A DNA stretch of 64,000 nt from Thiotrichaceae bacterium (GTDB lineage Bacteria > Pseudomonadota > Gammaproteobacteria > Thiotrichales > Thiotrichaceae): contig WFWY01000087.1 in NCBI GenBank assembly GCA_015490895.1, forward strand, positions 1 through 64,000, written 5' to 3'. The translations under genes were made by a program, and so were the position numbers. The notes beneath the pieces were generated by a model. It did not search any database and had not been told where the DNA came from. It worked only from the letters and a program-made list of their open reading frames with translations. Positions 1 through 64,000 of this stretch are shown piece by piece; position 1 is the stretch's first letter, and the number at the start of each line of letters is the position of its first letter.

Positions 1-24
1 CGACCGGACTTAATCAGAAGTTTC
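1..24. repeat. truncated end of the dispersed MITE family
   Basis: The first bases (CGACCGGACTTAATCAGA) match the right end of the complete element at 20864-21023, so the window opens inside a copy of this repeat. The last bases of the terminal repeat have diverged and the rest lies outside the window. Confidence 0.6.
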
Positions 25-95
25 TTCATGGGTATCCTTATAAGAAATAACAATGATAAAACTGTGAGCCAGGCTGTCCACCGAAGGAGATAACA

Positions 96-362
96 ATGAA
101 AAATAATACCGCTAATGTCGGCCTTGGCCTGATCAGCCTGTTCGTTTCCATACCTGCACCCACAGTCATTCACGGGCAATTTAACCAGCTAGTGAGTGAA
201 GGTTACATCATTCTGCTACAAACCTACTTTCAGGGCATAGAAGCACAGCTTTTGCTTATTTTAATGTCCATTGCCAACCTGGGACTTTTTGCCATAGCCG
301 TTTATGCCCTGGGACGATATCTGACAGAGCTTATGGAAAATTCGTCCGTTCTTGATAAGTGA
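96..362 (+). CDS. small hypothetical membrane protein
   Basis: An 88-residue protein that I do not recognise. It starts at an ATG with a good ribosome binding site (AAGGAG about 7 bases upstream). There is a moderately hydrophobic N-terminal stretch (about residues 8-28) and one clear membrane segment near residues 50-72 (AQLLLILMSIANLGLFAIAV), followed by a short charged tail. It has no cysteines and no known catalytic motif. It stands alone, with nadA converging on it 33 bp downstream. The strong ribosome site and the hydrophobic pattern favour a real gene, but no function can be assigned. Confidence 0.6.
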   Translation: MKNNTANVGLGLISLFVSIPAPTVIHGQFNQLVSEGYIILLQTYFQGIEAQLLLILMSIANLGLFAIAVYALGRYLTELMENSSVLDK

Positions 363-395
363 TAGTGCCGGCTCCAGGGGGCATCCGCCACAGGA

Positions 396-1454
396 CTAAC
401 TGATCTCCATTTTCGCAAAATCCAGCATTCGCTGTGTCGAACGCAAGGCCTTTACGCGAATATTTTCTTCCACATGGATTTCATTCTCTCCGGTTTGTAA
501 CACATGAAGCAGGTTATCCAGCCCGTTCATAGCCATCCACGGACAATGTGCACAGCTTTTACAGGTTGCCCCTTCTCCATGTGTAGGTGCTTCGACAATT
601 TCCTTGTCGGGTACTTCCTGGCGCATTTTGTAGAAGATACCACTGTCTGTTGCCACGATCAGTTTTTGTTGCGGCAGATCTTTGGCAGCCTGAATAATTT
701 GTGTGGTGGAGCCCACGACATCAGCTAATGCCAGAATTTCATCCGGTGACTCTGGATGTGCCAGCACCGCTGCATCCGGGTTCTCCTCAATCAACTGCCC
801 AAGCGCTCGCGACTTGAATTCATCATGCACAATACAGGAACCTTTCCAGAGCACCATATCGACCCCGGTAACCCGTTCAATATAATGACCAAGGTGCTTG
901 TCCGGTGCCCATAAGACCGGCTTGCCCTGGTCCCCCAGCCAGCTCACCAGCTTTACGGCAATACTGGAGGTCACCACATAATCTGCGCGCGCCTTGACTT
1001 CCGCACTGGTATTGGAATATACCACAACCACATGATCCGGATACTGGTCACAGAATCTGCTAAATGCATCCACAGGACAGCTTAAGTCCAGCGAGCATTC
1101 CGCTTTAAGGGTAGGCATGAGTACCCGTTTTTCAGGATTCAGAATTTTGGCTGTTTCACCCATAAAACGGACACCGGCGACCACCAGGGTTTTCGCCGGA
1201 TGCTCATTGCCAAACTTTGCCATATCCAGCGAGTCTGACACATAACCCCCTGTTTCTTCGGCCAGCTCCTGCAAGTCTGCATCGACATAATAATGTGCAA
1301 CCAGTACCGCATCTTGCGCTTTTAACAGTGCCTTGATCTGTTCTTTAATCTGTTGCTTCTTCTCTGCGCTATAATGAGGGCGCAACGACTCAACCTCTGC
1401 CGTGACGGGTGTATCAAAAACAGGGATCTTTGGAGCTGTTACCGGATTCGACAT
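396..1454 (-). CDS. nadA: quinolinate synthase NadA
   Basis: NadA condenses iminoaspartate with dihydroxyacetone phosphate to quinolinate, the second step of de novo NAD synthesis in the cytoplasm. It uses a [4Fe-4S] cluster. The 352-residue length fits the family (E. coli 347). Candidate cluster ligands are Cys120, Cys207 and the CxxCxxC group at 298-304. I chose the ATG at 1454 (MSNPVTAPK); an in-frame TTG ten codons upstream would lengthen it without family support. The gene is divergent from polA and the two share only 48 bp, so their promoters must overlap. nadB is not in the window. Confidence 0.95.
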
Positions 1455-1502
1455 GGCATATACTACGTGACTTATTAAAGCCAAGGAGCATACAACAATA
1501 TC

Positions 1503-4220
1503 ATGGCAGATAAAAATAACACCAAACCGCTAGTGCTGGTGGATGGCTCCTCTTATCTTTTTCGGGCATTCCACGCACTGCCGCCATTACACAACGCACA
1601 CGGAGAACCCACCGGCGCCATGCATGGTGTACTGAACATGCTGGATCGCCTGCGTAAAGATTATCAACCCGACCATATGGCGGTTGTTTTTGATGCCAGG
1701 GGAAAAACCTTTCGCAATGACCTGTTCCCTGATTACAAGGCCACACGCCCCCCCATGCCAGATGAACTACGCATCCAGATAGATCCCCTGCTGGAGATTA
1801 TCAGGGCACAGGGCTACCCACTGATTATCGAACCCTATGTGGAAGCCGATGATGTGATTGGCACCCTGTCCCAACGCTATGATGGCCCTGTCATTATTTC
1901 TACCGGGGACAAGGACATGGCACAACTTGTCAATCAGCACGTTAGCCTGATTAATACCATGTCCAATACCTTCCATGACATTGAAGGTGTGAAAGAAAAG
2001 TATGGCGTCCCTCCAGAACGGATCCGTGACTATCTGGCACTCATGGGAGACAAGGTTGACAATATCCCCGGCGTCCCCAAAGTGGGTCCCAAAACAGCGG
2101 TAAAATGGCTTGCTCAATACGATACGCTGGACAATATCATGGCGCATGCCAACGAGTTTAAGGGCAAGGTTGGCGAATACCTGCGTGACTCGTTGGAGTT
2201 TTTACCGCTTTCCTATGAGCTGGTCACTATTAAAACGGACCTGGATCTGGACTGCTCACCAGAAACACTTTCTTTTAATCCCGTGGATACCCAGCGGTTG
2301 AGCGAACTTTATGAACGCTATGGGTTTCGCACCCGACTCGCCAGGCTCAACCAGGCTGGCGCACAGGAAACCGGCAACAGCACGATGCAAATGCTCAACA
2401 CACCACCTGAACAAGCCAGTTACTCTACTATTTTTACCCAGCAAGCGCTGGATGACTGGCTTTCCAGACTGAAAAAGGCGAAACAGTTTGCCTTTGATAC
2501 CGAAACCACCAGTCTGAATTACATGGATGCCCGTATCGTTGGGCTGTCGTTCTGCATTGAAGCAGGGCACGCAGCCTACCTGCCACTGGCGCATGACTAT
2601 GAGGGAGCCCCGATACAGCTGGACAGGGAAAATACCCTGCAACAACTCAAACCGCTGCTGGAAGACCCGGCGATTAAAAAAATCGGGCAAAACCTGAAAT
2701 ATGATCGTAGCGTTTTACTGAACCACCAGATTGAACTCAATGGCATCGAACATGACACCATGCTGGAATCTTATATCCTGAATTCCACTGCCAGCCGGCA
2801 CGATATGGATACACTCTGTGAGCGCCATCTTGGGTACAAACCTGTTGCCTTTACTGATATTGCTGGCAAAGGCAAGCAGCAGCTCACCTTTAACCAGATT
2901 GATATCGAAAAAGCGGCTCCCTATGCGGCCGAAGATGCGGATATGGCACTGCGGTTGCACCACCATTTCTGGCCACAGCTGAAAAAACTGGAAGCACAGG
3001 CCAGGCTTTATCGTGAAGTGGAAATACCACTGCTCAGCGTACTCTCATCCATAGAACGTAACGGCGTAAAAATCGACGCGGAATTATTACGCATTCAATC
3101 CCGGGAGCTGCAACAAAAAATGCAGGAAATAGAGGCAGAGTGCTATGCACTCGCCGGTGAAGAATTCACCCTGAATTCACCCAGGCAATTACAAGCCATC
3201 CTGTTTGAAAAACTGCACATACCGGTCATCCGCAAAACCCCCAAGGGACAGCCTTCCACCGCAGAAGACGTCCTGCTCGAGCTGGCTCATGAATATCCCT
3301 TACCACGACTTATTCTGGATTACCGCGGTATGAGCAAACTCAAATCCACCTATACGGACAAGTTACCGCTGCTGATTAACACCTCAACCCGGCGTATTCA
3401 CACCTCTTACCATCAGGCAGTGACAGCAACCGGACGCCTTTCCTCCTCTGACCCCAATTTGCAGAACATCCCCATTCGTAAACAGGAGGGACGGCGTATT
3501 CGCCAGGCTTTTATTCCTGAGTCAGGGTATACCATGCTGGCTGCTGATTACTCCCAGATAGAACTGCGGATTATGGCACACCTGTCCAGTGACAAGGGGC
3601 TACTGGATGCCTTCGCCAAAGGACTGGATATTCACAGGGCAACCGCAGCAGAAGTCTTTTCCACACCACTGGAAGAAGTGACTGATGATCAGCGCCGTCA
3701 TGCCAAGGCCATCAACTTTGGGCTCATTTACGGCATGTCACCCTTCGGACTTGCCAAACAACTCAATATTTCACGCTCGGCAGCCAAAGACTATGTGGAT
3801 CTCTATTTTTCCCGCTACCCCGGTGTCCAGGATTATATGGATCGTACCCGGGAGCAGGCCAAACAACAGGGCTATGTAGAAACCCTGTTTGGGCGCAGAC
3901 TGTACTTGCCGGATATCAACGCCCGCAACCCGCAGCGCCGCAAATATGCCGAACGTACAGCCATTAATGCTCCCATGCAGGGCACCGCAGCAGATATTAT
4001 CAAAAAGGCCATGATAACCGTGCATGACTACCTCCGGGATGCTGCAGTTGACGGATGCATGATTATGCAAGTTCACGACGAATTAGTATTTGAAGTTAAA
4101 CAGGAAATCCTGCAAGATTTCACTCAGAGCGTAAAACAGCATATGGAAAGTGCAGCCACGCTTGATGTACCCCTGATTGTCGATATTGGACACGGGAATA
4201 ACTGGGACGAAGCACATTAG
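1503..4220 (+). CDS. polA: DNA polymerase I
   Basis: A 905-residue repair and Okazaki-fragment polymerase with all three domains. The N-terminal 5'-3' nuclease (about 1-290) has the DGSSYLFRA start and the acidic motif EADDVIGT. The 3'-5' exonuclease has DTETTS (Asp332, Glu334), NLKYD and YAAEDAD, so proofreading residues are kept. The polymerase domain has motif A DYSQIELR (Asp682), motif [15 protein letters not shown] and motif C VHDEL (Asp859). The length is near that of E. coli (928). The start ATG follows AAGGAG about 15 bases upstream. A degenerate dispersed repeat begins immediately after the stop codon. Confidence 0.97.
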
Positions 4221-4240
4221 GAAGCTGTCTGAGAATAGAG
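4219..4240. repeat. degenerate repeat 2 copy, right after polA
   Basis: The motif GAAGCTGTCTGAGAATAGAG recurs at 20818-20837 (GAAGCTATCTGAGAGTAGAG), inverted at about 21103-21120, and in weaker form after hemN (52021) and after the DUF2189 gene (53203). Three of these copies sit at or within a few bases of a stop codon. Its nature is unknown; it may be the end of an old mobile element. Confidence 0.45.
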
Positions 4241-4270
4241 CAGCGCCTGCAAACCCCATGAAAACCACAA

Positions 4271-4430
4271 GGAGCCTCTGAATAAGTCGTGAGCGGTTTT
4301 CTCGAAGCTAGAATCGCCCATTTTTTGCCTAAAAATCTCCCTAATAGAGTGACGATTAGCGCCGTTTTTAAGCAAAAACTGAACAATTCTATCAATCGAG
4401 ACATTCCACTCAGACTCAATCAGAGGCTCC
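4271..4430 (-). mobile_element. complete 160-bp MITE with 4-bp target duplication
   Basis: The ends are inverted repeats, GGAGCCTCTGAATAAGTC and its partner ending CAATCAGAGGCTCC. ACAA flanks both sides (4267-4270 and 4431-4434), a perfect 4-bp target-site duplication. In the reverse orientation it is about 85-90% identical by eye to the copy at 60747-60904. An open frame crosses it on the minus strand (EPLIESEWNVSIDRIVQFL...) but has no known domain; it may be a relic of a transposase or chance. Nothing suggests that it can move by itself. Mobilisation by an IS5-type transposase elsewhere is a guess based on duplication length. Confidence 0.8.
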
Positions 4431-4494
4431 ACAAGCTGACTCGTTGCGAAGTTTTTAGCTTTAAGCACAGACATCACCAAGGATTCTGGTTATC

Positions 4495-5736
4495 ATGCAA
4501 CCCCCCATTTTATGGCAAATAGTCACTTTTACCCTGTTGTTACACAGCCTGGTTATCACCGGGTTTCTGCTGCCCTCCCCAGCCCATGCCAAACGCCAGG
4601 TCGAGCAATTCAACCTGCCACAACCCCCTTCCTATAAGCATTACGAACTTCGAGTTGAAGCCTCCAGTCGCCGAGCTGAAGCAGGCAAACCGGTTATCCT
4701 AAAAGCCATTCTTAGCCCAAATATTGCAGCCGATGAAGTCGAATACCAGTTCCTGATCAATGGCTCACCCATCAAGGAACCCGGTATGCACAAGGTCTAT
4801 ATCTTTGAAGACACAGGAACTTATAAAGTCTCTGCAGTTGCTCGTCTGGGTGGGAGCTACCTGCTCAACTCACCCCCGATCATTATCCATGTCATTGATG
4901 CCTGGATAGAGCCCGAAGCGGCTATTGCCCCTGCCATGCTCATGGTAAAACCCGGGCAGGATGCTATTTTCAACAGCCTCAGCGAAACCGACCCACAAAG
5001 TCGTCAATGGCTGTACTGGTCTGCCAGCAACGGCCACCGTGGCCGGGGAGATAGGTTTATTATCAAGACAGACAAGATGGAAGTGGGCAAATATGCCATT
5101 GAATTACTGGTTCGGGATGACAGAAACCGGGAGTCTGTCGCTCATGCAACACTCATTATCAATGACCCGGATGAAGACATTGAAACCCTCTCTCTGGAAA
5201 CGACAGACAATAGCCCGATCGAGGGAAACGCCGCTGCAACCATTGATCTGCACCTGCACGCCTCGCACACCCATCGGCTACAGAACATGCAGATCGTCTT
5301 CTGGATTCAGAATGCCCAGCCAGGTGCTGATACTGAACTGCAACTGGACACCGGGGATGGTATCCAGACACCCTGGAGCAAAAAACTACGCTATGGACAC
5401 CGTTATGAGAGACTGGGGGTCTATACCGCCCGTATCACTGCCCGCATGCCGAACGGGACGCAACAAAGCAATACCGTCACTGTCTATGTCTGGCCACTAT
5501 GGTTGCCGGTTATTCTCCTCATACTGGGACTATTGCTTGCCGGAATCCCTTTTTTCAGACGCCACCAGCGCCAGCAACAACAACCTGACCCGATTCGCTA
5601 TCAGCACCTGGCAGATCCCGGACACCATCAGTTGATACTCCCCTCTGCAACAGAAACACCTGCTATTACTATCCACAAAAGCAGTGATGCCGGGCGTCAG
5701 ACACTAACCCGCAAACGTGAAAACCATGATCAATAA
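4495..5736 (+). CDS. secreted Ig/PKD-like protein with a C-terminal membrane anchor
   Basis: A 413-residue protein of unknown function. It has a signal peptide (residues 1 to about 32, ending PSPAHA). The ectodomain of about 300 residues has repeated beta-sandwich features like PKD or Ig-like domains (for example AILSPN..VEYQFLINGSPI, FEDTGTYKVSAVARLGG, LGVYTARITARMPNG). One membrane helix lies near residues 334-355 (WLPVILLILGLLLAGIPFF), followed by a short Gln-rich cytoplasmic tail. It overlaps the next gene, which also encodes a single-span protein, so the two probably act together in the envelope. The start ATG has only a distant AAGGA. Confidence 0.7.
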   Translation: MQPPILWQIVTFTLLLHSLVITGFLLPSPAHAKRQVEQFNLPQPPSYKHYELRVEASSRRAEAGKPVILKAILSPNIAADEVEYQFLINGSPIKEPGMHKVYIFEDTGTYKVSAVARLGGSYLLNSPPIIIHVIDAWIEPEAAIAPAMLMVKPGQDAIFNSLSETDPQSRQWLYWSASNGHRGRGDRFIIKTDKMEVGKYAIELLVRDDRNRESVAHATLIINDPDEDIETLSLETTDNSPIEGNAAATIDLHLHASHTHRLQNMQIVFWIQNAQPGADTELQLDTGDGIQTPWSKKLRYGHRYERLGVYTARITARMPNGTQQSNTVTVYVWPLWLPVILLILGLLLAGIPFFRRHQRQQQQPDPIRYQHLADPGHHQLILPSATETPAITIHKSSDAGRQTLTRKRENHDQ

Positions 5737-6469
5737 CCTGCAAAGCCTTTACAAGGCAGATTTCAGTCAGTTACCCGAAACTGTGATCCGCGACCTGGAA
5801 TCCACCGAGGAAGTCCAGCAGCTTCGCCGCGACATTAAGACCCTGGTACCGGGGAGTAACTGGTCAACGCTGCGAGCAAGGTTGTTGACTGAGCTGGAGC
5901 AGTTACTTGACATAGAACTTTCTCCCATTCTGGTGGCATCATGGCAAACCCACCAGGATGTAGAGCGAGAAATACGTGCACAAAAAGGATCTGGCGGTGA
6001 GGAAATTGCCATTGTCAACCTGGAAGATCACGAAATCCGCTCAACCCACTCGCCACAGTTGATAATTAGCATCGCCGACCGTACCCACACATTACGCAGC
6101 TTTATCGGCATCACCCTGAATATGCGCGGTGTTGCATTACTCATCCAGCAAGGAGAGATACGCGAGATACTCTCCGGCACTGTAAAAGGCCATGGCTTTA
6201 TGCAATACCAGAATGCCACCCTGATAGAAAGAGACTTCCTGGATTTTGATATCAGCGGAAAGTTAGGCACCTCCAGTGACATGACTGCAACCAGTAATGA
6301 GCAGAAGCACCCTCGCATACCCGTACCTGAACAACCCGCCTTACCTGAGCCAGAACCCGTGCCTGCGCCGCAACAGCAGGCCTCCTCTCTTTCTTCCAAT
6401 ATGCTACAGTTTGTTCTGGGTATCAGTATTGCATTGATCGCTGTTTATCTGTTTTGGCAGTTTATCTAA
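5726..6469 (+). CDS. hypothetical tail-anchored protein
   Basis: A 247-residue protein with no recognised family. The first 190 residues look soluble and helical, without Cys clusters. A Pro/Glu-rich linker follows (PEQPALPEPEPVPAPQQQ), then a single C-terminal membrane helix (LQFVLGISIALIAVYLFWQF) with almost no tail, so the bulk should face the cytoplasm. Its start overlaps the end of the preceding secreted-protein gene by 11 bp. A GTG three codons earlier (5717) is an alternative start. The overlap indicates co-transcription and translational coupling with the Ig-like protein. Confidence 0.65.
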   Translation: MINNLQSLYKADFSQLPETVIRDLESTEEVQQLRRDIKTLVPGSNWSTLRARLLTELEQLLDIELSPILVASWQTHQDVEREIRAQKGSGGEEIAIVNLEDHEIRSTHSPQLIISIADRTHTLRSFIGITLNMRGVALLIQQGEIREILSGTVKGHGFMQYQNATLIERDFLDFDISGKLGTSSDMTATSNEQKHPRIPVPEQPALPEPEPVPAPQQQASSLSSNMLQFVLGISIALIAVYLFWQFI

Positions 6470-6491
6470 CGCTCAGCTGCAATACAGTGAC

Positions 6492-6854
6492 TCACGAACG
6501 ACAAGGCAAATCCGTATAGTCCGTCAGCTGGGAGAGATTTTGATAACCCAAAGACCTGGCTTTTGAATAAGCGTTCGCTGCAATTTCAAAGACCTTTACA
6601 TGGCCTGTTTCAATACCACACACGGCTGCCCGCACCAGGCCGTCACTCCCACAACTTGATGAAAGAACGGGAATCTTGCTCCGCTTTAATTCATCCTGCA
6701 TTGTCTGCATTGACACCCCGGAACTCTGATCACAACTGATGGAACCATCAAACTTGTAAACCTTGATAGTCGGTGACTTGATCGCCACACCCGTTTCACA
6801 GGCTGCCAGGAGCAGTGTCAAACAGGCTATCACAACAACAGGCAGCTTTTTCAT
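6492..6854 (-). CDS. hypothetical lipoprotein
   Basis: A 120-residue protein with a lipoprotein signal: a charged MKK start, a hydrophobic stretch and the lipobox LLAAC (Cys19). The mature part has further cysteines (CDQSS, SSSCGSDG, AAVCGIE, LPCRS) that could form disulphides in the periplasm, and no known enzymatic motif. It converges on the tail-anchored protein gene 22 bp away. Its function is unknown; outer-membrane attachment is inferred because there is no Asp at position +2 after the cysteine (CETG). Confidence 0.7.
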   Translation of the reverse strand: MKKLPVVVIACLTLLLAACETGVAIKSPTIKVYKFDGSISCDQSSGVSMQTMQDELKRSKIPVLSSSCGSDGLVRAAVCGIETGHVKVFEIAANAYSKARSLGYQNLSQLTDYTDLPCRS

Positions 6855-7188
6855 ACCGAATCCCTCATTTTCTTGTCCATTATTTTCATACGTATTGAAC
6901 CTAACCCGGAAAATTCACAACTGATGCTCCATCTCGCTTGTCTATTGATTCCACAAGGGATATTTCTTCAATCACCCGTCATCACTGATACGGGATTCCT
7001 TTAGAAATTCCCTTGTGAAACCAATATCCTGCGCGATATTAGAGCATATTCATGAAATTTCCGGGCTAAAACCTCTGTTGAGCACTATTCAGGATCATCA
7101 ACTTAAATATAGCAAGTAAAATAAACCAAACTGATTAGTCTTCTTTCACCCAACCGCTAACCCCTTAACGTGCTTGATATTTTTCCGT
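6855..7188. other. 334-bp intergenic stretch with a long palindrome
   Basis: I see no gene here. The one structure is a 66-nt nested palindrome at 6952-7017. The outer arms CACAAGGGA/TCCCTTGTG continue as ATTTCT/AGAAAT with one bulged T, and an inner hairpin has arms CCCGT/ACGGG. It lacks a T-run on either strand, so it is not a standard terminator. The left part should contain the promoter of the lipoprotein gene. Confidence 0.6.
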
Positions 7189-7563
7189 TTACAACAAGCG
7201 CTCCAGAGCCTGTGCATCCAGTGGCAGGGCGAGTACACCATGTAACGGGTAAATCTCATCCAGCTTGCTGACATGCTGGATTTCATGCTTTTGTGCCAGC
7301 ACAATAACCTTGCTATCAGGAGCATAACGCTGCATTGCCATCAACATAACGTCTAGATTGCTGATATTCACACCCGCATAGTTATTGCTATAGCCATAAA
7401 CAAAATCAGCAACAACATAATCAGGGGCCTGCTTTTTTATCTTCGCCATCGCCTTACGCATAGAGTTAAAGATAACTTCTTCAATACCATGTTGCTTATA
7501 AAGTGCCGTCATCCGGGGGTGTAATCGTGTTTCCGCAATGGTATAGAGTATTGGTTTTGACAT
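7189..7563 (-). CDS. receiver-like hypothetical protein
   Basis: A 124-residue single-domain protein with alternating beta-alpha pattern like a response-regulator receiver: strands at PILYTIAE, DYVVADFV, KVIVLAQK and GVLALPLD with helices between. An Asp in VVADFVYGY sits where the phospho-acceptor would be expected, but the acidic pair at the end of strand 1 and a convincing Lys after the last strand are not clear, so it may be a pseudo-receiver. There is no partner kinase beside it. It is divergent from xthA (60 bp apart). Family assignment is tentative. Confidence 0.55.
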   Translation of the reverse strand: MSKPILYTIAETRLHPRMTALYKQHGIEEVIFNSMRKAMAKIKKQAPDYVVADFVYGYSNNYAGVNISNLDVMLMAMQRYAPDSKVIVLAQKHEIQHVSKLDEIYPLHGVLALPLDAQALERLL

Positions 7564-7623
7564 AGACAGGACTTCAATTAGGGTTTAGGACTATAATGTG
7601 CATTTTGAAAATGAAAAAAATCT

Positions 7624-8499
7624 ATGCGGATTATAACAGCAAACACCAATGGCATTAGAGCCGCCGCCCGGAAAGGCTTTTTCGACTGGCTTCCTGCACA
7701 GCAGGCTGATGTTATTTGCATCCAGGAAACCAGGGCTCAGGAGTGGCAACTCACTGACCCACTGTTTAAACCGGAAGGCTATCATTGCTATTACCATGAT
7801 GCTGAGAAAAAAGGCTACAGCGGTGTTGCACTTTACTGTCGGCACAAGCCGGATGAGATTATTGTCGGTATGGGCAATCGTGAATTTGACCGCGAAGGTC
7901 GTTACCTTGAAGCACGTTTTGGCAAGCTTAGCGTGGTCTCTCTCTATATGCCGTCGGGTTCCTCCAAAGAAGAGCGACAACAGGCTAAATATCGTTGCAT
8001 GAACCATTTTTTACCCCTGTCTGAGACTCTGCACCACGAAACCATGCAAACTGCCGATATTCAGGTTCTTATGGGAAACACCGCCGATACTCCTACAGAC
8101 AGCCCTTTTCTGATTCAGAAAATGAAAGCATCAGGCAGAGATTATATCATTGCAGGCGACTGGAATATCGCTCACACCAAAGCGGATATTAAAAACTGGC
8201 GTGGCAACCAGAAAAATTCCGGCTTCCTGCCAGAAGAACGCGCCTGGCTGGATGTGTTATTTTATGATCAGGGTTTTATTGATGCCTTTCGGGAACTGGA
8301 GCAGGAAGACCACCAATATACCTGGTGGTCAAACCGGGGGCAGGCCTGGGCAAATAATACCGGATGGCGTATTGACTATCATGTCTTGTCGCCCTCACTC
8401 AAAGGTAGCGTGCTAAAAACAGCAATCTACAAAACAGAACGCTTCTCGGATCATGCCCCCCTGATCATTGACTATGATTATGAGTTTCCAGGCTCATGA
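7624..8499 (+). CDS. xthA: exodeoxyribonuclease III (AP endonuclease)
   Basis: A member of the exonuclease III/AP-endonuclease family, which removes 3'-blocking groups and cuts at abasic sites in base-excision repair. Visible motifs are CIQETRAQ (metal-binding Glu), the central DWNIAH (catalytic Asp and Asn) and the terminal SDHAPLIIDY (Asp-His pair). The protein is 291 residues against 268 in E. coli. The extra length is a segment of about 20 residues before the DWN motif (around MQTADIQVLMGNTADTPTDS). It overlaps the next gene by 4 bp (ATGA), so the permease is probably translated from the same message. Confidence 0.93.
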   Translation: MRIITANTNGIRAAARKGFFDWLPAQQADVICIQETRAQEWQLTDPLFKPEGYHCYYHDAEKKGYSGVALYCRHKPDEIIVGMGNREFDREGRYLEARFGKLSVVSLYMPSGSSKEERQQAKYRCMNHFLPLSETLHHETMQTADIQVLMGNTADTPTDSPFLIQKMKASGRDYIIAGDWNIAHTKADIKNWRGNQKNSGFLPEERAWLDVLFYDQGFIDAFRELEQEDHQYTWWSNRGQAWANNTGWRIDYHVLSPSLKGSVLKTAIYKTERFSDHAPLIIDYDYEFPGS

Positions 8500-10076
8500 C
8501 AGAACACTCCCTGGCAACAGAACAGGCAACACCAGCAAGAGCAAGCTGGCTGGACTCACTGAAAGCCTTTTTCCATCCCCGTGTCATTACCATGCTGTTT
8601 CTTGGCCTGTCGGCGGGCATACCTATTTTATTGATCTTTTCATCGCTCTCACTCTGGCTACGAGAAGCCGGAATCGAACGCTCGGCTGTTACCTTTTTTA
8701 GCTGGGCGGCTCTGGGCTATTCTTTTAAATTTGTCTGGGCCCCCCTGGTGGACAGGCTGCCCATCCCGTTACTCACACATTGGCTGGGACGCAGGCGAGC
8801 CTGGATGCTGGTTTCCCAGAGCAGTATTATTGCTGCTATTTTGTGGATGGCATCGACCGACCCTGCCTCCAGTGAATACAGCCTGACTCTCATGGCTTTT
8901 GCAGCAGTCTTACTAGGCTTTTCATCCGCAACACAGGATGTTGTTATTGATGCCTATCGCATTGAATCTGCGGAAAAAGAGCTGCAAGCCCTGATGTCCT
9001 CGACCTATATTGCCGGCTACCGGATAGGGATGCTCGTTGCAGGTGCTGGTGCCCTGTTTCTTGCCAGTTATTTTGGTTCCGAAAAGGACAGTTATCAGTA
9101 TCAGGCATGGCTTTATACCTATAGCATTATGGCTGGTATTATGCTGATTGGAGTAGCCACCACCCTGCTCATCCCTGAACCTGCTGTCAACCGTGAACAC
9201 GAAACCACACATAGCACCCAGGACTACCTGGGCTTCGTCGCCATGTTTGCCATCTCTGTTGCAGGCTTTATCGCCGTTTTTGTTTTTTCATCAGAGCTTG
9301 CTGGTAATCTGAAAAATTCGCTCTCCGACGCACTCAATAACAGGCCGCTAGGTGGCTTTCTGGTTGCCACTTTTCGCCTGTTTGCCGCCATCGCCGTCGC
9401 ACTGGCTCTGGGTTTTCTCACAACAAGGCTGGGGCTGGTCAATCACGCCATGGTACGCACCACCTATATCGAGCCCATTAAAGATTTTTTTGCTCGCTAC
9501 GGTACTCATCTGGCCTTGTTACTACTGGCACTCATTGGCTTATACCGTATCTCGGATATCGTACTGGGCGTTATCTCTAACGTGTTTTATCAGGATCTGG
9601 GCTATACCAAAAATGAAATCGCTACTATTGTGAAAACATTCGGCCTGTTCATGACGATTGCCGGTGGCTTTCTTGGGGGGCTACTTTCCATCCGCTATGG
9701 TGTGATGAAGACGCTGTTTCTGGGAGCATTACTTACTGTATTGACCAATTTGCTGTTTGTCTGGCTGGCTAAAACAGGTCATGACCCCATAATGCTCTAT
9801 GTGGTCATTTCTGCCGACAATCTCACTGCCGGGCTCGCCAGCGCCGCCTTTATTGCGTTCCTGTCCAGCTTGACCAATATTAAATTTACAGCTGTTCAAT
9901 ATGCCATTTTCAGCTCTTTAATGACCCTGATCCCCAAAGTCATCGGTGGCTACTCCGGCACCATGGTAGACAGCTTTGGCTATATTAATTTCTTTATCAT
10001 TGCCTCATTAATTGGCGTACCCGTTCTGGTACTGGTTTTACTGGCCGGTAACTATCTGGATATAAAAGAGTCATAA
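8496..10076 (+). CDS. AmpG-like MFS permease
   Basis: A 526-residue polytopic membrane protein of the AmpG group of the major facilitator superfamily. AmpG in E. coli (491 residues) imports anhydro-muropeptides for cell-wall recycling. The N-terminal pattern FFHPRVITMLFLGLSAGIPILLIFSSLSLWL, then FSWAALGYSFKFVWAPLVDRLP and SSATQDVVIDAYRIE, is typical of the family. Helices run to the C-terminus. It starts within the xthA stop (ATGA overlap). The substrate is inferred from the family; no other muropeptide-recycling genes are nearby. Confidence 0.85.
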   Translation: MTEHSLATEQATPARASWLDSLKAFFHPRVITMLFLGLSAGIPILLIFSSLSLWLREAGIERSAVTFFSWAALGYSFKFVWAPLVDRLPIPLLTHWLGRRRAWMLVSQSSIIAAILWMASTDPASSEYSLTLMAFAAVLLGFSSATQDVVIDAYRIESAEKELQALMSSTYIAGYRIGMLVAGAGALFLASYFGSEKDSYQYQAWLYTYSIMAGIMLIGVATTLLIPEPAVNREHETTHSTQDYLGFVAMFAISVAGFIAVFVFSSELAGNLKNSLSDALNNRPLGGFLVATFRLFAAIAVALALGFLTTRLGLVNHAMVRTTYIEPIKDFFARYGTHLALLLLALIGLYRISDIVLGVISNVFYQDLGYTKNEIATIVKTFGLFMTIAGGFLGGLLSIRYGVMKTLFLGALLTVLTNLLFVWLAKTGHDPIMLYVVISADNLTAGLASAAFIAFLSSLTNIKFTAVQYAIFSSLMTLIPKVIGGYSGTMVDSFGYINFFIIASLIGVPVLVLVLLAGNYLDIKES

Positions 10077-10137
10077 CCCGAATCACCCCACACCGGAAAA
10101 ATACCCCAAAAGCATTTATTCTGACTACACTCAGGAG

Positions 10138-10536
10138 ATGAGTGATACCCCCATACCTTTAAGCGCTCCTGACGCATGGGACTTTTTACAAAGCCACCCC
10201 GATGCCAAACTGATAGACATTCGCTCGTCTATGGAATACCTGTTTATCGGGCATCCTCTGGATTGTATCCATATTGCCTGGATGGAAGATCCGGATTGGG
10301 ATATTAATCCTCATTTCGAGGTCGAAATCAGGACACATCAAATCAATAATTCTCCCATCATTCTGATTTGTCGCAGTGGTAACCGCTCAGAAAAAGCGGG
10401 CATTCAACTACTCAATGCCGGCCTGAAAAATATCTACCACGTTACTGATGGCTTTGAAGGAGATCGTGATACCCGTAACCACCGGGGATCCCTGAATGGC
10501 TGGCGATTTCATGGGCTACCCTGGGAGCAATGTTAA
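10138..10536 (+). CDS. rhodanese-domain protein
   Basis: A 132-residue single rhodanese domain. The active-site loop CRSGNRS (Cys78) is intact, preceded by the family's LIDIRSSMEYLFIGH opening. Such proteins carry persulfide sulfur between donors and acceptors; the physiological partner cannot be read from the sequence. The CAGGAG motif directly abuts the ATG, an unusually short spacing, so initiation may be weak or the start slightly different. It lies 61 bp after the permease and 15 bp before a DUF1304 gene, probably in one transcript. Confidence 0.85.
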   Translation: MSDTPIPLSAPDAWDFLQSHPDAKLIDIRSSMEYLFIGHPLDCIHIAWMEDPDWDINPHFEVEIRTHQINNSPIILICRSGNRSEKAGIQLLNAGLKNIYHVTDGFEGDRDTRNHRGSLNGWRFHGLPWEQC

Positions 10537-10551
10537 AAAGGATATTCCTGC

Positions 10552-10908
10552 ATGGCAACACTACTCACCACTTTAATCATTATTATTATTTTCCTGCATA
10601 TGTATTTTTTAATACTGGAAATGTTCCTCTGGGATAGCCCCTACGGACGCAAAACTTTCGGCCTGTCAACCGAGTTTGCCAACCGCTCAAAAACCCTGGC
10701 CGCCAACCAGGGACTCTATAATGGCTTTTTGGCAGCCGGACTGGTATGGAGCCTGCTACCCGGGGAAAACAGTGACAGCCTGAAAATTTTCTTTTTATCC
10801 TGCGTTCTAATTGCCGGGCTGTTTGGTGGCTTTACCGTCAATAAAAAAATTCTGTGGGTTCAGGCACTGCCAGCTGCTACCGCTCTCGCGTTGTTATTTA
10901 TCCCATAG
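10552..10908 (+). CDS. DUF1304 family membrane protein
   Basis: A 118-residue inner-membrane protein with four predicted helices (TLLTTLIIIIIFLHMYFLILEM; GFLAAGLVWSLL; IFFLSCVLIAGLFGGF; LPAATALALLFIP). The segment FLWDSPYGRKTF...NQGLYNGFLAAGL is the DUF1304 signature. No biochemical function is established for the family. A GGATATTCC stretch stands before the ATG. Its 3' end overlaps the convergent mutT-thiE gene by 15 bp. Confidence 0.8.
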   Translation: MATLLTTLIIIIIFLHMYFLILEMFLWDSPYGRKTFGLSTEFANRSKTLAANQGLYNGFLAAGLVWSLLPGENSDSLKIFFLSCVLIAGLFGGFTVNKKILWVQALPAATALALLFIP

Positions 10909-11865
10909 GGCAGAAATCGCTGCAATTCCCTGTGCGCCAGATTGACATGCCCTGGGAATATCAGCTTTACCCACTCCCCCCAGCGCATAAACTGGCAGGT
11001 TAACCGTACTCACGAGTTGCTGAAACCTGTTCCAGCCTAGTGCTACAGCTTCCGGATGTGACCGGGTCATTTTCACTGGTGACAAAAAGACAAAATCAAC
11101 ACCGAGTTTCCCTGCCTGACGCAGCTCTTTTTCATTGTGACAGGATGCAGACAGACTTTGCTGACCGGGGAGTTGTGGGCGTTGTCGGCAGGACATTAAT
11201 TGCTGGCTAGTAAGATGCAGTCCATCAGCATCTAGATGCATCTCATCCGGTGAATTTAATAGTACTTTTGCCTGATACCGGTGTGCCAGCTCGATAACCG
11301 CTTGAGCCAACCCCGCATAACGACTCTTCTCCAGCTGTTTTGCGCGAAACTGTAACAACGGGATACCCCGTTGAAGTGCCAGCTCCAATGCGCTCAGAAA
11401 AGATGCCTGGTCGGCAGGCTCAGGGGTAATTAAACAGGTTCGGGGTAACTGAATGGCTCTGATAACAGGTATATTGGCATCAGGAAATGTATACTCCCCA
11501 AGACTGGCAGGCTGAACCCAGCAAACAGTTTGCCCTTCCTTGCCGTATGCCTCGCCCGAGAATGCTGTCACATTGTACACATCCAGAAAAACGGCTTTAT
11601 CTGCATACTGGTGGTGAATCTGGATCAAAGACTCCGATGTTTTCAGCTGGATGCCCAGTTCTTCAAACAGCTCTCTTGACAATGCCTGTTGTGGTGTTTC
11701 ATCAGGCTCTACCTTGCCACCAGGAAATTCCCACTTGCCGCCCTGGTGTAAATGTCCGGGACGCCTGGCAATCAAAATCCGGCTCTGGTCAGAATGATAA
11801 ATTACAGCTGCAACCACATGCACATAGTGTGCGCTATTGGCTCTATTAGCTACGGTATTCGGCAT
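10894..11865 (-). CDS. MutT Nudix hydrolase fused to a thiamine-phosphate synthase-like domain
   Basis: A 323-residue two-domain protein. Residues about 14-140 form a MutT-type Nudix domain with the full Nudix box (GKVEPDETPQQALSRELFEELGI), expected to hydrolyse 8-oxo-dGTP. Residues about 150-323 are ThiE/TenI-like (LLQFRAKQLEKSRYA, LLNSPDEMHLDADGLHL, ALGGVGKADIP). This fusion is known in gammaproteobacteria downstream of secA-argJ; whether the second half still makes thiamine phosphate is uncertain. The start overlaps the end of argJ by 20 bp, implying translational coupling. Confidence 0.9.
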   Translation of the reverse strand: MPNTVANRANSAHYVHVVAAVIYHSDQSRILIARRPGHLHQGGKWEFPGGKVEPDETPQQALSRELFEELGIQLKTSESLIQIHHQYADKAVFLDVYNVTAFSGEAYGKEGQTVCWVQPASLGEYTFPDANIPVIRAIQLPRTCLITPEPADQASFLSALELALQRGIPLLQFRAKQLEKSRYAGLAQAVIELAHRYQAKVLLNSPDEMHLDADGLHLTSQQLMSCRQRPQLPGQQSLSASCHNEKELRQAGKLGVDFVFLSPVKMTRSHPEAVALGWNRFQQLVSTVNLPVYALGGVGKADIPRACQSGAQGIAAISALWDK

Positions 11866-13051
11866 TAATCTTTACATAGTCATAAGAAAGATCCGTGGTC
11901 CAGATACGGGCTTGTGCACGACCACGATTCAGAACGATACGAATAGTGATTTCTTCCTTCGCCATTTCCTGCCGGCCCTGCTCTTCGGTATAACCCAGAA
12001 AGGGCTCTCCTGCTTCTATCAACAAGGTATTACCCAGCCAGATATTGATGGTGCTGACATCCAGACCTTTCACGGGGCTACGCCCTACCGCTGCCAGGAT
12101 TCTTCCCCAGTTCGGATCACTGGCAAATAGTGCTGTTTTGACCAGAGGAGAGTGTGCTACGGTGTAAGCCACTTCACGCGCCTCTGCGGTACTTTCCCCG
12201 CCGATGACTTCAACGGTGACAAATTTGCTGGCACCTTCACCGTCACGAATAATCGCTTGCGCTAAAAACTGACACACGTCATTCAGAGCCTGTTGCAAGG
12301 TACTGCGGTTTGTACTGTCAACCTGTACGCCTGATTTTCCGGTTGCTATTAATACCAGTGAATCATTGGTTGAGGTATCACCGTCTACGGTAATACTGTT
12401 AAAAGAATCTGTCACAGCTGCATGCAGCATTTCCTGTAACAGCGCCTGCTCAACAGCAGCATCGGTTGCGATGTAGGCCAGCATGGTTGCCATATCCGGC
12501 CGAATCATGCCAGAGCCTTTGGCAATGCCGGTCATAGTGACGGTTTGGCCGTTAATTTCCAGTTGCTTGCTGATACCCTTGGCAACCGTATCGGTGGTCA
12601 TTATACCCTGCGCTGCATCCAGCCAGTTAGCTTCATCCAGCTGGGTGATCGCTTTGCCAATCGCCGGTTTAAACAGTGAAACCGGCAAGGGCTGACCAAT
12701 TACACCCGTTGAAAACGGCAGTACCTCCTGTATGTTGCAATCCGTTTCATCCACCACAAACTGACAGGTATCAAAAGCATCCTGCAATCCTTCCACTCCC
12801 GTACCGGCATTGGCATTACCCGCGTTGATCAGCAAATAGCGTGGACAGACTGCTGCCAAATGGCGCCTGCAAACCGTGACGGGAGCTGCACAAAAAGCAT
12901 TCTGAGTAAAGACTGCTGCGCTTTGACTACCCTCGGCAATATTGATCAACACCAGATCCTTACGTTCCTTGTAGATACCCGCGGCAACAGCTGCCAAACG
13001 GATACCCGCAACAGGCAACAGGTTTTCCGGTGGAGTGAGGTTAACAGCCAT
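11846..13051 (-). CDS. argJ: bifunctional ornithine acetyltransferase / N-acetylglutamate synthase
   Basis: ArgJ moves the acetyl group from N-acetylornithine to glutamate in the cyclic arginine pathway. The 401-residue precursor cleaves itself; the conserved site is PDMATML, with Thr189 the expected new N-terminal nucleophile. SITVDGDTSTND and the C-terminal Tyr/Lys-rich end are also family features. The start ATG follows AAGGAAAATC. The usual upstream neighbour secA is absent; a large surface-protein gene ends 201 bp upstream instead. That 201-bp gap (13052-13252) shows no gene I can support. Confidence 0.95.
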   Translation of the reverse strand: MAVNLTPPENLLPVAGIRLAAVAAGIYKERKDLVLINIAEGSQSAAVFTQNAFCAAPVTVCRRHLAAVCPRYLLINAGNANAGTGVEGLQDAFDTCQFVVDETDCNIQEVLPFSTGVIGQPLPVSLFKPAIGKAITQLDEANWLDAAQGIMTTDTVAKGISKQLEINGQTVTMTGIAKGSGMIRPDMATMLAYIATDAAVEQALLQEMLHAAVTDSFNSITVDGDTSTNDSLVLIATGKSGVQVDSTNRSTLQQALNDVCQFLAQAIIRDGEGASKFVTVEVIGGESTAEAREVAYTVAHSPLVKTALFASDPNWGRILAAVGRSPVKGLDVSTINIWLGNTLLIEAGEPFLGYTEEQGRQEMAKEEITIRIVLNRGRAQARIWTTDLSYDYVKINAEYRS

Positions 13052-13252
13052 GATTATTTTCCTTGAGATGAGGGGTGTGAAAGATCACATGAGACCTTTC
13101 ATGCAAAGTCTCAGTAGTGAGGATTATTTCATATCTTCTGTTCTTGAGGAACACCCCCGTAGAGACATCGTACGTATGCCGCCTCTCTACAAAACCGTTC
13201 TGTCACTACTCAGGCACGAGCATGTCACATATCAGTCCATTCCATGCCATTT

Positions 13253-16200
13253 TTATTCAATAGTGACCTGATAGCTCACCTGCCCTTTGGCACCTCCTTT
13301 CAAGCTGCCTGTAAACAACCACTCAAGCGCATCACCATTGACCACAGGCGCACAGGTCATGCCTTGAGGAATGCTGTCACAACTCGCTGAACTGGCTTGC
13401 AGTACGGTAAATGCCGGAACAGTATCATTAACCTTTAAGTCTGTAATTGGTCCAGTCCCTGTATTGGTATAATAGAGACGATATTCAAGCACATCTCCCG
13501 GGTTGGCCTGATTCCGGGTTTCGGTTTCAGCACTACCCTGGGTGATATTTTTTACCGTTTTGGTTAATTCCAGCCTTGAGCTGCCCCCCGTCAGTACATC
13601 ATTGGCTGCGGACCTGGTAACATCTGTGACGATCAGGGTTGCAGAACCAGCCAGGCTATTGCCATTGAAGTCAAAACTCGCAGTAATTGCATTGCTGAAA
13701 GTTTCACCTGCGACCACAGCAGCGGGCGCATAGACTTTATTGATGAGACAAATCTCCTGGCCAGCAATGGTTGCCAGGCTACTGGCAAGTGGCGCACTGG
13801 CCTCCGCACCATCCAGTTTTCCATTACAATCCGTGTCCTGATAAACCACACTACCCCAGCCAGCGCTACTCCCCCCCGCATTCGTTATCGAGAAATTAAC
13901 CGTGCCGGTGCTTTTCGCGGTAAAGGTATGGGCATAGAACACAACATTTCCCGGCAATGCTGTACCGCTATGATCCGGGGCAAAGGTTGGCCCGGCCACA
14001 TCGCCGAAATCCTTGCCCGTCACTTCGGCTGCCACCACACTAAACTGGGGCAGAACGTTGGCCGTTGTCGAGCGATAACCTGCAGGATCCTTTGCAGTAG
14101 CTGTATCACAGTTTTGTGGCACCGGTACCGTTTCGCGCGAAGCCTCATAAATCTGATAATCTCCCGGTATGACAGGAAAGAAAGTGTAGTTGCCATCGGC
14201 ATCAGTGCGAGTACTGACGCAAGTGCTGTTAACCACATCCAGCAAAACGAGAGGCAGGTTACTGATGCCTGCTTCGCCGCTGTCATTCGCCGCATTGACA
14301 TTACTATCCTGGTATACCCTGCCCCTGACGGGGAAACCACCCACTTCTATCGTCAGTGGATAGTCCTCTACTTCACCATCGGTAGCAATGCCTGTAGCCA
14401 CACTGGTATTGGCGGTACCTGTCGCGATACTGGTATCCGTGGTTAACCGAATCCGTGCATAGACATCACCGGCCTTGATCGTGGCAGGAATACTCCAGCT
14501 TAAAGTAACCGTACTACCCGAGGTCCCTGTCGCTACCGCTACTGTTGCAGCTTCATCCGCGGCAAAGCTCTGATCCCCATTAAAATCAATCCAGCCCACC
14601 AGATTGGCTGTTTTGCCCGAGGTATTGGTTACCACGACATCCAGTGCATACTGGTTGTCTATATCCGTCAGTTTGGGAAAGCTTGCAATACCATCTTCAT
14701 CATCTGATCCACTGCTATCATCACCCGTGCCATCCGTGCCTCCATTGGCCGCATTCTGGCTATCTGTCTCAATATCCGGCTGTACCAGCCCCAGGTAGAC
14801 AGTGGGTGAAGCAGGAACACCATGACCGGCATCACCGTAGCTATCCAGTGCATCACCGTAATCTGTCGGTAGCACATGCACTCTGGTTGGGTCTTCAATC
14901 GCCGGGGTATCCGGGTCATCACTTTTCAGGCTGACAGAACCGTAGGTTAAATTAGCCTGGTTATCAATATCCTGCTCACTGTTAATCGCTGTACTCACCT
15001 TGACGGCAACCGTAAAACTCACCTGACTGTTCGCAGACAGGTTTATGCCATTGATTGCCAGGGTCGTATCATTGAAGGTGGTAAGACTGCCGCCACCGGG
15101 GGAGTTATCCGAAAGAGAATCCAGATCATAGGTTAATGTTGCCGGCAAGACATCATTAAAATCAACAGTAATGGGGAAGTTAAACGCATTGGCAATCGTA
15201 TAAGTATAACTAAAGGTATTGCCCGCCTGGGTTTCAGAAACGCTGGCATCTTTTAATAACGATGGCGGTGTACAGGCGGCCGCATCAAACTTTCCGTTTG
15301 CGGTAACATTGCCGACTTTATTGACCACCGCCGGTGACTGAGAAACATCTACCTTAAAGAGCTCACCACCGGAATTATTATAAAAATACAGGCTGCCATC
15401 GGCAGCAGACCAGGCACCTCCTGCATTCGCAGGAAGCGTATCCCCTGTCGTACTCACCAAAGAACCAACCCCTGTCTGGGTTATACGAACCAGTACATTG
15501 TCTTTCACTCCGTATAAGGCATTATCGTAAACACTAAAGGTGATATCTGCTGGTGAACGGGTATCTCCACTTCTTGCAACCGCTGTATAGGTCAGCGTAC
15601 CCGCAGCAGGTTTATTGCCAATATCTACGATAAACAGGGTTGAACTATTTATTCCAAAAAGCTTCCCTGAGTTATCCATAGCACCGATATAACCTAAAGG
15701 ATCAAAACTACCCGAGCCAGAAGGAAAACCCAGGTCTTCAATATAACGCCCTGATCCATAGCGGACAATGCTACCTACCGCAATGCCTGTATTGCCGGCA
15801 GTACCATCTCCTCTATAAAAACCATAAATCAGGTTATCCATTGCATTGTAGCCAATACCATTCACATAAACAGGAGGGTTAAGGTTACCCAAAGAAGTCA
15901 CTGCCAGTGTTTGTTTATCCATAGACTGAACGACAGAAGGATCATCAATCACCGTATAGGGAGTGCCATCACAGCTAAAAGGCGTTAAAGCCTGATTAAT
16001 GGTAAGTGCATAATCCTCAATTTCTCCATCTGATGCTACACCATCAGGCAGACTGGTCGCAGCATCACCTGTTACAACCTGAGTATCTGTCGATAGCCTC
16101 AGGCGCAGGTAGCTGCCACCAGCTTGCAGACCCGACAATCCCGTCCAGTTCAGTGTCACTGTGGTGTTGCTACTTCCATCAGGTACGGCTACCGTAGCGG

Positions 16201-18925
16201 CTTCGGCAGCATCAAAAAGACCATTGCCATTAAAATCAACCCAGCCAACCAGATATCCATCATTGCCAGTATTATTGGTAACATTCACATCAACACTGTA
16301 GCTTGTCGCATCACTGGATAACGTGGGCAACGTACTGACACCATCTTCATCATCGGTCGATGTATTATCATCTCCATCAGCCGCTACTGTGGGGCTACCA
16401 TCCAGTTCTTTATCCACAAGATTACCGATAAAGATAGCGGGTGTATCAGTCAGTTTGTGATAGGCTCCATTATTGCTATTCGTTGTTGGATACTGACTCG
16501 GCGCATCGCCATAATCACGACAGGTAATACCCAATGAGATGTTATCTACCAAGTTACCTGCTGATTGATTTCCATTAAAAGTCGATACAGAGTGAAAACC
16601 AAACCGGGTCACATATTGCCCGGCAGGAATAATATAAGTACCACTATAAAACTTCCATGCCGTATTGCCAGTCACCATTGTGGCCTGTACCGATGATGCT
16701 GCCAGACTAATGACTTCATCCGGGGAACCCATTAGCACATTCATGCTATCAGTACCTTCACGACCACGATGCCACAAAGACCATTCAATTGTTGTACCCG
16801 GTGTTAACGCAACGTCCTGATACAATGTGCCATTCACATAAGCGTTAATTTCTGCAAACTGGACACCTTCCTGAGAAGGTACACCAAGGAAACCATCAGC
16901 CCATAGCTCGATACTGTTTCTTTCTGCAAAGCTATTTCCGGAGTTGGGTAAATCCGGTACTGTCGCCCAGCCAGGAATGATATTTTCATCATTTTGCAAA
17001 GGTGCTGATGGTGGTAGCTCAAAGCCGCTATTCACCAGAGCATTACACTGGGTGCCTGAATCTCGATAGGCAAGGTAGTCAATTTTATAGTCTTCAACTT
17101 CACCATCATTTGCCGAACCACCAGGTGTATTACACTGCCCCGCCGTCGTACAAAAACGAAACCTTGCATATTTAGAGCCTTGGGGGATGAAATCCGTGGT
17201 TGTTACGGTTACTGTATTATCTCCGGCAACAACCACTTGGTCATTAGCAACCTGTTCCCCTGTATCATTCCAGTCGCCATCTTCGTTCCAGTCTATCCAT
17301 ACACTTAATACACCACCTGTACTAACATTGACAGTAATGTCGTTGGCTTCATTCATATACAAGATAGACTTACCATCAGGTGCTGTTGCAAAGGTTACAC
17401 CGTCATCATCTGCACCTTCTGCGTCAGCATTAACGGATGGCTGACCATCAGCTTCTATATCTACAGAAGCACCCATACGAATAGCAGGATCCACCACATG
17501 TACTGCCGCATTATCAGCAATAAGCACATTATAGATATTGCTTAATGCAGCATCTAAAGTGGTAAGGTCATTAGGTGCATCACCATAATCTTGCCCTCTA
17601 ATGGTTAGCGCATAGTCTTCTACTTCACCATCAACGGCATTACCTGTTGGATTAGTCACTTCCGTTTCAATACTCGCTGTACGCACCCTCAGATAAGTAT
17701 CACCAGCTACAAGCCCGCTTATACCCGTCCAGGTGAGAGTTGTCTGACTGGAACAACTCACCGGGAAATTACTATTTCGCTCTCCAGCGTTAAACACACC
17801 ATCGCCGTTAAAATCAATCCATGCAGACACTGTTCCTGTGCCAGTACAACTCACATCAATACTGTAGTCGGTTATTTTATCGTGAATAAGGGGAATAATC
17901 GCAACACCGTCTTCATCATCGTTAATACCATTGCCATCATCTCCATCTGCACCCACACCCGCATCACCTCCCAAGGGAGTGGTGTCCTCTGTATCTGGAG
18001 CATTAACACCTAAATATAATGCTTGTGGCTTATTCGGTGGATTTTCATGAGTCGCTTCACCATAAGAGGAAGGCGCGTCTCCAAAATCTTTAAAGAAGTC
18101 GCCACAATCATATCTGACGATATTCGTGAAATTAAAACTCCTGTCACCATCCGCAGCCAGGATATAACCGGAATTAGCCGAGCGTTGCATGGTGAAGGAA
18201 GAGACATTCGCCCAGCGACCCGCAACAATAGATTCTGCACCACCACTATAATTATTTTGCCCTGCAAATGTAATGATATTGCCACTTTGAGACCAGGTAA
18301 GATCCGTTGCCTGGTCCAGGCTTAACTCAACCAGTGAAGCATCACTACAGTCAAAAGACACCGTTTCATTATTAGGGCCATCAATATCCGCAAAACCGAC
18401 ATAGACATCGGTAGCGGTGACCGGGGTGCTGTTATCACTGGCATCAAGAATATCCCAGCGGAGGGTGACATTATCCCCTGACAGGTTTGATGTGATTGAG
18501 GGTGCATTATAAAAGGTGCCAAAAGAATGAACCCCGCTACCTGTTTGTGCTGTAATCGTGGCACGCAGATTAATCGCCGTGCTGCCAACTGTTCCTATTC
18601 CGCCGCTGGCAGAAAATAATGCTGTCTTGTTCACAGAAGAGCCACCATCCGGGTCTGATTCGGTAACGGTACAACCGGATGCACAAGAATAACTCAAATC
18701 ACTGGTTGCGTTTGCTCGCGCCAGGAACAGACTGGAAATAACAAGCGCCAACAATACAGGAGCTGCACCCGAAGGTATTTTCAGGCTGCCCCGCTTATGG
18801 TTATTTTTATTTCCATCCGTAGTGGTTACTTCTTGTTTTTTGCGAAGGATCCCAACCTGTTTGTCTACCATGCAGGGAACCTGAGTTGAGCGACTACTCT
18901 CTTTGATAATGTTCAACAAACCCAT
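13253..18925 (-). CDS. very large secreted GEVED/SdrB/DUF11-domain protein
   Basis: About 1890 residues if it starts at the ATG at 18925 (MGLLNIIKESS), which gives an N-terminal signal with a long charged leader ending ARANA; an in-frame start at 19105 exists but gives an odd N-terminus. It has four GEVED repeats, each opening with DYGDAP or DYGDAL and closing with DGEVEDY or a variant, with Asp-rich calcium-site-like loops (DFNGDGVFNAGE). Between them are a lectin-like module (NSGFELPP...), a DUF6923-like segment (about 1090-1300) and a DUF11-like stretch. An SdrB-like domain (VRGRVYQDSNVNAANDSGE) and a final DUF11 domain follow. No C-terminal anchor or sorting signal is visible. Likely a surface or matrix adhesin. 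Confidence 0.85.
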   Translation of the reverse strand: MGLLNIIKESSRSTQVPCMVDKQVGILRKKQEVTTTDGNKNNHKRGSLKIPSGAAPVLLALVISSLFLARANATSDLSYSCASGCTVTESDPDGGSSVNKTALFSASGGIGTVGSTAINLRATITAQTGSGVHSFGTFYNAPSITSNLSGDNVTLRWDILDASDNSTPVTATDVYVGFADIDGPNNETVSFDCSDASLVELSLDQATDLTWSQSGNIITFAGQNNYSGGAESIVAGRWANVSSFTMQRSANSGYILAADGDRSFNFTNIVRYDCGDFFKDFGDAPSSYGEATHENPPNKPQALYLGVNAPDTEDTTPLGGDAGVGADGDDGNGINDDEDGVAIIPLIHDKITDYSIDVSCTGTGTVSAWIDFNGDGVFNAGERNSNFPVSCSSQTTLTWTGISGLVAGDTYLRVRTASIETEVTNPTGNAVDGEVEDYALTIRGQDYGDAPNDLTTLDAALSNIYNVLIADNAAVHVVDPAIRMGASVDIEADGQPSVNADAEGADDDGVTFATAPDGKSILYMNEANDITVNVSTGGVLSVWIDWNEDGDWNDTGEQVANDQVVVAGDNTVTVTTTDFIPQGSKYARFRFCTTAGQCNTPGGSANDGEVEDYKIDYLAYRDSGTQCNALVNSGFELPPSAPLQNDENIIPGWATVPDLPNSGNSFAERNSIELWADGFLGVPSQEGVQFAEINAYVNGTLYQDVALTPGTTIEWSLWHRGREGTDSMNVLMGSPDEVISLAASSVQATMVTGNTAWKFYSGTYIIPAGQYVTRFGFHSVSTFNGNQSAGNLVDNISLGITCRDYGDAPSQYPTTNSNNGAYHKLTDTPAIFIGNLVDKELDGSPTVAADGDDNTSTDDEDGVSTLPTLSSDATSYSVDVNVTNNTGNDGYLVGWVDFNGNGLFDAAEAATVAVPDGSSNTTVTLNWTGLSGLQAGGSYLRLRLSTDTQVVTGDAATSLPDGVASDGEIEDYALTINQALTPFSCDGTPYTVIDDPSVVQSMDKQTLAVTSLGNLNPPVYVNGIGYNAMDNLIYGFYRGDGTAGNTGIAVGSIVRYGSGRYIEDLGFPSGSGSFDPLGYIGAMDNSGKLFGINSSTLFIVDIGNKPAAGTLTYTAVARSGDTRSPADITFSVYDNALYGVKDNVLVRITQTGVGSLVSTTGDTLPANAGGAWSAADGSLYFYNNSGGELFKVDVSQSPAVVNKVGNVTANGKFDAAACTPPSLLKDASVSETQAGNTFSYTYTIANAFNFPITVDFNDVLPATLTYDLDSLSDNSPGGGSLTTFNDTTLAINGINLSANSQVSFTVAVKVSTAINSEQDIDNQANLTYGSVSLKSDDPDTPAIEDPTRVHVLPTDYGDALDSYGDAGHGVPASPTVYLGLVQPDIETDSQNAANGGTDGTGDDSSGSDDEDGIASFPKLTDIDNQYALDVVVTNTSGKTANLVGWIDFNGDQSFAADEAATVAVATGTSGSTVTLSWSIPATIKAGDVYARIRLTTDTSIATGTANTSVATGIATDGEVEDYPLTIEVGGFPVRGRVYQDSNVNAANDSGEAGISNLPLVLLDVVNSTCVSTRTDADGNYTFFPVIPGDYQIYEASRETVPVPQNCDTATAKDPAGYRSTTANVLPQFSVVAAEVTGKDFGDVAGPTFAPDHSGTALPGNVVFYAHTFTAKSTGTVNFSITNAGGSSAGWGSVVYQDTDCNGKLDGAEASAPLASSLATIAGQEICLINKVYAPAAVVAGETFSNAITASFDFNGNSLAGSATLIVTDVTRSAANDVLTGGSSRLELTKTVKNITQGSAETETRNQANPGDVLEYRLYYTNTGTGPITDLKVNDTVPAFTVLQASSASCDSIPQGMTCAPVVNGDALEWLFTGSLKGGAKGQVSYQVTIE

Positions 18926-19192
18926 TTTATAATTGTCTCTGATTTTTATTGTTCTTATGGAATCTCTGACATAGTAGCCGGGAAGAAAACTATTATATTT
19001 ATATTCCTTGCACCTTATTCGCCACCATCCTGTTCTTGAAAAATACCCGGGCAGATACGGCGACGACAACCCTATGTAATGGCTAATTATTACCCAGAAT
19101 GTCAAATCTTTATAGCTTTACAGACAAAAGGTAGAGAGTGATTTGAACAAAAGCCTTCACGAAACTCAAAATTATCCTGTAACCACTGGCTC

Positions 19193-20656
19193 TTATAGAC
19201 CGAGTGTTTCCCATATCTCATTAATACGCTGTTTTACGGTTTGATCCATCACAATGGGCTCACCCCATTCTCTCTCCGTTTCCCCAGGCCATTTATTGGT
19301 AGCATCCATACCCATTTTTGATCCCAGGCCAGACACAGGAGATGCAAAATCCAGATAGTCAATCGGTGTATTCTCTATCAAAGTAGTGTCTCTGGAAGGA
19401 TCCATACGGGTAGTCATTGCCCAGATCACGTCTTCCCAGTTGCGGGTGTCGATATCGTCATCAACAACAATGACAAACTTGGTATACATAAACTGGCGCA
19501 GAAATGACCAGACTCCCATCATGATACGCTTGGCATGTCCCGGGTATTGCTTTTTCATGCTGACAATGGCCATACGGTAAGAGCAGCCTTCGGGTGGCAG
19601 GTAAAAGTCTACAATTTCCGGAAACTGTTTTTGCAGAATGGGCACAAATACTTCGTTAAGCGCCACACCTAAAATGGCTGGCTCATCCGGTGGGCGGCCG
19701 GTGTAAGTACTATGGTAAATGGGATCTTTACGGTGAGTTATTTTCTCTACCGTAAACACCGGGAAGGTTTCCACTTCATTATAATAACCCGTGTGATCAC
19801 CATAAGGCCCTTCCTCTGCCGTATCACCAGGGTATAAATAGCCTTCCAGGATATATTCTGCTGAAGCAGGCACTTGTAAATCAAATAGCTGACACTGCAC
19901 AACCTCGGTTTTGGAGCCACGCAACAAGCCTGCAAAGGCGTATTCAGATAAGGTATCCGGTACCGGTGTTACCGCACCCAGTATAGTGGCCGGGTCAGCA
20001 CCCAGAGCAACAGCCAGCGGAAAAGGCTCACCAGGGTGCGCTTTTTGCCAGTCACGAAAATCCAGAGCACCGCCACGGTGCGATAGCCAACGCATAATCA
20101 GTCGATTTTTGCTAACCCGTTGCTGGCGATAAATACCCAGGTTCTGACGTGGTTTTTCCGGCCCTCTGGTAACGACCAGACCCCAGGTAATGAGCGGTGC
20201 TGCATCACCTGGCCAGCACGTTTGAATGGGAATACTATTCAGATCAACCTGGTCTTTTTCAATAATGACTTGCTGGCAAGGTGCTTTCTTCCGCTGTTTC
20301 GGCGCCATATCCAGGACTTTGCGGAATTTTGGAATGCTTTGCCAGGCATCTTTCAAGCCTTTGGGTGGCTCCGGCTCTTTTAAAAAGGCCAATAGCTTGC
20401 CGACCTCTCTGAGAGCACCCACACTCTCTTCCCCCATACCCATTGCCACACGCCTGGGGGTACCAAACAGGTTAGTCAGTACGGGGGTGGAATAGCCTTT
20501 GGGATTTTCAAACAGCAGTGCCGGGCCGCCCTGACGCAGTACCCGATCCGATATTTCGGTCATTTCCAGATATGGATCAACCTCTACTGATATGCGTTTC
20601 AGTTCACCCTGTTTTTCCAGCTGCTGGATAAAATCCCGCAAATCCTTGTATTTCAT
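19193..20656 (-). CDS. ubiD: UbiD-family decarboxylase, probably 4-hydroxy-3-polyprenylbenzoate decarboxylase
   Basis: UbiD removes the carboxyl group of polyprenyl-hydroxybenzoate in ubiquinone synthesis, using a prenylated flavin made by UbiX. The 487-residue length and opening [22 protein letters not shown] are close to E. coli UbiD (497). Conserved stretches include [37 protein letters not shown] and [14 protein letters not shown], holding the flavin-binding and catalytic Glu/Asp/Arg residues. It stands alone on this strand; ubiX is not in the window. Confidence 0.93.
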
Positions 20657-20863
20657 AACTGATCCAAAAGTGGCTTAAGCACATAATTAAAATGAAAAGG
20701 CAGAATATCTTTGAGAAGATCATGAAAGGCTAATCAGTGGCACACTAGAGAACCCCGCCAGCTGTTTCATTAGTAACAAACTTGGCGGGTAACAGCAACA
20801 AAAGATTCCTCACTGGGAAGCTATCTGAGAGTAGAGTAGAATAGAGAAACTACGGCTATTTAA

Positions 20864-21023
20864 GAAGACTCTGATCAAGTCCCAATCGTTTTCCTGAGGC
20901 TGAAATATCGCCATTTTTTCGCTATTAAAAGTGACCAATAGAATGACTATTGCTAACTTTTCTATCAAAAAACTGACGAATTTCATCTCACAGGAAATTC
21001 GACCGGACTTAATCAGAGGCTCC
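20864..21023 (-). mobile_element. complete 160-bp MITE, divergent subtype, with TTAA duplication
   Basis: The left end GAAGACTCTGATCAAGTCC is the inverted partner of the right end GGACTTAATCAGAGGCTCC. TTAA flanks it on both sides (20860-20863 and 21024-21027), a perfect 4-bp duplication. Its interior resembles the copies at 4271 and 60747 only in blocks (CAGTTTTTTGAT, CATTCTATTGG, AAAAAATGGCGAT), so it is a separate, diverged subtype. A long minus-strand frame is open across it, as in the 4271 copy, but shows no known domain. Confidence 0.75.
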
Positions 21024-21030
21024 TTAAGCG

Positions 21031-21047
21031 ACTGAATCAGAGCCTCC
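21031..21047. repeat. MITE terminal fragment
   Basis: GACTGAATCAGAGCCTCC followed by TTAA repeats the terminal sequence of the neighbouring MITE a few bases after it, suggesting nested or successive insertion at the same TTAA site. Confidence 0.5.
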
Positions 21048-21152
21048 TTAACGATTCCTATAAACTCAGATTATGGTGCTTATGGGACTTGCAGTAGCTT
21101 TTCTATTCTCAGAGACAGCCACCTGGCATCATACCTTCCGGAAGCCCACGAT

Positions 21153-22337
21153 ATGGAACTAAAAAGCTTAACGGGTTTGCGCGGGCTGGCCGCATTGATC
21201 ATTGTTTTCACTCATTGCCAGCAGTTTTTCTTTGTATATGCCACTCAGAATCTTGAGCGTTTCTTTCAGCCTCTGGTCTATCCTGCTAACAAGATAGCGA
21301 TAGCAGTGGTCAAGTTTTTTTATGATGGCGCCTTTGCAGTAATGTTGTTCTGGGTATTGTCGGGCGTGGTTCTTTCTCTGAAGTTCTTCCAGTTATCGCC
21401 TCAGGGCAACAGAAGCGAAATACATGCCTATTTATTCCATGCTGCATTTAAACGCTACTTCAGGCTTGCTATCCCCGCCCTGCTATCTGTTTTAGGTGCC
21501 TACGCCTTAATTCGTAACAACCTGTTTTTCGATAACCAGATAGCGGCATTGTATGCTGGAGAAGGGGGTTGGGAGACATATGCAAACTGGTTAAGGAATA
21601 TTTTCCCTGATACCGGCAGTCTAAGTGATGCCCTGCGCTCCGTTTTTTGGGATACCTTTTTTAACTATAAAAATAGTACGACCTATAACCCCGTACTATG
21701 GACGATGGAAAAAGAGTACATCGGATCAATCATACTCTTTGTTTTTTTACGCTGGTTCGGACATCATCCCTGGCGCAGAATAATCTGCTTGTTCATGATT
21801 CCTGCACTGGTGTTAACCCATCTTACCTGGCTGGCTGCTTTTTTTACCGGTATCCTGATCAGTGATTATTACGTCGTCTATCGATACGATGGATTGCAGC
21901 ATTTAAAAGGACAGCCCGCTATCAACGCAAAAAAGTGTATCAATATGATGCAATCCAGAACCGCTATCTTTATAAGCATTGCCCTATTGATCATACTCAT
22001 CGGGCTGCCAAAATATAACCGTGCCAGTGATATGATACTGGCGGCGGTGGTCGTAATAGTCAGCTTGTTAAGCCTGCCTGTTGATCGCTTCTTATCATCT
22101 CGGGCACTGCTCTGGTTAGGAAAAATATCATTTGGTTTATATTTATCCCACCTGTTGTTGGTCGCCAGCCTGTCTAGCTATATTTATTTACAGTGCATTG
22201 ATGGCTGGGGCTCTAGCCTTTCGGCCTGGGTCGCGACACTCTTGACACTCATACTTGCCTTACCTCTGGGATGGGTATTCTATATTCTGGCTGATAAACC
22301 AGCCATCAGGCTTGGGTATGTCTTAAAACCTTTATGA
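21153..22337 (+). CDS. acyltransferase 3 family membrane protein
   Basis: A 394-residue inner-membrane protein of the acyltransferase 3 (OafA/WecH-like) family, which transfers acyl groups to sugars, lipids or peptides. The N-terminus LKSLTGLRGLAALIIVFTHCQQ contains the family's RG-L-A and catalytic-type His. About ten membrane helices follow, with FGLYLSHLLLVASLSSYIY near the end, typical of the family. The acyl acceptor is unknown. It converges on a PqqD-HprK fusion gene; both could belong to an envelope polysaccharide or peptide-modifying locus, but that is conjecture. Confidence 0.85.
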   Translation: MELKSLTGLRGLAALIIVFTHCQQFFFVYATQNLERFFQPLVYPANKIAIAVVKFFYDGAFAVMLFWVLSGVVLSLKFFQLSPQGNRSEIHAYLFHAAFKRYFRLAIPALLSVLGAYALIRNNLFFDNQIAALYAGEGGWETYANWLRNIFPDTGSLSDALRSVFWDTFFNYKNSTTYNPVLWTMEKEYIGSIILFVFLRWFGHHPWRRIICLFMIPALVLTHLTWLAAFFTGILISDYYVVYRYDGLQHLKGQPAINAKKCINMMQSRTAIFISIALLIILIGLPKYNRASDMILAAVVVIVSLLSLPVDRFLSSRALLWLGKISFGLYLSHLLLVASLSSYIYLQCIDGWGSSLSAWVATLLTLILALPLGWVFYILADKPAIRLGYVLKPL

Positions 22338-22409
22338 ATAAATGCCTTATACTCTATACCCTGGTGAAGTCACGGGTTCAGGTAAATTTTACCTATCGAA
22401 AAATACCAC

Positions 22410-22430
22410 CCACACTGAATCAGGGTCTCC
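22410..22430. repeat. MITE remnant overlapping a stop codon
   Basis: Read on the minus strand, AAGGAGACCCTGATTCAGT is a variant of the MITE terminal repeat GGAGNCTCTGATTAAGT. The TGA inside it is the stop codon of the PqqD-HprK fusion gene. The other end of the element is not recognisable. Confidence 0.5.
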
Positions 22431-23604
22431 TTACGAGTGTTTTTATACACTGAATGGCCCGATCAAGATCACTATATTCCAGTGAAAAACAGTCAATACT
22501 TTTCAACCAGCTGATAAGACTATGAATATTTTTTTTCGTAAAAGGTTTCGCAATCAGACTTTCAGCCTGAATAATCACCTGCAAAGCATCAATGGTCGAC
22601 AGCCATTCAAGTTTTGGAGTTGAGCAGTCAGGGTTATATAGAGGTCTGATAAGACAGTGGGCCCGGAGTGTTGTACCCTTTTTGTAGTAGGTGGGTGGTT
22701 GCAGGTATTTTACCTGCAGGTTATTCCGGCCATAGACTTTCTGCCTTTTCAAGCCGGGGTAATAACTATCCAGCACCTCCCATGAGCCGGATTTAACACA
22801 TAAGCTGACCGGAACGGGAACCAGGGTTTGATCTGTCAACAAAGGGACAACATCATCATTGATATAGGTGAACCCTGACTGGATCAGGCCGGCAATGAGT
22901 GTGGATTTTCCGTTGCCACCTTGAGATGGAAACAAGAGCGTTTTGCCCTCGTATGAGGCTCCTCCTGCATGAAGGATCGCGACCCATTCAGAATGCTGGC
23001 AGGCGAGTTCTGTAATTGCCCTGTGAACCATAACCGGAATATGGGATTGGGAGGTTGCTGTCTCTAGCAGCCTGTCTTTTAGACAAATCAGAAACTGTCC
23101 ATTATTGTCATCAACTATCAATACCTGATACGTTGCTGAACACCCCTCCCCCGGTGCCCTTAAGTGCTGAAAAATACCATTTATATCATTGATAATATCC
23201 TGACTATTAGCGCTAACTTCAACCTGTATCAGGGGTAAATAAATGTTTGTATGGTATCGGTAGGTTCCTGACGCCAGGTTTGGTGTCGTGCTTTCTTCCT
23301 GGTCTGTCTCCTCATATTTTTTGCCTGGAAATACATTTATCCAGTAGTTAATCGTTGACAGCACATCTTGTTCTGCGACTTCAACGGGGATATCAAAAGC
23401 GGAGGCTATCTCTTTACCAATTTCTTCAGCTGGGATAGCAGCTATAACATAGAGTTCCCAAATGATTACAGACAGTTCATTTAAAACATGAATATGATGA
23501 CTCTCCGGAGAAAAAATAATGCCCTGTTCATCAACGGGAAGATAGTCATATCTTTTCAGTGTCTTTCTTGCAATGGACTGCTCAGTTACTTTTGCGGAAC
23601 ACAT
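22420..23604 (-). CDS. PqqD-like domain fused to an HPr-kinase-like P-loop domain
   Basis: A 394-residue protein. Residues about 15-95 resemble PqqD-type peptide-binding domains (YDYLPVDEQGIIFSPESHHIHVLNELSVIIWELY). Residues about 200-394 resemble the HprK serine kinase core: a P-loop in LLFPSQGGNGKSTLIAGLI and the DD pair in FTYINDDVVPLL. Separate PqqD and HprK-like proteins are known from HPr-rel-A loci and some peptide-modification clusters; here they are one chain. A SAM methyltransferase gene lies upstream and overlaps it by 23 bp. The last residues and stop codon derive from a MITE end. No precursor peptide is visible. Confidence 0.75.
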   Translation of the reverse strand: MCSAKVTEQSIARKTLKRYDYLPVDEQGIIFSPESHHIHVLNELSVIIWELYVIAAIPAEEIGKEIASAFDIPVEVAEQDVLSTINYWINVFPGKKYEETDQEESTTPNLASGTYRYHTNIYLPLIQVEVSANSQDIINDINGIFQHLRAPGEGCSATYQVLIVDDNNGQFLICLKDRLLETATSQSHIPVMVHRAITELACQHSEWVAILHAGGASYEGKTLLFPSQGGNGKSTLIAGLIQSGFTYINDDVVPLLTDQTLVPVPVSLCVKSGSWEVLDSYYPGLKRQKVYGRNNLQVKYLQPPTYYKKGTTLRAHCLIRPLYNPDCSTPKLEWLSTIDALQVIIQAESLIAKPFTKKNIHSLISWLKSIDCFSLEYSDLDRAIQCIKTLVRRP

Positions 23605-24268
23605 AAACCGTATCGTTCAGGAATTTAGTGTTAAAGCCATGCCTGTTGGCCAGGCGAATTAGCTTGTTTTCGTCAAATAACATGAACTCTCCAGTAGACA
23701 CACCGTCATTAAAACGCTGCATGGCCATTTTCATAATGGGCCAGTGCTGCTCGAAATTGATCGATGTATTCTTAATATTATGCTGTATTTGCTGCTTGCA
23801 GGAAGCGATATCGTAGTATTGTTTGGGCTCCAGGATAAAAAGGTGCCCGTAAGCAGACAATTTTGTAGAAATATCTTCAAACAATACTTCATAGTCGTTT
23901 AGATCACCTGAAAAACTATACAGTGATCTGCAAAACAGGCAACCATCACTCACCGGAAGCGCCTCGTAAGCTTCCTGAAAGGTTGAATGGATCAAGTGTA
24001 CCTGATCTGCATTTTTTTCCAGAAAGGTGCCTTCTGCGATACGAAACATATCCGGAGATGGCTCCACCATAACCGCGCTGACATCTGCTCTCTCCATGAG
24101 AATTTTGCTTAAAATACTACCTGTCCCTCCTCCTATATCCAGCAATGACGCATTCATGGGAAGTGTGCTTACAACTGTTTTAATAAGTGTATCAATATCT
24201 TCGTTAATTTTGGGACTCGATAAGATATCGATTGTACCCGCATAATCCTTATAGTCTGATGGCTTCAT
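23582..24268 (-). CDS. class I SAM-dependent methyltransferase
   Basis: A 228-residue methyltransferase. Motif I is ASLLDIGGGTGSIL (about residues 40-53); an acidic residue follows the next strand in VSAVMVEPSPDMFRIAE; HLFILEPKQYYDI marks a later strand. The product and substrate are unknown. The 3' end overlaps the start of the PqqD-HprK gene by 23 bp, so the two are surely co-expressed and may act on the same substrate. Its start is 68 bp from the end of folE2, in the same direction. Confidence 0.85.
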   Translation of the reverse strand: MKPSDYKDYAGTIDILSSPKINEDIDTLIKTVVSTLPMNASLLDIGGGTGSILSKILMERADVSAVMVEPSPDMFRIAEGTFLEKNADQVHLIHSTFQEAYEALPVSDGCLFCRSLYSFSGDLNDYEVLFEDISTKLSAYGHLFILEPKQYYDIASCKQQIQHNIKNTSINFEQHWPIMKMAMQRFNDGVSTGEFMLFDENKLIRLANRHGFNTKFLNDTVYVFRKSN

Positions 24269-24336
24269 ATTTTACTAAAAATAAAGATAAGCGTTCATTG
24301 CCGTCAAAGACCAGGGCACTATCACCGGAACAGGAT

Positions 24337-25329
24337 CTAATGTACAGGAAATTCCCTTGGATCATCACGATACCCCCCTTCAATATTCTTGGTGACAACG
24401 GCGACCGCATCATGTGGATGCAAACTTTCCATGTGATTAATACGCACCCAAAAATCCAGCAGGGTTTTATCCTGATCCAGCATGGCAAAAATACGTCTGG
24501 CGGCATCTTCACAGAACATCAGGTTAGCGGCATTCAGACGCGCAAACTCCTGCTCATCTTCACGCTTGACGGCGGCCTGTACCGGTGTTTGCAGTGCAGC
24601 TTCAATTTCATCGACTAATCGTGATATAGGTAGCTCAGTAAGACTTTCATCGAGTTTTACTCGCACTTGCGCCACGCTACGCTGACTGTGCGGAGTAGCG
24701 TTGATCCCTTCTACCGTACCCAGCCAGTCATGCACAGCTTTGGCGTCTACCATGCCATTTTCAGCAAATTGCTTTTGGAAGCCTTTTTGAATCAACTGCC
24801 GGGCAAGGGCTGCTGAACAGGGACAGGTGGATGAATAAGGTACTTGCAAGGTGAGTTCAGTAGAAATCTTGCCTTGCCGAATGGAAGAAATCACTCTGAA
24901 TGGATAACTTTTCCAGCCGGTATTGTCACTAATCAGGGAGCTACGACGTTCAAAAAATGCCAAGCGACATTCCAGATAGGCGCTATCACTCAACCCTTCA
25001 TGTGATTCTACAAAATCGGTGACAATATCGTGCAGCAGTTTGGGAGAGAGCAATCCCATCCCCAATTTTTTATCGACGGTCAAATACAGCCGTGACATAT
25101 GAATGCCCTTGCTTTCCGGATCCAGCAGGTTGACGTAGGCCTGCACCCTGGAAACCATCTGGATTTTCTCACCGCGCCCATTCATCATAAACACGGGAAT
25201 CTCGATATCGCTCATACCCACCCAGTTTAACCGGGCGTTGGGCCCTAAATGGGGCTCATTGGCGATATCTGGCATTGTGCCGTCTTGTATGGCACAGTTA
25301 TTGTCATTGCAGCCTTCGCTTGCACTCAT
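24337..25329 (-). CDS. folE2: GTP cyclohydrolase I type 2 (FolE2)
   Basis: FolE2 makes dihydroneopterin triphosphate from GTP, the first step of folate (and queuosine-type) synthesis, and replaces zinc-dependent FolE. The 330-residue protein has WVGMSDIEIPV, SRVQAYVNLL, KGIHMSRLY and the metal-site region VPYSSTCPCSAALARQ. The start at 25329 has GAGGA six bases upstream; the alternative MPDIANE start has none. A -10-like TATAAT lies at 25385-25390 on the minus strand. No Zur-box-like palindrome is obvious. Probably a monocistronic gene or the head of a transcript into the methyltransferase. Confidence 0.93.
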   Translation of the reverse strand: MSASEGCNDNNCAIQDGTMPDIANEPHLGPNARLNWVGMSDIEIPVFMMNGRGEKIQMVSRVQAYVNLLDPESKGIHMSRLYLTVDKKLGMGLLSPKLLHDIVTDFVESHEGLSDSAYLECRLAFFERRSSLISDNTGWKSYPFRVISSIRQGKISTELTLQVPYSSTCPCSAALARQLIQKGFQKQFAENGMVDAKAVHDWLGTVEGINATPHSQRSVAQVRVKLDESLTELPISRLVDEIEAALQTPVQAAVKREDEQEFARLNAANLMFCEDAARRIFAMLDQDKTLLDFWVRINHMESLHPHDAVAVVTKNIEGGYRDDPREFPVH

Positions 25330-25515
25330 GCTAATTCCTCAGTATTACTCAGGAAACCTCGTACGGATACCCTGGCGAAGGGCGATTATACCTGTCATAA
25401 AACCTTTTACCACTGTCGGGGTATGGCAATTATAGGGCAATTATGAATGCAAGGATCAATGCTCGACCAGTTCAACTCTGTGGCTACCGTCAAAAAAGCA
25501 GGTAAAAGCACATAA

Positions 25516-25545
25516 AGTGTCTGATCAGGTCGTGAGCGACTTTCT
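25516..25545. repeat. MITE remnant downstream of the histidine kinase gene
   Basis: GTCTGATCAGGTCGTGAGCG followed by ACTTTCT resembles the left end of the MITE at 4271 (CTCTGAATAAGTCGTGAGCGG followed by TTTTCT). No matching other end is seen, so this is a decayed fragment. Confidence 0.45.
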
Positions 25546-25567
25546 TTTAAAAGATTATATATGTGCC

Positions 25568-27406
25568 TTAAACCTCACAAGCCTCTTTGCTGTTGTTCCG
25601 GGATTTTTGTATCCAGCTTTTCACCTTGGCAACAAGATTATCCCTGCTCACTGGCTTGGGCAGATAATCATCCATTCCAGTTTCCAGACACTTCTCCCGA
25701 TCCCCTTTCAGGGCGTTGGCTGTCATGGCGATAATGGGTATTGATGGAAGACGGTTTTTATTCTCCCACTCACGAATAAGTCGGGTTGCGGTATAACCAT
25801 CAATGTCCGGCATATGAATGTCCATCAGGATCAGGGTATAGCGTTTCTTTTTAACGGCCTCCACTACCTGCTTTCCATCCACCACATGATGAATACTTAG
25901 GCCTTCATTTTCCAGCATGGTTTTGGCAATCAAGGCGTTGACTTCATTATCTTCAGCCAATAATACCTGTGGTGTCTTTGTCGCCCCGGGAAGCACAACC
26001 GCTGGCTTTTTCTGGACACCCTTGCCTCCGGATCCCCTGACAACTTCAAGCAACATGTTTCGCAAGATAGAAGAACGAATAGGTTTGGTTAGAGTATGCT
26101 GAACACCGGCACGATCCAGCTTTTCCTGCGTGATAGCATACGAAGACAGTAATATCAGCGGGGTAGCATTTAAGCGAGGGTCGTCATTAATCTGTCTGGC
26201 GACACTTAAACCATCCATGACGGGCATAAACCAGTCCAGTAGCACCAGATCAAAGGGCTTACCTTCCTTGTAATGTTCAACCATCAGTTCCAATGCTTCC
26301 TGCCCACTGCTAACCAGTGTCGGCCTGGCACCCCAGGAGTTCAGGTATTCATTGAAGATCTGCCGGTTGGTATTCATATCATCAACTATCAACACCGAGA
26401 GACCATCCAGGTTTTTGGAGTCCGTCGGACGAACCGATTCCGCCACCTTGTCCAGCGTGAGTTCAAACCAGAACAGACTCCCTTTGCCGGGCACACTTTC
26501 AACACCAACCGTGCCACCCATGAGTTCTGTAAACTCCTTAACAATGGTAAGTCCCAGACCCGTACCACCATAACGGCGCGTAATAGAGGCATCCACCTGC
26601 ACAAAGGAATTAAAGACATTTTTTTGCATGTCCTTCGGGATACCAATACCGGTATCTCTGACCTCAAATCGCAGAGTAACGGTGGTTTCATTCTCGAAAC
26701 GCTTTTCAACACGCGTATAAACCTCACCGTGCTCGGTGAATTTTAGTGCATTCCCCACCAGATTAATCAGCATCTGACGGATACGAGAACTATCCCCACG
26801 CACCGTTTGCGGAACATTTCTGGCCACATATGACATCACCTCGACGGGTTTATCCGGTTCTGTCATTGCCATAATACTGTTCACTTCTTCCACTAATTCA
26901 TGCAGTGAAAAACGTGTCATTTCCAGTTCAAATTTGTTGGCACTAATTTTGGAGTAATCCAGAATATTATTAATAATATCCAGCATGGACTCACAGGAAA
27001 CATGTGCTGTTTCGATAAACAGCTTCTGCCGTTCATCCAGGTTTGTCCTCCTGACAACATCCAGCGACCCCAGAATGCCATGGATGGGCGTGCGAATTTC
27101 ATGGCTCATATTGGCCATGAACAGCATTTTCTGTTCGGATTTCTGGATCGCAGAAATCCGCTGCTCAGACTCATCTTTTAACTCTTCATAAAGCGAATGC
27201 ATTTCCTCTGAAGAAACTTCCAGGGAACGTTCAAGCAGCTGTCGTGACTCGGTATCCGCATGGTAGGAACGATTTACAATCGATAAAAACTGTTGCCATG
27301 CCTCCAGGTTTGCAGGTATCGCGTTAAAAGAAAGCCCTCCCTTGTTTAGCTGATTCAATAACCGGTGGTGTGGCGCCTTATTTTTATTCTTATTACTATT
27401 TTTCAT
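25568..27406 (-). CDS. cytoplasmic hybrid histidine kinase with two receiver domains
   Basis: A 612-residue kinase without membrane segments. An N-terminal helical region with a coiled-coil-like stretch (residues about 50-95) leads into HisKA (phospho-acceptor His in MSHEIRTP) and HATPase_c (N box LVGNALKFTE, DTGIGIP, GGTGLGL). Two receivers follow: LSVLIVDDMN...LVLLDWFMPVMDG and VLLAEDNEVN...LILMDIHMPDIDG. It overlaps the upstream FIST gene by 11 bp. In NosP-NahK pairs a FIST protein controls a co-transcribed hybrid kinase, so this one is likely controlled the same way. There is no PAS domain of its own and no HPt or output partner nearby. Confidence 0.92.
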   Translation of the reverse strand: MKNSNKNKNKAPHHRLLNQLNKGGLSFNAIPANLEAWQQFLSIVNRSYHADTESRQLLERSLEVSSEEMHSLYEELKDESEQRISAIQKSEQKMLFMANMSHEIRTPIHGILGSLDVVRRTNLDERQKLFIETAHVSCESMLDIINNILDYSKISANKFELEMTRFSLHELVEEVNSIMAMTEPDKPVEVMSYVARNVPQTVRGDSSRIRQMLINLVGNALKFTEHGEVYTRVEKRFENETTVTLRFEVRDTGIGIPKDMQKNVFNSFVQVDASITRRYGGTGLGLTIVKEFTELMGGTVGVESVPGKGSLFWFELTLDKVAESVRPTDSKNLDGLSVLIVDDMNTNRQIFNEYLNSWGARPTLVSSGQEALELMVEHYKEGKPFDLVLLDWFMPVMDGLSVARQINDDPRLNATPLILLSSYAITQEKLDRAGVQHTLTKPIRSSILRNMLLEVVRGSGGKGVQKKPAVVLPGATKTPQVLLAEDNEVNALIAKTMLENEGLSIHHVVDGKQVVEAVKKKRYTLILMDIHMPDIDGYTATRLIREWENKNRLPSIPIIAMTANALKGDREKCLETGMDDYLPKPVSRDNLVAKVKSWIQKSRNNSKEACEV

Positions 27407-28529
27407 AGATCACCGTTAATGCAAGTGTTTCATTATGTAATGCACACGCCCCCTTGTTTAGCGTTGCAAACTCTCCCGCCGAATAAAATCCGACTTGCTG
27501 TGTACCATCTGGTAATTTCCTCAGCACAGCATCGACTTCCATTTCTACATCCTCGTCCAGTACAAGCAGCCGCCCAATACAACTGGACACAATAGATAGC
27601 ACACCCGGACTATGTGTATAAATGCCGCCCAGACTGTCCACGGCTTCTTCAGCACCCTCAATCAGGTTTTCCAGTGTGCCGTACATCAGCTGTGCACAGG
27701 AACCTGTAGGGATATCCCCAGCAAACGAAATAGACTGGGTCTTTTCATTGATGCCTATTATACTGCGAACAATATTGTCTTCAGGGTTTCCCGACCAAAT
27801 CGACAACGGATATAACAACCCCGACCGGGGCAAGTTATTCGCAGCTTCACCCAGGTATTTTTTATACAGCTGCAAGGCGGGCTTACCATCCAGCTCATAC
27901 AGCACTTCCTGACGGGCTTTGGTCACCTCGCGCCTCACCCCGAACGCCTTCCAGCCACTCCCTTTGGTACTGAGAAGCGCGATGGAATCACCATAGAGTC
28001 CAATGATACTGGCCACATTTGTTTCAGGCTTTCCGTTTTTCAATACCCAGCTTTCCGGATGCTCACCACAATAAGCAGAAAGACCACCCGCGATAACCCG
28101 ATGATGACCAAGAATATGGCTAATCCCCTGTATATACTGACTACCGTTGATGTGAATCCCGTCTGCAAATGTCAGTACCGCAGACAGTGAATCTTCGTGA
28201 ACCTGCTTTGCCAGACTGCGCCCCAGGGTTTCGGCTTCTTCACCCGGTTGCATTTTCTGTGTCGAAAGTCGCAGGCTGGTACTCCAAAACCGTGTTACAG
28301 AAATTACCAGCCCATGTTTGTGGACACTCTCACCCAGTATCACCGCCGGTGTTGAACAGCCCGCAATAATGGAGTCCGGATATTTTTTGATGATCTCCTG
28401 AAAGGGCTCGCTTTTTTTCAAGAATGAAGAATGTCCAAAGACTAGCACCAGTGTCTGCACAGAGTTATAGTCAGGGAGTGGGGCTGACCACCCCTGCCCA
28501 TCAATATAGTGGCTTTGAAATATATCCAT
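27396..28529 (-). CDS. FIST-domain (NosP-like) sensor protein
   Basis: A 377-residue protein with FIST_N (about 25-220; VQTLVLVFGHSSFL, IIAGCSTPAVILGE, HRVIAGGLSAYCGE) followed by FIST_C (about 220-365). FIST proteins were predicted as small-ligand sensors; some, called NosP, bind haem and nitric oxide and inhibit a partner kinase. Here the gene overlaps a hybrid histidine kinase gene by 11 bp, the same arrangement. Haem binding cannot be read from the sequence. The ATG has no good Shine-Dalgarno motif, only an A/T-rich leader. Confidence 0.88.
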   Translation of the reverse strand: MDIFQSHYIDGQGWSAPLPDYNSVQTLVLVFGHSSFLKKSEPFQEIIKKYPDSIIAGCSTPAVILGESVHKHGLVISVTRFWSTSLRLSTQKMQPGEEAETLGRSLAKQVHEDSLSAVLTFADGIHINGSQYIQGISHILGHHRVIAGGLSAYCGEHPESWVLKNGKPETNVASIIGLYGDSIALLSTKGSGWKAFGVRREVTKARQEVLYELDGKPALQLYKKYLGEAANNLPRSGLLYPLSIWSGNPEDNIVRSIIGINEKTQSISFAGDIPTGSCAQLMYGTLENLIEGAEEAVDSLGGIYTHSPGVLSIVSSCIGRLLVLDEDVEMEVDAVLRKLPDGTQQVGFYSAGEFATLNKGACALHNETLALTVIYEK

Positions 28530-28866
28530 TTTTTTTATTATTATTAAGTGAGATCGCTTATTTTCAATCAGTCTATCATATGATTAATTTTTAAACATTC
28601 CCGTTTATCTGAAAGCGGTACCATTATGCACCCTGCATCTTCCTCGAAACGACATCCTCTTTCTCCCGGTTATCGGTAACTTCTGTACAGTACTCTCCAG
28701 TTTGTGTAATATTTGCACTGCAACATAGCAACCCTAAGGGGCCAGAGGCTCCCTAACAACAATAAAATCATAACAAGAACAACCCAAGGTCAAGTAGCCC
28801 ACAAACCCTACTATCGCCAAATACTAATAATAAATTCAGACATGTTAGATCTGAAATTGGGGAGAT
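28530..28866. other. 337-bp divergent promoter region
   Basis: The region lies between the FIST gene and a secreted glycosidase-like gene on opposite strands, so it must hold both promoters. I see no gene, FNR box or riboswitch. A small hairpin (arms TTCAGA 28835-28840, TCTGAA 28850-28855) lies just ahead of the ribosome binding site of the right-hand gene. Confidence 0.5.
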
Positions 28867-31329
28867 ATGAAAAGAATAATTCGAGTGTTAAGCATCACTG
28901 CGTATATAGCTGCACAAAGCTTGTCCGTATCATCTGCAAATTCCTTAAACCAGGCATCCGCACTGGGGATTAATACCAATGAGGCTATGGATATAAATTC
29001 CAGTATGCCCTTTATTGATCTATTTAAATTGTCAGCACCTTTCGAAGAATCCAGACCCTGGCTCACCAAGGGAAAAATTACCTATGATAAAAATGGCTGG
29101 CCCAAAGACCTGCATGGAGGTCAGGCCGGGACACGTTTTGTCAGCAACCTTCCCGCCAACACCATCCCTGCAGGACTGTATACAGTTCTCTACAAAGGTG
29201 AAGGGAAAATCACCTATGGTGTCGATGCCAAGCTTGTTAGTCGCACCCCGGGAAAAGATATCATTAGTCTTAAGCCGGGTAAAAACGGACGTATCAGTGC
29301 TTACCTCATTATCAAGGAAAGTAACCCCAGGAATCATATTCGGGATATTCGTGTTCTGATGCCCGGTGGAATCTGTATGGGAGATGCCTTTAAACGGGTA
29401 AAGGAAGCCCGTGAATGCGGTGATCGCAAGTATCTATCCTTTGAACAACACCATGAACAGCTCCTTTTTAATCCCGACTATCTGGATTTCATGAAAGACT
29501 TTAAAGTCATTCGTTTTATGAATATGTCGGGTATTACACGTAACGACCTGAGCCATTGGGCAAAGCGTCCAACCATGAGCCAGGCAACCTGGGGGGGCAA
29601 GGAAGGGGTACGAGGCGTACCACTGGAAGTCATGGTGGAGCTGGCAAACCAGGTTAATGCCGACCCCTGGTTCAACCTGCCACATAAGGCAGACGATACT
29701 TTTGTACGCAACTATGCCCGCTATGTCAGGGACAACCTCAAACCTGCATTAAAACCCTATATTGAATATACCAATGAAGCATGGAACGGTATTTTCTCAC
29801 AAGCACACTATATGAAGAACATGGGTATGAAGCAGCGGCTGGACAAAAATAAGGATCAGGCCGGCTATAAGTTTTTCTCCAAACGCAGTGTAGAAATTTT
29901 CAAAATATGGGAAAGTGTTTACGGTGGAACCGAACGTATTGTTCGCGTGATGGGGGCCATGACAACCAACAAGCGCCTGTCTGAAACTCTGTTGAGCTAC
30001 CAGAATGCATACCTGCACACCGATGCACTAGCGATTGCTCCTTATTTTTACATTGATCAAAAAGAGATCCATGGTATTCGCAGTATTGACAGTATTTTCA
30101 AAAAGCTGGTATCACCGAAGAATCGTTATTCTATTCCCAACATTTTAAAAAGCGTCAAAATGCAATCTGAAGTTGCCAAAAAATACAAGGTGAGCCTGGT
30201 CGCGTATGAAGGGGGGCAACATCTGGTTGCCTATAAAACGCATACTGTGCGGGACGGGCCTAACCGCTATCTAATCTTTGCCAACAAAGACAAGCGGATG
30301 AGTGAACTGTATTACCGCTTTCTAAAAGGCTGGCAGCAAAATGGCGGCGAACTGTTTGTCGCGTTCTCTGCGCCACGCCTGTATACCTGGATTGGTAGCT
30401 GGGGTATTAAGGAATATATTACCCAGCCAGCTCATGAAGCTCCAAAATATCAGGCTCTTATGGCCTTTAATAAAAATGAGCCTTGCTGGTGGGAGGGCTG
30501 TCGTACTCCCGCGAAAAGCCTCTCTGCCCAAAAATCCACGACTATTGCAAGAGCACAGACACCCAAAAAGCCACCCGCACGTCTTGACCCATTGGACTTT
30601 GGTACTCATGACCTGCCAGTGCACCGGGTAAGCCATGTCGAATCACGCTTCAATACACGGATTAAAGCAGAAAGAAAAACGACCATACGCCCTTTACAGG
30701 ATTCACTGTCAGCAGCCATTTCATCTCTGGATAACAAGTGGAGTGCAAAAACACACAAAATTCGACGTGTGAAAGACCGCAACCGGATTTACTCACGGCA
30801 CTCAAACTTTCGCTTGATGAATGTGGTAGACGGTTATATTAAAGACAGCCGTGATCTGGCTGCTGACTGGCAGGCACACTGGGATCGGCAATACCTGCAC
30901 CTGCGCGTAGATGTTGCTGATGATAACTTTATCAAAGACTCAAGCAAACCCTGGAGTGACGACTCCATTGAGATTTATATTGATGCCGATGGCAGTCAGC
31001 TCAGTACCTATGACAAAAAGAATGATTTTCAGTTTATCTACCGCTGGAAAGACTACGGCATTGGTATGGGACATAACTCGCCCCGTCGAAACCTCTCTGG
31101 TGTAAAACAGAAAATGGTCAAAACACGAAAAGGCTATGTGCTTGAGACTTCTATTCCCTGGCGCCTTCTGGGCGTACACCCCAGCGAAGGGCACACTCTC
31201 GGCATTGATGTACAGATCAATGATGATGATGATGGCTCACAGCGCGATGGAAAACTGGCCTGGAATGCACAGCAGGACATTGCCTGGAAAAACCCAAAAA
31301 GCTTTGGCCAACTGGTCTTGACAAACTAG
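28867..31329 (+). CDS. secreted glycoside hydrolase-like protein with a C-terminal CBM9-like domain
   Basis: An 820-residue protein. A signal peptide (1 to about 25, ending SVSSA) is followed by a domain with two candidate acidic residues of clan GH-A type: Glu304 in EYTNEAWNG and Glu448 in VAYEGGQH, which fit the acid/base and nucleophile positions after strands 4 and 7. A linker (about 540-640) with Lys/Pro-rich sequence leads to a CBM9-like domain (LRVDVADDNFIKDSSKPWSDD..., ETSIPWRLLG). GGGGAG precedes the ATG. It is probably a secreted polysaccharide-active enzyme, but its substrate is unknown. A strong terminator follows. Confidence 0.75.
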   Translation: MKRIIRVLSITAYIAAQSLSVSSANSLNQASALGINTNEAMDINSSMPFIDLFKLSAPFEESRPWLTKGKITYDKNGWPKDLHGGQAGTRFVSNLPANTIPAGLYTVLYKGEGKITYGVDAKLVSRTPGKDIISLKPGKNGRISAYLIIKESNPRNHIRDIRVLMPGGICMGDAFKRVKEARECGDRKYLSFEQHHEQLLFNPDYLDFMKDFKVIRFMNMSGITRNDLSHWAKRPTMSQATWGGKEGVRGVPLEVMVELANQVNADPWFNLPHKADDTFVRNYARYVRDNLKPALKPYIEYTNEAWNGIFSQAHYMKNMGMKQRLDKNKDQAGYKFFSKRSVEIFKIWESVYGGTERIVRVMGAMTTNKRLSETLLSYQNAYLHTDALAIAPYFYIDQKEIHGIRSIDSIFKKLVSPKNRYSIPNILKSVKMQSEVAKKYKVSLVAYEGGQHLVAYKTHTVRDGPNRYLIFANKDKRMSELYYRFLKGWQQNGGELFVAFSAPRLYTWIGSWGIKEYITQPAHEAPKYQALMAFNKNEPCWWEGCRTPAKSLSAQKSTTIARAQTPKKPPARLDPLDFGTHDLPVHRVSHVESRFNTRIKAERKTTIRPLQDSLSAAISSLDNKWSAKTHKIRRVKDRNRIYSRHSNFRLMNVVDGYIKDSRDLAADWQAHWDRQYLHLRVDVADDNFIKDSSKPWSDDSIEIYIDADGSQLSTYDKKNDFQFIYRWKDYGIGMGHNSPRRNLSGVKQKMVKTRKGYVLETSIPWRLLGVHPSEGHTLGIDVQINDDDDGSQRDGKLAWNAQQDIAWKNPKSFGQLVLTN

Positions 31330-31378
31330 CCGAAAAGGAACAATCCCCAATAGGGCGTACAACGATGCGTCCACTTTT

Positions 31379-31408
31379 AGAGCCAACTCTATGTTGGCTC
31401 TTTTTTTG
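31379..31408 (+). terminator. Rho-independent terminator
   Basis: The stem GAGCCAAC/GTTGGCTC (8 bp, closed by an A-T pair) with a 5-nt loop is followed by seven T. It ends the glycosidase-like gene 50 bp after its stop. On the other strand the T-run is poor. Confidence 0.9.
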
Positions 31409-31500
31409 GCAGCATCGGCAACGACTCAAGGAATCTGGCTGCACCTAAAACCTGGGAGGAACTCTTGATTGACAGAATGCTGCATGACTGGATCAAGAAG

Positions 31501-34329
31501 CTACCCGGTATTTCGCATACCCGCAGCAATGGCATTAATGGTTCTTAACAAACCATCAAGATGGGGAGACTCCAGCTGGTCTGTCCCTTCTATTGCTGCA
31601 CGATGCCTTCTCAACATAGTGATCTGGATATGGTTGAGGGGATCCAGATAGGGGTCACGGCGTTTGAGTGAATATTGCAGCAACGGGGTATCTTCCATTA
31701 AATCACTCAGATTCGTCGCTTTTAGAACCTGCTCAACAGTTAGCTCATATTCTGCACGTATCTTTTTATAGATCCTCATCGCTTCCTCCTGATTGGGAGA
31801 AAGTCTGGCGTATTCTTTGGCAATATCCATTTCTGCCTTAAACAAAGCCATCTGAACATTACTCATTAAAGCACCAAAAAAAGGCCATTCCCTGACCATT
31901 TTCTGCAACTGTTCGGCCCCCTTTTCATGGGTATCACTGTAGGTTTTCAGTGCTGTTCCAATGCCAAACCAGGCTGGCAGGGTATGGCGTGCCTGTGCCC
32001 ATCCAAAGACCCAGGGAATCGCACGAATAGAAGAACGTGAACGGTTACCTGTAGCGCGGTGTGACGGACGTGAACCGATATTCAGCAAGCCTATTTCCTG
32101 AACCGGTGTAATATCGTAAAAATAATCCAGAAAACCGGGGGTTTCTTCAGTAAGATCTCGGTAACTGGCTTCTCCAGCTTCGGCCAGTTCTTGCATTGCC
32201 TGTTTAAACGCATCACTGGAAGATTTCTGTTTATGAATAATGCCGCTACTGGCTTTAAGCAAACCTGTTAGCCCTACACCCAGTTCATAAATTGCAGTTT
32301 CCTCGTGACTGTATTTATTGGATAGCACCTCACCCTGTTCGGTAAATTTGATTTGACCATGTACGGTACCGGCGGGCTGGGAAATAATAGCGCGATGGGT
32401 AGGACCTCCGCCGCGACCGACGGTTCCGCCCCGACCATGAAACAGGCGACATTTTACCTGATATTTTTCAGTGAGTTCTATGACTTTATTTTGGGCATTG
32501 TACAGGTTCCACTGTGATGCCAATGTACCACCGTCCTTGCATGAATCCGAGTAACCCAACATGACCTCCTGAAGATTACCAGAAGCTTTCAGCAAACCCC
32601 TGTAGGTAGCATTTTCCAGCAAGTTCGTTAATACGCCAGAGATATGCTTCAAGTCTTCGATGGTTTCAAACAGGGGGGATATTTGAATATGGCAGAAGGT
32701 TTTGCCCTTGCTATCCGTCCCCGCCAGACCCACCAGGCGTGAGAGAAACATAACCTCCATCACGTGGCTGGCATCATGAGTCATGGAAATAACATAGGTA
32801 CCGAATACACGCTCTCCCGCTTCATTGCTCATTTCCCGCATCACATTGAAGACTTCGATAATTCCTGCAGTTTGTTCAGATAGCTCTTCAATATTGGCTC
32901 TGGGCAATGTCTTTCTGGCAACCTGTGCAGCCAGCAGATCCAACCTTTCCTGCTCAGACAGGCTGAAATAATCTACGTCAGGCATAAACTGTTTCAGCAC
33001 TTCAGCGACAGCCTGCGTATGCTCGGTAGATTCCTGACGAATATCGAGTTGATACAGGCTAAAACCAAGGGTACTGACGAGGCGTATTAGGTCCTTGAGC
33101 TCACGATCCGCAACTATTTGATCATTATGACTCATCAACGATTCACGAATCAATTCAAGGTCTGCCAGAAAACCCGCCGAGGTCTGATAGGCACCTCCCC
33201 TGACCTTCGATGTTTTTCCATTTAATCGCTTTTCAACTGTTTTTAATAACAGCTTCAGGCGGTATTTCATAATGGCTAACTTACGACGATAAGGCTCTTT
33301 CTCATACAGGAAAGATTTATCCTTGAAGACTGTATCAGCCAACGCTTTATTGTCAGCATCCAGGCTTTGTAAAAAGTTGTCTGAAGGCTGGATCAGATCA
33401 TTATGATGTGAAAGTGAGCTGATTAATTTTCTGGTACGACGAATGTATTCCTGCAATGCAGTTTGCATGTGTAGACGAATAGCGCGGCGTGTAACATCAG
33501 GCGTAACAAACGGGTTACCATCGCGGTCTCCACCAATCCAGGAACCAAAACTTAGTACATTGGGTATCTCGATCGACTCCCCGGGGTACACTTTGCGTAG
33601 AGCCCGCTCAAAGTACCGGTAGACCATCGGTATGGACTGGAACAGGCTTGCCTTGAAATAATAAAGACCATACGTCACCTCATCTTCAACCGATGGCTTT
33701 TTGGTTCTCACTTCGTCGGTACGCCAGAGAATTTGAATCTCGGTTTTAATACGCCGCCACAGGGCACGCAGCTCTTCACCGATCATTTCCCGATCATAGA
33801 GGCCATCCACCAGTAAAAAAATACGCCGCTGTATATCCATCACAGTGCGTCGTCGTGCCTCAGTGGGGTGCGCTGTAAACACAGGAGAGTATTTTAGTTC
33901 ATTAATCAGGGTCTGAACTTCATCCGCAGTAAAGCCATCCCGTTTAAGCTCCTGCATGGTGCTTAAGAACGACCCTTCCCACAAACAGCTGCCATCGCTG
34001 GAACGATAGGTGCTGCGACGCTGGCGATGCAGAAAATCTTCTTCAACAATATTGGCGATCACATAAAATACATTGAAGGCGCGGGTGATATTTTCCAGCA
34101 ACTCCGTATCAACCGTTTCAATCAGTGACATCAGCTCCTGGCGCACGACCGGATTATCTTCCAAACGCAATCCAATATAACCAGAACGCAAGGCTTCAAC
34201 GGTTTCAAATAACCTGGGATCCTCCTGCTCTTTCAAGACGTCTCCCAGTAAAAACCCAACATTGCGAACCTGTTGCTGCAATGCTTCAACATTAAACTCA
34301 GAAAACTCTACTTTCCCAGTCATATTCAT
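31501..34329 (-). CDS. ppc: phosphoenolpyruvate carboxylase
   Basis: This enzyme carboxylates phosphoenolpyruvate to oxaloacetate to refill the TCA cycle. The 942-residue chain is longer than E. coli Ppc (883). The two signatures are intact: VFTAHPTEARRR (catalytic His154) and CRLFHGRGGTVGRGGGPTH. QLDIRQES and IPWVFGWAQARHTLPAWFGIG are also present, and it ends with MRNTG as the family does. The ATG at 34329 is followed closely by a second ATG (MNMTG), and AAGG lies upstream. It is transcribed alone; fnr lies 184 bp upstream on the same strand. Confidence 0.96.
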   Translation of the reverse strand: MNMTGKVEFSEFNVEALQQQVRNVGFLLGDVLKEQEDPRLFETVEALRSGYIGLRLEDNPVVRQELMSLIETVDTELLENITRAFNVFYVIANIVEEDFLHRQRRSTYRSSDGSCLWEGSFLSTMQELKRDGFTADEVQTLINELKYSPVFTAHPTEARRRTVMDIQRRIFLLVDGLYDREMIGEELRALWRRIKTEIQILWRTDEVRTKKPSVEDEVTYGLYYFKASLFQSIPMVYRYFERALRKVYPGESIEIPNVLSFGSWIGGDRDGNPFVTPDVTRRAIRLHMQTALQEYIRRTRKLISSLSHHNDLIQPSDNFLQSLDADNKALADTVFKDKSFLYEKEPYRRKLAIMKYRLKLLLKTVEKRLNGKTSKVRGGAYQTSAGFLADLELIRESLMSHNDQIVADRELKDLIRLVSTLGFSLYQLDIRQESTEHTQAVAEVLKQFMPDVDYFSLSEQERLDLLAAQVARKTLPRANIEELSEQTAGIIEVFNVMREMSNEAGERVFGTYVISMTHDASHVMEVMFLSRLVGLAGTDSKGKTFCHIQISPLFETIEDLKHISGVLTNLLENATYRGLLKASGNLQEVMLGYSDSCKDGGTLASQWNLYNAQNKVIELTEKYQVKCRLFHGRGGTVGRGGGPTHRAIISQPAGTVHGQIKFTEQGEVLSNKYSHEETAIYELGVGLTGLLKASSGIIHKQKSSSDAFKQAMQELAEAGEASYRDLTEETPGFLDYFYDITPVQEIGLLNIGSRPSHRATGNRSRSSIRAIPWVFGWAQARHTLPAWFGIGTALKTYSDTHEKGAEQLQKMVREWPFFGALMSNVQMALFKAEMDIAKEYARLSPNQEEAMRIYKKIRAEYELTVEQVLKATNLSDLMEDTPLLQYSLKRRDPYLDPLNHIQITMLRRHRAAIEGTDQLESPHLDGLLRTINAIAAGMRNTG

Positions 34330-34513
34330 AACCGTATTGCCTTGATAAAAAACTAGCGGCGTACTATAGCAGCATCACCAGAAAAGAAGAAATACGCGCA
34401 TTGATATAAGACAGGAGGTTTTCAGACAGGTATCAGGGAATATACCACCCGCTATCTGGCACTCGAAGTGCCGAGCTATTTTCGAAAACCTGGCCAGTCA
34501 GGGAGGAGAAAAG

Positions 34514-35260
34514 TCAGGCTACATCGTGTGTACACATTTCGTGGGAAAGATTCAACAAGCCGTCCATGTCCAGAATAGTCACTTCTCTGCGTTGAATACT
34601 AATAACTTGCTGTTTTTCCAGCTTGGCAAACATTCTGCTCAAGGTCTCCGGTGCCATTCCCAAAAAATTTGCCAAATCATGACGAGGCATCGGCAGATTA
34701 AACTGAACACATGAAAAGCCACGTTTTTGATAATAACAGGACAACCTGAGCAAGAAGGTTGCCAGTCGTTCTTCGGTTTGCATTTGCCCCAGAGTCAACA
34801 CCAGCGAATGATGACGATTAATTTCACTACCTACTTGCTGCATCATGACTTTACGCAAACCTGGTAATACTTCACACAAGTTTTCAAAGTTGGCCAACGG
34901 CAATTCACACAGGATGGTATCTTCCATTGCCACCGCATCGCTACTATGCGTATCATCTGCAAAGCCATCAAAACCCAGTAAATCCCCCGGCATATGAAAG
35001 CCCAGTACCTGAGACTGCCCTTTGGAAGTTGAGAGGTAAGTTTTGATGCTCCCTGCCTTGATAGCGTAGACGGACTTCAACGTATCCCCTCGGGAATAAA
35101 GCTTTTGTTTCTTTTGCAGCTTTACCGTCTGGTCGACAGAGCTTTCGAACGTAGACAACTCACTGGCAGACAGGCCATGAGGAAAACAGATCTTTTTCAA
35201 ATTACAATGCGAACAGGAATTTGATGATCCTTTACCTTGATGTGAAATATTGGTAACCAT
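34514..35260 (-). CDS. fnr: Fnr/Anr-type oxygen-sensing transcription regulator
   Basis: A Crp-family regulator whose [4Fe-4S] cluster breaks down in oxygen. From the ATG at 35260 the cluster cysteines fall at 16, 19, 25 and 118, each exactly four before those of E. coli FNR (20, 23, 29, 122), which decides this start over one 36 codons upstream. The recognition helix has ETLSRMFAKL, the E--SR pattern that reads TTGAT half-sites. An FNR box lies just before its start. Fnr-type boxes in the window lie near hemN, DUF2189, the hemerythrin gene and cytochrome c-DUF302, so this regulator probably controls them. Confidence 0.95.
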   Translation of the reverse strand: MVTNISHQGKGSSNSCSHCNLKKICFPHGLSASELSTFESSVDQTVKLQKKQKLYSRGDTLKSVYAIKAGSIKTYLSTSKGQSQVLGFHMPGDLLGFDGFADDTHSSDAVAMEDTILCELPLANFENLCEVLPGLRKVMMQQVGSEINRHHSLVLTLGQMQTEERLATFLLRLSCYYQKRGFSCVQFNLPMPRHDLANFLGMAPETLSRMFAKLEKQQVISIQRREVTILDMDGLLNLSHEMCTHDVA

Positions 35261-35281
35261 CCGAAGAGGGTATAAAGATTC

Positions 35282-35295
35282 ATGATAAATATCAA
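35282..35295 (-). promoter_or_regulatory. FNR box before fnr, probably autorepression
   Basis: ATGAT-AAAT-ATCAA matches the consensus TTGAT-N4-ATCAA in 9 of 10 positions. Its centre is only about 28 bp upstream of the fnr start codon, too close for activation at -41.5, so bound Fnr would more likely block its own promoter. Confidence 0.6.
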
Positions 35296-35456
35296 GCGAT
35301 ATAAAATAATTACATTTCTGGCACCAGACTTGTAACCCCTGCCAAAAAACCTGCACAACTGACAGCACAAAAATGTATAAAAATTGACCGCCTATCTGAG
35401 AATTGAAAAAGCGCCTCCCGGGTTAAACTCCTGTTCAGAAGACAGCACGTAGTATT

Positions 35457-35559
35457 CACATCACTGGCACTCGGGGGCTTGCGGAAGAATTCGCAAGTTG
35501 TTAATAATAAGAATAATAACAGAGTGTTGGTTTTGAACGGGCCTTGTGCCCGTTTTTTT
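35457..35559 (+). ncRNA. candidate Hfq-type small RNA
   Basis: Between the divergent fnr and pssA genes stands a free-standing terminator with nothing coding before it. The roughly 100-nt segment in front holds a hairpin (arms CTTGCG 35478-35483 and CGCAAG 35492-35497), then an A/U-rich single strand (TTGTTAATAATAAG...), then the terminator stem and T-run. That order is typical of Hfq-bound small RNAs. A -10-like TAGTAT is at 35450-35455 but no -35 is clear. It could instead be a transcription attenuator for pssA. Confidence 0.4.
35536..35559 (+). terminator. Rho-independent terminator
   Basis: The 7-bp perfect stem AACGGGC/GCCCGTT with a 5-nt loop is followed by a run of seven T. It closes the candidate small RNA or acts before pssA, whose start is 125 bp downstream. 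Confidence 0.88.
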
Positions 35560-35684
35560 ATGCCCGCACCAGACACCGTACCATCCTCTATCATTAACCA
35601 GTCTACTACTTGCAATGATACTTACCGGATTGCACCCCAGGGTCACTCGCAGTAGACTACCCTAACTTATTATCGGCATAGCCT

Positions 35685-36461
35685 ATGCCGATTGCCAATC
35701 AGGATGAAACAACAAACATGGCCACTAAAATCGGGGTATACCTGCTACCCAACCTACTTACCACTGCGGCAATATTCTGTGGCTTTTACGCCATCCTGGC
35801 TGCCATGAACAGCAAGTTTGAAATTGCCGCCATCGCGGTATTTGTTGCCATGATACTGGATGGTCTGGACGGACGTGTCGCTCGCCTGATAAATGCACAA
35901 AGTGATTTTGGTGCGGAATACGATAGCCTTTCGGATCTGGTTTCATTTGGTCTTGCGCCTGCATTAATCGTTTATCTCTGGGCACTGGTTTACATGAAAG
36001 ATGTTAATGTGGCCTGGGGCAAACTTGGCTGGATGTCGAGCTTTATCTACGTGGCCTGTGCCGCAATACGGCTGGCACGCTTTAATACCCAGCTGAGTGT
36101 CGAGGAAAAGCGCTACTTTACCGGGTTACCCAGCCCGTCTGCGGCAGCTGTTATGGTTGGTATGGTATGGGTCTTTCACGATATGGACGTCCACGGCAAA
36201 ATCATTCAGATACCCGCCCTCATCATTACCCTGGGTACAGGGCTGCTCATGGTCAGCAATATCAAGTTTCGCAGCTTCAAGGATTTTGACATCAAAAACA
36301 AAGTACCTCATACCGCTGTCCTGGTCATGGTACTGGTTTTTGCACTCACCGCCATTGACCCTCCCAAAGTTCTGTTCCTGGCGTTTCTGGCCTATACACT
36401 TTCCGGACCTGCTATATGGCTGTATACCAAAGCACGTAATAGAAGGAATGCCTCGACTTGA
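35685..36461 (+). CDS. pssA: CDP-diacylglycerol-serine O-phosphatidyltransferase
   Basis: A membrane enzyme of the CDP-alcohol phosphotransferase family that makes phosphatidylserine for phosphatidylethanolamine. The family motif DG-X2-AR-X8-G-X3-D-X3-D is complete (it begins DGLDGRVAR, and the last two Asp are in AEYDSLSD, about residues 60-85). Several hydrophobic helices follow. The protein is 258 residues with the ATG at 35685; a second ATG at 35718 (MATKIGVYLLPN) aligns as well with relatives. It lies upstream of leuA with one phosphatase gene between; in many relatives pssA is directly next to leuA. Confidence 0.92.
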   Translation: MPIANQDETTNMATKIGVYLLPNLLTTAAIFCGFYAILAAMNSKFEIAAIAVFVAMILDGLDGRVARLINAQSDFGAEYDSLSDLVSFGLAPALIVYLWALVYMKDVNVAWGKLGWMSSFIYVACAAIRLARFNTQLSVEEKRYFTGLPSPSAAAVMVGMVWVFHDMDVHGKIIQIPALIITLGTGLLMVSNIKFRSFKDFDIKNKVPHTAVLVMVLVFALTAIDPPKVLFLAFLAYTLSGPAIWLYTKARNRRNAST

Positions 36462-36526
36462 TGTGTGATTTTACGTAAACTGAGACTCCTCAGGGCTTCT
36501 TTGATAATACCCTCTTAATCGAAAAA

Positions 36527-37294
36527 ATGAACCACCACATTCTCTCCCTAAACCACAATCCCGATGGACGTGACTTCATCGTTGGCGATATCCATGGCAT
36601 GTTCAGTACGCTGGATGCCTTACTCGATAGCGTTCAATTCGATACTCAAAAAGACAGGCTGATCAGTGTGGGGGACCTTATAGACCGGGGCGCTGAGTCT
36701 GAGCGTGTACTGGAATACATAAACCAGCCCTGGTTTTATTCTATTATGGGCAACCATGAGCTCATGTGTCTGCAAGCTGAAACAGATAAAAATACCTACA
36801 AAAACTGGATCTATCATAATGGCGGAGCCTGGTGGAATGCGCTTGATACAGACAAGCAACAAGCGATTCGAAAAGCCTTCTCCCGGTTACCATCGGTTGC
36901 AGAAATTTCAACGACAAATGGCACGATTGGCGTCGTACATGCAGACATCAGTGCACGTACCTCCTGGGATCGTTTCACCAAAAAAATCATGGATGACAAG
37001 CAGATGCGGCATTTTGCCGCCTGGTCACGAGCCCGCTACGACCGCTACAAGGCAATCGGAGACACGGAAACGATTCAGGGCGTAAAATTTGTTGTTGTAG
37101 GTCATACGCCCGTGCCCAACTGCCTCGACATCGGTAATATTCGTTATATTGATACTGGTGCAACCTACACCGATATCAAGGGCCTTGGCAAGCTCACCAT
37201 GATGCAGGTACAGCCCAAAATAAAGATGTTCGAATATGATGCCCGCAGAGTGAAAAAAAACCGCAGGAAAAAACGCTGGACCTTTTCTACTTGA
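36527..37294 (+). CDS. PphA-like metallophosphatase
   Basis: A 255-residue calcineurin-type phosphoesterase of the bacterial serine/threonine protein phosphatase group. The metal-binding motifs are GDIHG (about residues 22-26), GDLIDRG (about 49-55) and GNHEL (about 75-79), with VGHTPV later. The C-terminus is strongly basic (RRVKKNRRKKRW). Its physiological target is unknown. It lies 65 bp after pssA and ahead of leuA, so it interrupts a common pairing and may be an insertion in this lineage. Confidence 0.88.
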   Translation: MNHHILSLNHNPDGRDFIVGDIHGMFSTLDALLDSVQFDTQKDRLISVGDLIDRGAESERVLEYINQPWFYSIMGNHELMCLQAETDKNTYKNWIYHNGGAWWNALDTDKQQAIRKAFSRLPSVAEISTTNGTIGVVHADISARTSWDRFTKKIMDDKQMRHFAAWSRARYDRYKAIGDTETIQGVKFVVVGHTPVPNCLDIGNIRYIDTGATYTDIKGLGKLTMMQVQPKIKMFEYDARRVKKNRRKKRWTFST

Positions 37295-37368
37295 TCCATC
37301 TGGCAGTTTTGTGTAGTGTTTCCGGCTATGTCCAGCCGTAATCATACATTCCCAAAAAAGAAAAAACC

Positions 37369-37476
37369 GTGCGCTATCTCTCAGCCCACTGGTTATACTG
37401 GCTATCCCCTAACACGCTCCTTCTATTTGCTATCCGGCCTGCTACTCCTGCCCTATTGGGCATTTTAATCTTTTAG
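37369..37476 (+). promoter_or_regulatory. possible leucine-rich leader and weak attenuator before leuA
   Basis: In the 284-bp gap before leuA two short overlapping frames are rich in leucine: a GTG-initiated 35-residue frame (37369-37476, with CTC CTT CTA in a row) and an ATG frame (37328-37468, with CTG CTA CTC CTG). Both run into a small hairpin TGCCC-TATT-GGGCA at 37449-37462 followed by TTTTAATCTTTT. This resembles leucine-codon attenuation, but neither frame has a convincing ribosome site and the stem is short. Confidence 0.3.
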
Positions 37477-37578
37477 CAACAGCTGCCTGGCGAGGCTTCC
37501 ACGCCATTCAAATAAACACTATTTAATACAAGCATGGGAATATTTGCGTATAATTCCCGTGACTCAGGAGTAATAAAC

Positions 37579-39126
37579 ATGTCACAAGAATCCTTAATCA
37601 TTTTTGATACCACATTGCGCGATGGTGAGCAAAGCCCTGGTGCGTCCATGACACTGGAAGAGAAAGTACGTATCGCCAAAATGCTGGAAAAAATGAAAGT
37701 CGATGTTATCGAAGCTGGCTTCCCGGTTGCCAGCCCCGGCGATTTCAAAGCCGTCAAAGCCGTTGCCGATACTATTAAAGACAGCACCGTCTGTGGCTTG
37801 TCCCGTGCACTGGACAAAGATATTGAAGCCGCGGGTGAAGCACTAAAAGGGGCAACAGCAGCACGTATTCATACTTTTATTGCAACCTCTCCCATCCATA
37901 TGCGTGAAAAGTTAAATATGCAACCGGAGCAGGTACTGGATCATGCAGTCAGGGCCATTAAGAAGGCTCGTCAGTATGTGGATGATGTCGAGTTCTCAGC
38001 CGAAGATGCGGGTCGCTCCGAGCCCGAGTTTCTCTATCGCATTGTTGAGGCTGCCATTGACGCGGGAGCCCGCACCATCAACATCCCCGACACCGTTGGT
38101 TATACCATCCCGCATCAGTTCGGAGAGTTAATGAAAAACTTGCTTGAGAAGGTACCCAATGCTGACAAAGCCATCTTTTCCGTACATTGTCACAACGACC
38201 TTGGCCTCGCAGTTGGCAACTCCCTGGCTGCCTTCTTAAATGGCGCACGTCAGATTGAGTGCACCATTAATGGCCTGGGAGAACGTGCAGGCAATGCTTC
38301 ACTGGAAGAAATCGTCATGGCTGTACGTACACGACAGGATGTCTTCCCCTGTGATACCCGCATTGATGCCACCCATATCGTGCCCACATCCCGTCTGGTC
38401 TCTCGTATCACGGGTTTCCCGGTACAACCCAACAAAGCTGTCGTGGGTAAAAATGCCTTTGCTCATGAATCCGGTATTCACCAGGACGGCGTAATAAAAT
38501 CTCGTGAAACCTACGAAATCATGCGGGCTCAGGATGTTGGCTGGTCTGATAATAAAATGGTATTGGGTAAACATTCTGGTAGAAATGCGTTTAAGACCCG
38601 CCTGAAAGAGCTGGGCTTCGTCTTTGATACGGACGACCAGTTAAACCAGGCCTTCCAGCGTTTCAAGAATCTCGCCGATCGCAAGCATGAAATTTTTGAT
38701 GAAGATCTGTTGCTGATTGTCTCACAAACTCATGAAAATCCCGAAGAGAACACCTATGAGCTGATTTATTCAGAAGTCTGCTCAGAAACTGGCGAGACAC
38801 CGAATGCCAGAGTCACTCTAAAAATAGAAGGCCAGGAAGTGACCGGAAGCGCCAGCGGTAGCGGCCCGGTGGATGCCGTCTACCAGGCCATCGAATTACT
38901 GGTTAATTCACAGACAGAATTAAAGTTGTATTCTGTCAACAATATTACCCGTGGTACAGACTCACAAGGTGAAGTCACTGTCCAGTTACAAAAAAACGGA
39001 GAAATGGTGTATGGTCATGGAGCGCACACCGATATTGTGATCGCTTCGGCACGCGCTTATATCGACGCGCTCAACAAGCTTTCATCCATGATCAAGCGCT
39101 CTCATCCACAATATGACGGCATCTAA
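37579..39126 (+). CDS. leuA: 2-isopropylmalate synthase
   Basis: LeuA condenses acetyl-CoA with 2-oxoisovalerate, the committing step of leucine synthesis, and is inhibited by leucine through its C-terminal domain. The start ATG ([10 protein letters not shown]) has AGGAG 9 bases upstream, giving 515 residues (E. coli 523). Motifs include [13 protein letters not shown] (metal Asp and Arg), [18 protein letters not shown] with the HxH metal ligands, and [11 protein letters not shown]. The C-terminal regulatory domain is complete. The 5' leader may carry an attenuator. Confidence 0.96.
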
Positions 39127-39155
39127 CCAAACCCTGAGCAGACACAAACAGGCTT

Positions 39156-39950
39156 ATGACGACACATCAGCAACATCGTTATTTGCAGGCACTGGGGATT
39201 CCCGTCTGGGTACAACGCAGTCAGACGGGAATTCGTCACGAGCAACTATCCCCTGCCAGCCAGAAAACGCCATCCGTGCCTCCCGGACGTGCTACGATCC
39301 TGACGGAGAAACCGGCTCTGAAAGAGCGTATCAATGCTCCGGCAATCCCTGTACAGAAAACACCTGTTCCTGATCTTCATCCGATTACTACGCTTGATGC
39401 CCTGGCTCAGCAGGCTCATGACTGTCGACACTGCCGGCTATCGGCATCCCGCCATCAGGTAGTTTTTGCAACAGGCAAGGCAAGTGCCCACTATATGGTC
39501 ATCGGAGATGCACCTTCATCCGATGAAGACCGCCAGGGACATGCCCTGGCAGGGTCATCAGGCACCCTGTTAAGGCATATGTTAGCAGCTATCCAGCTCC
39601 CTCCTGATGCCGTTTATCTTACTCATACCATCAAGTGTCGCCCACCGAATGACCGCGCTCCAGCTGCTGATGAACAACGCTGTTGCCAACCTTACCTCGA
39701 ACACCAGATAAAACTCCTCAAACCCAAAGCTATCCTGATACTCGGACGCACTGCCGCCCAGCACCTGCTACAACAGCAAGCCCCCTTGTCCACATTACGC
39801 AACGACACACACACCTTAACGGAAACGCAGATTCCTGCAGTCGTCACCTATCATCCCAGAAACCTGCTCAGGCAACCCACAGATAAGCGCAAAGCATGGG
39901 AAGATCTGAAACAGTTTCGTACGCTCTGTCATTATGAATGCACCCAATAA
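39156..39950 (+). CDS. uracil-DNA glycosylase, family 4-type iron-sulfur enzyme
   Basis: A 264-residue protein. The N-terminal 95 residues are polar and probably disordered, with a short helical start (HQQHRYLQALGIPVWVQR) like the polymerase-linked forms in gammaproteobacteria. From residue about 95 it is a family 4/5-like glycosylase: CRHCRL, GDAPSSDEDRQG, KCRPPNDRAP, CCQPYL (cysteine ligands of a [4Fe-4S] cluster) and a late TYHPRNLLR. It removes uracil from DNA. The 3' end overlaps rimI by 17 bp, a known pairing. Confidence 0.88.
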   Translation: MTTHQQHRYLQALGIPVWVQRSQTGIRHEQLSPASQKTPSVPPGRATILTEKPALKERINAPAIPVQKTPVPDLHPITTLDALAQQAHDCRHCRLSASRHQVVFATGKASAHYMVIGDAPSSDEDRQGHALAGSSGTLLRHMLAAIQLPPDAVYLTHTIKCRPPNDRAPAADEQRCCQPYLEHQIKLLKPKAILILGRTAAQHLLQQQAPLSTLRNDTHTLTETQIPAVVTYHPRNLLRQPTDKRKAWEDLKQFRTLCHYECTQ

Positions 39951-40410
39951 TCAGAGAAAAGACCGATTCCAGCTTTCTTTTATGATCCCTGCAGATGTAC
40001 CCGAGGTCATCCAAATAGAGACCGCTGTACAATCCCACCCCTGGAGTCCTGGTATTTTTCAGGACTGCATACGTGTCGGCTATACCTGCTGGGTTTGCCG
40101 GGAAAATAATACTACTATCGTAGGCTATCTGATTCAGTCCATCGCTGCAGAAGAGATGCATATTCTTAATGTCTGTATCCACCCGGACTGGCAACGTATG
40201 AATCTGGGGACATTACTGGTACAACAGGCAGAAGAAGCCGGAAAGAAAAAGAACGCCAATATCAGCTACCTGGAAGTCAGACCCGGTAACACCCCCGCTA
40301 TCCGGCTTTACCAAAAACTAGGTTACAAAAAGATAGGCATTCGTAAGAACTATTACCCTACAGATAGCGGCAGGGAAGATGCCATTGTTATGAGTAAGAC
40401 ATTCACATAA
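39934..40410 (+). CDS. rimI: ribosomal-protein-alanine N-acetyltransferase
   Basis: A 158-residue GNAT-family enzyme expected to acetylate the N-terminal alanine of ribosomal protein S18. The family's HPWSPGIFQDCI opening, the acetyl-CoA loop VHPDWQRMNLGTLLVQQ-like (Q-R-M-N-L-G-T) and LEVRPGNTPAIRLYQKLGYKKIGIRKNYY are present. Translation probably couples to the overlapping glycosylase gene. The first 10-15 residues (MNAPNNQRKDRF) precede the domain proper. Confidence 0.92.
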   Translation: MNAPNNQRKDRFQLSFMIPADVPEVIQIETAVQSHPWSPGIFQDCIRVGYTCWVCRENNTTIVGYLIQSIAAEEMHILNVCIHPDWQRMNLGTLLVQQAEEAGKKKNANISYLEVRPGNTPAIRLYQKLGYKKIGIRKNYYPTDSGREDAIVMSKTFT

Positions 40411-40516
40411 GACTCCCGTATTCACAACGCTCATACCGTACTGCCTGACGCATCACTGCCTCCTGAAAAAACACGGATTGCCTGTCATCTGAAGCAGTGG
40501 TGCGTTTGCTTGAGCA

Positions 40517-41413
40517 TTAACTTGCCTTGCAATACGTTCTGGCAAATTCAAGCAGCTCTTCCATTGCCGGCGCACGAAATTTATTCCGTTGGCGTACAAA
40601 CGAGAAATTACGTTGAATCCTGGGGGTGACAGGTATGGCAACCAAAGTACCCAGCTCAATTTCTTTATTGACACTCACACTGGATAGTATTGACACGCCC
40701 ATCCCTGCTTCAACAGCACCTTTAATAGCTTCCGGGCTACCAAGCTCCAGCGTGTTTGAAACAGACTGCCTATCCAGACCCGCTGCCTTCAGCTTTTCAG
40801 AAATTACTTCACGCGTGCCTGAACCAGCCTCCCGACATATAAAGGGATACTTCATAACATCTGCCAGAGAAACTTTTTTGCGTCGAGCCAGCGGATGATT
40901 CGGTGAAACAACCGCAACCAGCTGATCTTTGCGACATACTTCAACCTGTAAATGCTTGTTGTTAACAGGCCCCTCAACAACGCCCAGATCAATCGTATTA
41001 TTCTCGACCATGGAAACAATGCCTTCCGTATTTCCAACTTGCAAGCGCATTTTAACTTCCGGATTCTGCTGTTTAAAGTCTCCTAGCAACGCCGGTAGCA
41101 TATACTCAGCAACAGTTGTACTTGCACCAATCACCAACGAGCCGCTAATATCACCGGTTATTTCACGGATGGCATTTTCCATTTCAGCATATTGCTCAAA
41201 GATATTTTCAGCATACTCGAAGGCTCTCTCTCCCGCATCAGTCAACGAAACGCGATTATGTGCCCGATCAAACAACCGGGTATCAAATTGCTCTTCTAAC
41301 TGACGTATCTGGAACGTCACTGCGGGTTGAGTCATATGCAATTGATCGGCAGCCTTGGTAAAACTCAGCAGTTTCGCTACCGTATGAAAGACCTGAAGTC
41401 TTCTATCTGACAT
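40517..41413 (-). CDS. LysR-family transcription regulator
   Basis: A 298-residue regulator. The N-terminal winged helix-turn-helix (RRLQVFHTVAKLLSFTKAADQLHMTQPAVTFQIRQLE) and the effector domain (GSLVIGASTTVAEYMLPALL..., DLGVVEGPV, FICREAGSGTREV) are typical, and the effector part resembles the CysB/YeiE/CbbR-like branch. No target gene is adjacent: ccoS lies upstream and runs in the same direction. A palindrome at 41569-41587 upstream could be its own operator. Confidence 0.9.
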   Translation of the reverse strand: MSDRRLQVFHTVAKLLSFTKAADQLHMTQPAVTFQIRQLEEQFDTRLFDRAHNRVSLTDAGERAFEYAENIFEQYAEMENAIREITGDISGSLVIGASTTVAEYMLPALLGDFKQQNPEVKMRLQVGNTEGIVSMVENNTIDLGVVEGPVNNKHLQVEVCRKDQLVAVVSPNHPLARRKKVSLADVMKYPFICREAGSGTREVISEKLKAAGLDRQSVSNTLELGSPEAIKGAVEAGMGVSILSSVSVNKEIELGTLVAIPVTPRIQRNFSFVRQRNKFRAPAMEELLEFARTYCKAS

Positions 41414-41568
41414 TTTTTCACCTAATCCTTTTTGTCCTGATTCTTAACATCCATGTAAGTCATCGAATTCGACAAACTGACAACATTCTTATTGCATTTA
41501 TTGCAGCTACTGGTACAGTCAATCACTACAGCAAACCATAAAAAATTATAATGGGCATACCATTCGAC

Positions 41569-41587
41569 ACCTATGACAATTATAGGT
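41569..41587. promoter_or_regulatory. palindrome upstream of the LysR gene
   Basis: ACCTAT-GACAATT-ATAGGT is a perfect 6-bp inverted repeat with a 7-bp centre, about 155 bp before the LysR start. It suits a dimer-binding operator but also could be a weak terminator-like hairpin after ccoS. Confidence 0.3.
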
Positions 41588-41711
41588 ATCAAAACTGATT
41601 ATACTAATATTTTCGTTGCATTTTAACGTAAGCTGTTGCGTTCCGTTGACAAGTGGTAGTGACAAATTTATTAATACCCATTAAAGAAAACTATTCCCAA
41701 TAGACATTCTC

Positions 41712-41918
41712 TCATGTTTCGCGCCCCTGGGTAACTTCCGAATGCTGCTGTGGTGCCGCATTATGTGGGATCCTTGGGTCATCATCATCCATCAAAATAC
41801 GATGTGCAGGGCTATCCAGGTCATCATACTGCCCTGACTTGATGCTGATGATAAACGCAATCACCACCCCAAACATGACCGCTATACCAACAATAATCTG
41901 TAAATACAATGCATTCAT
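41712..41918 (-). CDS. ccoS: cbb3 oxidase assembly protein CcoS
   Basis: A 68-residue single-span membrane protein needed to insert cofactors into cbb3 oxidase. The first 28 residues are the membrane helix (LYLQIIVGIAVMFGVVIAFIISIKSGQYDDLDSPAHRIL); the GQYDDLDSPAHRIL stretch is the family signature. It follows ccoI with an 18-bp gap and is the last gene of the ccoGHIS assembly group. Confidence 0.93.
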   Translation of the reverse strand: MNALYLQIIVGIAVMFGVVIAFIISIKSGQYDDLDSPAHRILMDDDDPRIPHNAAPQQHSEVTQGRET

Positions 41919-41936
41919 AGGTTGTTATTTCAATGG

Positions 41937-44393
41937 TTATTTCTTTAGACGCAGTGAATTAAACACCACTACCAGTGAACTCGCCGACATACCAATCGCA
42001 GCCATCCAGGGTGCAACAAACCCCGCTGCGGCCAAAGGTACAGCAACCAGATTATAGCCTATTGCCCAGGAAAAATTTTGTTTTATCACTCGTTGCATAT
42101 TTCTGGCAATGCTCACAGCTTGTGGTAAATGTTGCAGGTTCTCGGAGAGCAATATCATATCGGCGCTCGCCTGCGCCAGTTGCGACCCTTGCCCCATGGC
42201 AACCGACACCTGCGCTTTTGCCAGCACAGGGGCATCATTCACACCATCCCCCACCATGGCAATCGTTTGCGACTGTTGTTGCCACTCGGTCAGTTTGGCA
42301 AGTTTCTCTTCCGGTAGTAGCTCACCATAGCCACTATCAATACCCAGCTCTGTTACGACAGCAGAAACAACTGCCTGTCGGTCACCACTGAGTACGCTGG
42401 TAATAATGTTTTGCTGTTTCAATGCCTGTATCGCCATAAAGGCTTCCGGACGGAGCCGATCCTGCAATTCAAAATGGGCAATCAAACCTTTTCGGCTGAC
42501 CAGGTACACGCAGGTTCCTCCAGACTCATCTAACGGTACTGACAGCTCCTCCCTTCTCACCCATTCACTCACATAGCCAGCATTGCCAATACGGTAAGAT
42601 TCTCCCTGATAATCTGCCTGCACACCTTTTCCTGAAATGACGTGCACAGCAGATAACGGCACCTGCTGTGCCGACAAAGCCATAATTGCTTTGGCTACGG
42701 GGTGCTCTGAAACTCTTTCTAGTGAAGCAGCCAGTGATAATGCCAGTGATTCATCCAGCACCCCCGACAAAGAGTATTGTTGTACGGTTAAGCGCCCATC
42801 CGTTAAAGTGCCGGTTTTGTCGAATACCACATGATCCACACTGGCCAGGGTTTCCAACGCATGTCCGCGTGTCGTTAACACCCCTTTTGCGGTAAGCTCA
42901 CCCATTGCCGCCGTGGTAGCAACCGGTGTGGCCAGAGATAGCGCACAGGGGCAAGTAACCACCAGTACTGACAAGGTAATCCAGAAGGCCGTCTGCGGGC
43001 TCTCTTGCCACGCCCAGTAGGCAAAAACAGCTACGGCAACCAGCAACAGGATCGCCACAAAGTGACTGGCTATTTTGTCTGCAAAACGGGCTATATCCGG
43101 TTTTTGTGCCTGCGCCTGATCCAGCAATCGCACAATTGCCGACAATACCGTATCCTCTCCCTGCTGCCTGACCTCCATCACCAGAGGGCTTTCTACATTG
43201 ACCGTCCCCCCTATCAAGCAATCACCCATTGACTTTGCCAGTGGCAGGCTTTCACCGGTCAGCAGGGATTCATTCACACTGCTCATTCCCTCCAGCACAT
43301 TCCCATCAGCAGGAATAATCTCTCCCGGTTTAATCAGTACTCTGTCTTTTACAGACAGCTCATTGGCAGGGATGACTTCCTGCTGGTCGCCCTTCAGGCG
43401 TGTTGCCATATCCGGCAGTAGTCGTACCAGTGCTTCGGCGACCTGCCCCGCTTTATGCCGTGCCTGCATCTCCAGAAAACGCCCTACCAGCAAAAAAAAG
43501 GTGAACATATTAACGGAATCAAAATAGACTTCACCTGTACCCATGATCGTTGCCCAGACACTAGCCAGATAGGCAACCAGGATAGCAATGGAAACAGGGA
43601 TGTCCATGCCCAGGCGTTTGCGTTTCAAATCTCGCCAGGCAGAAATAAAAAACACACTGGAAGCAAAGATAACAACCGGCGTGGTCAGTAACAGGCTGAC
43701 CCAACGGAGAAACTTCTCGGTATTGGCATCCATTCCGGTGATATCACCCAGATAGAGTGAAAGTGCCAGCATCATGACCTGCATCATGCCAACACCGGCA
43801 ATCGCTATGCGGCGCAAACTTTTGGATTTTTCTTCTTTTTGTAATGCCTCCAGACGCCCGGAATCGAAAGGGTGTGCGTGATAGCCTATATCCGCTATCG
43901 CTGATAATACTTCACTCAGATGAATCTGTGCATTATCCCAGCGCAGTATTGCCCGGTGGGTCGTATAGTTTATTCTGAAATCGAGTACGCCTTGCAGCTG
44001 TGTGACATGCCGCTCATTAAGCCAGACACAGGCAGCACAGACAATCCCCTCCAGAATTAACGAAGCTTCTCGGTAATCGCCCGCTGCTGTCTTATTATCA
44101 GTCTGGGCTGCCACCTGGCGTACAAAGCTTTTTTGTAACTGCTCATTGTCATATACCCGCAATTCTTCCGGGATCAGAGCCTGGGGCTTACCCGTATTTT
44201 GTGTACGGTAGGTATAAAAATCGGTGAGTCCATTTTCGACAATAGCGGTTGCCACCGCTTCACACCCGGCACAACACATATCGCGCGGTTCACCCGCAAT
44301 GACAACCTGGCGCTGCACACCATCCGGCACCAACAGGCCACAGTGAAAACAAAGCGGTGATAAATCCGGCTGCTCGGACACAGGTGCCGACAC
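41937..44393 (-). CDS. ccoI: copper-transporting P1B-ATPase for cbb3 assembly
   Basis: An 818-residue copper ATPase of the CcoI/FixI type that supplies copper to cbb3 oxidase. The N-terminus has Cys clusters (CFHCGLLVP, CCAGCEAV) typical of CcoI and a metal-binding domain (GIVCAACVWLNE). The membrane copper motif is CPCALS; the phosphorylated Asp is in DKTGTLT; GDGVNDAP is the hinge. A TGES-like loop (LLTGESLPLAKS) is present. The start is 6 bp from the end of ccoH. There is no regulator of the copper-efflux type nearby, which suits an assembly role. Confidence 0.95.
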   Translation of the reverse strand: MSAPVSEQPDLSPLCFHCGLLVPDGVQRQVVIAGEPRDMCCAGCEAVATAIVENGLTDFYTYRTQNTGKPQALIPEELRVYDNEQLQKSFVRQVAAQTDNKTAAGDYREASLILEGIVCAACVWLNERHVTQLQGVLDFRINYTTHRAILRWDNAQIHLSEVLSAIADIGYHAHPFDSGRLEALQKEEKSKSLRRIAIAGVGMMQVMMLALSLYLGDITGMDANTEKFLRWVSLLLTTPVVIFASSVFFISAWRDLKRKRLGMDIPVSIAILVAYLASVWATIMGTGEVYFDSVNMFTFFLLVGRFLEMQARHKAGQVAEALVRLLPDMATRLKGDQQEVIPANELSVKDRVLIKPGEIIPADGNVLEGMSSVNESLLTGESLPLAKSMGDCLIGGTVNVESPLVMEVRQQGEDTVLSAIVRLLDQAQAQKPDIARFADKIASHFVAILLLVAVAVFAYWAWQESPQTAFWITLSVLVVTCPCALSLATPVATTAAMGELTAKGVLTTRGHALETLASVDHVVFDKTGTLTDGRLTVQQYSLSGVLDESLALSLAASLERVSEHPVAKAIMALSAQQVPLSAVHVISGKGVQADYQGESYRIGNAGYVSEWVRREELSVPLDESGGTCVYLVSRKGLIAHFELQDRLRPEAFMAIQALKQQNIITSVLSGDRQAVVSAVVTELGIDSGYGELLPEEKLAKLTEWQQQSQTIAMVGDGVNDAPVLAKAQVSVAMGQGSQLAQASADMILLSENLQHLPQAVSIARNMQRVIKQNFSWAIGYNLVAVPLAAAGFVAPWMAAIGMSASSLVVVFNSLRLKK

Positions 44394-44399
44394 CCGTTG

Positions 44400-45302
44400 T
44401 TATTTCCCGGTGTCCATTTCTGGCTCACCATCCACGCATTCACGCGGTACTATCTTGCCATCAACAAGCTCAGCTACTTCAGATTCTCCCCGGATTTCAT
44501 GAATATCCTTATCACGATGGATGAGTATCTGCATCTGCCAACATCCAGGCTCAGCCAGTGTAACGCTTTTACTATAGGTACCACGCTGCTCTTCTGGCAA
44601 AGTATAATGCTGATCAGCGCTCATCCTGGATGGTCGTAGAAAACTTACTTTCACCTCGGCTCCACTCACTGGCAGCCCATCCCTGTCTTGCACATGCAGG
44701 CGGAAAATACTCGCCCGGTTCAGAACCGGACTATCATCCCATCCCCCCTCTACCTGCCAGCCTCTCTCTTTCTGTTTTTTCAACTGTTTCACATAGTGAT
44801 TAAAACGTTCTTCTTCATCCTGAAGGTCATAAGCAACATTGCCGGTAAAGTTGGATTGCAATCCTTCCCCCGCATCACCACTAATACTTTTTGGCAATAC
44901 CAGTTTAGCCAGATCACCATCCACTCCCTTGGTGGCAAAGGTGATAATAATGGCATCGACCGTCGCCAAAACGATAAAGAAAACGACAATAATACCAGGG
45001 ATCCAGTGCATACCTGTTTTGAGTTCCGTCACCCCTTCCCGTTTCTTACGTTCCTCATGAACCCCGGCGATAATCCCAAGCCCATAGGGGATCATCATAA
45101 AAAAAGCAAAGTGAATGGCAAAGATATCAATACCCGCCCAGTGGGTAGCAGCTAGTGGCACATAAATCAGCAACATGAGGGCTGCTGTTGCCAGAGAGGC
45201 CATTTTCCCACTCCAGCGAAAAAGCTTGAAAAATATAAAATAAACGGCAAAGGCCAGGAGCGACCCAATACCCAGTGTTGTAACTAAACTGTAATTATTC
45301 AT
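44400..45302 (-). CDS. ccoH: CcoH/FixH-family protein with an extra N-terminal membrane region
   Basis: A 300-residue protein between ccoG and ccoI. The C-terminal half (about 100-290) is FixH/CcoH-like: one membrane helix (WIPGIIVVFFIVLATVDAIIITFAT), then a periplasmic beta-rich domain (FRLHVQDRDGLPVSGAEVKVSFLRPS). The first 90 residues add three further helices (LVTTLGIGSLLAFAVYFIFF, ATAALMLLIYVPLAATHW, FAIHFAFFMMIPYGLGII). Ordinary CcoH is about 160 residues, so this is an unusual extended form. It keeps the usual place in the operon. Confidence 0.8.
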   Translation of the reverse strand: MNNYSLVTTLGIGSLLAFAVYFIFFKLFRWSGKMASLATAALMLLIYVPLAATHWAGIDIFAIHFAFFMMIPYGLGIIAGVHEERKKREGVTELKTGMHWIPGIIVVFFIVLATVDAIIITFATKGVDGDLAKLVLPKSISGDAGEGLQSNFTGNVAYDLQDEEERFNHYVKQLKKQKERGWQVEGGWDDSPVLNRASIFRLHVQDRDGLPVSGAEVKVSFLRPSRMSADQHYTLPEEQRGTYSKSVTLAEPGCWQMQILIHRDKDIHEIRGESEVAELVDGKIVPRECVDGEPEMDTGK

Positions 45303-45311
45303 AATAACCCA

Positions 45312-46724
45312 CTAGGGACTGATAAATTGAGAGTGAATCGTGATGGGCTCTGTCACTTCACCACTCTTAGGCGTCAAAAGAAACTGAAACTCAGCATTTG
45401 TGGCATCACCGGGTTTAACCCGCTTTCTCACCTTGACCATAATACGCTGAGACTCATCCGCTTTTAGATTAAAGTCTGCAATCTGCCCCATATCCAGCTC
45501 CGCCCCTGGCAACCCCTGAATGGATAAGCCAAACCGGGCCGGTTGCAGGGTCTTGTTTTCCAGCTTCAGGCTATAGCGGTTCTGGATACGCCCATCTGAC
45601 AACGTAATATAGAGCGGGCTACGCACTTGCCGCACTGAAGCATCTACCAGCTTCTGACTACTCATACTCCAGAGTAAAAAAAAGAGCGCCCCGAGTACAG
45701 CCAGACCGTAACCATAGGTGCGTAATTTCCAGAAATGTGTTTTGCCTTTTTCCAGTCCGCTTTCAGATTCATAGCGGATCAGGCCACGTTCCCAGCCCCT
45801 GGCATCCATAATCGTGTCACAGGCATCAATACATAAACCACACTGGATACAGGCATATTGCATGCCCTCACGGATATCAATACCCACCGGACACACCTGC
45901 ACACAAAGCCCACAATCGACACAATCACCAACACCTTTAGCCTGTCGGTCTTCACGTGTCTTCAACAATCTGGTTGGCTTAGCTCTTCCTGCTGTGCCCT
46001 CCCCCCGTGCCGGATCATAAGTAGGCACCAAGGTATCCTTGTCTATCATGACACTTTGAAAACGCGCATAAGGGCATACGTGCTGGCACACCTTCTCACG
46101 CATTAAACCACCTGCGATATAGGTCGTCAGCATTAGCCCAAAAGCTGTGTAGTAAGCCGCAGCGGGGGCTTGCCCTGTAAAGAATTTAACGAGCAAATCC
46201 GGTGCATAAGCCCAGTATAGAGTAAAGGTTAGCCCTGTCCAGAAAGCCAGCAATAGCCAGGAAAGATGGGTTGCTGCCTTTTTAAAAACTTTTTCACTGT
46301 TCCAGGCCTGTTTATCAAGGCGAATCCGTTTAACCCGATCACCCTGAATACCCTTTTCTATCCAGCGAAAAGCATCCGTCCACAATGTTTGGAAGCAGAA
46401 ATAACCACAAAATACCCGTCCTGCCAAAGCGGTTGAAAAGAACAGCACAACAGCAGCGAGGAACAACAATGCCGCCAGCCAGAAAATATCCTGTGCATGT
46501 ACAACCAGACCGAACAGATAAAACTTCTTGTCAACCAAATCAAACAAAACAGCCTGGGGGTGCCCTACCGGACGATGCCAGGGAACCCAGGGTAACAAAA
46601 AATAGACCATATAAGCGATGACCAGCACACTGGTTTTAAACGACCGAAATAGCCCTTTAACCGAGCGCGGATGTATGACTACCGCTTCGGTAACCGCTGA
46701 CTGACAGGATTGACATTCACTCAT
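45312..46724 (-). CDS. ccoG: cbb3 assembly ferredoxin-like membrane protein CcoG
   Basis: A 470-residue inner-membrane protein with two 4Fe-4S motifs (CVDCGLCVQVCPVGID and CIQCGLCIDACD, about residues 265-305), the NapH-like helices FCGYFCFQTLWTDAFRW and MREKVCQHVCPYARFQ, and a C-terminal Ig-like domain. CcoG is thought to reduce Cu(II) for oxidase assembly. It is the first gene of the second group, separated from ccoP by a terminator, so ccoGHIS probably has its own promoter in 46725-46809. Confidence 0.94.
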   Translation of the reverse strand: MSECQSCQSAVTEAVVIHPRSVKGLFRSFKTSVLVIAYMVYFLLPWVPWHRPVGHPQAVLFDLVDKKFYLFGLVVHAQDIFWLAALLFLAAVVLFFSTALAGRVFCGYFCFQTLWTDAFRWIEKGIQGDRVKRIRLDKQAWNSEKVFKKAATHLSWLLLAFWTGLTFTLYWAYAPDLLVKFFTGQAPAAAYYTAFGLMLTTYIAGGLMREKVCQHVCPYARFQSVMIDKDTLVPTYDPARGEGTAGRAKPTRLLKTREDRQAKGVGDCVDCGLCVQVCPVGIDIREGMQYACIQCGLCIDACDTIMDARGWERGLIRYESESGLEKGKTHFWKLRTYGYGLAVLGALFFLLWSMSSQKLVDASVRQVRSPLYITLSDGRIQNRYSLKLENKTLQPARFGLSIQGLPGAELDMGQIADFNLKADESQRIMVKVRKRVKPGDATNAEFQFLLTPKSGEVTEPITIHSQFISP

Positions 46725-46809
46725 GCTATAAACCTATAGACCACTTTCGAACAGCCTCTGAACTCGCCGGGCTCAGCTTCCGGCCAACTCTTCATTAAGC
46801 TGAAACAAA

Positions 46810-46836
46810 AGCGGCTGGTAGATACCAGCCGTTTTT
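46810..46836 (-). terminator. terminator between ccoNOQP and ccoGHIS
   Basis: A 9-bp perfect stem, CGGCTGGTA (46812-46820) with TACCAGCCG (46823-46831), is bordered by AAAA on one side and TTTTT on the other, so it can act in both directions. It lies 30 bp after the ccoP stop. Confidence 0.8.
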
Positions 46837-46860
46837 ATGCGGGAGGCTATCCTGACACAA

Positions 46861-47787
46861 TTACTGTGCCAACAATTTGATATATGCAACCAGCACCTTG
46901 ATTTCATCATCACTTAAACGTGACTCCCATGCCGGCATTTCACGCTGAATACCATCATGTATAACCGTCTTGACAGCTGCAAGTTTGGCCGCTGTATCTT
47001 TGGCCGCAGGGACATTGGCCTGAGTCCATATTTTATCTGTCAAATTGGCCGAGCCCAAAGCTTTCATTCCCGTAGCCGCTGGCGTATGGCAACCTGAACA
47101 ACCCTTGGTATTAAATACCTGCTTACCCGCTTTAGCTGCCCCGGCATTGACTTTCTCGCCCGACAAACTCAATACATAACTGGCAACCTGATCAATTTCG
47201 GCAGCACTCAACGAGCTGCCATGAGCCGGCATATTGCCCTTGCGCCCTTTACGAATCGTGGTTTCAATATCACTGGCATCACCCCCCCATAACCAGGCAT
47301 CATCGATCAGGTTGGGGTAATGCCCAATAACACCCTGTGCTCCGGCCTGGTGGCAAGCTGCACAATAATCGCCAAAGATACCTTTGCCATAAGCCAGTAC
47401 AAACTGGGACTTTTCAGGGTCTTTGGCAATCTCGTCAAAGGATGAAGCCGCAACCGTTTGAACCATTTCCTTACGCTTCAACTCAAGCTTGTCGGTTTGC
47501 ATTTCTTTCGCTAATAAAGCTCGCATATTCCAGTGTGTGGTAATCTCCTCACCCGAATCTGCCTTATAGGTGATGGTCTTGGTTCCCGGGAAGAAGCCAC
47601 GCTCGACCAAACCTGTGGGCCAGCTGGGATACATCACCCAGTAAGCGATTGCAAAAACGACCGTGCCATAAAACGCCCACAGCCACCAGCGTGGCAACGG
47701 GTTGTTAAACTCCTGCAAGTTATCATCCCAGACATGTCCGGTTGTCTCTGCCCCGGTAATAGGGTCTATTACTTTTTTATGTGCCAT
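46861..47787 (-). CDS. ccoP: cbb3 cytochrome oxidase dihaem subunit CcoP
   Basis: The 308-residue subunit accepts electrons from soluble cytochromes and passes them to CcoO/CcoN. The start at 47787 (MAHKKVIDPITGAETTGHVWD) has AAGGTGAG ahead of it and gives a family-typical length; a longer open frame upstream overlaps ccoQ and is not used. Two c-type haem sites, CAACH and CSGCH, each have a later Met ligand (NMPAHG, EMPAW). One or two membrane helices are near residues 30-50. The gene begins 1 bp after the ccoQ stop. Confidence 0.96.
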   Translation of the reverse strand: MAHKKVIDPITGAETTGHVWDDNLQEFNNPLPRWWLWAFYGTVVFAIAYWVMYPSWPTGLVERGFFPGTKTITYKADSGEEITTHWNMRALLAKEMQTDKLELKRKEMVQTVAASSFDEIAKDPEKSQFVLAYGKGIFGDYCAACHQAGAQGVIGHYPNLIDDAWLWGGDASDIETTIRKGRKGNMPAHGSSLSAAEIDQVASYVLSLSGEKVNAGAAKAGKQVFNTKGCSGCHTPAATGMKALGSANLTDKIWTQANVPAAKDTAAKLAAVKTVIHDGIQREMPAWESRLSDDEIKVLVAYIKLLAQ

Positions 47788-47788
47788 A

Positions 47789-47995
47789 CTATTTCTCACC
47801 TTCTTTTGAGGAAGTGCCTGTTTCGTTCTCATCATCATCCAGGAACGGGATATTCCGGTAGGATTCAAGGCGCTCACTACGCGACTTGCTTCCGTAAACA
47901 TAAATAATGATAGCGACAAAGGTAACGAAAAAGATAACTAGCCCTACGCTTTTGCTATTAGACAAATCCATAAACCAGTTCATTATTTCATTCAT
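47789..47995 (-). CDS. ccoQ: cbb3 oxidase small subunit CcoQ
   Basis: A 68-residue single-helix protein (SKSVGLVIFFVTFVAIIIYVYGSKSR) with a polar acidic C-terminal tail, the usual stabilising subunit between CcoO and CcoP. I favour the ATG at 47995 (MNEIMNW); a GTG three codons upstream is possible. Its position in ccoNOQP settles the identity. Confidence 0.9.
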   Translation of the reverse strand: MNEIMNWFMDLSNSKSVGLVIFFVTFVAIIIYVYGSKSRSERLESYRNIPFLDDDENETGTSSKEGEK

Positions 47996-48039
47996 ATCAA
48001 TCACACTTTACCGCCAGGGTCACAAAACCTTAGCTCCAA

Positions 48040-48795
48040 TTACCGAAACTTGATAAATTCCGCTTCATCATGCCTGCTAAAATCAACCATGGTTCCTAAT
48101 ACTTGCAAATAGGCAACCAACGCATCCATTTCTGTCAGCCTGGCCGGATTACCGTCAAAATTACCCTGTTTGGCCTGCTCCACCATATTGGTTTCCGCAC
48201 GGTTAATATCCAGCAAGCTGGCAACCTCTTCACCAAATTTCTCAACATTGGCCGCATATTCTTCTTTCGTCAAGGAGTAAGGAACACCGACTTTTTTCAG
48301 TGCTTTCATCTTGCCCTGAACATCATCGTAGTACAGGTCATTTTTAAGTAACCAGGGGTAGTTCGGCATAATAGATTCCGGAACCACACTCCTGGGCCGG
48401 TTAAGATGCTGCACATGCCAGGAGTTGGAATACTTCCCACCTACCCGAGCCAGGTCCGGCCCGGTACGCTTGGAGCCCCACTGAAAAGGATGGTCGTACT
48501 GCGACTCAGCTGCCAATGAATAATGCCCATAGCGTAATGCCTCATCCCTGAACGGGCGAATCATCTGAGAATGACAGTTATAGCACCCTTCCCTGATATA
48601 AATATCCCGCCCCAGTTGCTCCAGAGGAGTATAGGGGCGAACGGCATCTTTCCCGTCTGCGGTCTTAATATCCTCAACCGTACCCTCAATATGAAACAGA
48701 GGGACGATTTCAACCAACCCACCAATACTGATAGCAGCCAGCGTTAAGATAATGAGTAAACCTGCGTTGGTTTCGATACTTTCATGCTTCATCAT
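48040..48795 (-). CDS. ccoO: cbb3 oxidase monohaem subunit CcoO
   Basis: A 251-residue membrane-anchored c-type cytochrome. An N-terminal helix ([24 protein letters not shown]) leads to the haem site CYNCHS with the family's [20 protein letters not shown] context, and later [12 protein letters not shown] and [10 protein letters not shown], with the Met ligand. It receives electrons from CcoP and hands them to CcoN. It lies 14 bp after ccoN. Confidence 0.96.
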
Positions 48796-48809
48796 GGCTC
48801 ATCCCTCCT

Positions 48810-50249
48810 TTATGCGGTTGCTGGAGCAGTCTCGGGAGCGGTTGCTTCCTGGCCTGCAGTAATGGTTTTCCAGATGTTGTAAGTCATTAGCAAAATACCC
48901 GCAACAAAGAACATACCGGCTATCGCACGAGCAACCAGAGGGCCATGCATAAAGACAACGGTTTCAATAAAGCTGTACTTCAGGTTACCGTACTGATCAA
49001 AGGCGCGTAACATCAAGCCCTGTCCAATACCCGACACCCAAAGCGCAGTGATATAGAGCAAGATACCGATGGTGGCAAAAAAGAAGTGGATATAAATTAG
49101 CTTCTCGCTATAAATTTTCTTGTTCCACAGCTTTGGAATCATATGATACAGGGAGCCAAAAGAAACCATCGCTACCCAGCCCAGTGCACCCGAGTGCACA
49201 TGACCCACGGTCCAGTCGGTGTAATGCGACAGAGCATTAACACTTTTGAGCGACATCATGGGGCCTTCAAAGGTGGACATACCGTAAAAAGACAACGATG
49301 TGATCAGGAACATCATAATCGGATCAGAACGTAACTTGTCCCACGCACCGGAGAGCGTCATAATACCGTTAATCATACCGCCCCAGGAAGGCATTAGCAG
49401 CAAGATAGAGAACGCCGCAGCCAGTGAAGATGTCCAGTCAGGAATAGCAGTCCAGTGCAGGTGGTGTGTACCTACCCACATGTACATAAAACTTAACGCC
49501 CAAAAATGAACAATAGATAGACGATAGGAATAAACCGGACGCCCTGCCTGCTTGGGAACAAAGTAGTACATCATACCGAGAAAAGCAGCTGTCAGAAAAA
49601 AGCCCACCGCATTATGCCCATACCACCATTGCGTCATTGCATCTTGTGCACCTGAAAACAGACTGTATGACTTGATACCAAACAAACTGACCGGTACCGC
49701 AAGATTATTAAAGACATGCAGCAGGGCAGTTGCCAAAATAAAGGCCAGATAGAACCAGTTGGCGACATAGATATGGGGCTGGCTACGTCTTAGCAGGGTC
49801 ATGACATACACCAGGAAGTAGGCAACCCAAACGACCAGGATCAACAGGTCTACATACCACTCAGGCTCAGCATATTCACGCCCCTGAGTAACACCCATCA
49901 GGTAGCCCAGACCAGCGATAACAAGCGCACCATTCCATCCCCAGAAAATAAATTCAGCCAGCTTGCCACCCCATAAACGGGTCTGGCAAGTGCGCTGCAC
50001 CACATAGAATGAGGTTGCAAATAACGCATTACCCCCAAAACCAAAGATGACACCACTGGTATGCAGCGGCCGTAACCGACCGAATGTGATTTGGGCAATA
50101 TCAAAATTCAGGAAAGGCCAAGCCAGTTCTGAGGCAATATAAGTCCCTGCCGCCATCCCCGCAATACCCCAGAATAAGGTCATGAGTGCGAATTTCTTCA
50201 CAATATCATAGTTGTATTGCTCCATTGGAGCCGCTGCACTATGCGCCAT
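48810..50249 (-). CDS. ccoN: cbb3 oxidase catalytic subunit CcoN
   Basis: The 479-residue haem-copper subunit reduces oxygen to water at low oxygen tension. Typical features are [26 protein letters not shown] (low-spin haem His), [27 protein letters not shown] (copper-ligand His and cross-linked Tyr region), [12 protein letters not shown] (the His pair) and [14 protein letters not shown] (haem ligands). About 12 helices are seen. It is the first gene of ccoNOQP. A divergent 352-bp region with an FNR-like half-perfect site separates it from hemN. Confidence 0.97.
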
Positions 50250-50493
50250 GTCTCTGTCCTCGGAAAAATAAATTTAAAAATGAGTTTTGAGAAGGATACA
50301 CTAATATTAGAGAATGTGAATATTCAAAAAGTGAAGGTAAGCCCGAAAATCACTAGCACATCCTTAGATAAAGACACCAGGCAGCGAAGAGATATCATAT
50401 CAACTTATTGTTTTATAAAAATAAAGTTAAACAACCCCTCATCATTCAAAGAAGCCTGTTTAAAAAAAACCGCATTGTCTTTTTGCTTTATCG

Positions 50494-50507
50494 TTGATAT
50501 AGGTCAG
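50494..50507. promoter_or_regulatory. weak FNR-like box between ccoN and hemN
   Basis: TTGAT-ATAG-GTCAG has a perfect left half and three of five in the right. There is no convincing -10 at the class II distance in either direction, so it is a weaker candidate than the other boxes. The rest of the 352-bp gap shows no gene. Confidence 0.35.
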
Positions 50508-50601
50508 GTCTCACCTCCTTTTCACCACAAACGGAGGCTGAATATCCACACTGCTGCGATAAAGTAACCCGTATTTCATCATTCTTAAGAAGAGCAGGCT
50601 C

Positions 50602-52005
50602 ATGAACCTTTATTTCGACCCGGAAAAAATTAGCCGTTATGATAAGGCAGGCCCCCGCTATACCTCCTACCCCACAGCCGTTGCTTTCACCCCGGCATTC
50701 TCAGCAACCGATTACTTGCAACATACCCGGCAAAGCAACCATCTGGCTGGTGACAAGCAACACCCGAAACCCTTGTCTCTGTATTTCCATATTCCATTTT
50801 GTGACACCATCTGCTTCTACTGCGCCTGCAACAAGATAGCTACCAGGGATTACTCGCAAGCAGACACCTACCTGGAATACCTGTATCGTGAAATGACTAT
50901 CCAGAGCTCGCTATTTGACCAAAAACGAACCGTACATCAGCTCCACTGGGGTGGTGGTACACCCACCTTCCTGAGCCACTCACAGATTCAGTCATTAATG
51001 CAGCGAACTCGCCAGTTATTCACCTTGCTAAATAATGACAAAGGGGATTACTCCATTGAAATAGACCCCCGAAGTGTGACCCCAAAAACTATTGGCATCT
51101 TGCGTGAAGCAGGATTCAATCGCTTTAGTCTCGGCGTTCAGGATATCGACAGCAACGTACAAAAAGCAGTCAATCGCATCCAGCCCATCGAACAAACCCA
51201 GGCGATTATTGAAGCCTGCCGGGATCATCATGCCAAATCCATCAGCATAGACCTTATCTACGGACTGCCCCTGCAAACAGTCAATGGTTTTGCAAAAACC
51301 CTGCAATATATTATTGATATTTCTCCAGATCGCATTTCACTATTTAACTACGCCCACCTGCCGCAGCGCTTCAAGCCACAACGCAGGATCCATGTTGCCG
51401 ACTTGCCCAGTGCCAAAGACAAACTGATCATTTTGCAACAAAGCATCAACAGGCTGACACAAGCAGGCTATCAATATATTGGTATGGATCACTTCGCCAA
51501 ACCGGAAGACGAACTGGCACTCGCCCAGCAACAGGGCAAACTTCATCGCAACTTTCAGGGCTATACCACCCATGCAGACTGTGACCTTGTTGCCATGGGG
51601 GTTAGCGCAATTAGTAGCGTCAACCATAGCTACAGCCAAAACAGCAAACAACTGGATGTCTATTACAAGATGCTGGATTCCGGAGGCTTACCGATTACCC
51701 GGGGCGTTTCACTCAGCGAAGATGATCAGCTAAGACGCACCATTATTCAGCAATTAAGCTGCCAGTTTTCACTGGATATCAATACTATAGAAGAGACTTT
51801 CCAGGTTGACTTCGGAGCTTACTTTGCTCGAGAACTAGACGCACTTGCCAGGCTGGAAGAAGATGATTTGTTAACCCTGAGACCCGGATCTATTCAGGTG
51901 ACGCCAGGCGGCCGATTGCTCATTCGTCATATTTGCATGATTTTCGATCGTTATTTGAACACCAGGCACAGTGAACACGCCTCGTGTTTTTCCAGAGTTA
52001 TTTAG
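50602..52005 (+). CDS. hemN: oxygen-independent coproporphyrinogen III dehydrogenase
   Basis: This radical SAM enzyme makes protoporphyrinogen precursors for haem without oxygen. The 467-residue protein opens YDKAGPRYTSYPTAVAF like E. coli HemN (457) and has the cluster motif CDTICFYCAC (CxxxCxxC), GGGTPTF and the C-terminal HemN domain. HemN, cbb3 oxidase and Fnr are commonly linked, since haem must be made when oxygen is scarce. It is divergent from ccoN. Confidence 0.96.
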   Translation: MNLYFDPEKISRYDKAGPRYTSYPTAVAFTPAFSATDYLQHTRQSNHLAGDKQHPKPLSLYFHIPFCDTICFYCACNKIATRDYSQADTYLEYLYREMTIQSSLFDQKRTVHQLHWGGGTPTFLSHSQIQSLMQRTRQLFTLLNNDKGDYSIEIDPRSVTPKTIGILREAGFNRFSLGVQDIDSNVQKAVNRIQPIEQTQAIIEACRDHHAKSISIDLIYGLPLQTVNGFAKTLQYIIDISPDRISLFNYAHLPQRFKPQRRIHVADLPSAKDKLIILQQSINRLTQAGYQYIGMDHFAKPEDELALAQQQGKLHRNFQGYTTHADCDLVAMGVSAISSVNHSYSQNSKQLDVYYKMLDSGGLPITRGVSLSEDDQLRRTIIQQLSCQFSLDINTIEETFQVDFGAYFARELDALARLEEDDLLTLRPGSIQVTPGGRLLIRHICMIFDRYLNTRHSEHASCFSRVI

Positions 52006-52052
52006 TCTATCAGGGTACCAGGAGCCTGTCCGAGATAGCGATGTACCAATCC

Positions 52053-52101
52053 TTGACCTAGCTCAATGCTTTTTACCCTCAATAAAGCTATAACAGGCTC
52101 A
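52053..52101 (+). promoter_or_regulatory. FNR-dependent promoter before the DUF2189 gene
   Basis: FNR box TTGAC-CTAG-CTCAA at 52053-52066 (8 of 10), with its centre at 52059.5. A -10 hexamer TATAAC lies at 52089-52094, exactly where a class II FNR promoter places it, giving a start near 52101. The message would carry a leader of about 230 nt. A copy of degenerate repeat 2 begins just upstream (52021). Confidence 0.6.
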
Positions 52102-52332
52102 TTGTGGCCTTGTCATCTCCGGTTGTACGCAATTACAACTGCTTTCACGCTGAATTATCTGGATATTGAGTAGCAGAAATAGATACAATGCTCCAAAGCA
52201 ACAGGGAATATTTATGCACAGCATTAATCATTCGAGCACAAGTCGAACTGAAAGCGAGAAATAAGCAGGTGAGTGCATAAAGGCACCTGGAGAAAATAAG
52301 CAATCAATCCAATTTAAAGGAGAAGTGTTTCA
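52102..52332 (+). other. long 5' leader of the DUF2189 gene
   Basis: The 52006-52332 gap holds the FNR promoter and then about 230 bases of untranslated leader. Two short frames (52188-52280 and 52214-52264) are open in it, but neither has a good ribosome site. No riboswitch is recognised. Confidence 0.4.
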
Positions 52333-53202
52333 ATGGACACGACACCAGACACTACAAATACCGATGCCAACTACGACTACAGCAAAGAACCCATCGAAAT
52401 CCGTAAAGTGGATACATTGGCTGGTTTTAGGTGGCTAAAAAAAGGCATTAGCGACCTCAAGGTCTCCCCAACACTCAGCCTGGGGTATGGACTGGTTTAT
52501 GCTGCCCTGGGATTAGTGCTCATCGCCCTGACCTATAAAACACCTATTTACGCCTTTGGTATGGTAACCCTGTTTTATATTTTAGGTCCGCTCATTGCCG
52601 TCGGCCTGTATTGCATGAGCCGACATATTGAAGCCGGTGTTAAGCCAAAGTGGGACAGGGAAGGCTGTCGAGCCCTATGCTACAACCCGGAAGGCTATAT
52701 TGGTTTTGCCATCATTATCGGCATGCTGGTTGTTTTCTGGACTATTATTGCCGCCGTCATCATTGCACTGAACATTAACAATCTTGCCATCGGTAACTCA
52801 GTGACAGAAACACTTTCTTTGCTCATGCATAATGAACAAGTCTATCCTGTTATTGGCCTGCTATTTATTGTTGGCCTGGCCTTTGCTGTACTCACCTACA
52901 TGATCAGTGTTATTTCTATCCCCCTGATGACTCATCGCAAGGTCGATGTCGTCACCGCCATGATTGCTAGTGCAAAAGCCGTGATAATGAACCCTGTTGC
53001 CATGTTTATCTGGGCAGCCATTATCGTGGTTATGATCGGCCTGGGGTTCCTGTTTGCCTTTATCGGTATTGCCGTCACCTTGCCTATCATCGGGCATGCC
53101 AGCTGGCACGTTTATCGTGAGCTCATCGTTGACGACCGTGTACTGACCGCAAAACCGGACTGCGACATACCGACTTTGTTCAAAAAGAAAAAAGCAAGCT
53201 AG
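52333..53202 (+). CDS. DUF2189 family integral membrane protein
   Basis: A 289-residue protein with about six membrane helices. The region IRKVDTLAGFRWLKKGISDLKVSPTLSLGYG at residues 15-48 is the DUF2189 signature. AAAGGAGA lies 9 bases before the ATG. The function of the family is unknown; genes of this type often stand near respiratory oxidases. The upstream FNR promoter and the position next to hemN/cbb3 suggest a role at low oxygen. Confidence 0.85.
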   Translation: MDTTPDTTNTDANYDYSKEPIEIRKVDTLAGFRWLKKGISDLKVSPTLSLGYGLVYAALGLVLIALTYKTPIYAFGMVTLFYILGPLIAVGLYCMSRHIEAGVKPKWDREGCRALCYNPEGYIGFAIIIGMLVVFWTIIAAVIIALNINNLAIGNSVTETLSLLMHNEQVYPVIGLLFIVGLAFAVLTYMISVISIPLMTHRKVDVVTAMIASAKAVIMNPVAMFIWAAIIVVMIGLGFLFAFIGIAVTLPIIGHASWHVYRELIVDDRVLTAKPDCDIPTLFKKKKAS

Positions 53203-53222
53203 GGGCCTGCCCGAGAGCAGGA
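53203..53222. repeat. degenerate repeat 2 copy after the DUF2189 gene
   Basis: GGGGCCTGCCCGAGAGCAGG directly after the stop codon resembles the motif after polA and hemN. About 55 bases on, GTTGCAGTAGCTACTCTATAG resembles the other end of the copy at 21090-21110. Confidence 0.35.
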
Positions 53223-53312
53223 AACGTAGCGAAACCACAGACTAGCATAAGCTCGGGCCATGATGGTTCATGAAGGTTGCAGTAGCTACTCTATAGTTCG
53301 ACAAGCTTTCAT

Positions 53313-53353
53313 AAAAAAGGGACGGAAAGTTTTAACCTTCCGCCCCTTTTTTA
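53313..53353. terminator. bidirectional Rho-independent terminator
   Basis: The arms AAAAGGGACGGAA and TTCCGCCCCTTTT pair with one mismatch around a short AT loop; T-runs face both ways. It ends the DUF2189 gene and the convergent small membrane-protein gene. Confidence 0.85.
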
Positions 53354-53411
53354 TGCCCATGATTCACGCTGACTCCAAACAACAACGACCAACAAAAATG
53401 GAGTATAACAC

Positions 53412-53555
53412 TTATCCCGCAGAATGATGCTCGGAGTGCTTTTCCTCTCCTGACAGTTTCACCATTTTATAAATAAAAAAACCCATAAAAACAAAGATGA
53501 AAAGAAGTGTAAACACACTCCAGAAACCAACTTGACTAAATACTATTTCTTTCAT
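53412..53555 (-). CDS. 47-residue small membrane protein, DUF3149-like
   Basis: A small gene on the minus strand: MKEIVFSQVGFWSVFTLLF... with one membrane helix (about residues 9-30) and a polar His/Ser/Glu tail (GEEKHSEHHSAG). A strong AAGGAG lies 8 bases before the ATG. Length and layout resemble DUF3149 proteins, though I am not certain. It lies in the FNR-controlled block, ending 59 bp before a bidirectional terminator, and points away from the hemerythrin operon. The 317 bp upstream of it contain the FNR boxes. Confidence 0.65.
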   Translation of the reverse strand: MKEIVFSQVGFWSVFTLLFIFVFMGFFIYKMVKLSGEEKHSEHHSAG

Positions 53556-53732
53556 CACCAGACTCCTTTAATCGTTATATCTAAAACTTCACTCTGAATG
53601 CGAAATCTCTGATTCATAGCACACCCATAACTACAATCTGAATCCGTGACTTCACAGGTACACGTTATTCAGAGTTCTCTTACAGAGCTTTCTTTTGCAC
53701 TTCCAGCGTAGGCCCTTCGACCCTCTCCTGCC

Positions 53733-53786
53733 TTGCTCTAGATCAAGGCAACATTTAACAGTCTCATCTAAATTGATCTATATCAC
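53733..53786 (+). promoter_or_regulatory. two FNR-type boxes before the hemerythrin operon
   Basis: Box 1 TTGCT-CTAG-ATCAA (53733-53746) and box 2 TTGAT-CTAT-ATCAC (53773-53786) each match the FNR consensus in 9 of 10 positions. With box 1 at -41.5, the -10 would be TAAATT (53769-53774), start near 53781, inside box 2. Box 2 could then repress or respond to a second Crp/Fnr-family regulator, for example a nitric-oxide sensor. Confidence 0.65.
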
Positions 53787-53872
53787 AGCTGATAATGATT
53801 CGAGCAAATTTCAGCAGCTAACCACACCCAGCCTTTTCTTGTCAGACTATACTGGCGACAGTGGAAGAACCT

Positions 53873-54196
53873 ATGAATGAAAATACGACAAAAACTATCA
53901 TCTACCTGCTGATGGTTCTTGGTGCGCTACTCGTGATGGCAGGCGTAGGACTGGCTCTATTAACTGATATTTATCTGGATAATGGAGTAGACGGGGTTTG
54001 GCTTATTGCAGGATTGATAGCGACCGGGCTGTTTCTATTACTCCCTACCAAGCTACTTCTGACAGTACAACTTATGCAGAAAAATGACGCCAGGCGTATC
54101 CACAAACAGGCCCGTCTGGCCACGAGAAAACCTAAAGTGGATGCTTCCAGAACACAACACATCAACCAGAAGGAGAACTACCATGATCAGCTTTGA
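53873..54196 (+). CDS. hypothetical two-helix membrane protein
   Basis: A 107-residue protein with two membrane helices (TIIYLLMVLGALLVMAGVGLALL and GVWLIAGLIATGLFLLLPTKLLL) and a basic C-terminal tail of about 40 residues. I do not recognise the family. Start ATG at 53873 (MNENTTK) follows GGAAGA; a GTG four codons earlier is possible. Its last 14 bases overlap the hemerythrin-like gene, so the two are translated together. FNR-type boxes lie 90-140 bp upstream. Confidence 0.7.
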   Translation: MNENTTKTIIYLLMVLGALLVMAGVGLALLTDIYLDNGVDGVWLIAGLIATGLFLLLPTKLLLTVQLMQKNDARRIHKQARLATRKPKVDASRTQHINQKENYHDQL

Positions 54197-54623
54197 AGAA
54201 CTGACCCAGCAAAATCATAAAATAGCCGAATTATCAAAGGTGCTGTCGCACATCATTAAAGACAGAGAAATTTGTGATACCGATGTCACCTGCGACCTGT
54301 TTTTTGATTTTGTGTCCAGAGTACAGGAACACCTGAATATAGAAGACCGGGAGATCTATCAGGCTCTACTGACGCATAACGAAAGCCGCATAAACAATAC
54401 AGCCAGTCGCTTTCTCTCTGGTTCAGCAGAAATCAAACGTGTCTTCAAACAGTACCTGAAACGCTGGTGTCATAATAATAAATCCCTGAGAATCAAAGAC
54501 CATGCACTCTTCGTGCAGGAGACTAATGATATGTTTAATCTGGTGCTGCAACGGATCCAGGATGAAACCGAACACCTCTATCCCATGGTTAAGGAAGTCG
54601 AACTGGAACGACAAGCCGCTTGA
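54183..54623 (+). CDS. hemerythrin HHE-domain-like protein
   Basis: A 146-residue helical protein. Candidate di-iron ligands are His12 (QNHKIAEL), His50 and Glu54 (VQEHLNIEDREIY, an HxxxE pair), a His around 96-107, and Glu127/His131 (DETEHLYPMV). The pattern suits an HHE hemerythrin domain, which binds oxygen or nitric oxide or repairs iron centres; the ligand set may be incomplete. AAGGAG lies 8 bases before the ATG at 54183, which decides this start over an upstream one. Its stop codon abuts a MITE. Confidence 0.75.
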   Translation: MISFEELTQQNHKIAELSKVLSHIIKDREICDTDVTCDLFFDFVSRVQEHLNIEDREIYQALLTHNESRINNTASRFLSGSAEIKRVFKQYLKRWCHNNKSLRIKDHALFVQETNDMFNLVLQRIQDETEHLYPMVKEVELERQAA

Positions 54624-54807
54624 GGAGGCTCTGATCAAGTCCCAGTCGTTTTCCTGAGGCTCCTTAGGGAGGCTCTGATTAAGCCTGAGTGAAATTTCTC
54701 GGTAGATAGAATTGTTCAGTTTTTACTTGAAAATGAAGCTAATCGTTATTCTATTGAGTTATTTTTAAGAAAGAAATGGGTCGTTCCAGTTTCGAGAAAA
54801 CCGCTCA
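54624..54807 (+). mobile_element. composite MITE between convergent stop codons
   Basis: A 40-bp fragment (54624-54663; GGAGGCTCTGATCAAGTCC...GAGGCTCC) is the end of the divergent subtype. After TTAG comes a copy of the main type from 54668, similar to 60747-60904, that stops at about 54807 before its last 20 bp. The left edge touches the hemerythrin stop codon (54621-54623). On the right the element's CTCA supplies the TGA of the DUF302 gene. Confidence 0.75.
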
Positions 54808-55272
54808 GGATTTGTGCGCCTGTTCCAATATCTCTATAAACTCTTTTTTCCAGGCTTTCAGCTTGGCGGCTATACCCGGATCACTCACCTTTCCCTTCAG
54901 TGATTCAGGGTTAAGGGTGCTTACTACAGTTTCATCACCTTCCGCATAAACTAATAGCTTAAAGGGTATGAAGGGAATAAGCTCAGCATGTTTCTGGCTG
55001 ACCTCCCTGACCTCCCGAAACCGCCCGAAAAAGATAACCCGGTATTTATCCGTTTCATAACCCATTTCTTTTAGCCCGCCATCACAGCGCTGCACATGGG
55101 CAACTCTAAAGCCATTTTTTTGCAAGACTGTTTTCATTATCTCCAGCGTGGTATCAAAACGGTGCTGGATCCGCGTCAGCAAAACCTTGTTATCTTCCTG
55201 TACCTGACTATTGGCCCATGCCGGAAACGTCACCAGAAAGCACACCATTAACATCACTATACTTTTTTTCAT
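54805..55272 (-). CDS. secreted DUF302 protein
   Basis: A 155-residue protein with a signal peptide (1-20, ending TFPAWA). The rest is a DUF302 domain (RFDTTLEIMKTVLQKNGFRV, VIFFGRFREV, PFIPFKLLVYAEGDETVVSTLNPESL). DUF302 has no firm function; it is a small alpha/beta domain often linked to redox proteins. It overlaps the cytochrome c-DUF302 gene by 4 bp (ATGA). Its stop codon lies in a MITE remnant, so the original C-terminus may have been a little longer. Confidence 0.82.
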   Translation of the reverse strand: MKKSIVMLMVCFLVTFPAWANSQVQEDNKVLLTRIQHRFDTTLEIMKTVLQKNGFRVAHVQRCDGGLKEMGYETDKYRVIFFGRFREVREVSQKHAELIPFIPFKLLVYAEGDETVVSTLNPESLKGKVSDPGIAAKLKAWKKEFIEILEQAHKS

Positions 55273-56342
55273 AATGTAGCCTCATCCAGTATATCGTTGT
55301 AACTTTGTTCAATTTCCTGAAACACCTCTTTGAGGCGATCATTATTAAACAGGCTGGCCAATACTTTCACGTTAGCGTAGACCAGCTGAACACTACCGTC
55401 TTGCTTTTCAATCACGGTAAGCTTACAGGGTAAAATTGTGCCCAGTCGTGGCTCAATTTTTAACGCACCATACAACTTGTTAAAATTACAGAAACGAATA
55501 ATGACCTGATGCTGATTGATAGCAAATTCATCAGCCAATCCCTGTTCCAGATAACGCCTGGGAAACACTCTGAAGTTATTAGATCGCACAGCCTCCTGAA
55601 TACGTTTCACGGTTTCATCAAAGCCATACGGTGAATCGGCAAATAAGGTCAACGGCTCATCTTCGAGAACAGAAGTCGATGCCGTTTTTTTCTGGCTGCG
55701 AATATAGGCAATGATATGATGTGTATCCTGATGCGTAAGTGTTGACTTGAACGCAGGCATGGGAGTCCCTGCCCGACCCTCCTGAATGACATGCAACAAA
55801 GCCTGATCGGAAATGGCGTCCTGAAAGGCGGGGTTATTCAATGCCGGGGGCATAACCGGCAACGAGCGTTTTCGTGAAAAAGTAACACCCGTACCCTCCA
55901 CTGAACCCGACAGCGTATCACCGTGGCACATCGCACAGGATTCTTTATAAAGAGACTCACCGATAGCCGCGTCCCCCTTGAAATGAGATGCTCCATCCTT
56001 AACCAGACGAACCGCTCCCCAGGAACGCATATAAGCCACCAGAGCATCAACCTGGCTCTCTTCCAATGACGAGAATGCAGGCATCAAACGTCCGGGACGT
56101 CCCTTGCGAATCGTGTAGCGAATATAATCATCTGTCAAACTCTGTATCACCGAAAGTCTGGATAGAGGTAATCCGATACCCCCCTTTCCATTGCTTCCAT
56201 GACAGCTGGCACACTGCTCATCGAATAGCTGCCTGCCAACATCCTGCTGGCTCGCATAAGCAGGTTTCCCTGGCAGCGTAGCAGCTACCAGAGCAACCAG
56301 ACTCATCATACGGATCGTGTTAACTAATGACTGAAACTGCAT
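55269..56342 (-). CDS. periplasmic dihaem cytochrome c fused to a DUF302 domain
   Basis: A 357-residue protein with a signal peptide (1-30, ending PAYAS). Two class I cytochrome c domains carry CASCHG (Cys44, Cys47, His48) and CAMCHG (about residues 143-147) with later Met ligands (RLMPAFSS, TPMPAF). A C-terminal DUF302 domain (about 240-345; VKRIQEAVRSNNFRV...LPCKLTVIEKQDG) follows. The ATG at 56342 has AGGAG 8 bases upstream. It leads a two-gene operon with a second DUF302 gene, behind an FNR promoter, so it probably serves electron transfer at low oxygen. Confidence 0.88.
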   Translation of the reverse strand: MQFQSLVNTIRMMSLVALVAATLPGKPAYASQQDVGRQLFDEQCASCHGSNGKGGIGLPLSRLSVIQSLTDDYIRYTIRKGRPGRLMPAFSSLEESQVDALVAYMRSWGAVRLVKDGASHFKGDAAIGESLYKESCAMCHGDTLSGSVEGTGVTFSRKRSLPVMPPALNNPAFQDAISDQALLHVIQEGRAGTPMPAFKSTLTHQDTHHIIAYIRSQKKTASTSVLEDEPLTLFADSPYGFDETVKRIQEAVRSNNFRVFPRRYLEQGLADEFAINQHQVIIRFCNFNKLYGALKIEPRLGTILPCKLTVIEKQDGSVQLVYANVKVLASLFNNDRLKEVFQEIEQSYNDILDEATL

Positions 56343-56396
56343 GGGAATCACTCCTGACTACATCTTGTTGCTCTCCGTTTGGGAGCAACACAACCA

Positions 56397-56445
56397 TATA
56401 ATCACTATATTATAATAATCTAATATACTTCTTGACTTACATCAG
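56397..56445 (-). promoter_or_regulatory. FNR-dependent promoter of the cytochrome c-DUF302 operon
   Basis: On the minus strand the box CTGAT-GTAA-GTCAA (56432-56445; 8 of 10) is followed by TATAGT (56404-56409) at exactly the class II distance, putting the start near 56397, about 55 bases before the ATG. A second AT-rich hexamer, TATAAT, overlaps one base upstream. Confidence 0.65.
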
Positions 56446-56785
56446 CTGATACTTACTAATCGGATAGAAGAGATTAATTCCCTGCAAAAAACAAGCAGCA
56501 CAATAAAGAGAAGGCCCGAAAGAAAGGGGAGAGAGGGAGCAAGAAAAAATATACTACTGATTGATTTAAAAGAAAAATTAAAACACTTGTAAGACTCAGG
56601 ACAACGATCAGGTCTTTGCACCTAATAGTTTATTGAAAATTTTTGCAACCGTTCCTCAGGATTTCAAGTATCTATAGGAGACTCTGATTAAGTCCAACCG
56701 AATTTCATCTCACAGGAAAACGATTAGGACTTGATACAAGAGGCTCCTATAGCATACAAGCTTTACGTGAAACACTGGAGATCAT
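56446..56785. other. intergenic stretch with a short MITE
   Basis: The stretch beyond the FNR promoter contains only a purine-rich run (about 56500-56550), the 71-bp MITE at 56677-56747 and the promoter region of the following lipoprotein gene. No gene is visible. Confidence 0.5.
56677..56747. mobile_element. 71-bp short MITE with TATA duplication
   Basis: The ends GGAGACTCTGATTAAGTCC and GGACTTGATACAAGAGGCTCC are inverted repeats. TATA flanks both sides (56673-56676 and 56748-56751). The interior (CGAATTTCATCTCACAGG) joins both ends of the 20864-type element, so this is an internally deleted form. Confidence 0.8.
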
Positions 56786-57169
56786 ATGAATATCACCGGA
56801 GTCCAATGCAGCCTTTCCCTTTTTGTCCTGTTATTGATAACAGGCTGTTCCTCAACAGGCTCGACGACAGGTCATTCATCTTCGAATTACAGGTATAACA
56901 GCTACCCTTCTTCCGGTTACCTGCATGGAAATCACTATAACCACCGATACAACGCTCACCCTTCTTCCAGCTATCTATATAGGAATTATGGGAATCATCA
57001 TGACGGGCATGGCACTTACCCTTCTTCCGGTTATTTACATGGCAACCCATACGATAATAATGGCATACACTATAACTATAATCGTAATCAACCTAACCGG
57101 GCGCATCATTATTACAGGTCGCTGCCCACTCATTACAGAGCCAGTCATACTCCTCACCAGAGATATTAG
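56786..57169 (+). CDS. His/Tyr/Asn-rich repeat lipoprotein
   Basis: A 127-residue protein with a lipoprotein signal (lipobox LITGC, Cys21). The mature part is built of repeated units around YPSSGYLHGN (full copies near residues 40 and 80, a diverged HPSSSYLYRN near 60), with about a quarter of residues His, Tyr or Asn and almost no hydrophobic core. It is probably surface-exposed and could bind metal through histidines, but no family is recognised. TGGAG lies 6 bases before the ATG. It converges on a PPK2 gene. Confidence 0.65.
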   Translation: MNITGVQCSLSLFVLLLITGCSSTGSTTGHSSSNYRYNSYPSSGYLHGNHYNHRYNAHPSSSYLYRNYGNHHDGHGTYPSSGYLHGNPYDNNGIHYNYNRNQPNRAHHYYRSLPTHYRASHTPHQRY

Positions 57170-57232
57170 CCTTGATTACCGTTCACTGCACTGGTGGGAA
57201 CCCTGTTTGGCACAATCAAGGAACCTCCTTAA

Positions 57233-58192
57233 TCAGCCAAAGAGCCTCTTGGGTTTCATCAAGTTTTCTTCCATATGCCGTATTTCATCAATACCGCTCA
57301 CAATATACCTGGAATCAGGCAACAGCTTCTCATCAGCCACTTTGCCGGCATAATCCAGCTGTGACAGAATAGACTTGATACAATTAATGCGGGCTTTTTT
57401 CTTGTTGTCGGAACGCACAATTGTCCACGGTGCAATCGTGCGGTTAGTTTCATTCAGCATCTGGAACTTGGCGATGCTATACCGGTGCCAGTATTGCTGT
57501 GCCAATTTATCAACAGGGGATAGCTTATACTGCTTGAGAGGATCCGTTTCACGAGAGGCAAAGCGCTTTTTTTGCATTTTTCTGGATACCGAGAAATAGA
57601 ACTTGAACAGGTGAATACCATCTTTGACCAGCATTTCTTCAAACAGGGGCACCGCCTTTAAAAAGCGCTTGTGTTGCTCGTCACTACAAAAACCCATAAC
57701 AGGTTCAACCATTGCCCGGTTATACCAACTGCGATCAAACAGCACGATTTCACCCGCAGACGGCAAGTGCCGGATATAACGCTGAAAGTACCATTGTGTA
57801 CTTTCCTGATCATTGGGTTTCTCCAGAGCAACTACACGTACACCGCGGGCATTCATGTTCGCGATAATACGCTTGATGGTTCCACCTTTTCCGGCAGCAT
57901 CACGTCCCTCAAACAACATAACCACACGCATCCCTTTTTCCTTTACCGACAGTTGCAGCTTCATTAGCTCCAGTTGCAACCGTCTCAGTTCTGCTTCGTA
58001 GTCTAAATGCGACTGTTTAATCAGGACAGGAACCCGGTCATCGCCTTGTTTGCCGAGGTTACGATCTGCTATACCTTCCGTGAGTTTCACTTCTGGGGCA
58101 GAAGGTGTACTGTTTTTCCTGTTTTTCCTGTGTTTTTTTGCTTTTTTAGTTGTTTTTTCGGTTGCCGGTACAACGTGTAATTCTTCTTTCAT
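57233..58192 (-). CDS. ppk2: polyphosphate kinase 2 family protein
   Basis: A 319-residue PPK2-type kinase that moves phosphate between polyphosphate and nucleotides. Walker A is GRDAAGKGGT (about residues 100-110), Walker B is LFDRSWYNRA, and the lid region has SRKMQKKRFASRE. About 45 basic residues precede the domain (KKAKKHRKNRKN). AGGAAAG precedes the ATG. A second PPK2 gene lies 56 bp upstream on the same strand, probably in one operon. Whether it favours ADP or GDP cannot be told. Confidence 0.92.
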   Translation of the reverse strand: MKEELHVVPATEKTTKKAKKHRKNRKNSTPSAPEVKLTEGIADRNLGKQGDDRVPVLIKQSHLDYEAELRRLQLELMKLQLSVKEKGMRVVMLFEGRDAAGKGGTIKRIIANMNARGVRVVALEKPNDQESTQWYFQRYIRHLPSAGEIVLFDRSWYNRAMVEPVMGFCSDEQHKRFLKAVPLFEEMLVKDGIHLFKFYFSVSRKMQKKRFASRETDPLKQYKLSPVDKLAQQYWHRYSIAKFQMLNETNRTIAPWTIVRSDNKKKARINCIKSILSQLDYAGKVADEKLLPDSRYIVSGIDEIRHMEENLMKPKRLFG

Positions 58193-58248
58193 CCATCTTT
58201 CCTACATTGATTTACCCGCCCCGTTGAAAAGACGGCGCCTGATACAAG

Positions 58249-59271
58249 TTAATGCGTGAATTTACCTTTTTTGACACGTTCTGCTTCCATTAACTCCACT
58301 TCCCTTGCACCTGAAATTACAATATCCGGGTCTGGCACAAAATCCAGCGCAGAGTTTAGACGCTTATACGGTACGGTATTTAAAATCACCTTCATGGCGT
58401 TCAGGCGAGCCAGGTGCTTGTCATTAGAGCGAATCACTGTCCAGGGAGCGGTATTGGTATGTGTACGCCGCAACATCTGGTATTTCTGGTTGGTAAAATC
58501 ATCCCAACGCTCTTGCGCCTGTAAATCAACCTCGCTCAGTTTCCACTGGCGCAACGGGTCATCCTTGCGCCGCTTAAATCGCCGGGACTGTTCTGCCTTG
58601 GTCACACTAAAGTACAACTTGAGAAAGATTGTACCCTGCCGTACCAGGTCTTTTTCAAACCCGGTGACACCTTTCATGAAATTTTTATATTCTTCTTCAC
58701 TACAAAAACCGAAGACCGGCTCAACCATCGCCCGGTTATACCAGCTACGGTCGAAGAGTACGACTTCCCCCCCACGGGGAAATTCAGCAATATACTTCTG
58801 GAAAAACCACTGGGTACGTTGGTGTTCCGTCGGCTTTCCCATAGCAACGACACGGTAATGTTTTTCATTCATATACCGGGTAACACGACGTATCGTCCCC
58901 CCTTTGCCGGAAGCATCACGCCCTTCAAACAGAATAATCATGCGTGTCTTGGTTTCTTCCAGATATTTCTGCATTTCAATCAGTTCAGCCTGAAACGGCT
59001 TGAGGCTTTTTTCCTGCTGATGCTTTTTCAGTACTTTTTCACAACGCTTCTGGAGTTGTTGTAATTCTGCTTTTAGCTTCTTTGCCTTTTGCTTCTTTTT
59101 TTTCTGTTTCTTTTTCTTGCTAGTTTTCTTGCTGGATTTTTTCTTGCCTTTTCCTTCGGAAGGCTGTACGAGCTCCCTGGTTGGCCGATTGCTATCTTCC
59201 TGTGGCTTGTTCTGTGTTTCTGATACGATGTCTACGGGTGGGATATCTGTTGTCGTCTGCTCTTCAGCCAT
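58249..59271 (-). CDS. ppk2: second polyphosphate kinase 2 family protein
   Basis: A 340-residue PPK2 paralogue with GRDASGKGGT and VVLFDRSWYNRAMVEPVFGF. The N-terminus (about 35-85) is extremely lysine-rich (GKGKKKSSKKTSKKKKQK) and coiled-coil-like, suited to binding the polyphosphate polyanion. I chose the ATG at 59271 (MAEEQTTTD, with AAAGG upstream) over one 18 codons earlier. It is first in the operon; the second PPK2 follows. The pair shares the kinase core but differs outside it. Confidence 0.92.
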   Translation of the reverse strand: MAEEQTTTDIPPVDIVSETQNKPQEDSNRPTRELVQPSEGKGKKKSSKKTSKKKKQKKKKQKAKKLKAELQQLQKRCEKVLKKHQQEKSLKPFQAELIEMQKYLEETKTRMIILFEGRDASGKGGTIRRVTRYMNEKHYRVVAMGKPTEHQRTQWFFQKYIAEFPRGGEVVLFDRSWYNRAMVEPVFGFCSEEEYKNFMKGVTGFEKDLVRQGTIFLKLYFSVTKAEQSRRFKRRKDDPLRQWKLSEVDLQAQERWDDFTNQKYQMLRRTHTNTAPWTVIRSNDKHLARLNAMKVILNTVPYKRLNSALDFVPDPDIVISGAREVELMEAERVKKGKFTH

Positions 59272-59578
59272 AACAATAACCTTTAATATCTGTATGTTCT
59301 CGGAAGGCATCAAAGCCTGATACATTGTCTACGTTCAACAGGCGCAGTACTGAAATACACTGTTGTAGATTGGCGCTAACGAGGGAAGCTCAATAAACAG
59401 TATCGCATCGGACTTCGTACCTCAGCGCCGGCCTGTTAGCTTTTGTAGAACGTCATTTTATGAGTATAAGTTTAAAAGTGCAGATCTGCCTTGACCCAGG
59501 ATAAGAAACAACCTTTTCTTCCACACCAATAATGACGCCAAGGCACTCCCAAAAGTGACGGAGGCAACTCTTACAGGT
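59272..59578. other. 307-bp gap upstream of the PPK2 pair
   Basis: No gene is seen. It holds a small inverted repeat (CAACAG near 59336 with CTGTTG near 59360) and should contain the PPK2 promoter. No clear Pho box is visible. Confidence 0.4.
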
Positions 59579-60175
59579 TTAAACCTTGATTGCAAAAGGA
59601 TCCAGAATCAATAACTCCCCGCTCACCGGGCGACGCATCAGGTTATCACCGTGCAAATCCCACAAGATGTCATCTTTATGTATCTGGTAATAACTAAACA
59701 ATAGCTCTATTTCCTGACGCAGCGCCTCGCCATAGAGCTCCGTTACTTTTTCCAGTGCCATGCGTCGTTCTATCTCATCTTTCCAGTCCAGATCTTTGAT
59801 GCAGTCATTGAATAACCGCGCGTCTTTTTCATCCAGGTGCTCCAGTTTTTCCATCAGGTAAACATAGCGATAGTCTGTCTCCTTTTGCTGAAACAGTTCT
59901 CCCTCAGCCGGTAATTCAATGATCTGGTCTTCTTCATCAAGCACCCCGATACGGCTAACCTTCGGAAAAATAGACAGGCCAAACTGATGAATAGCATGAC
60001 AAAAATACTCCAGACCCAGAGCACGCTTCTCCAGCAACACATGCCCATCATCAAACTCATAGACATTAGTCATAAAAGTATTCATGCACTTCTCACAGAA
60101 GATCTGCTCGTAGTGACCTTCGATAAAGTATTTTAAAATAGCGTCGTTATCGCAAGTGCTGACCCGAATATTCAC
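59579..60175 (-). CDS. small kinase-like protein (HGDN motif)
   Basis: A 198-residue protein of no recognised family. The end has WDLHGDNLMRRP (catalytic-loop-like HGDN) followed by LLILDPFA (metal-binding DPF in place of DFG), as in protein-kinase-like/aminoglycoside phosphotransferase folds, and a front half with VYEFDDGHVLLEKRALG. The N-lobe is short and no glycine loop is obvious, so it is minimal or degenerate. The start is a GTG after GAGAGT. It follows a HAD-phosphatase-like gene by 75 bp on the same strand; the two may form a kinase-phosphatase pair. Confidence 0.55.
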   Translation of the reverse strand: MNIRVSTCDNDAILKYFIEGHYEQIFCEKCMNTFMTNVYEFDDGHVLLEKRALGLEYFCHAIHQFGLSIFPKVSRIGVLDEEDQIIELPAEGELFQQKETDYRYVYLMEKLEHLDEKDARLFNDCIKDLDWKDEIERRMALEKVTELYGEALRQEIELLFSYYQIHKDDILWDLHGDNLMRRPVSGELLILDPFAIKV

Positions 60176-60250
60176 GTATTACTCTCGGAAAGTTTTCCTG
60201 CAATAACGTATTTTCGTAACGGTTTCATCACATGAAATAGCCAGTATTTG

Positions 60251-60727
60251 TCATTTTCCATAATCAATCTTGTTTTGCAGCAGCAGGGGGTTATCCTGTT
60301 TACATATCGCCGGGAAGAAATCATCAATCCACAAATTAACACGATAGCCGAGCCGCTTCATATACTTTATCTTGGGAATGCCATCTGTTAGATGTATATC
60401 AATATCGGTGCGATTTAGCTTTTCCCGCATCTCATCAAGATTCTCCTGTTCAGGGCCGCGCAAACTACAAATAATCGGTATAAATCCCTGCTCCAGATAG
60501 GCATCCATTAACTGACTAAAGAACTCAATATCGGCTCCCACCGTATTATCCCAGTCAAAGGCAATGATGCGAGAGTGCCGGTCATCCAGTAACACATAAA
60601 TATCGATAGCGAACTCATCGTAGTGGCGAATAATTGTCATATCCTTTCTTTTTTCCACTACCTTACGAAATACCTGAAAGGAAGCCTCCCGGATATCATG
60701 GTTGTAGTAAAAAACAAAATCGCACAT
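60251..60727 (-). CDS. HAD-superfamily phosphatase-like protein
   Basis: A 158-residue protein with the HAD motifs in order: motif I AFDWDNTVGAD (DxDxT, about residues 76-82), motif II IICSLRG, a Lys in GIPKIKYMKRLG and motif III WIDDFFP. It lacks a large cap and resembles polynucleotide- or small-molecule phosphatases. A later ATG (MTIIRHYDE, 29 codons in) might be the true start, since the ATG at 60727 has only a weak ribosome site and a MITE begins 20 bp upstream. It probably shares a transcript with the kinase-like gene. Confidence 0.65.
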   Translation of the reverse strand: MCDFVFYYNHDIREASFQVFRKVVEKRKDMTIIRHYDEFAIDIYVLLDDRHSRIIAFDWDNTVGADIEFFSQLMDAYLEQGFIPIICSLRGPEQENLDEMREKLNRTDIDIHLTDGIPKIKYMKRLGYRVNLWIDDFFPAICKQDNPLLLQNKIDYGK

Positions 60728-60746
60728 GCACGCTACCTATCGCCAA

Positions 60747-60904
60747 GGAACCTCTGATTAAGCCTGAGTGGAATTTCTCGATTAATAGAATTGTTCAGTT
60801 TTTGCTTAAAAATGGAGCTAACCGTCACTCTATAGGAAGATTTTTAAGCAAAAAAGGGCGATTCTAGCTTCGAGAAAACCGCTCACAACTTGATCAGAGG
60901 TGCC
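60747..60904 (+). mobile_element. complete 158-bp MITE
   Basis: The left end GGAACCTCTGATTAAGCC and right end CTTGATCAGAGGTGCC are inverted repeats. The flanks CCAA and CTAA agree in 3 of 4 bases, a mutated duplication. Its sequence closely matches the 4271 copy in reverse orientation, 2 bp shorter, which breaks the open frame. It separates the HAD-like gene from dgkA and probably holds or displaces the promoter of the former. Confidence 0.8.
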
Positions 60905-60962
60905 CTAATTAATCATAATATCTGAGCCGGGGATTTCACTATGCCATCATGAAATCACGCAT

Positions 60963-61325
60963 TCAGATAATAATAATACATATCCAGATAATCGCTGCAT
61001 TCAATAGCGACAGGCTCACCGCCGCAGAACCCATATCCTTGGCTCTACCTGAAAGCTCATGGTGTTCACCTCCAAATCGGTCAACAACCGCTTCAATTGC
61101 CGAATTAAGTATTTCAACAATCAGCACGCCCACGACACTTGAGAGTAACAACGCTTTTTCAAGTCCGCTATCACCTAACCAGAAGGCAAGTGGTATCGCA
61201 ATAGCCAGCAGTAAAACCTCCTGCCGGAAAGCCTCCTCATGCTGATAGGTAGCCTTAATCCCCAACCAGGAGAACCGGGCAGCATTGATCAGTCGTTGCA
61301 AGCCTTTGTGTTCGTTATCTGCCAC
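60963..61325 (-). CDS. dgkA: diacylglycerol kinase
   Basis: A 120-residue three-helix membrane enzyme that phosphorylates diacylglycerol to recycle lipid. The family core EILNSAIEAVVDR with the following GEHHELSGRAKDMGSAAV is present, as is the N-terminal RFSWLGIKATYQHEEAFRQE. It starts 2 bp before the cysQ stop position, so it belongs to the nudE-cysQ-dgkA transcript. Confidence 0.95.
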   Translation of the reverse strand: MADNEHKGLQRLINAARFSWLGIKATYQHEEAFRQEVLLLAIAIPLAFWLGDSGLEKALLLSSVVGVLIVEILNSAIEAVVDRFGGEHHELSGRAKDMGSAAVSLSLLNAAIIWICIIII

Positions 61326-61327
61326 TG

Positions 61328-62149
61328 TTAGTCTTCCCTTGCTGCGGCAGGTATAAAACGTGACCAGTCCCGCCGGTGATGACCCTGTACAAAAAAATGC
61401 GGATTAAGTAATGAATCCCTGGTGTTGTATCGTAACGGCTGCATACGGGTATCCACCAGGCTGCCACCGGAAGCGTTGACTATCGCATGACCTGCTGCCG
61501 TATCCCACTCTGAGGTCGGCCAGAAACGCGCATACAGATCAATCTGGCCTTCAGCGACCAGGCAAATTTTCAGTGAACTACTCATAACAACCAGTTCGTG
61601 TGCACCAACATTGGCAAGGAAGGTCTGCATCAGGCCGGAACAGGAACGGTTCCCAGCTATTACAGGTGGCTCTGCCAACGCCCGGCTCTGAATAGAAAGC
61701 ACAACACCATTTGCCTCTCGCTTGAAAGCACCAACACCTTCCGCCGCATAGTAGTTTACTCGCGCAACCGGTGCATAAACAACACCCAGCACCGGTTGGT
61801 GATCACTCACAAGAGCGATATTCACCGTGAACTCATCATTCTTATTGATAAAAGAGCGCGTCCCATCCAACGGATCAACCAACCAGTAGTCCTGCCACAA
61901 GGCACGCTGTGCATACGGCACGGGTTCCGACTCTTCGGATAAAAAGGGTATGCCGGGAGTCAGCTGGCTTAATGCAGCCTCAATATACTCGCTGGCTTGT
62001 ATGTCTGCTTCTGTCAGAGGGGATTGATCCGCTTTATAGTGTACGTCAAAATCCTGCTGGTACACCTGCATGATGATATTACCTGCATCACGCGCTATCT
62101 GTTCAACTGCTGACAGCAATGTCTGTAGCTTGTATTTATGACAAGTCAC
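61328..62149 (-). CDS. cysQ: 3'(2'),5'-bisphosphate nucleotidase CysQ
   Basis: CysQ removes the 3'-phosphate of PAP left by sulfate assimilation. The inositol-phosphatase-type motifs are LSEESEP, DPLDGTRSF and EWDTAAGHAIV. I place the start at the GTG at 62149 (encoding VTCHKYKLQ; 273 residues) because GGGAG lies 7 bases before it and the protein begins as relatives do; the longer frame from an upstream ATG runs inside nudE. It overlaps the end of nudE by 14 bp, so it is translationally coupled. Confidence 0.92.
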   Translation of the reverse strand: MTCHKYKLQTLLSAVEQIARDAGNIIMQVYQQDFDVHYKADQSPLTEADIQASEYIEAALSQLTPGIPFLSEESEPVPYAQRALWQDYWLVDPLDGTRSFINKNDEFTVNIALVSDHQPVLGVVYAPVARVNYYAAEGVGAFKREANGVVLSIQSRALAEPPVIAGNRSCSGLMQTFLANVGAHELVVMSSSLKICLVAEGQIDLYARFWPTSEWDTAAGHAIVNASGGSLVDTRMQPLRYNTRDSLLNPHFFVQGHHRRDWSRFIPAAARED

Positions 62150-62690
62150 GCAAAAACTCCCGAACCATATAAAGCGCAGCGATACTACGTGCTTCTGTAA
62201 AGTCATCACGTGCCTGCAAGGCATCCAGTTCAGACAAGGCCCAACTCACAACCTCCAGCGCTTCTGGCTCATCACCTGGCTCACGCCTCGGCCGTAACTG
62301 CTGTGCCAGCACAATATGCGTCTGATGCTGCATATATTGTGGTGCCAGGGTAACCGACTTGAGCAGTGTGAGCTGTGTGGATTCATAACCAACTTCTTCC
62401 ATTATTTCCCGGTTAGCGGCATCTAATATTGCTTCATCCTGTTCCACCTTGCCTTTCGGCAAGCCGAGCTCATAACGATGGGTACCACCGGCGTACTCTC
62501 GAATCAGCAATACCGTATCAGGGTCAAGCATCGGCACTATCAGAACAGCACCCGCGCCACGCCGGATCAATCGCTCATACTGACGCCTCTCCCCATTGGA
62601 GAACTCCAGATCCAGCTGTTCTACTGTGAACAGCCGACTACTGGCAACAATGCTTTTTTGGTGTATGGTTGGCTTTTTATTTTTTAACAT
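62136..62690 (-). CDS. nudE: ADP-compounds Nudix hydrolase NudE
   Basis: A Nudix enzyme that splits ADP-ribose, NADH and related compounds. The 184-residue length fits NudE (E. coli 186). The Nudix box begins GKVEQDEAILDAANREIMEE and ends VG. The start ATG at 62690 (MLKNKKPTIH) overlaps the opposite-strand start region of yrfG, so the promoters are interleaved. It heads nudE-cysQ-dgkA. There is no clear Shine-Dalgarno. Confidence 0.93.
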   Translation of the reverse strand: MLKNKKPTIHQKSIVASSRLFTVEQLDLEFSNGERRQYERLIRRGAGAVLIVPMLDPDTVLLIREYAGGTHRYELGLPKGKVEQDEAILDAANREIMEEVGYESTQLTLLKSVTLAPQYMQHQTHIVLAQQLRPRREPGDEPEALEVVSWALSELDALQARDDFTEARSIAALYMVREFLRDLS

Positions 62691-62706
62691 GGCAGGTAGT
62701 GAAACT

Positions 62707-63429
62707 GTGAGCAATGCAAAGTGTACACGAAAACCCATACATCTGGACTGGAAAAACATCCAGACCGTCTTTCTGGACATGGATGGCACCCTGCTGGATT
62801 TGCACTTTGACAACTTTTTCTGGCTAGAACATATGCCCAGGCAATATGCCAGTAAATACCAGATATCCCTGCCACGGGCAAAAAACAGACTCCAGCAACT
62901 CTACCAGGAAATGGAGGGAACCCTGGACTGGTATTGCCTTGATCACTGGCAAGAAAAACTGGACATGGATATTGTCGCACTCAAACAGCAAGTCGCCAGC
63001 AAGATTACCATACGTACCCATGTGGAACACTTCCTTGAGCACCTAAAACAGCAACACTGCCGCGTTATATTGCTCACCAATGCACATCACAAAACAATCA
63101 CACTAAAGTTTTCCCATATCGCTCTTGAGCACTTTTTTGACCGTATCATCACCTCTCATGACCTGGGACTTGCCAAAGAGGAAACCGGCTTTTGGGACAG
63201 CCTGTACAACATCGAACCCCATGATATCCGGCGCAGCCTGTTTATTGATGATAACCTGGAGGTATTGGCCGAAGCAGAACGGCATGGTGTGGCACATCTA
63301 CTGGCAATACACCAGCCAGACTCCCGGCAACCTCCTAAAGATACCCGGCATTACACCGCTATTGAATGTTTCAGCCAGCTAATCCCGCCCCCATTACAAA
63401 TGAAAACCGGCGGGGACGAAATCACCTGA
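62707..63429 (+). CDS. yrfG: HAD-family GMP/IMP nucleotidase YrfG
   Basis: A 240-residue HAD hydrolase. Motif I is FLDMDGTLLDL, motif II LLTNAH, with a conserved Lys in GLAKEETGFW and motif III LFIDDNLEVL. The pairing with divergent nudE is typical of gammaproteobacteria. I favour the GTG at 62707 (first residues MSNAKCTRK) with GCAGGTAG 8 bases upstream; the ATG at 62689 would overlap the nudE start. The 3' end overlaps the convergent ygjP-type gene by 36 bp. Confidence 0.9.
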   Translation: MSNAKCTRKPIHLDWKNIQTVFLDMDGTLLDLHFDNFFWLEHMPRQYASKYQISLPRAKNRLQQLYQEMEGTLDWYCLDHWQEKLDMDIVALKQQVASKITIRTHVEHFLEHLKQQHCRVILLTNAHHKTITLKFSHIALEHFFDRIITSHDLGLAKEETGFWDSLYNIEPHDIRRSLFIDDNLEVLAEAERHGVAHLLAIHQPDSRQPPKDTRHYTAIECFSQLIPPPLQMKTGGDEIT

Positions 63430-63996
63430 GCGTTGCTTTAACAAACGACGATGTTCCACATAACCCGGATCATACTGTGCTACCAGGTTCCAGAAACGGG
63501 CAGAGTGATTCATTTCACGGGTATGGCAAAGCTCATGAATAAGCACGTAGCGCACTATCGGCTCGGGGAAAAACAGGAGCTTGTAGTTCAGGCTGATATT
63601 CTTCCGGGAAGAGCAGCTCCCCCAGAGCGTTTTCTGGCCTCTGACAGTCACCTTGCCATAAGGCAGGGAAAACTGCTCTGACAGTGCATCCAGCCTGCCC
63701 GGAAAGATCCCCCTGGCCTCTTCTTTTAACCATTGGGCTAATAGACGGTAAATCAAAGGCACCTCTTCCACACAACCTTCTATCACGAGCTGCTGTTTGG
63801 CTCGCTGCGGTGTTAACAGCAATCCCTGATAGGGCGTTGGTTGGTAATTTATGCGCCAGCACTCCTCCAGCATGTTCAAAATCAGCTGTTCAGGACGCAC
63901 AATTTCTGCTACCGGGCTCTGCCGAGTTTTTTGCAGTTTTTTTGCAATCCAGTCGGCCTTTTCTCGCACGAAGTTATGTGCATGCCGGTGCTCCAT
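63394..63996 (-). CDS. YgjP-type (DUF45) metallopeptidase, cut by window edge
   Basis: At least 200 residues. The C-terminal half has RGQKTLWGSCSSRKNISLNYKLLF and the zinc motif HELCHTREMNHSARFW (HExxH and a later His), typical of YgjP/DUF45. The N-terminal part before FVREKADWIAKKLQ normally includes 40-50 more residues; the visible ATG is 5 bases from the window end, so the start is probably outside. Confidence 0.85.
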   Translation of the reverse strand: MEHRHAHNFVREKADWIAKKLQKTRQSPVAEIVRPEQLILNMLEECWRINYQPTPYQGLLLTPQRAKQQLVIEGCVEEVPLIYRLLAQWLKEEARGIFPGRLDALSEQFSLPYGKVTVRGQKTLWGSCSSRKNISLNYKLLFFPEPIVRYVLIHELCHTREMNHSARFWNLVAQYDPGYVEHRRLLKQRSGDFVPAGFHL

Positions 63997-64000
63997 ATGT

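Follow-up and report, generated by a model that had tools for sequence, protein, structure and literature searches.

FNR-type boxes with class II promoter spacing before cytochrome c-DUF302, hemerythrin and DUF2189 genes in a Thiotrichaceae genome

The window analysed here, a stretch of 64,000 nucleotides from a Thiotrichaceae MAG, carries an fnr gene, the divergent ccoN (cbb3 oxidase) and hemN genes, and close to the latter a DUF2189 gene, a hemerythrin operon and a cytochrome c-DUF302 gene. The question raised by this locus is whether the FNR-type boxes before these genes are sites of the window's own Fnr and whether the genes would be switched on together with cbb3 and hemN when oxygen is low, as the original prediction had proposed. 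All six boxes named in that prediction were found at their coordinates (Table 1).

The boxes were more frequent than expected. Sites with at most two mismatches numbered 67 across the window against 43.6 expected, and none of 100 shuffles was as high. With the ad hoc FNR matrix that was used for site scoring, 6 of the 11 best-scoring sites were intergenic, while intergenic DNA makes up 12.8% of the window (binomial p = 0.001). In the intergenic regions in question, four in number, there were 5 sites against a shuffle mean of 0.16, and none of 2000 shuffles gave as many. Genome-wide, the pattern with at most one mismatch gave 224 matches against 33 for the reversed pattern; 6 of the 11 perfect sites in the genome lay inside genes, so matching perfectly does not by itself count as evidence.

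Fnr activates from a box centred at -41.5, and the predicted transcript start (+1) was therefore set as box centre + 41.5, the class II register. The -10 hexamers TATAAC (DUF2189) and TATAGT (cytochrome c-DUF302) were indeed located at exactly this register, both with 5/6 matches, which occurs about 1% of the time at a random position in these regions. In none of these promoters did a -35 exceed 3/6. The boxes at 53773, 50494 and 35282 had no class II -10 in register.

Table 1 Features of the window discussed in the text
Feature	Position	Strand	Remarks
fnr, Crp/Fnr regulator	34514..35259	-	translation; CxxCx5C + fourth cysteine; helix ETLSR
FNR-type box ATGATAAATATCAA, just 5' of fnr	35282..35295		pattern match; no class II -10
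FNR-type box TTGATATAGGTCAG, between divergent ccoN and hemN	50494..50507		pattern match
FNR-type box TTGACCTAGCTCAA	52053..52066	+	centre -41.5 from predicted +1 at 52101
-10 hexamer TATAAC, class II register	52089..52094	+	5/6; not kept in G016
DUF2189 membrane protein	52333..53202	+	PF09955, E 2.7e-22
Small membrane-protein ORF, divergent from hemerythrin operon	53415..53555	-	72% identity with the ORF in this location in G016
FNR-type box 1, TTGCTCTAGATCAA	53733..53746	+	class II with TAAATT (4/6) at 53769-53774; predicted +1 53781
FNR-type box 2, TTGATCTATATCAC	53773..53786	+	overlaps start predicted from box 53733
TATACT, alternative -10	53848..53853	+	conserved, TATATT in G016
Small transmembrane protein, 14-base overlap with hemerythrin gene	53873..54196	+	59% identical in G016; no Pfam family
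Hemerythrin HHE-domain protein	54183..54623	+	PF01814, E 7e-6
Secreted DUF302 protein, second gene of cytochrome operon	54805..55272	-	PF03625, E 1.5e-6
Di-haem cytochrome c fused to DUF302	55269..56342	-	two Cytochrome_CBB3 domains + DUF302 (Pfam)
-10 hexamer TATAGT, class II register	56404..56409	-	predicted +1 56397, leader 55 nt; kept in G016, G015
FNR-type box TTGACTTACATCAG	56432..56445	-	pattern match, kept in relatives

Conservation of the boxes was analysed in relatives comprising Thiotrichaceae MAGs, Thiothrix and Leucothrix. In the cytochrome c-DUF302 promoter, the box read towards the gene was CTGATGTAAGTCAA in this genome, CTGATGTACATCAA in G016 (the closest relative, whose contigs C64 and C157 share the gene order) and CTGATATATATCAT in G015, followed in register by TATAGT, TATTAT and TATACT, and both elements were conspicuous in an otherwise diverged promoter. 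G054, Thiothrix caldifontis (G048) and Leucothrix pacifica (G029) also agreed on box and -10, with the spacing one base shorter in two of the three; in T. caldifontis (L128) the promoter had TTGATGTTTATCAA and TATACT. The box and the class II -10 were thus kept in six Thiotrichaceae, and this promoter combines a box at -41.5, an in-register -10 and the lack of a -35 in a conserved arrangement.

A scan of species genomes identified 80 cytochrome c-DUF302 loci, mostly in gammaproteobacteria and some in betaproteobacteria, and 79 of them were scanned for boxes. A box scoring at least 13 was present within 150 bp in 29 of the 79 loci, compared with 7 of the 443 control genes taken from these loci (Fisher p = 4 × 10^-20), and a box scoring at least 15 in 24 of 79 against none of 443; this p-value and the other enrichment p-values below are optimistic, because related loci are not independent. 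The -10 matches peaked where a class II promoter has them: 11 of 34 boxes had a -10 of at least 5/6 at offset 35-36, counted from the start of the box, compared with about 0.6 for each other offset. A smaller peak at offset 33 probably comes from overlapping AATATT/TAATAT runs.

FNR and CRP sites differ by one base per half, and box 53773 ends in C and is CRP-like in this respect, so the boxes might belong to CRP or be AT-rich palindromes that arose by chance and regulate nothing. However, of 33 sites before cytochrome c-DUF302, 27 had T..A as end bases and not one had the CRP-type G..C, which means that these sites are of the FNR type and not the CRP type. Together with the enrichment, the conservation of the boxes largely refutes this explanation and leaves it very improbable.

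The box was absent from more than half of the 79 cytochrome c-DUF302 loci, including those directly behind a parE-like gene: in eight loci (L134, L137, L139, L140, L143, L146, L148 and L171) the gene lay right behind such a gene with no FNR box, and loci of this kind came mostly from Sedimenticola-labelled MAGs. An operon-internal position as the reason for the missing box was not significant (p = 0.18). The genes 5' of cytochrome c-DUF302 varied by lineage, and the DUF302 partner gene followed it in most relatives (54 loci).

Both boxes of the hemerythrin operon could be aligned and were kept in G016, as TTGCCACAGGTCAA and TTGATTTATGTCAT. The counterpart of box 53733 in G016, TTGCCACAGGTCAA, was followed in class II register by TAAAGT, so that two species have a 4/6 hexamer (TAAATT or TAAAGT) at this position and the sister genes have TATCCT. 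The latter was found in the near homologues of the Thiothrix genus: in four genomes a strong box lay 80-92 bases upstream of the ATG and was followed in register by TATCCT; besides G016, the hemerythrin box was also present in G017. A second hemerythrin clade in the same Thiothrix-genus genomes had no boxes. In the own genome, a second hemerythrin gene outside the window did have a box. Among the hemerythrins of the family, 11 of 50 had a box scoring at least 13 within 300 bp against 13 of 253 controls (p = 4 × 10^-4), and in the hemerythrin tree the clustering of the box label was only moderate, with 25 of 500 shuffles equally low. A sequence search of solved structures gave no informative relative for the hemerythrin. 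If the conserved TATACT/TATATT is taken as the -10, box 53773 comes to lie at about -80 here and about -70 in G016, one helical turn apart, and this hexamer could be an alternative promoter of the operon. The small divergent ORF at 53415-53555 shares the box-bearing intergenic region with the hemerythrin operon, and family searches (Pfam, NCBIfam) gave no match for it.

For DUF2189, close homologues kept the box, but neither G016 nor genus g2 kept the class II -10. The G016 orthologue had the box TTGACCAATGTCAA at -275 (-280 in the own genome) with no good in-register -10, and all six g2 homologues had strong boxes without a class II -10; two of them had a possible -10 that would give a class I arrangement, with the box at about -60. 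Since the box was kept and the -10 was not, the class II geometry may be accidental or confined to this genome. A box was present in 7 of 12 close homologues against 13 of 253 controls (p = 3 × 10^-6), whereas only 2 of 29 class-wide homologues scanned had a strong one. DUF2189 genes in general were therefore rejected as Fnr targets, as the class-wide homologues mostly lack boxes; the own paralogue on contig C75 also had no box.

It could then be that function is limited to the boxes of cytochrome c-DUF302 and hemerythrin, and that the DUF2189 box with its TATAAC is a product of chance or specific to the lineage. The register lost in G016, the g2 boxes without a class II -10 and the scarcity of boxes across the class would fit this explanation, but the box at an equal distance in G016, the strong boxes in every g2 homologue and the boxes of duplicated-domain DUF2189 genes in several genomes speak against it, and we regard it as rather unlikely. 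One of these duplicated-domain genes lies in the own genome beside an aa3-type oxidase with the perfect box TTGATCTTTATCAA upstream (L112, G000 contig C151, 6819-8067), which means that the regulon extends past the window. The description of the regulon as local therefore fits the boxes in the window, but not those of this DUF2189 duplicate and of the second hemerythrin.

The window Fnr matched the Fnr structures 5e44/5cvr best among solved structures (E 1e-52) and was aligned along its length, including the cysteines and ETxSR. The CxxCx5C motif and the fourth cysteine were aligned with those of the Fnr structures, and the recognition helix PETLSR was aligned with VETISR, which is the E-x-x-S-R helix of TTGAT type. 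By far the best family match was the NCBIfam Fnr model PRK11161, with 213.2 bits, under the cut-off of 228, so by its sequence the regulator appears Fnr-like in working, yet is just outside this curated subfamily model. The box just before fnr could possibly serve autoregulation.

The genome had ten cyclic-nucleotide-domain matches, and besides Fnr, one of them had an ETxSR-type helix: a 229-aa Crp/Fnr protein (L278, G000 contig C38, 139-828, + strand) with PETFSR and no Fe-S cysteine pattern, whose best NCBIfam match, FtrB, was far below the cut-off. This regulator may share the FNR-type boxes. If such a Crp/Fnr regulator with the same DNA specificity, Dnr/FtrB-like and lacking the Fe-S cysteines, were the main user of the boxes, the signal would be NO or another one instead of or besides oxygen. 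Anr and Dnr of Pseudomonas have one box type in common and hemerythrin-like proteins can bind NO, both of which agree with this idea. But fnr is in the same cluster and was the only Crp/Fnr family member seen in the genome with the Fnr cysteine pattern, the adjacent cbb3 and hemN genes are textbook cases of oxygen control by Fnr/Anr, and three haem-copper oxidase subunit I genes were found in the genome with an NO reductase match in none. A main role of the second regulator is thus improbable.

We consider it likely that the boxes are sites of the window's own Fnr, with class II activation at cytochrome c-DUF302/DUF302 and hemerythrin, in a low-oxygen set with cbb3 and hemN. When oxygen falls, the [4Fe-4S] Fnr dimer would bind the boxes; at -41.5 of the cytochrome c-DUF302/DUF302 and hemerythrin (box 53733) operons it would act as a class II activator of RNA polymerase and compensate for the missing -35. 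DUF2189 would also have a functional Fnr box, class II in this genome, and these three targets would form one low-oxygen gene set with cbb3 and hemN. Box 53773, which overlaps the predicted start, might tune or limit expression. The binding, the activation, the oxygen response and this role of box 53773 are all predictions from sequence. In the comparison with relatives that the original prediction had called for, box and -10 were kept for cytochrome c-DUF302 and hemerythrin, and for DUF2189 the box but not the -10, so an Fnr regulon with class II promoters is supported strongly for the first, well for the second and partially for the third.

The neighbourhood is consistent with this preferred reading. 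Before ccoN in G016 and G015, boxes were present at a similar distance (-258 to -286). In G015 (L110, contig C81, 16009-16260), hemN and cytochrome c-DUF302 are divergent, and each of the two FNR boxes between them has a separate -10 at class II spacing (TAAAAT and TATACT). The di-haem cytochrome, with its CcoP-like c part and DUF302, the secreted DUF302 partner and the hemerythrin-type protein with its small membrane partner would suit low-oxygen respiration in this neighbourhood of cbb3 and hemN. The boxes of these poorly understood genes are conserved, and those of the cytochrome c-DUF302 pair return with their promoter spacing in numerous other bacteria associated with sulfur, so the genes very probably belong to the low-oxygen response, with induction as the predicted outcome.

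Some other observations were made. The third haem-copper oxidase-like subunit I gene (L287, G000 contig C22, 1255-3395, - strand) is accompanied by a CoxB-like gene, lies close to a Crp/Fnr-family gene and resembles known oxidases only remotely (111 bits with CtaD, whose cut-off is 671). The intergenic stretches at window positions 54622-54700 and 56680-56755, which both contain 'gaggctctgat(t/c)aagtcc', are related to each other and resemble copies of one short repeat element. At 56786-57169 (+ strand), a putative lipoprotein has repeats like YNSYPSSGYLHGNHYNH and gave no match in the family search.

Compared with the gammaproteobacterial Fnr/Anr regulon, the TTGATnnnnATCAA boxes, the class II -10 without a -35, the Fe-S type Fnr and the presence of cbb3 and hemN among the presumed targets are the same, but the targets here include the cytochrome c-DUF302/DUF302 pair and DUF2189 proteins. 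The genes add new members to a type of regulon that is already known, with no new mechanism. In the open-access literature searched, we found no paper naming cytochrome c-DUF302/DUF302 or DUF2189 as FNR targets, and nothing relevant on a Thiothrix FNR regulon. In Pseudomonas aeruginosa, the hemerythrin gene mhr and cbb3 are Anr targets (PMC12403760), so that a cbb3-linked hemerythrin gene under a low-oxygen Fnr-type regulator, as predicted here, has a parallel; however, the protein here is of HHE type with a small membrane-protein partner, and it is likened to Mhr by description, not as an orthologue. The DUF302 protein blr5777 of Bradyrhizobium diazoefficiens, listed beside ccoG, is induced under microoxia with a log2 change of 4.3; it carries no mark as a direct FixK2 target and is not stated to be fused to cytochrome c (PMC6515984). 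Both DUF302 genes are near cbb3 assembly genes, with low-oxygen induction known for blr5777 and predicted here, but the protein here is fused to cytochrome c and the likeness is one of domain name.

More tentatively, the cytochrome c-DUF302/DUF302 pair might form a core module of low-oxygen respiration in sulfur-associated gamma- and betaproteobacteria that has so far gone unrecognised. Fnr would switch it on, and it would serve respiration through cbb3, for instance by carrying electrons in the periplasm or as an assembly factor. The cytochrome c-DUF302 promoter is conserved across many lineages and gene contexts, which would tie the pair and the hemerythrin to cbb3 respiration. DUF302 and DUF2189 are uncharacterised families, and the low-oxygen-type promoter of cytochrome c-DUF302 gives a concrete condition under which to search for function.
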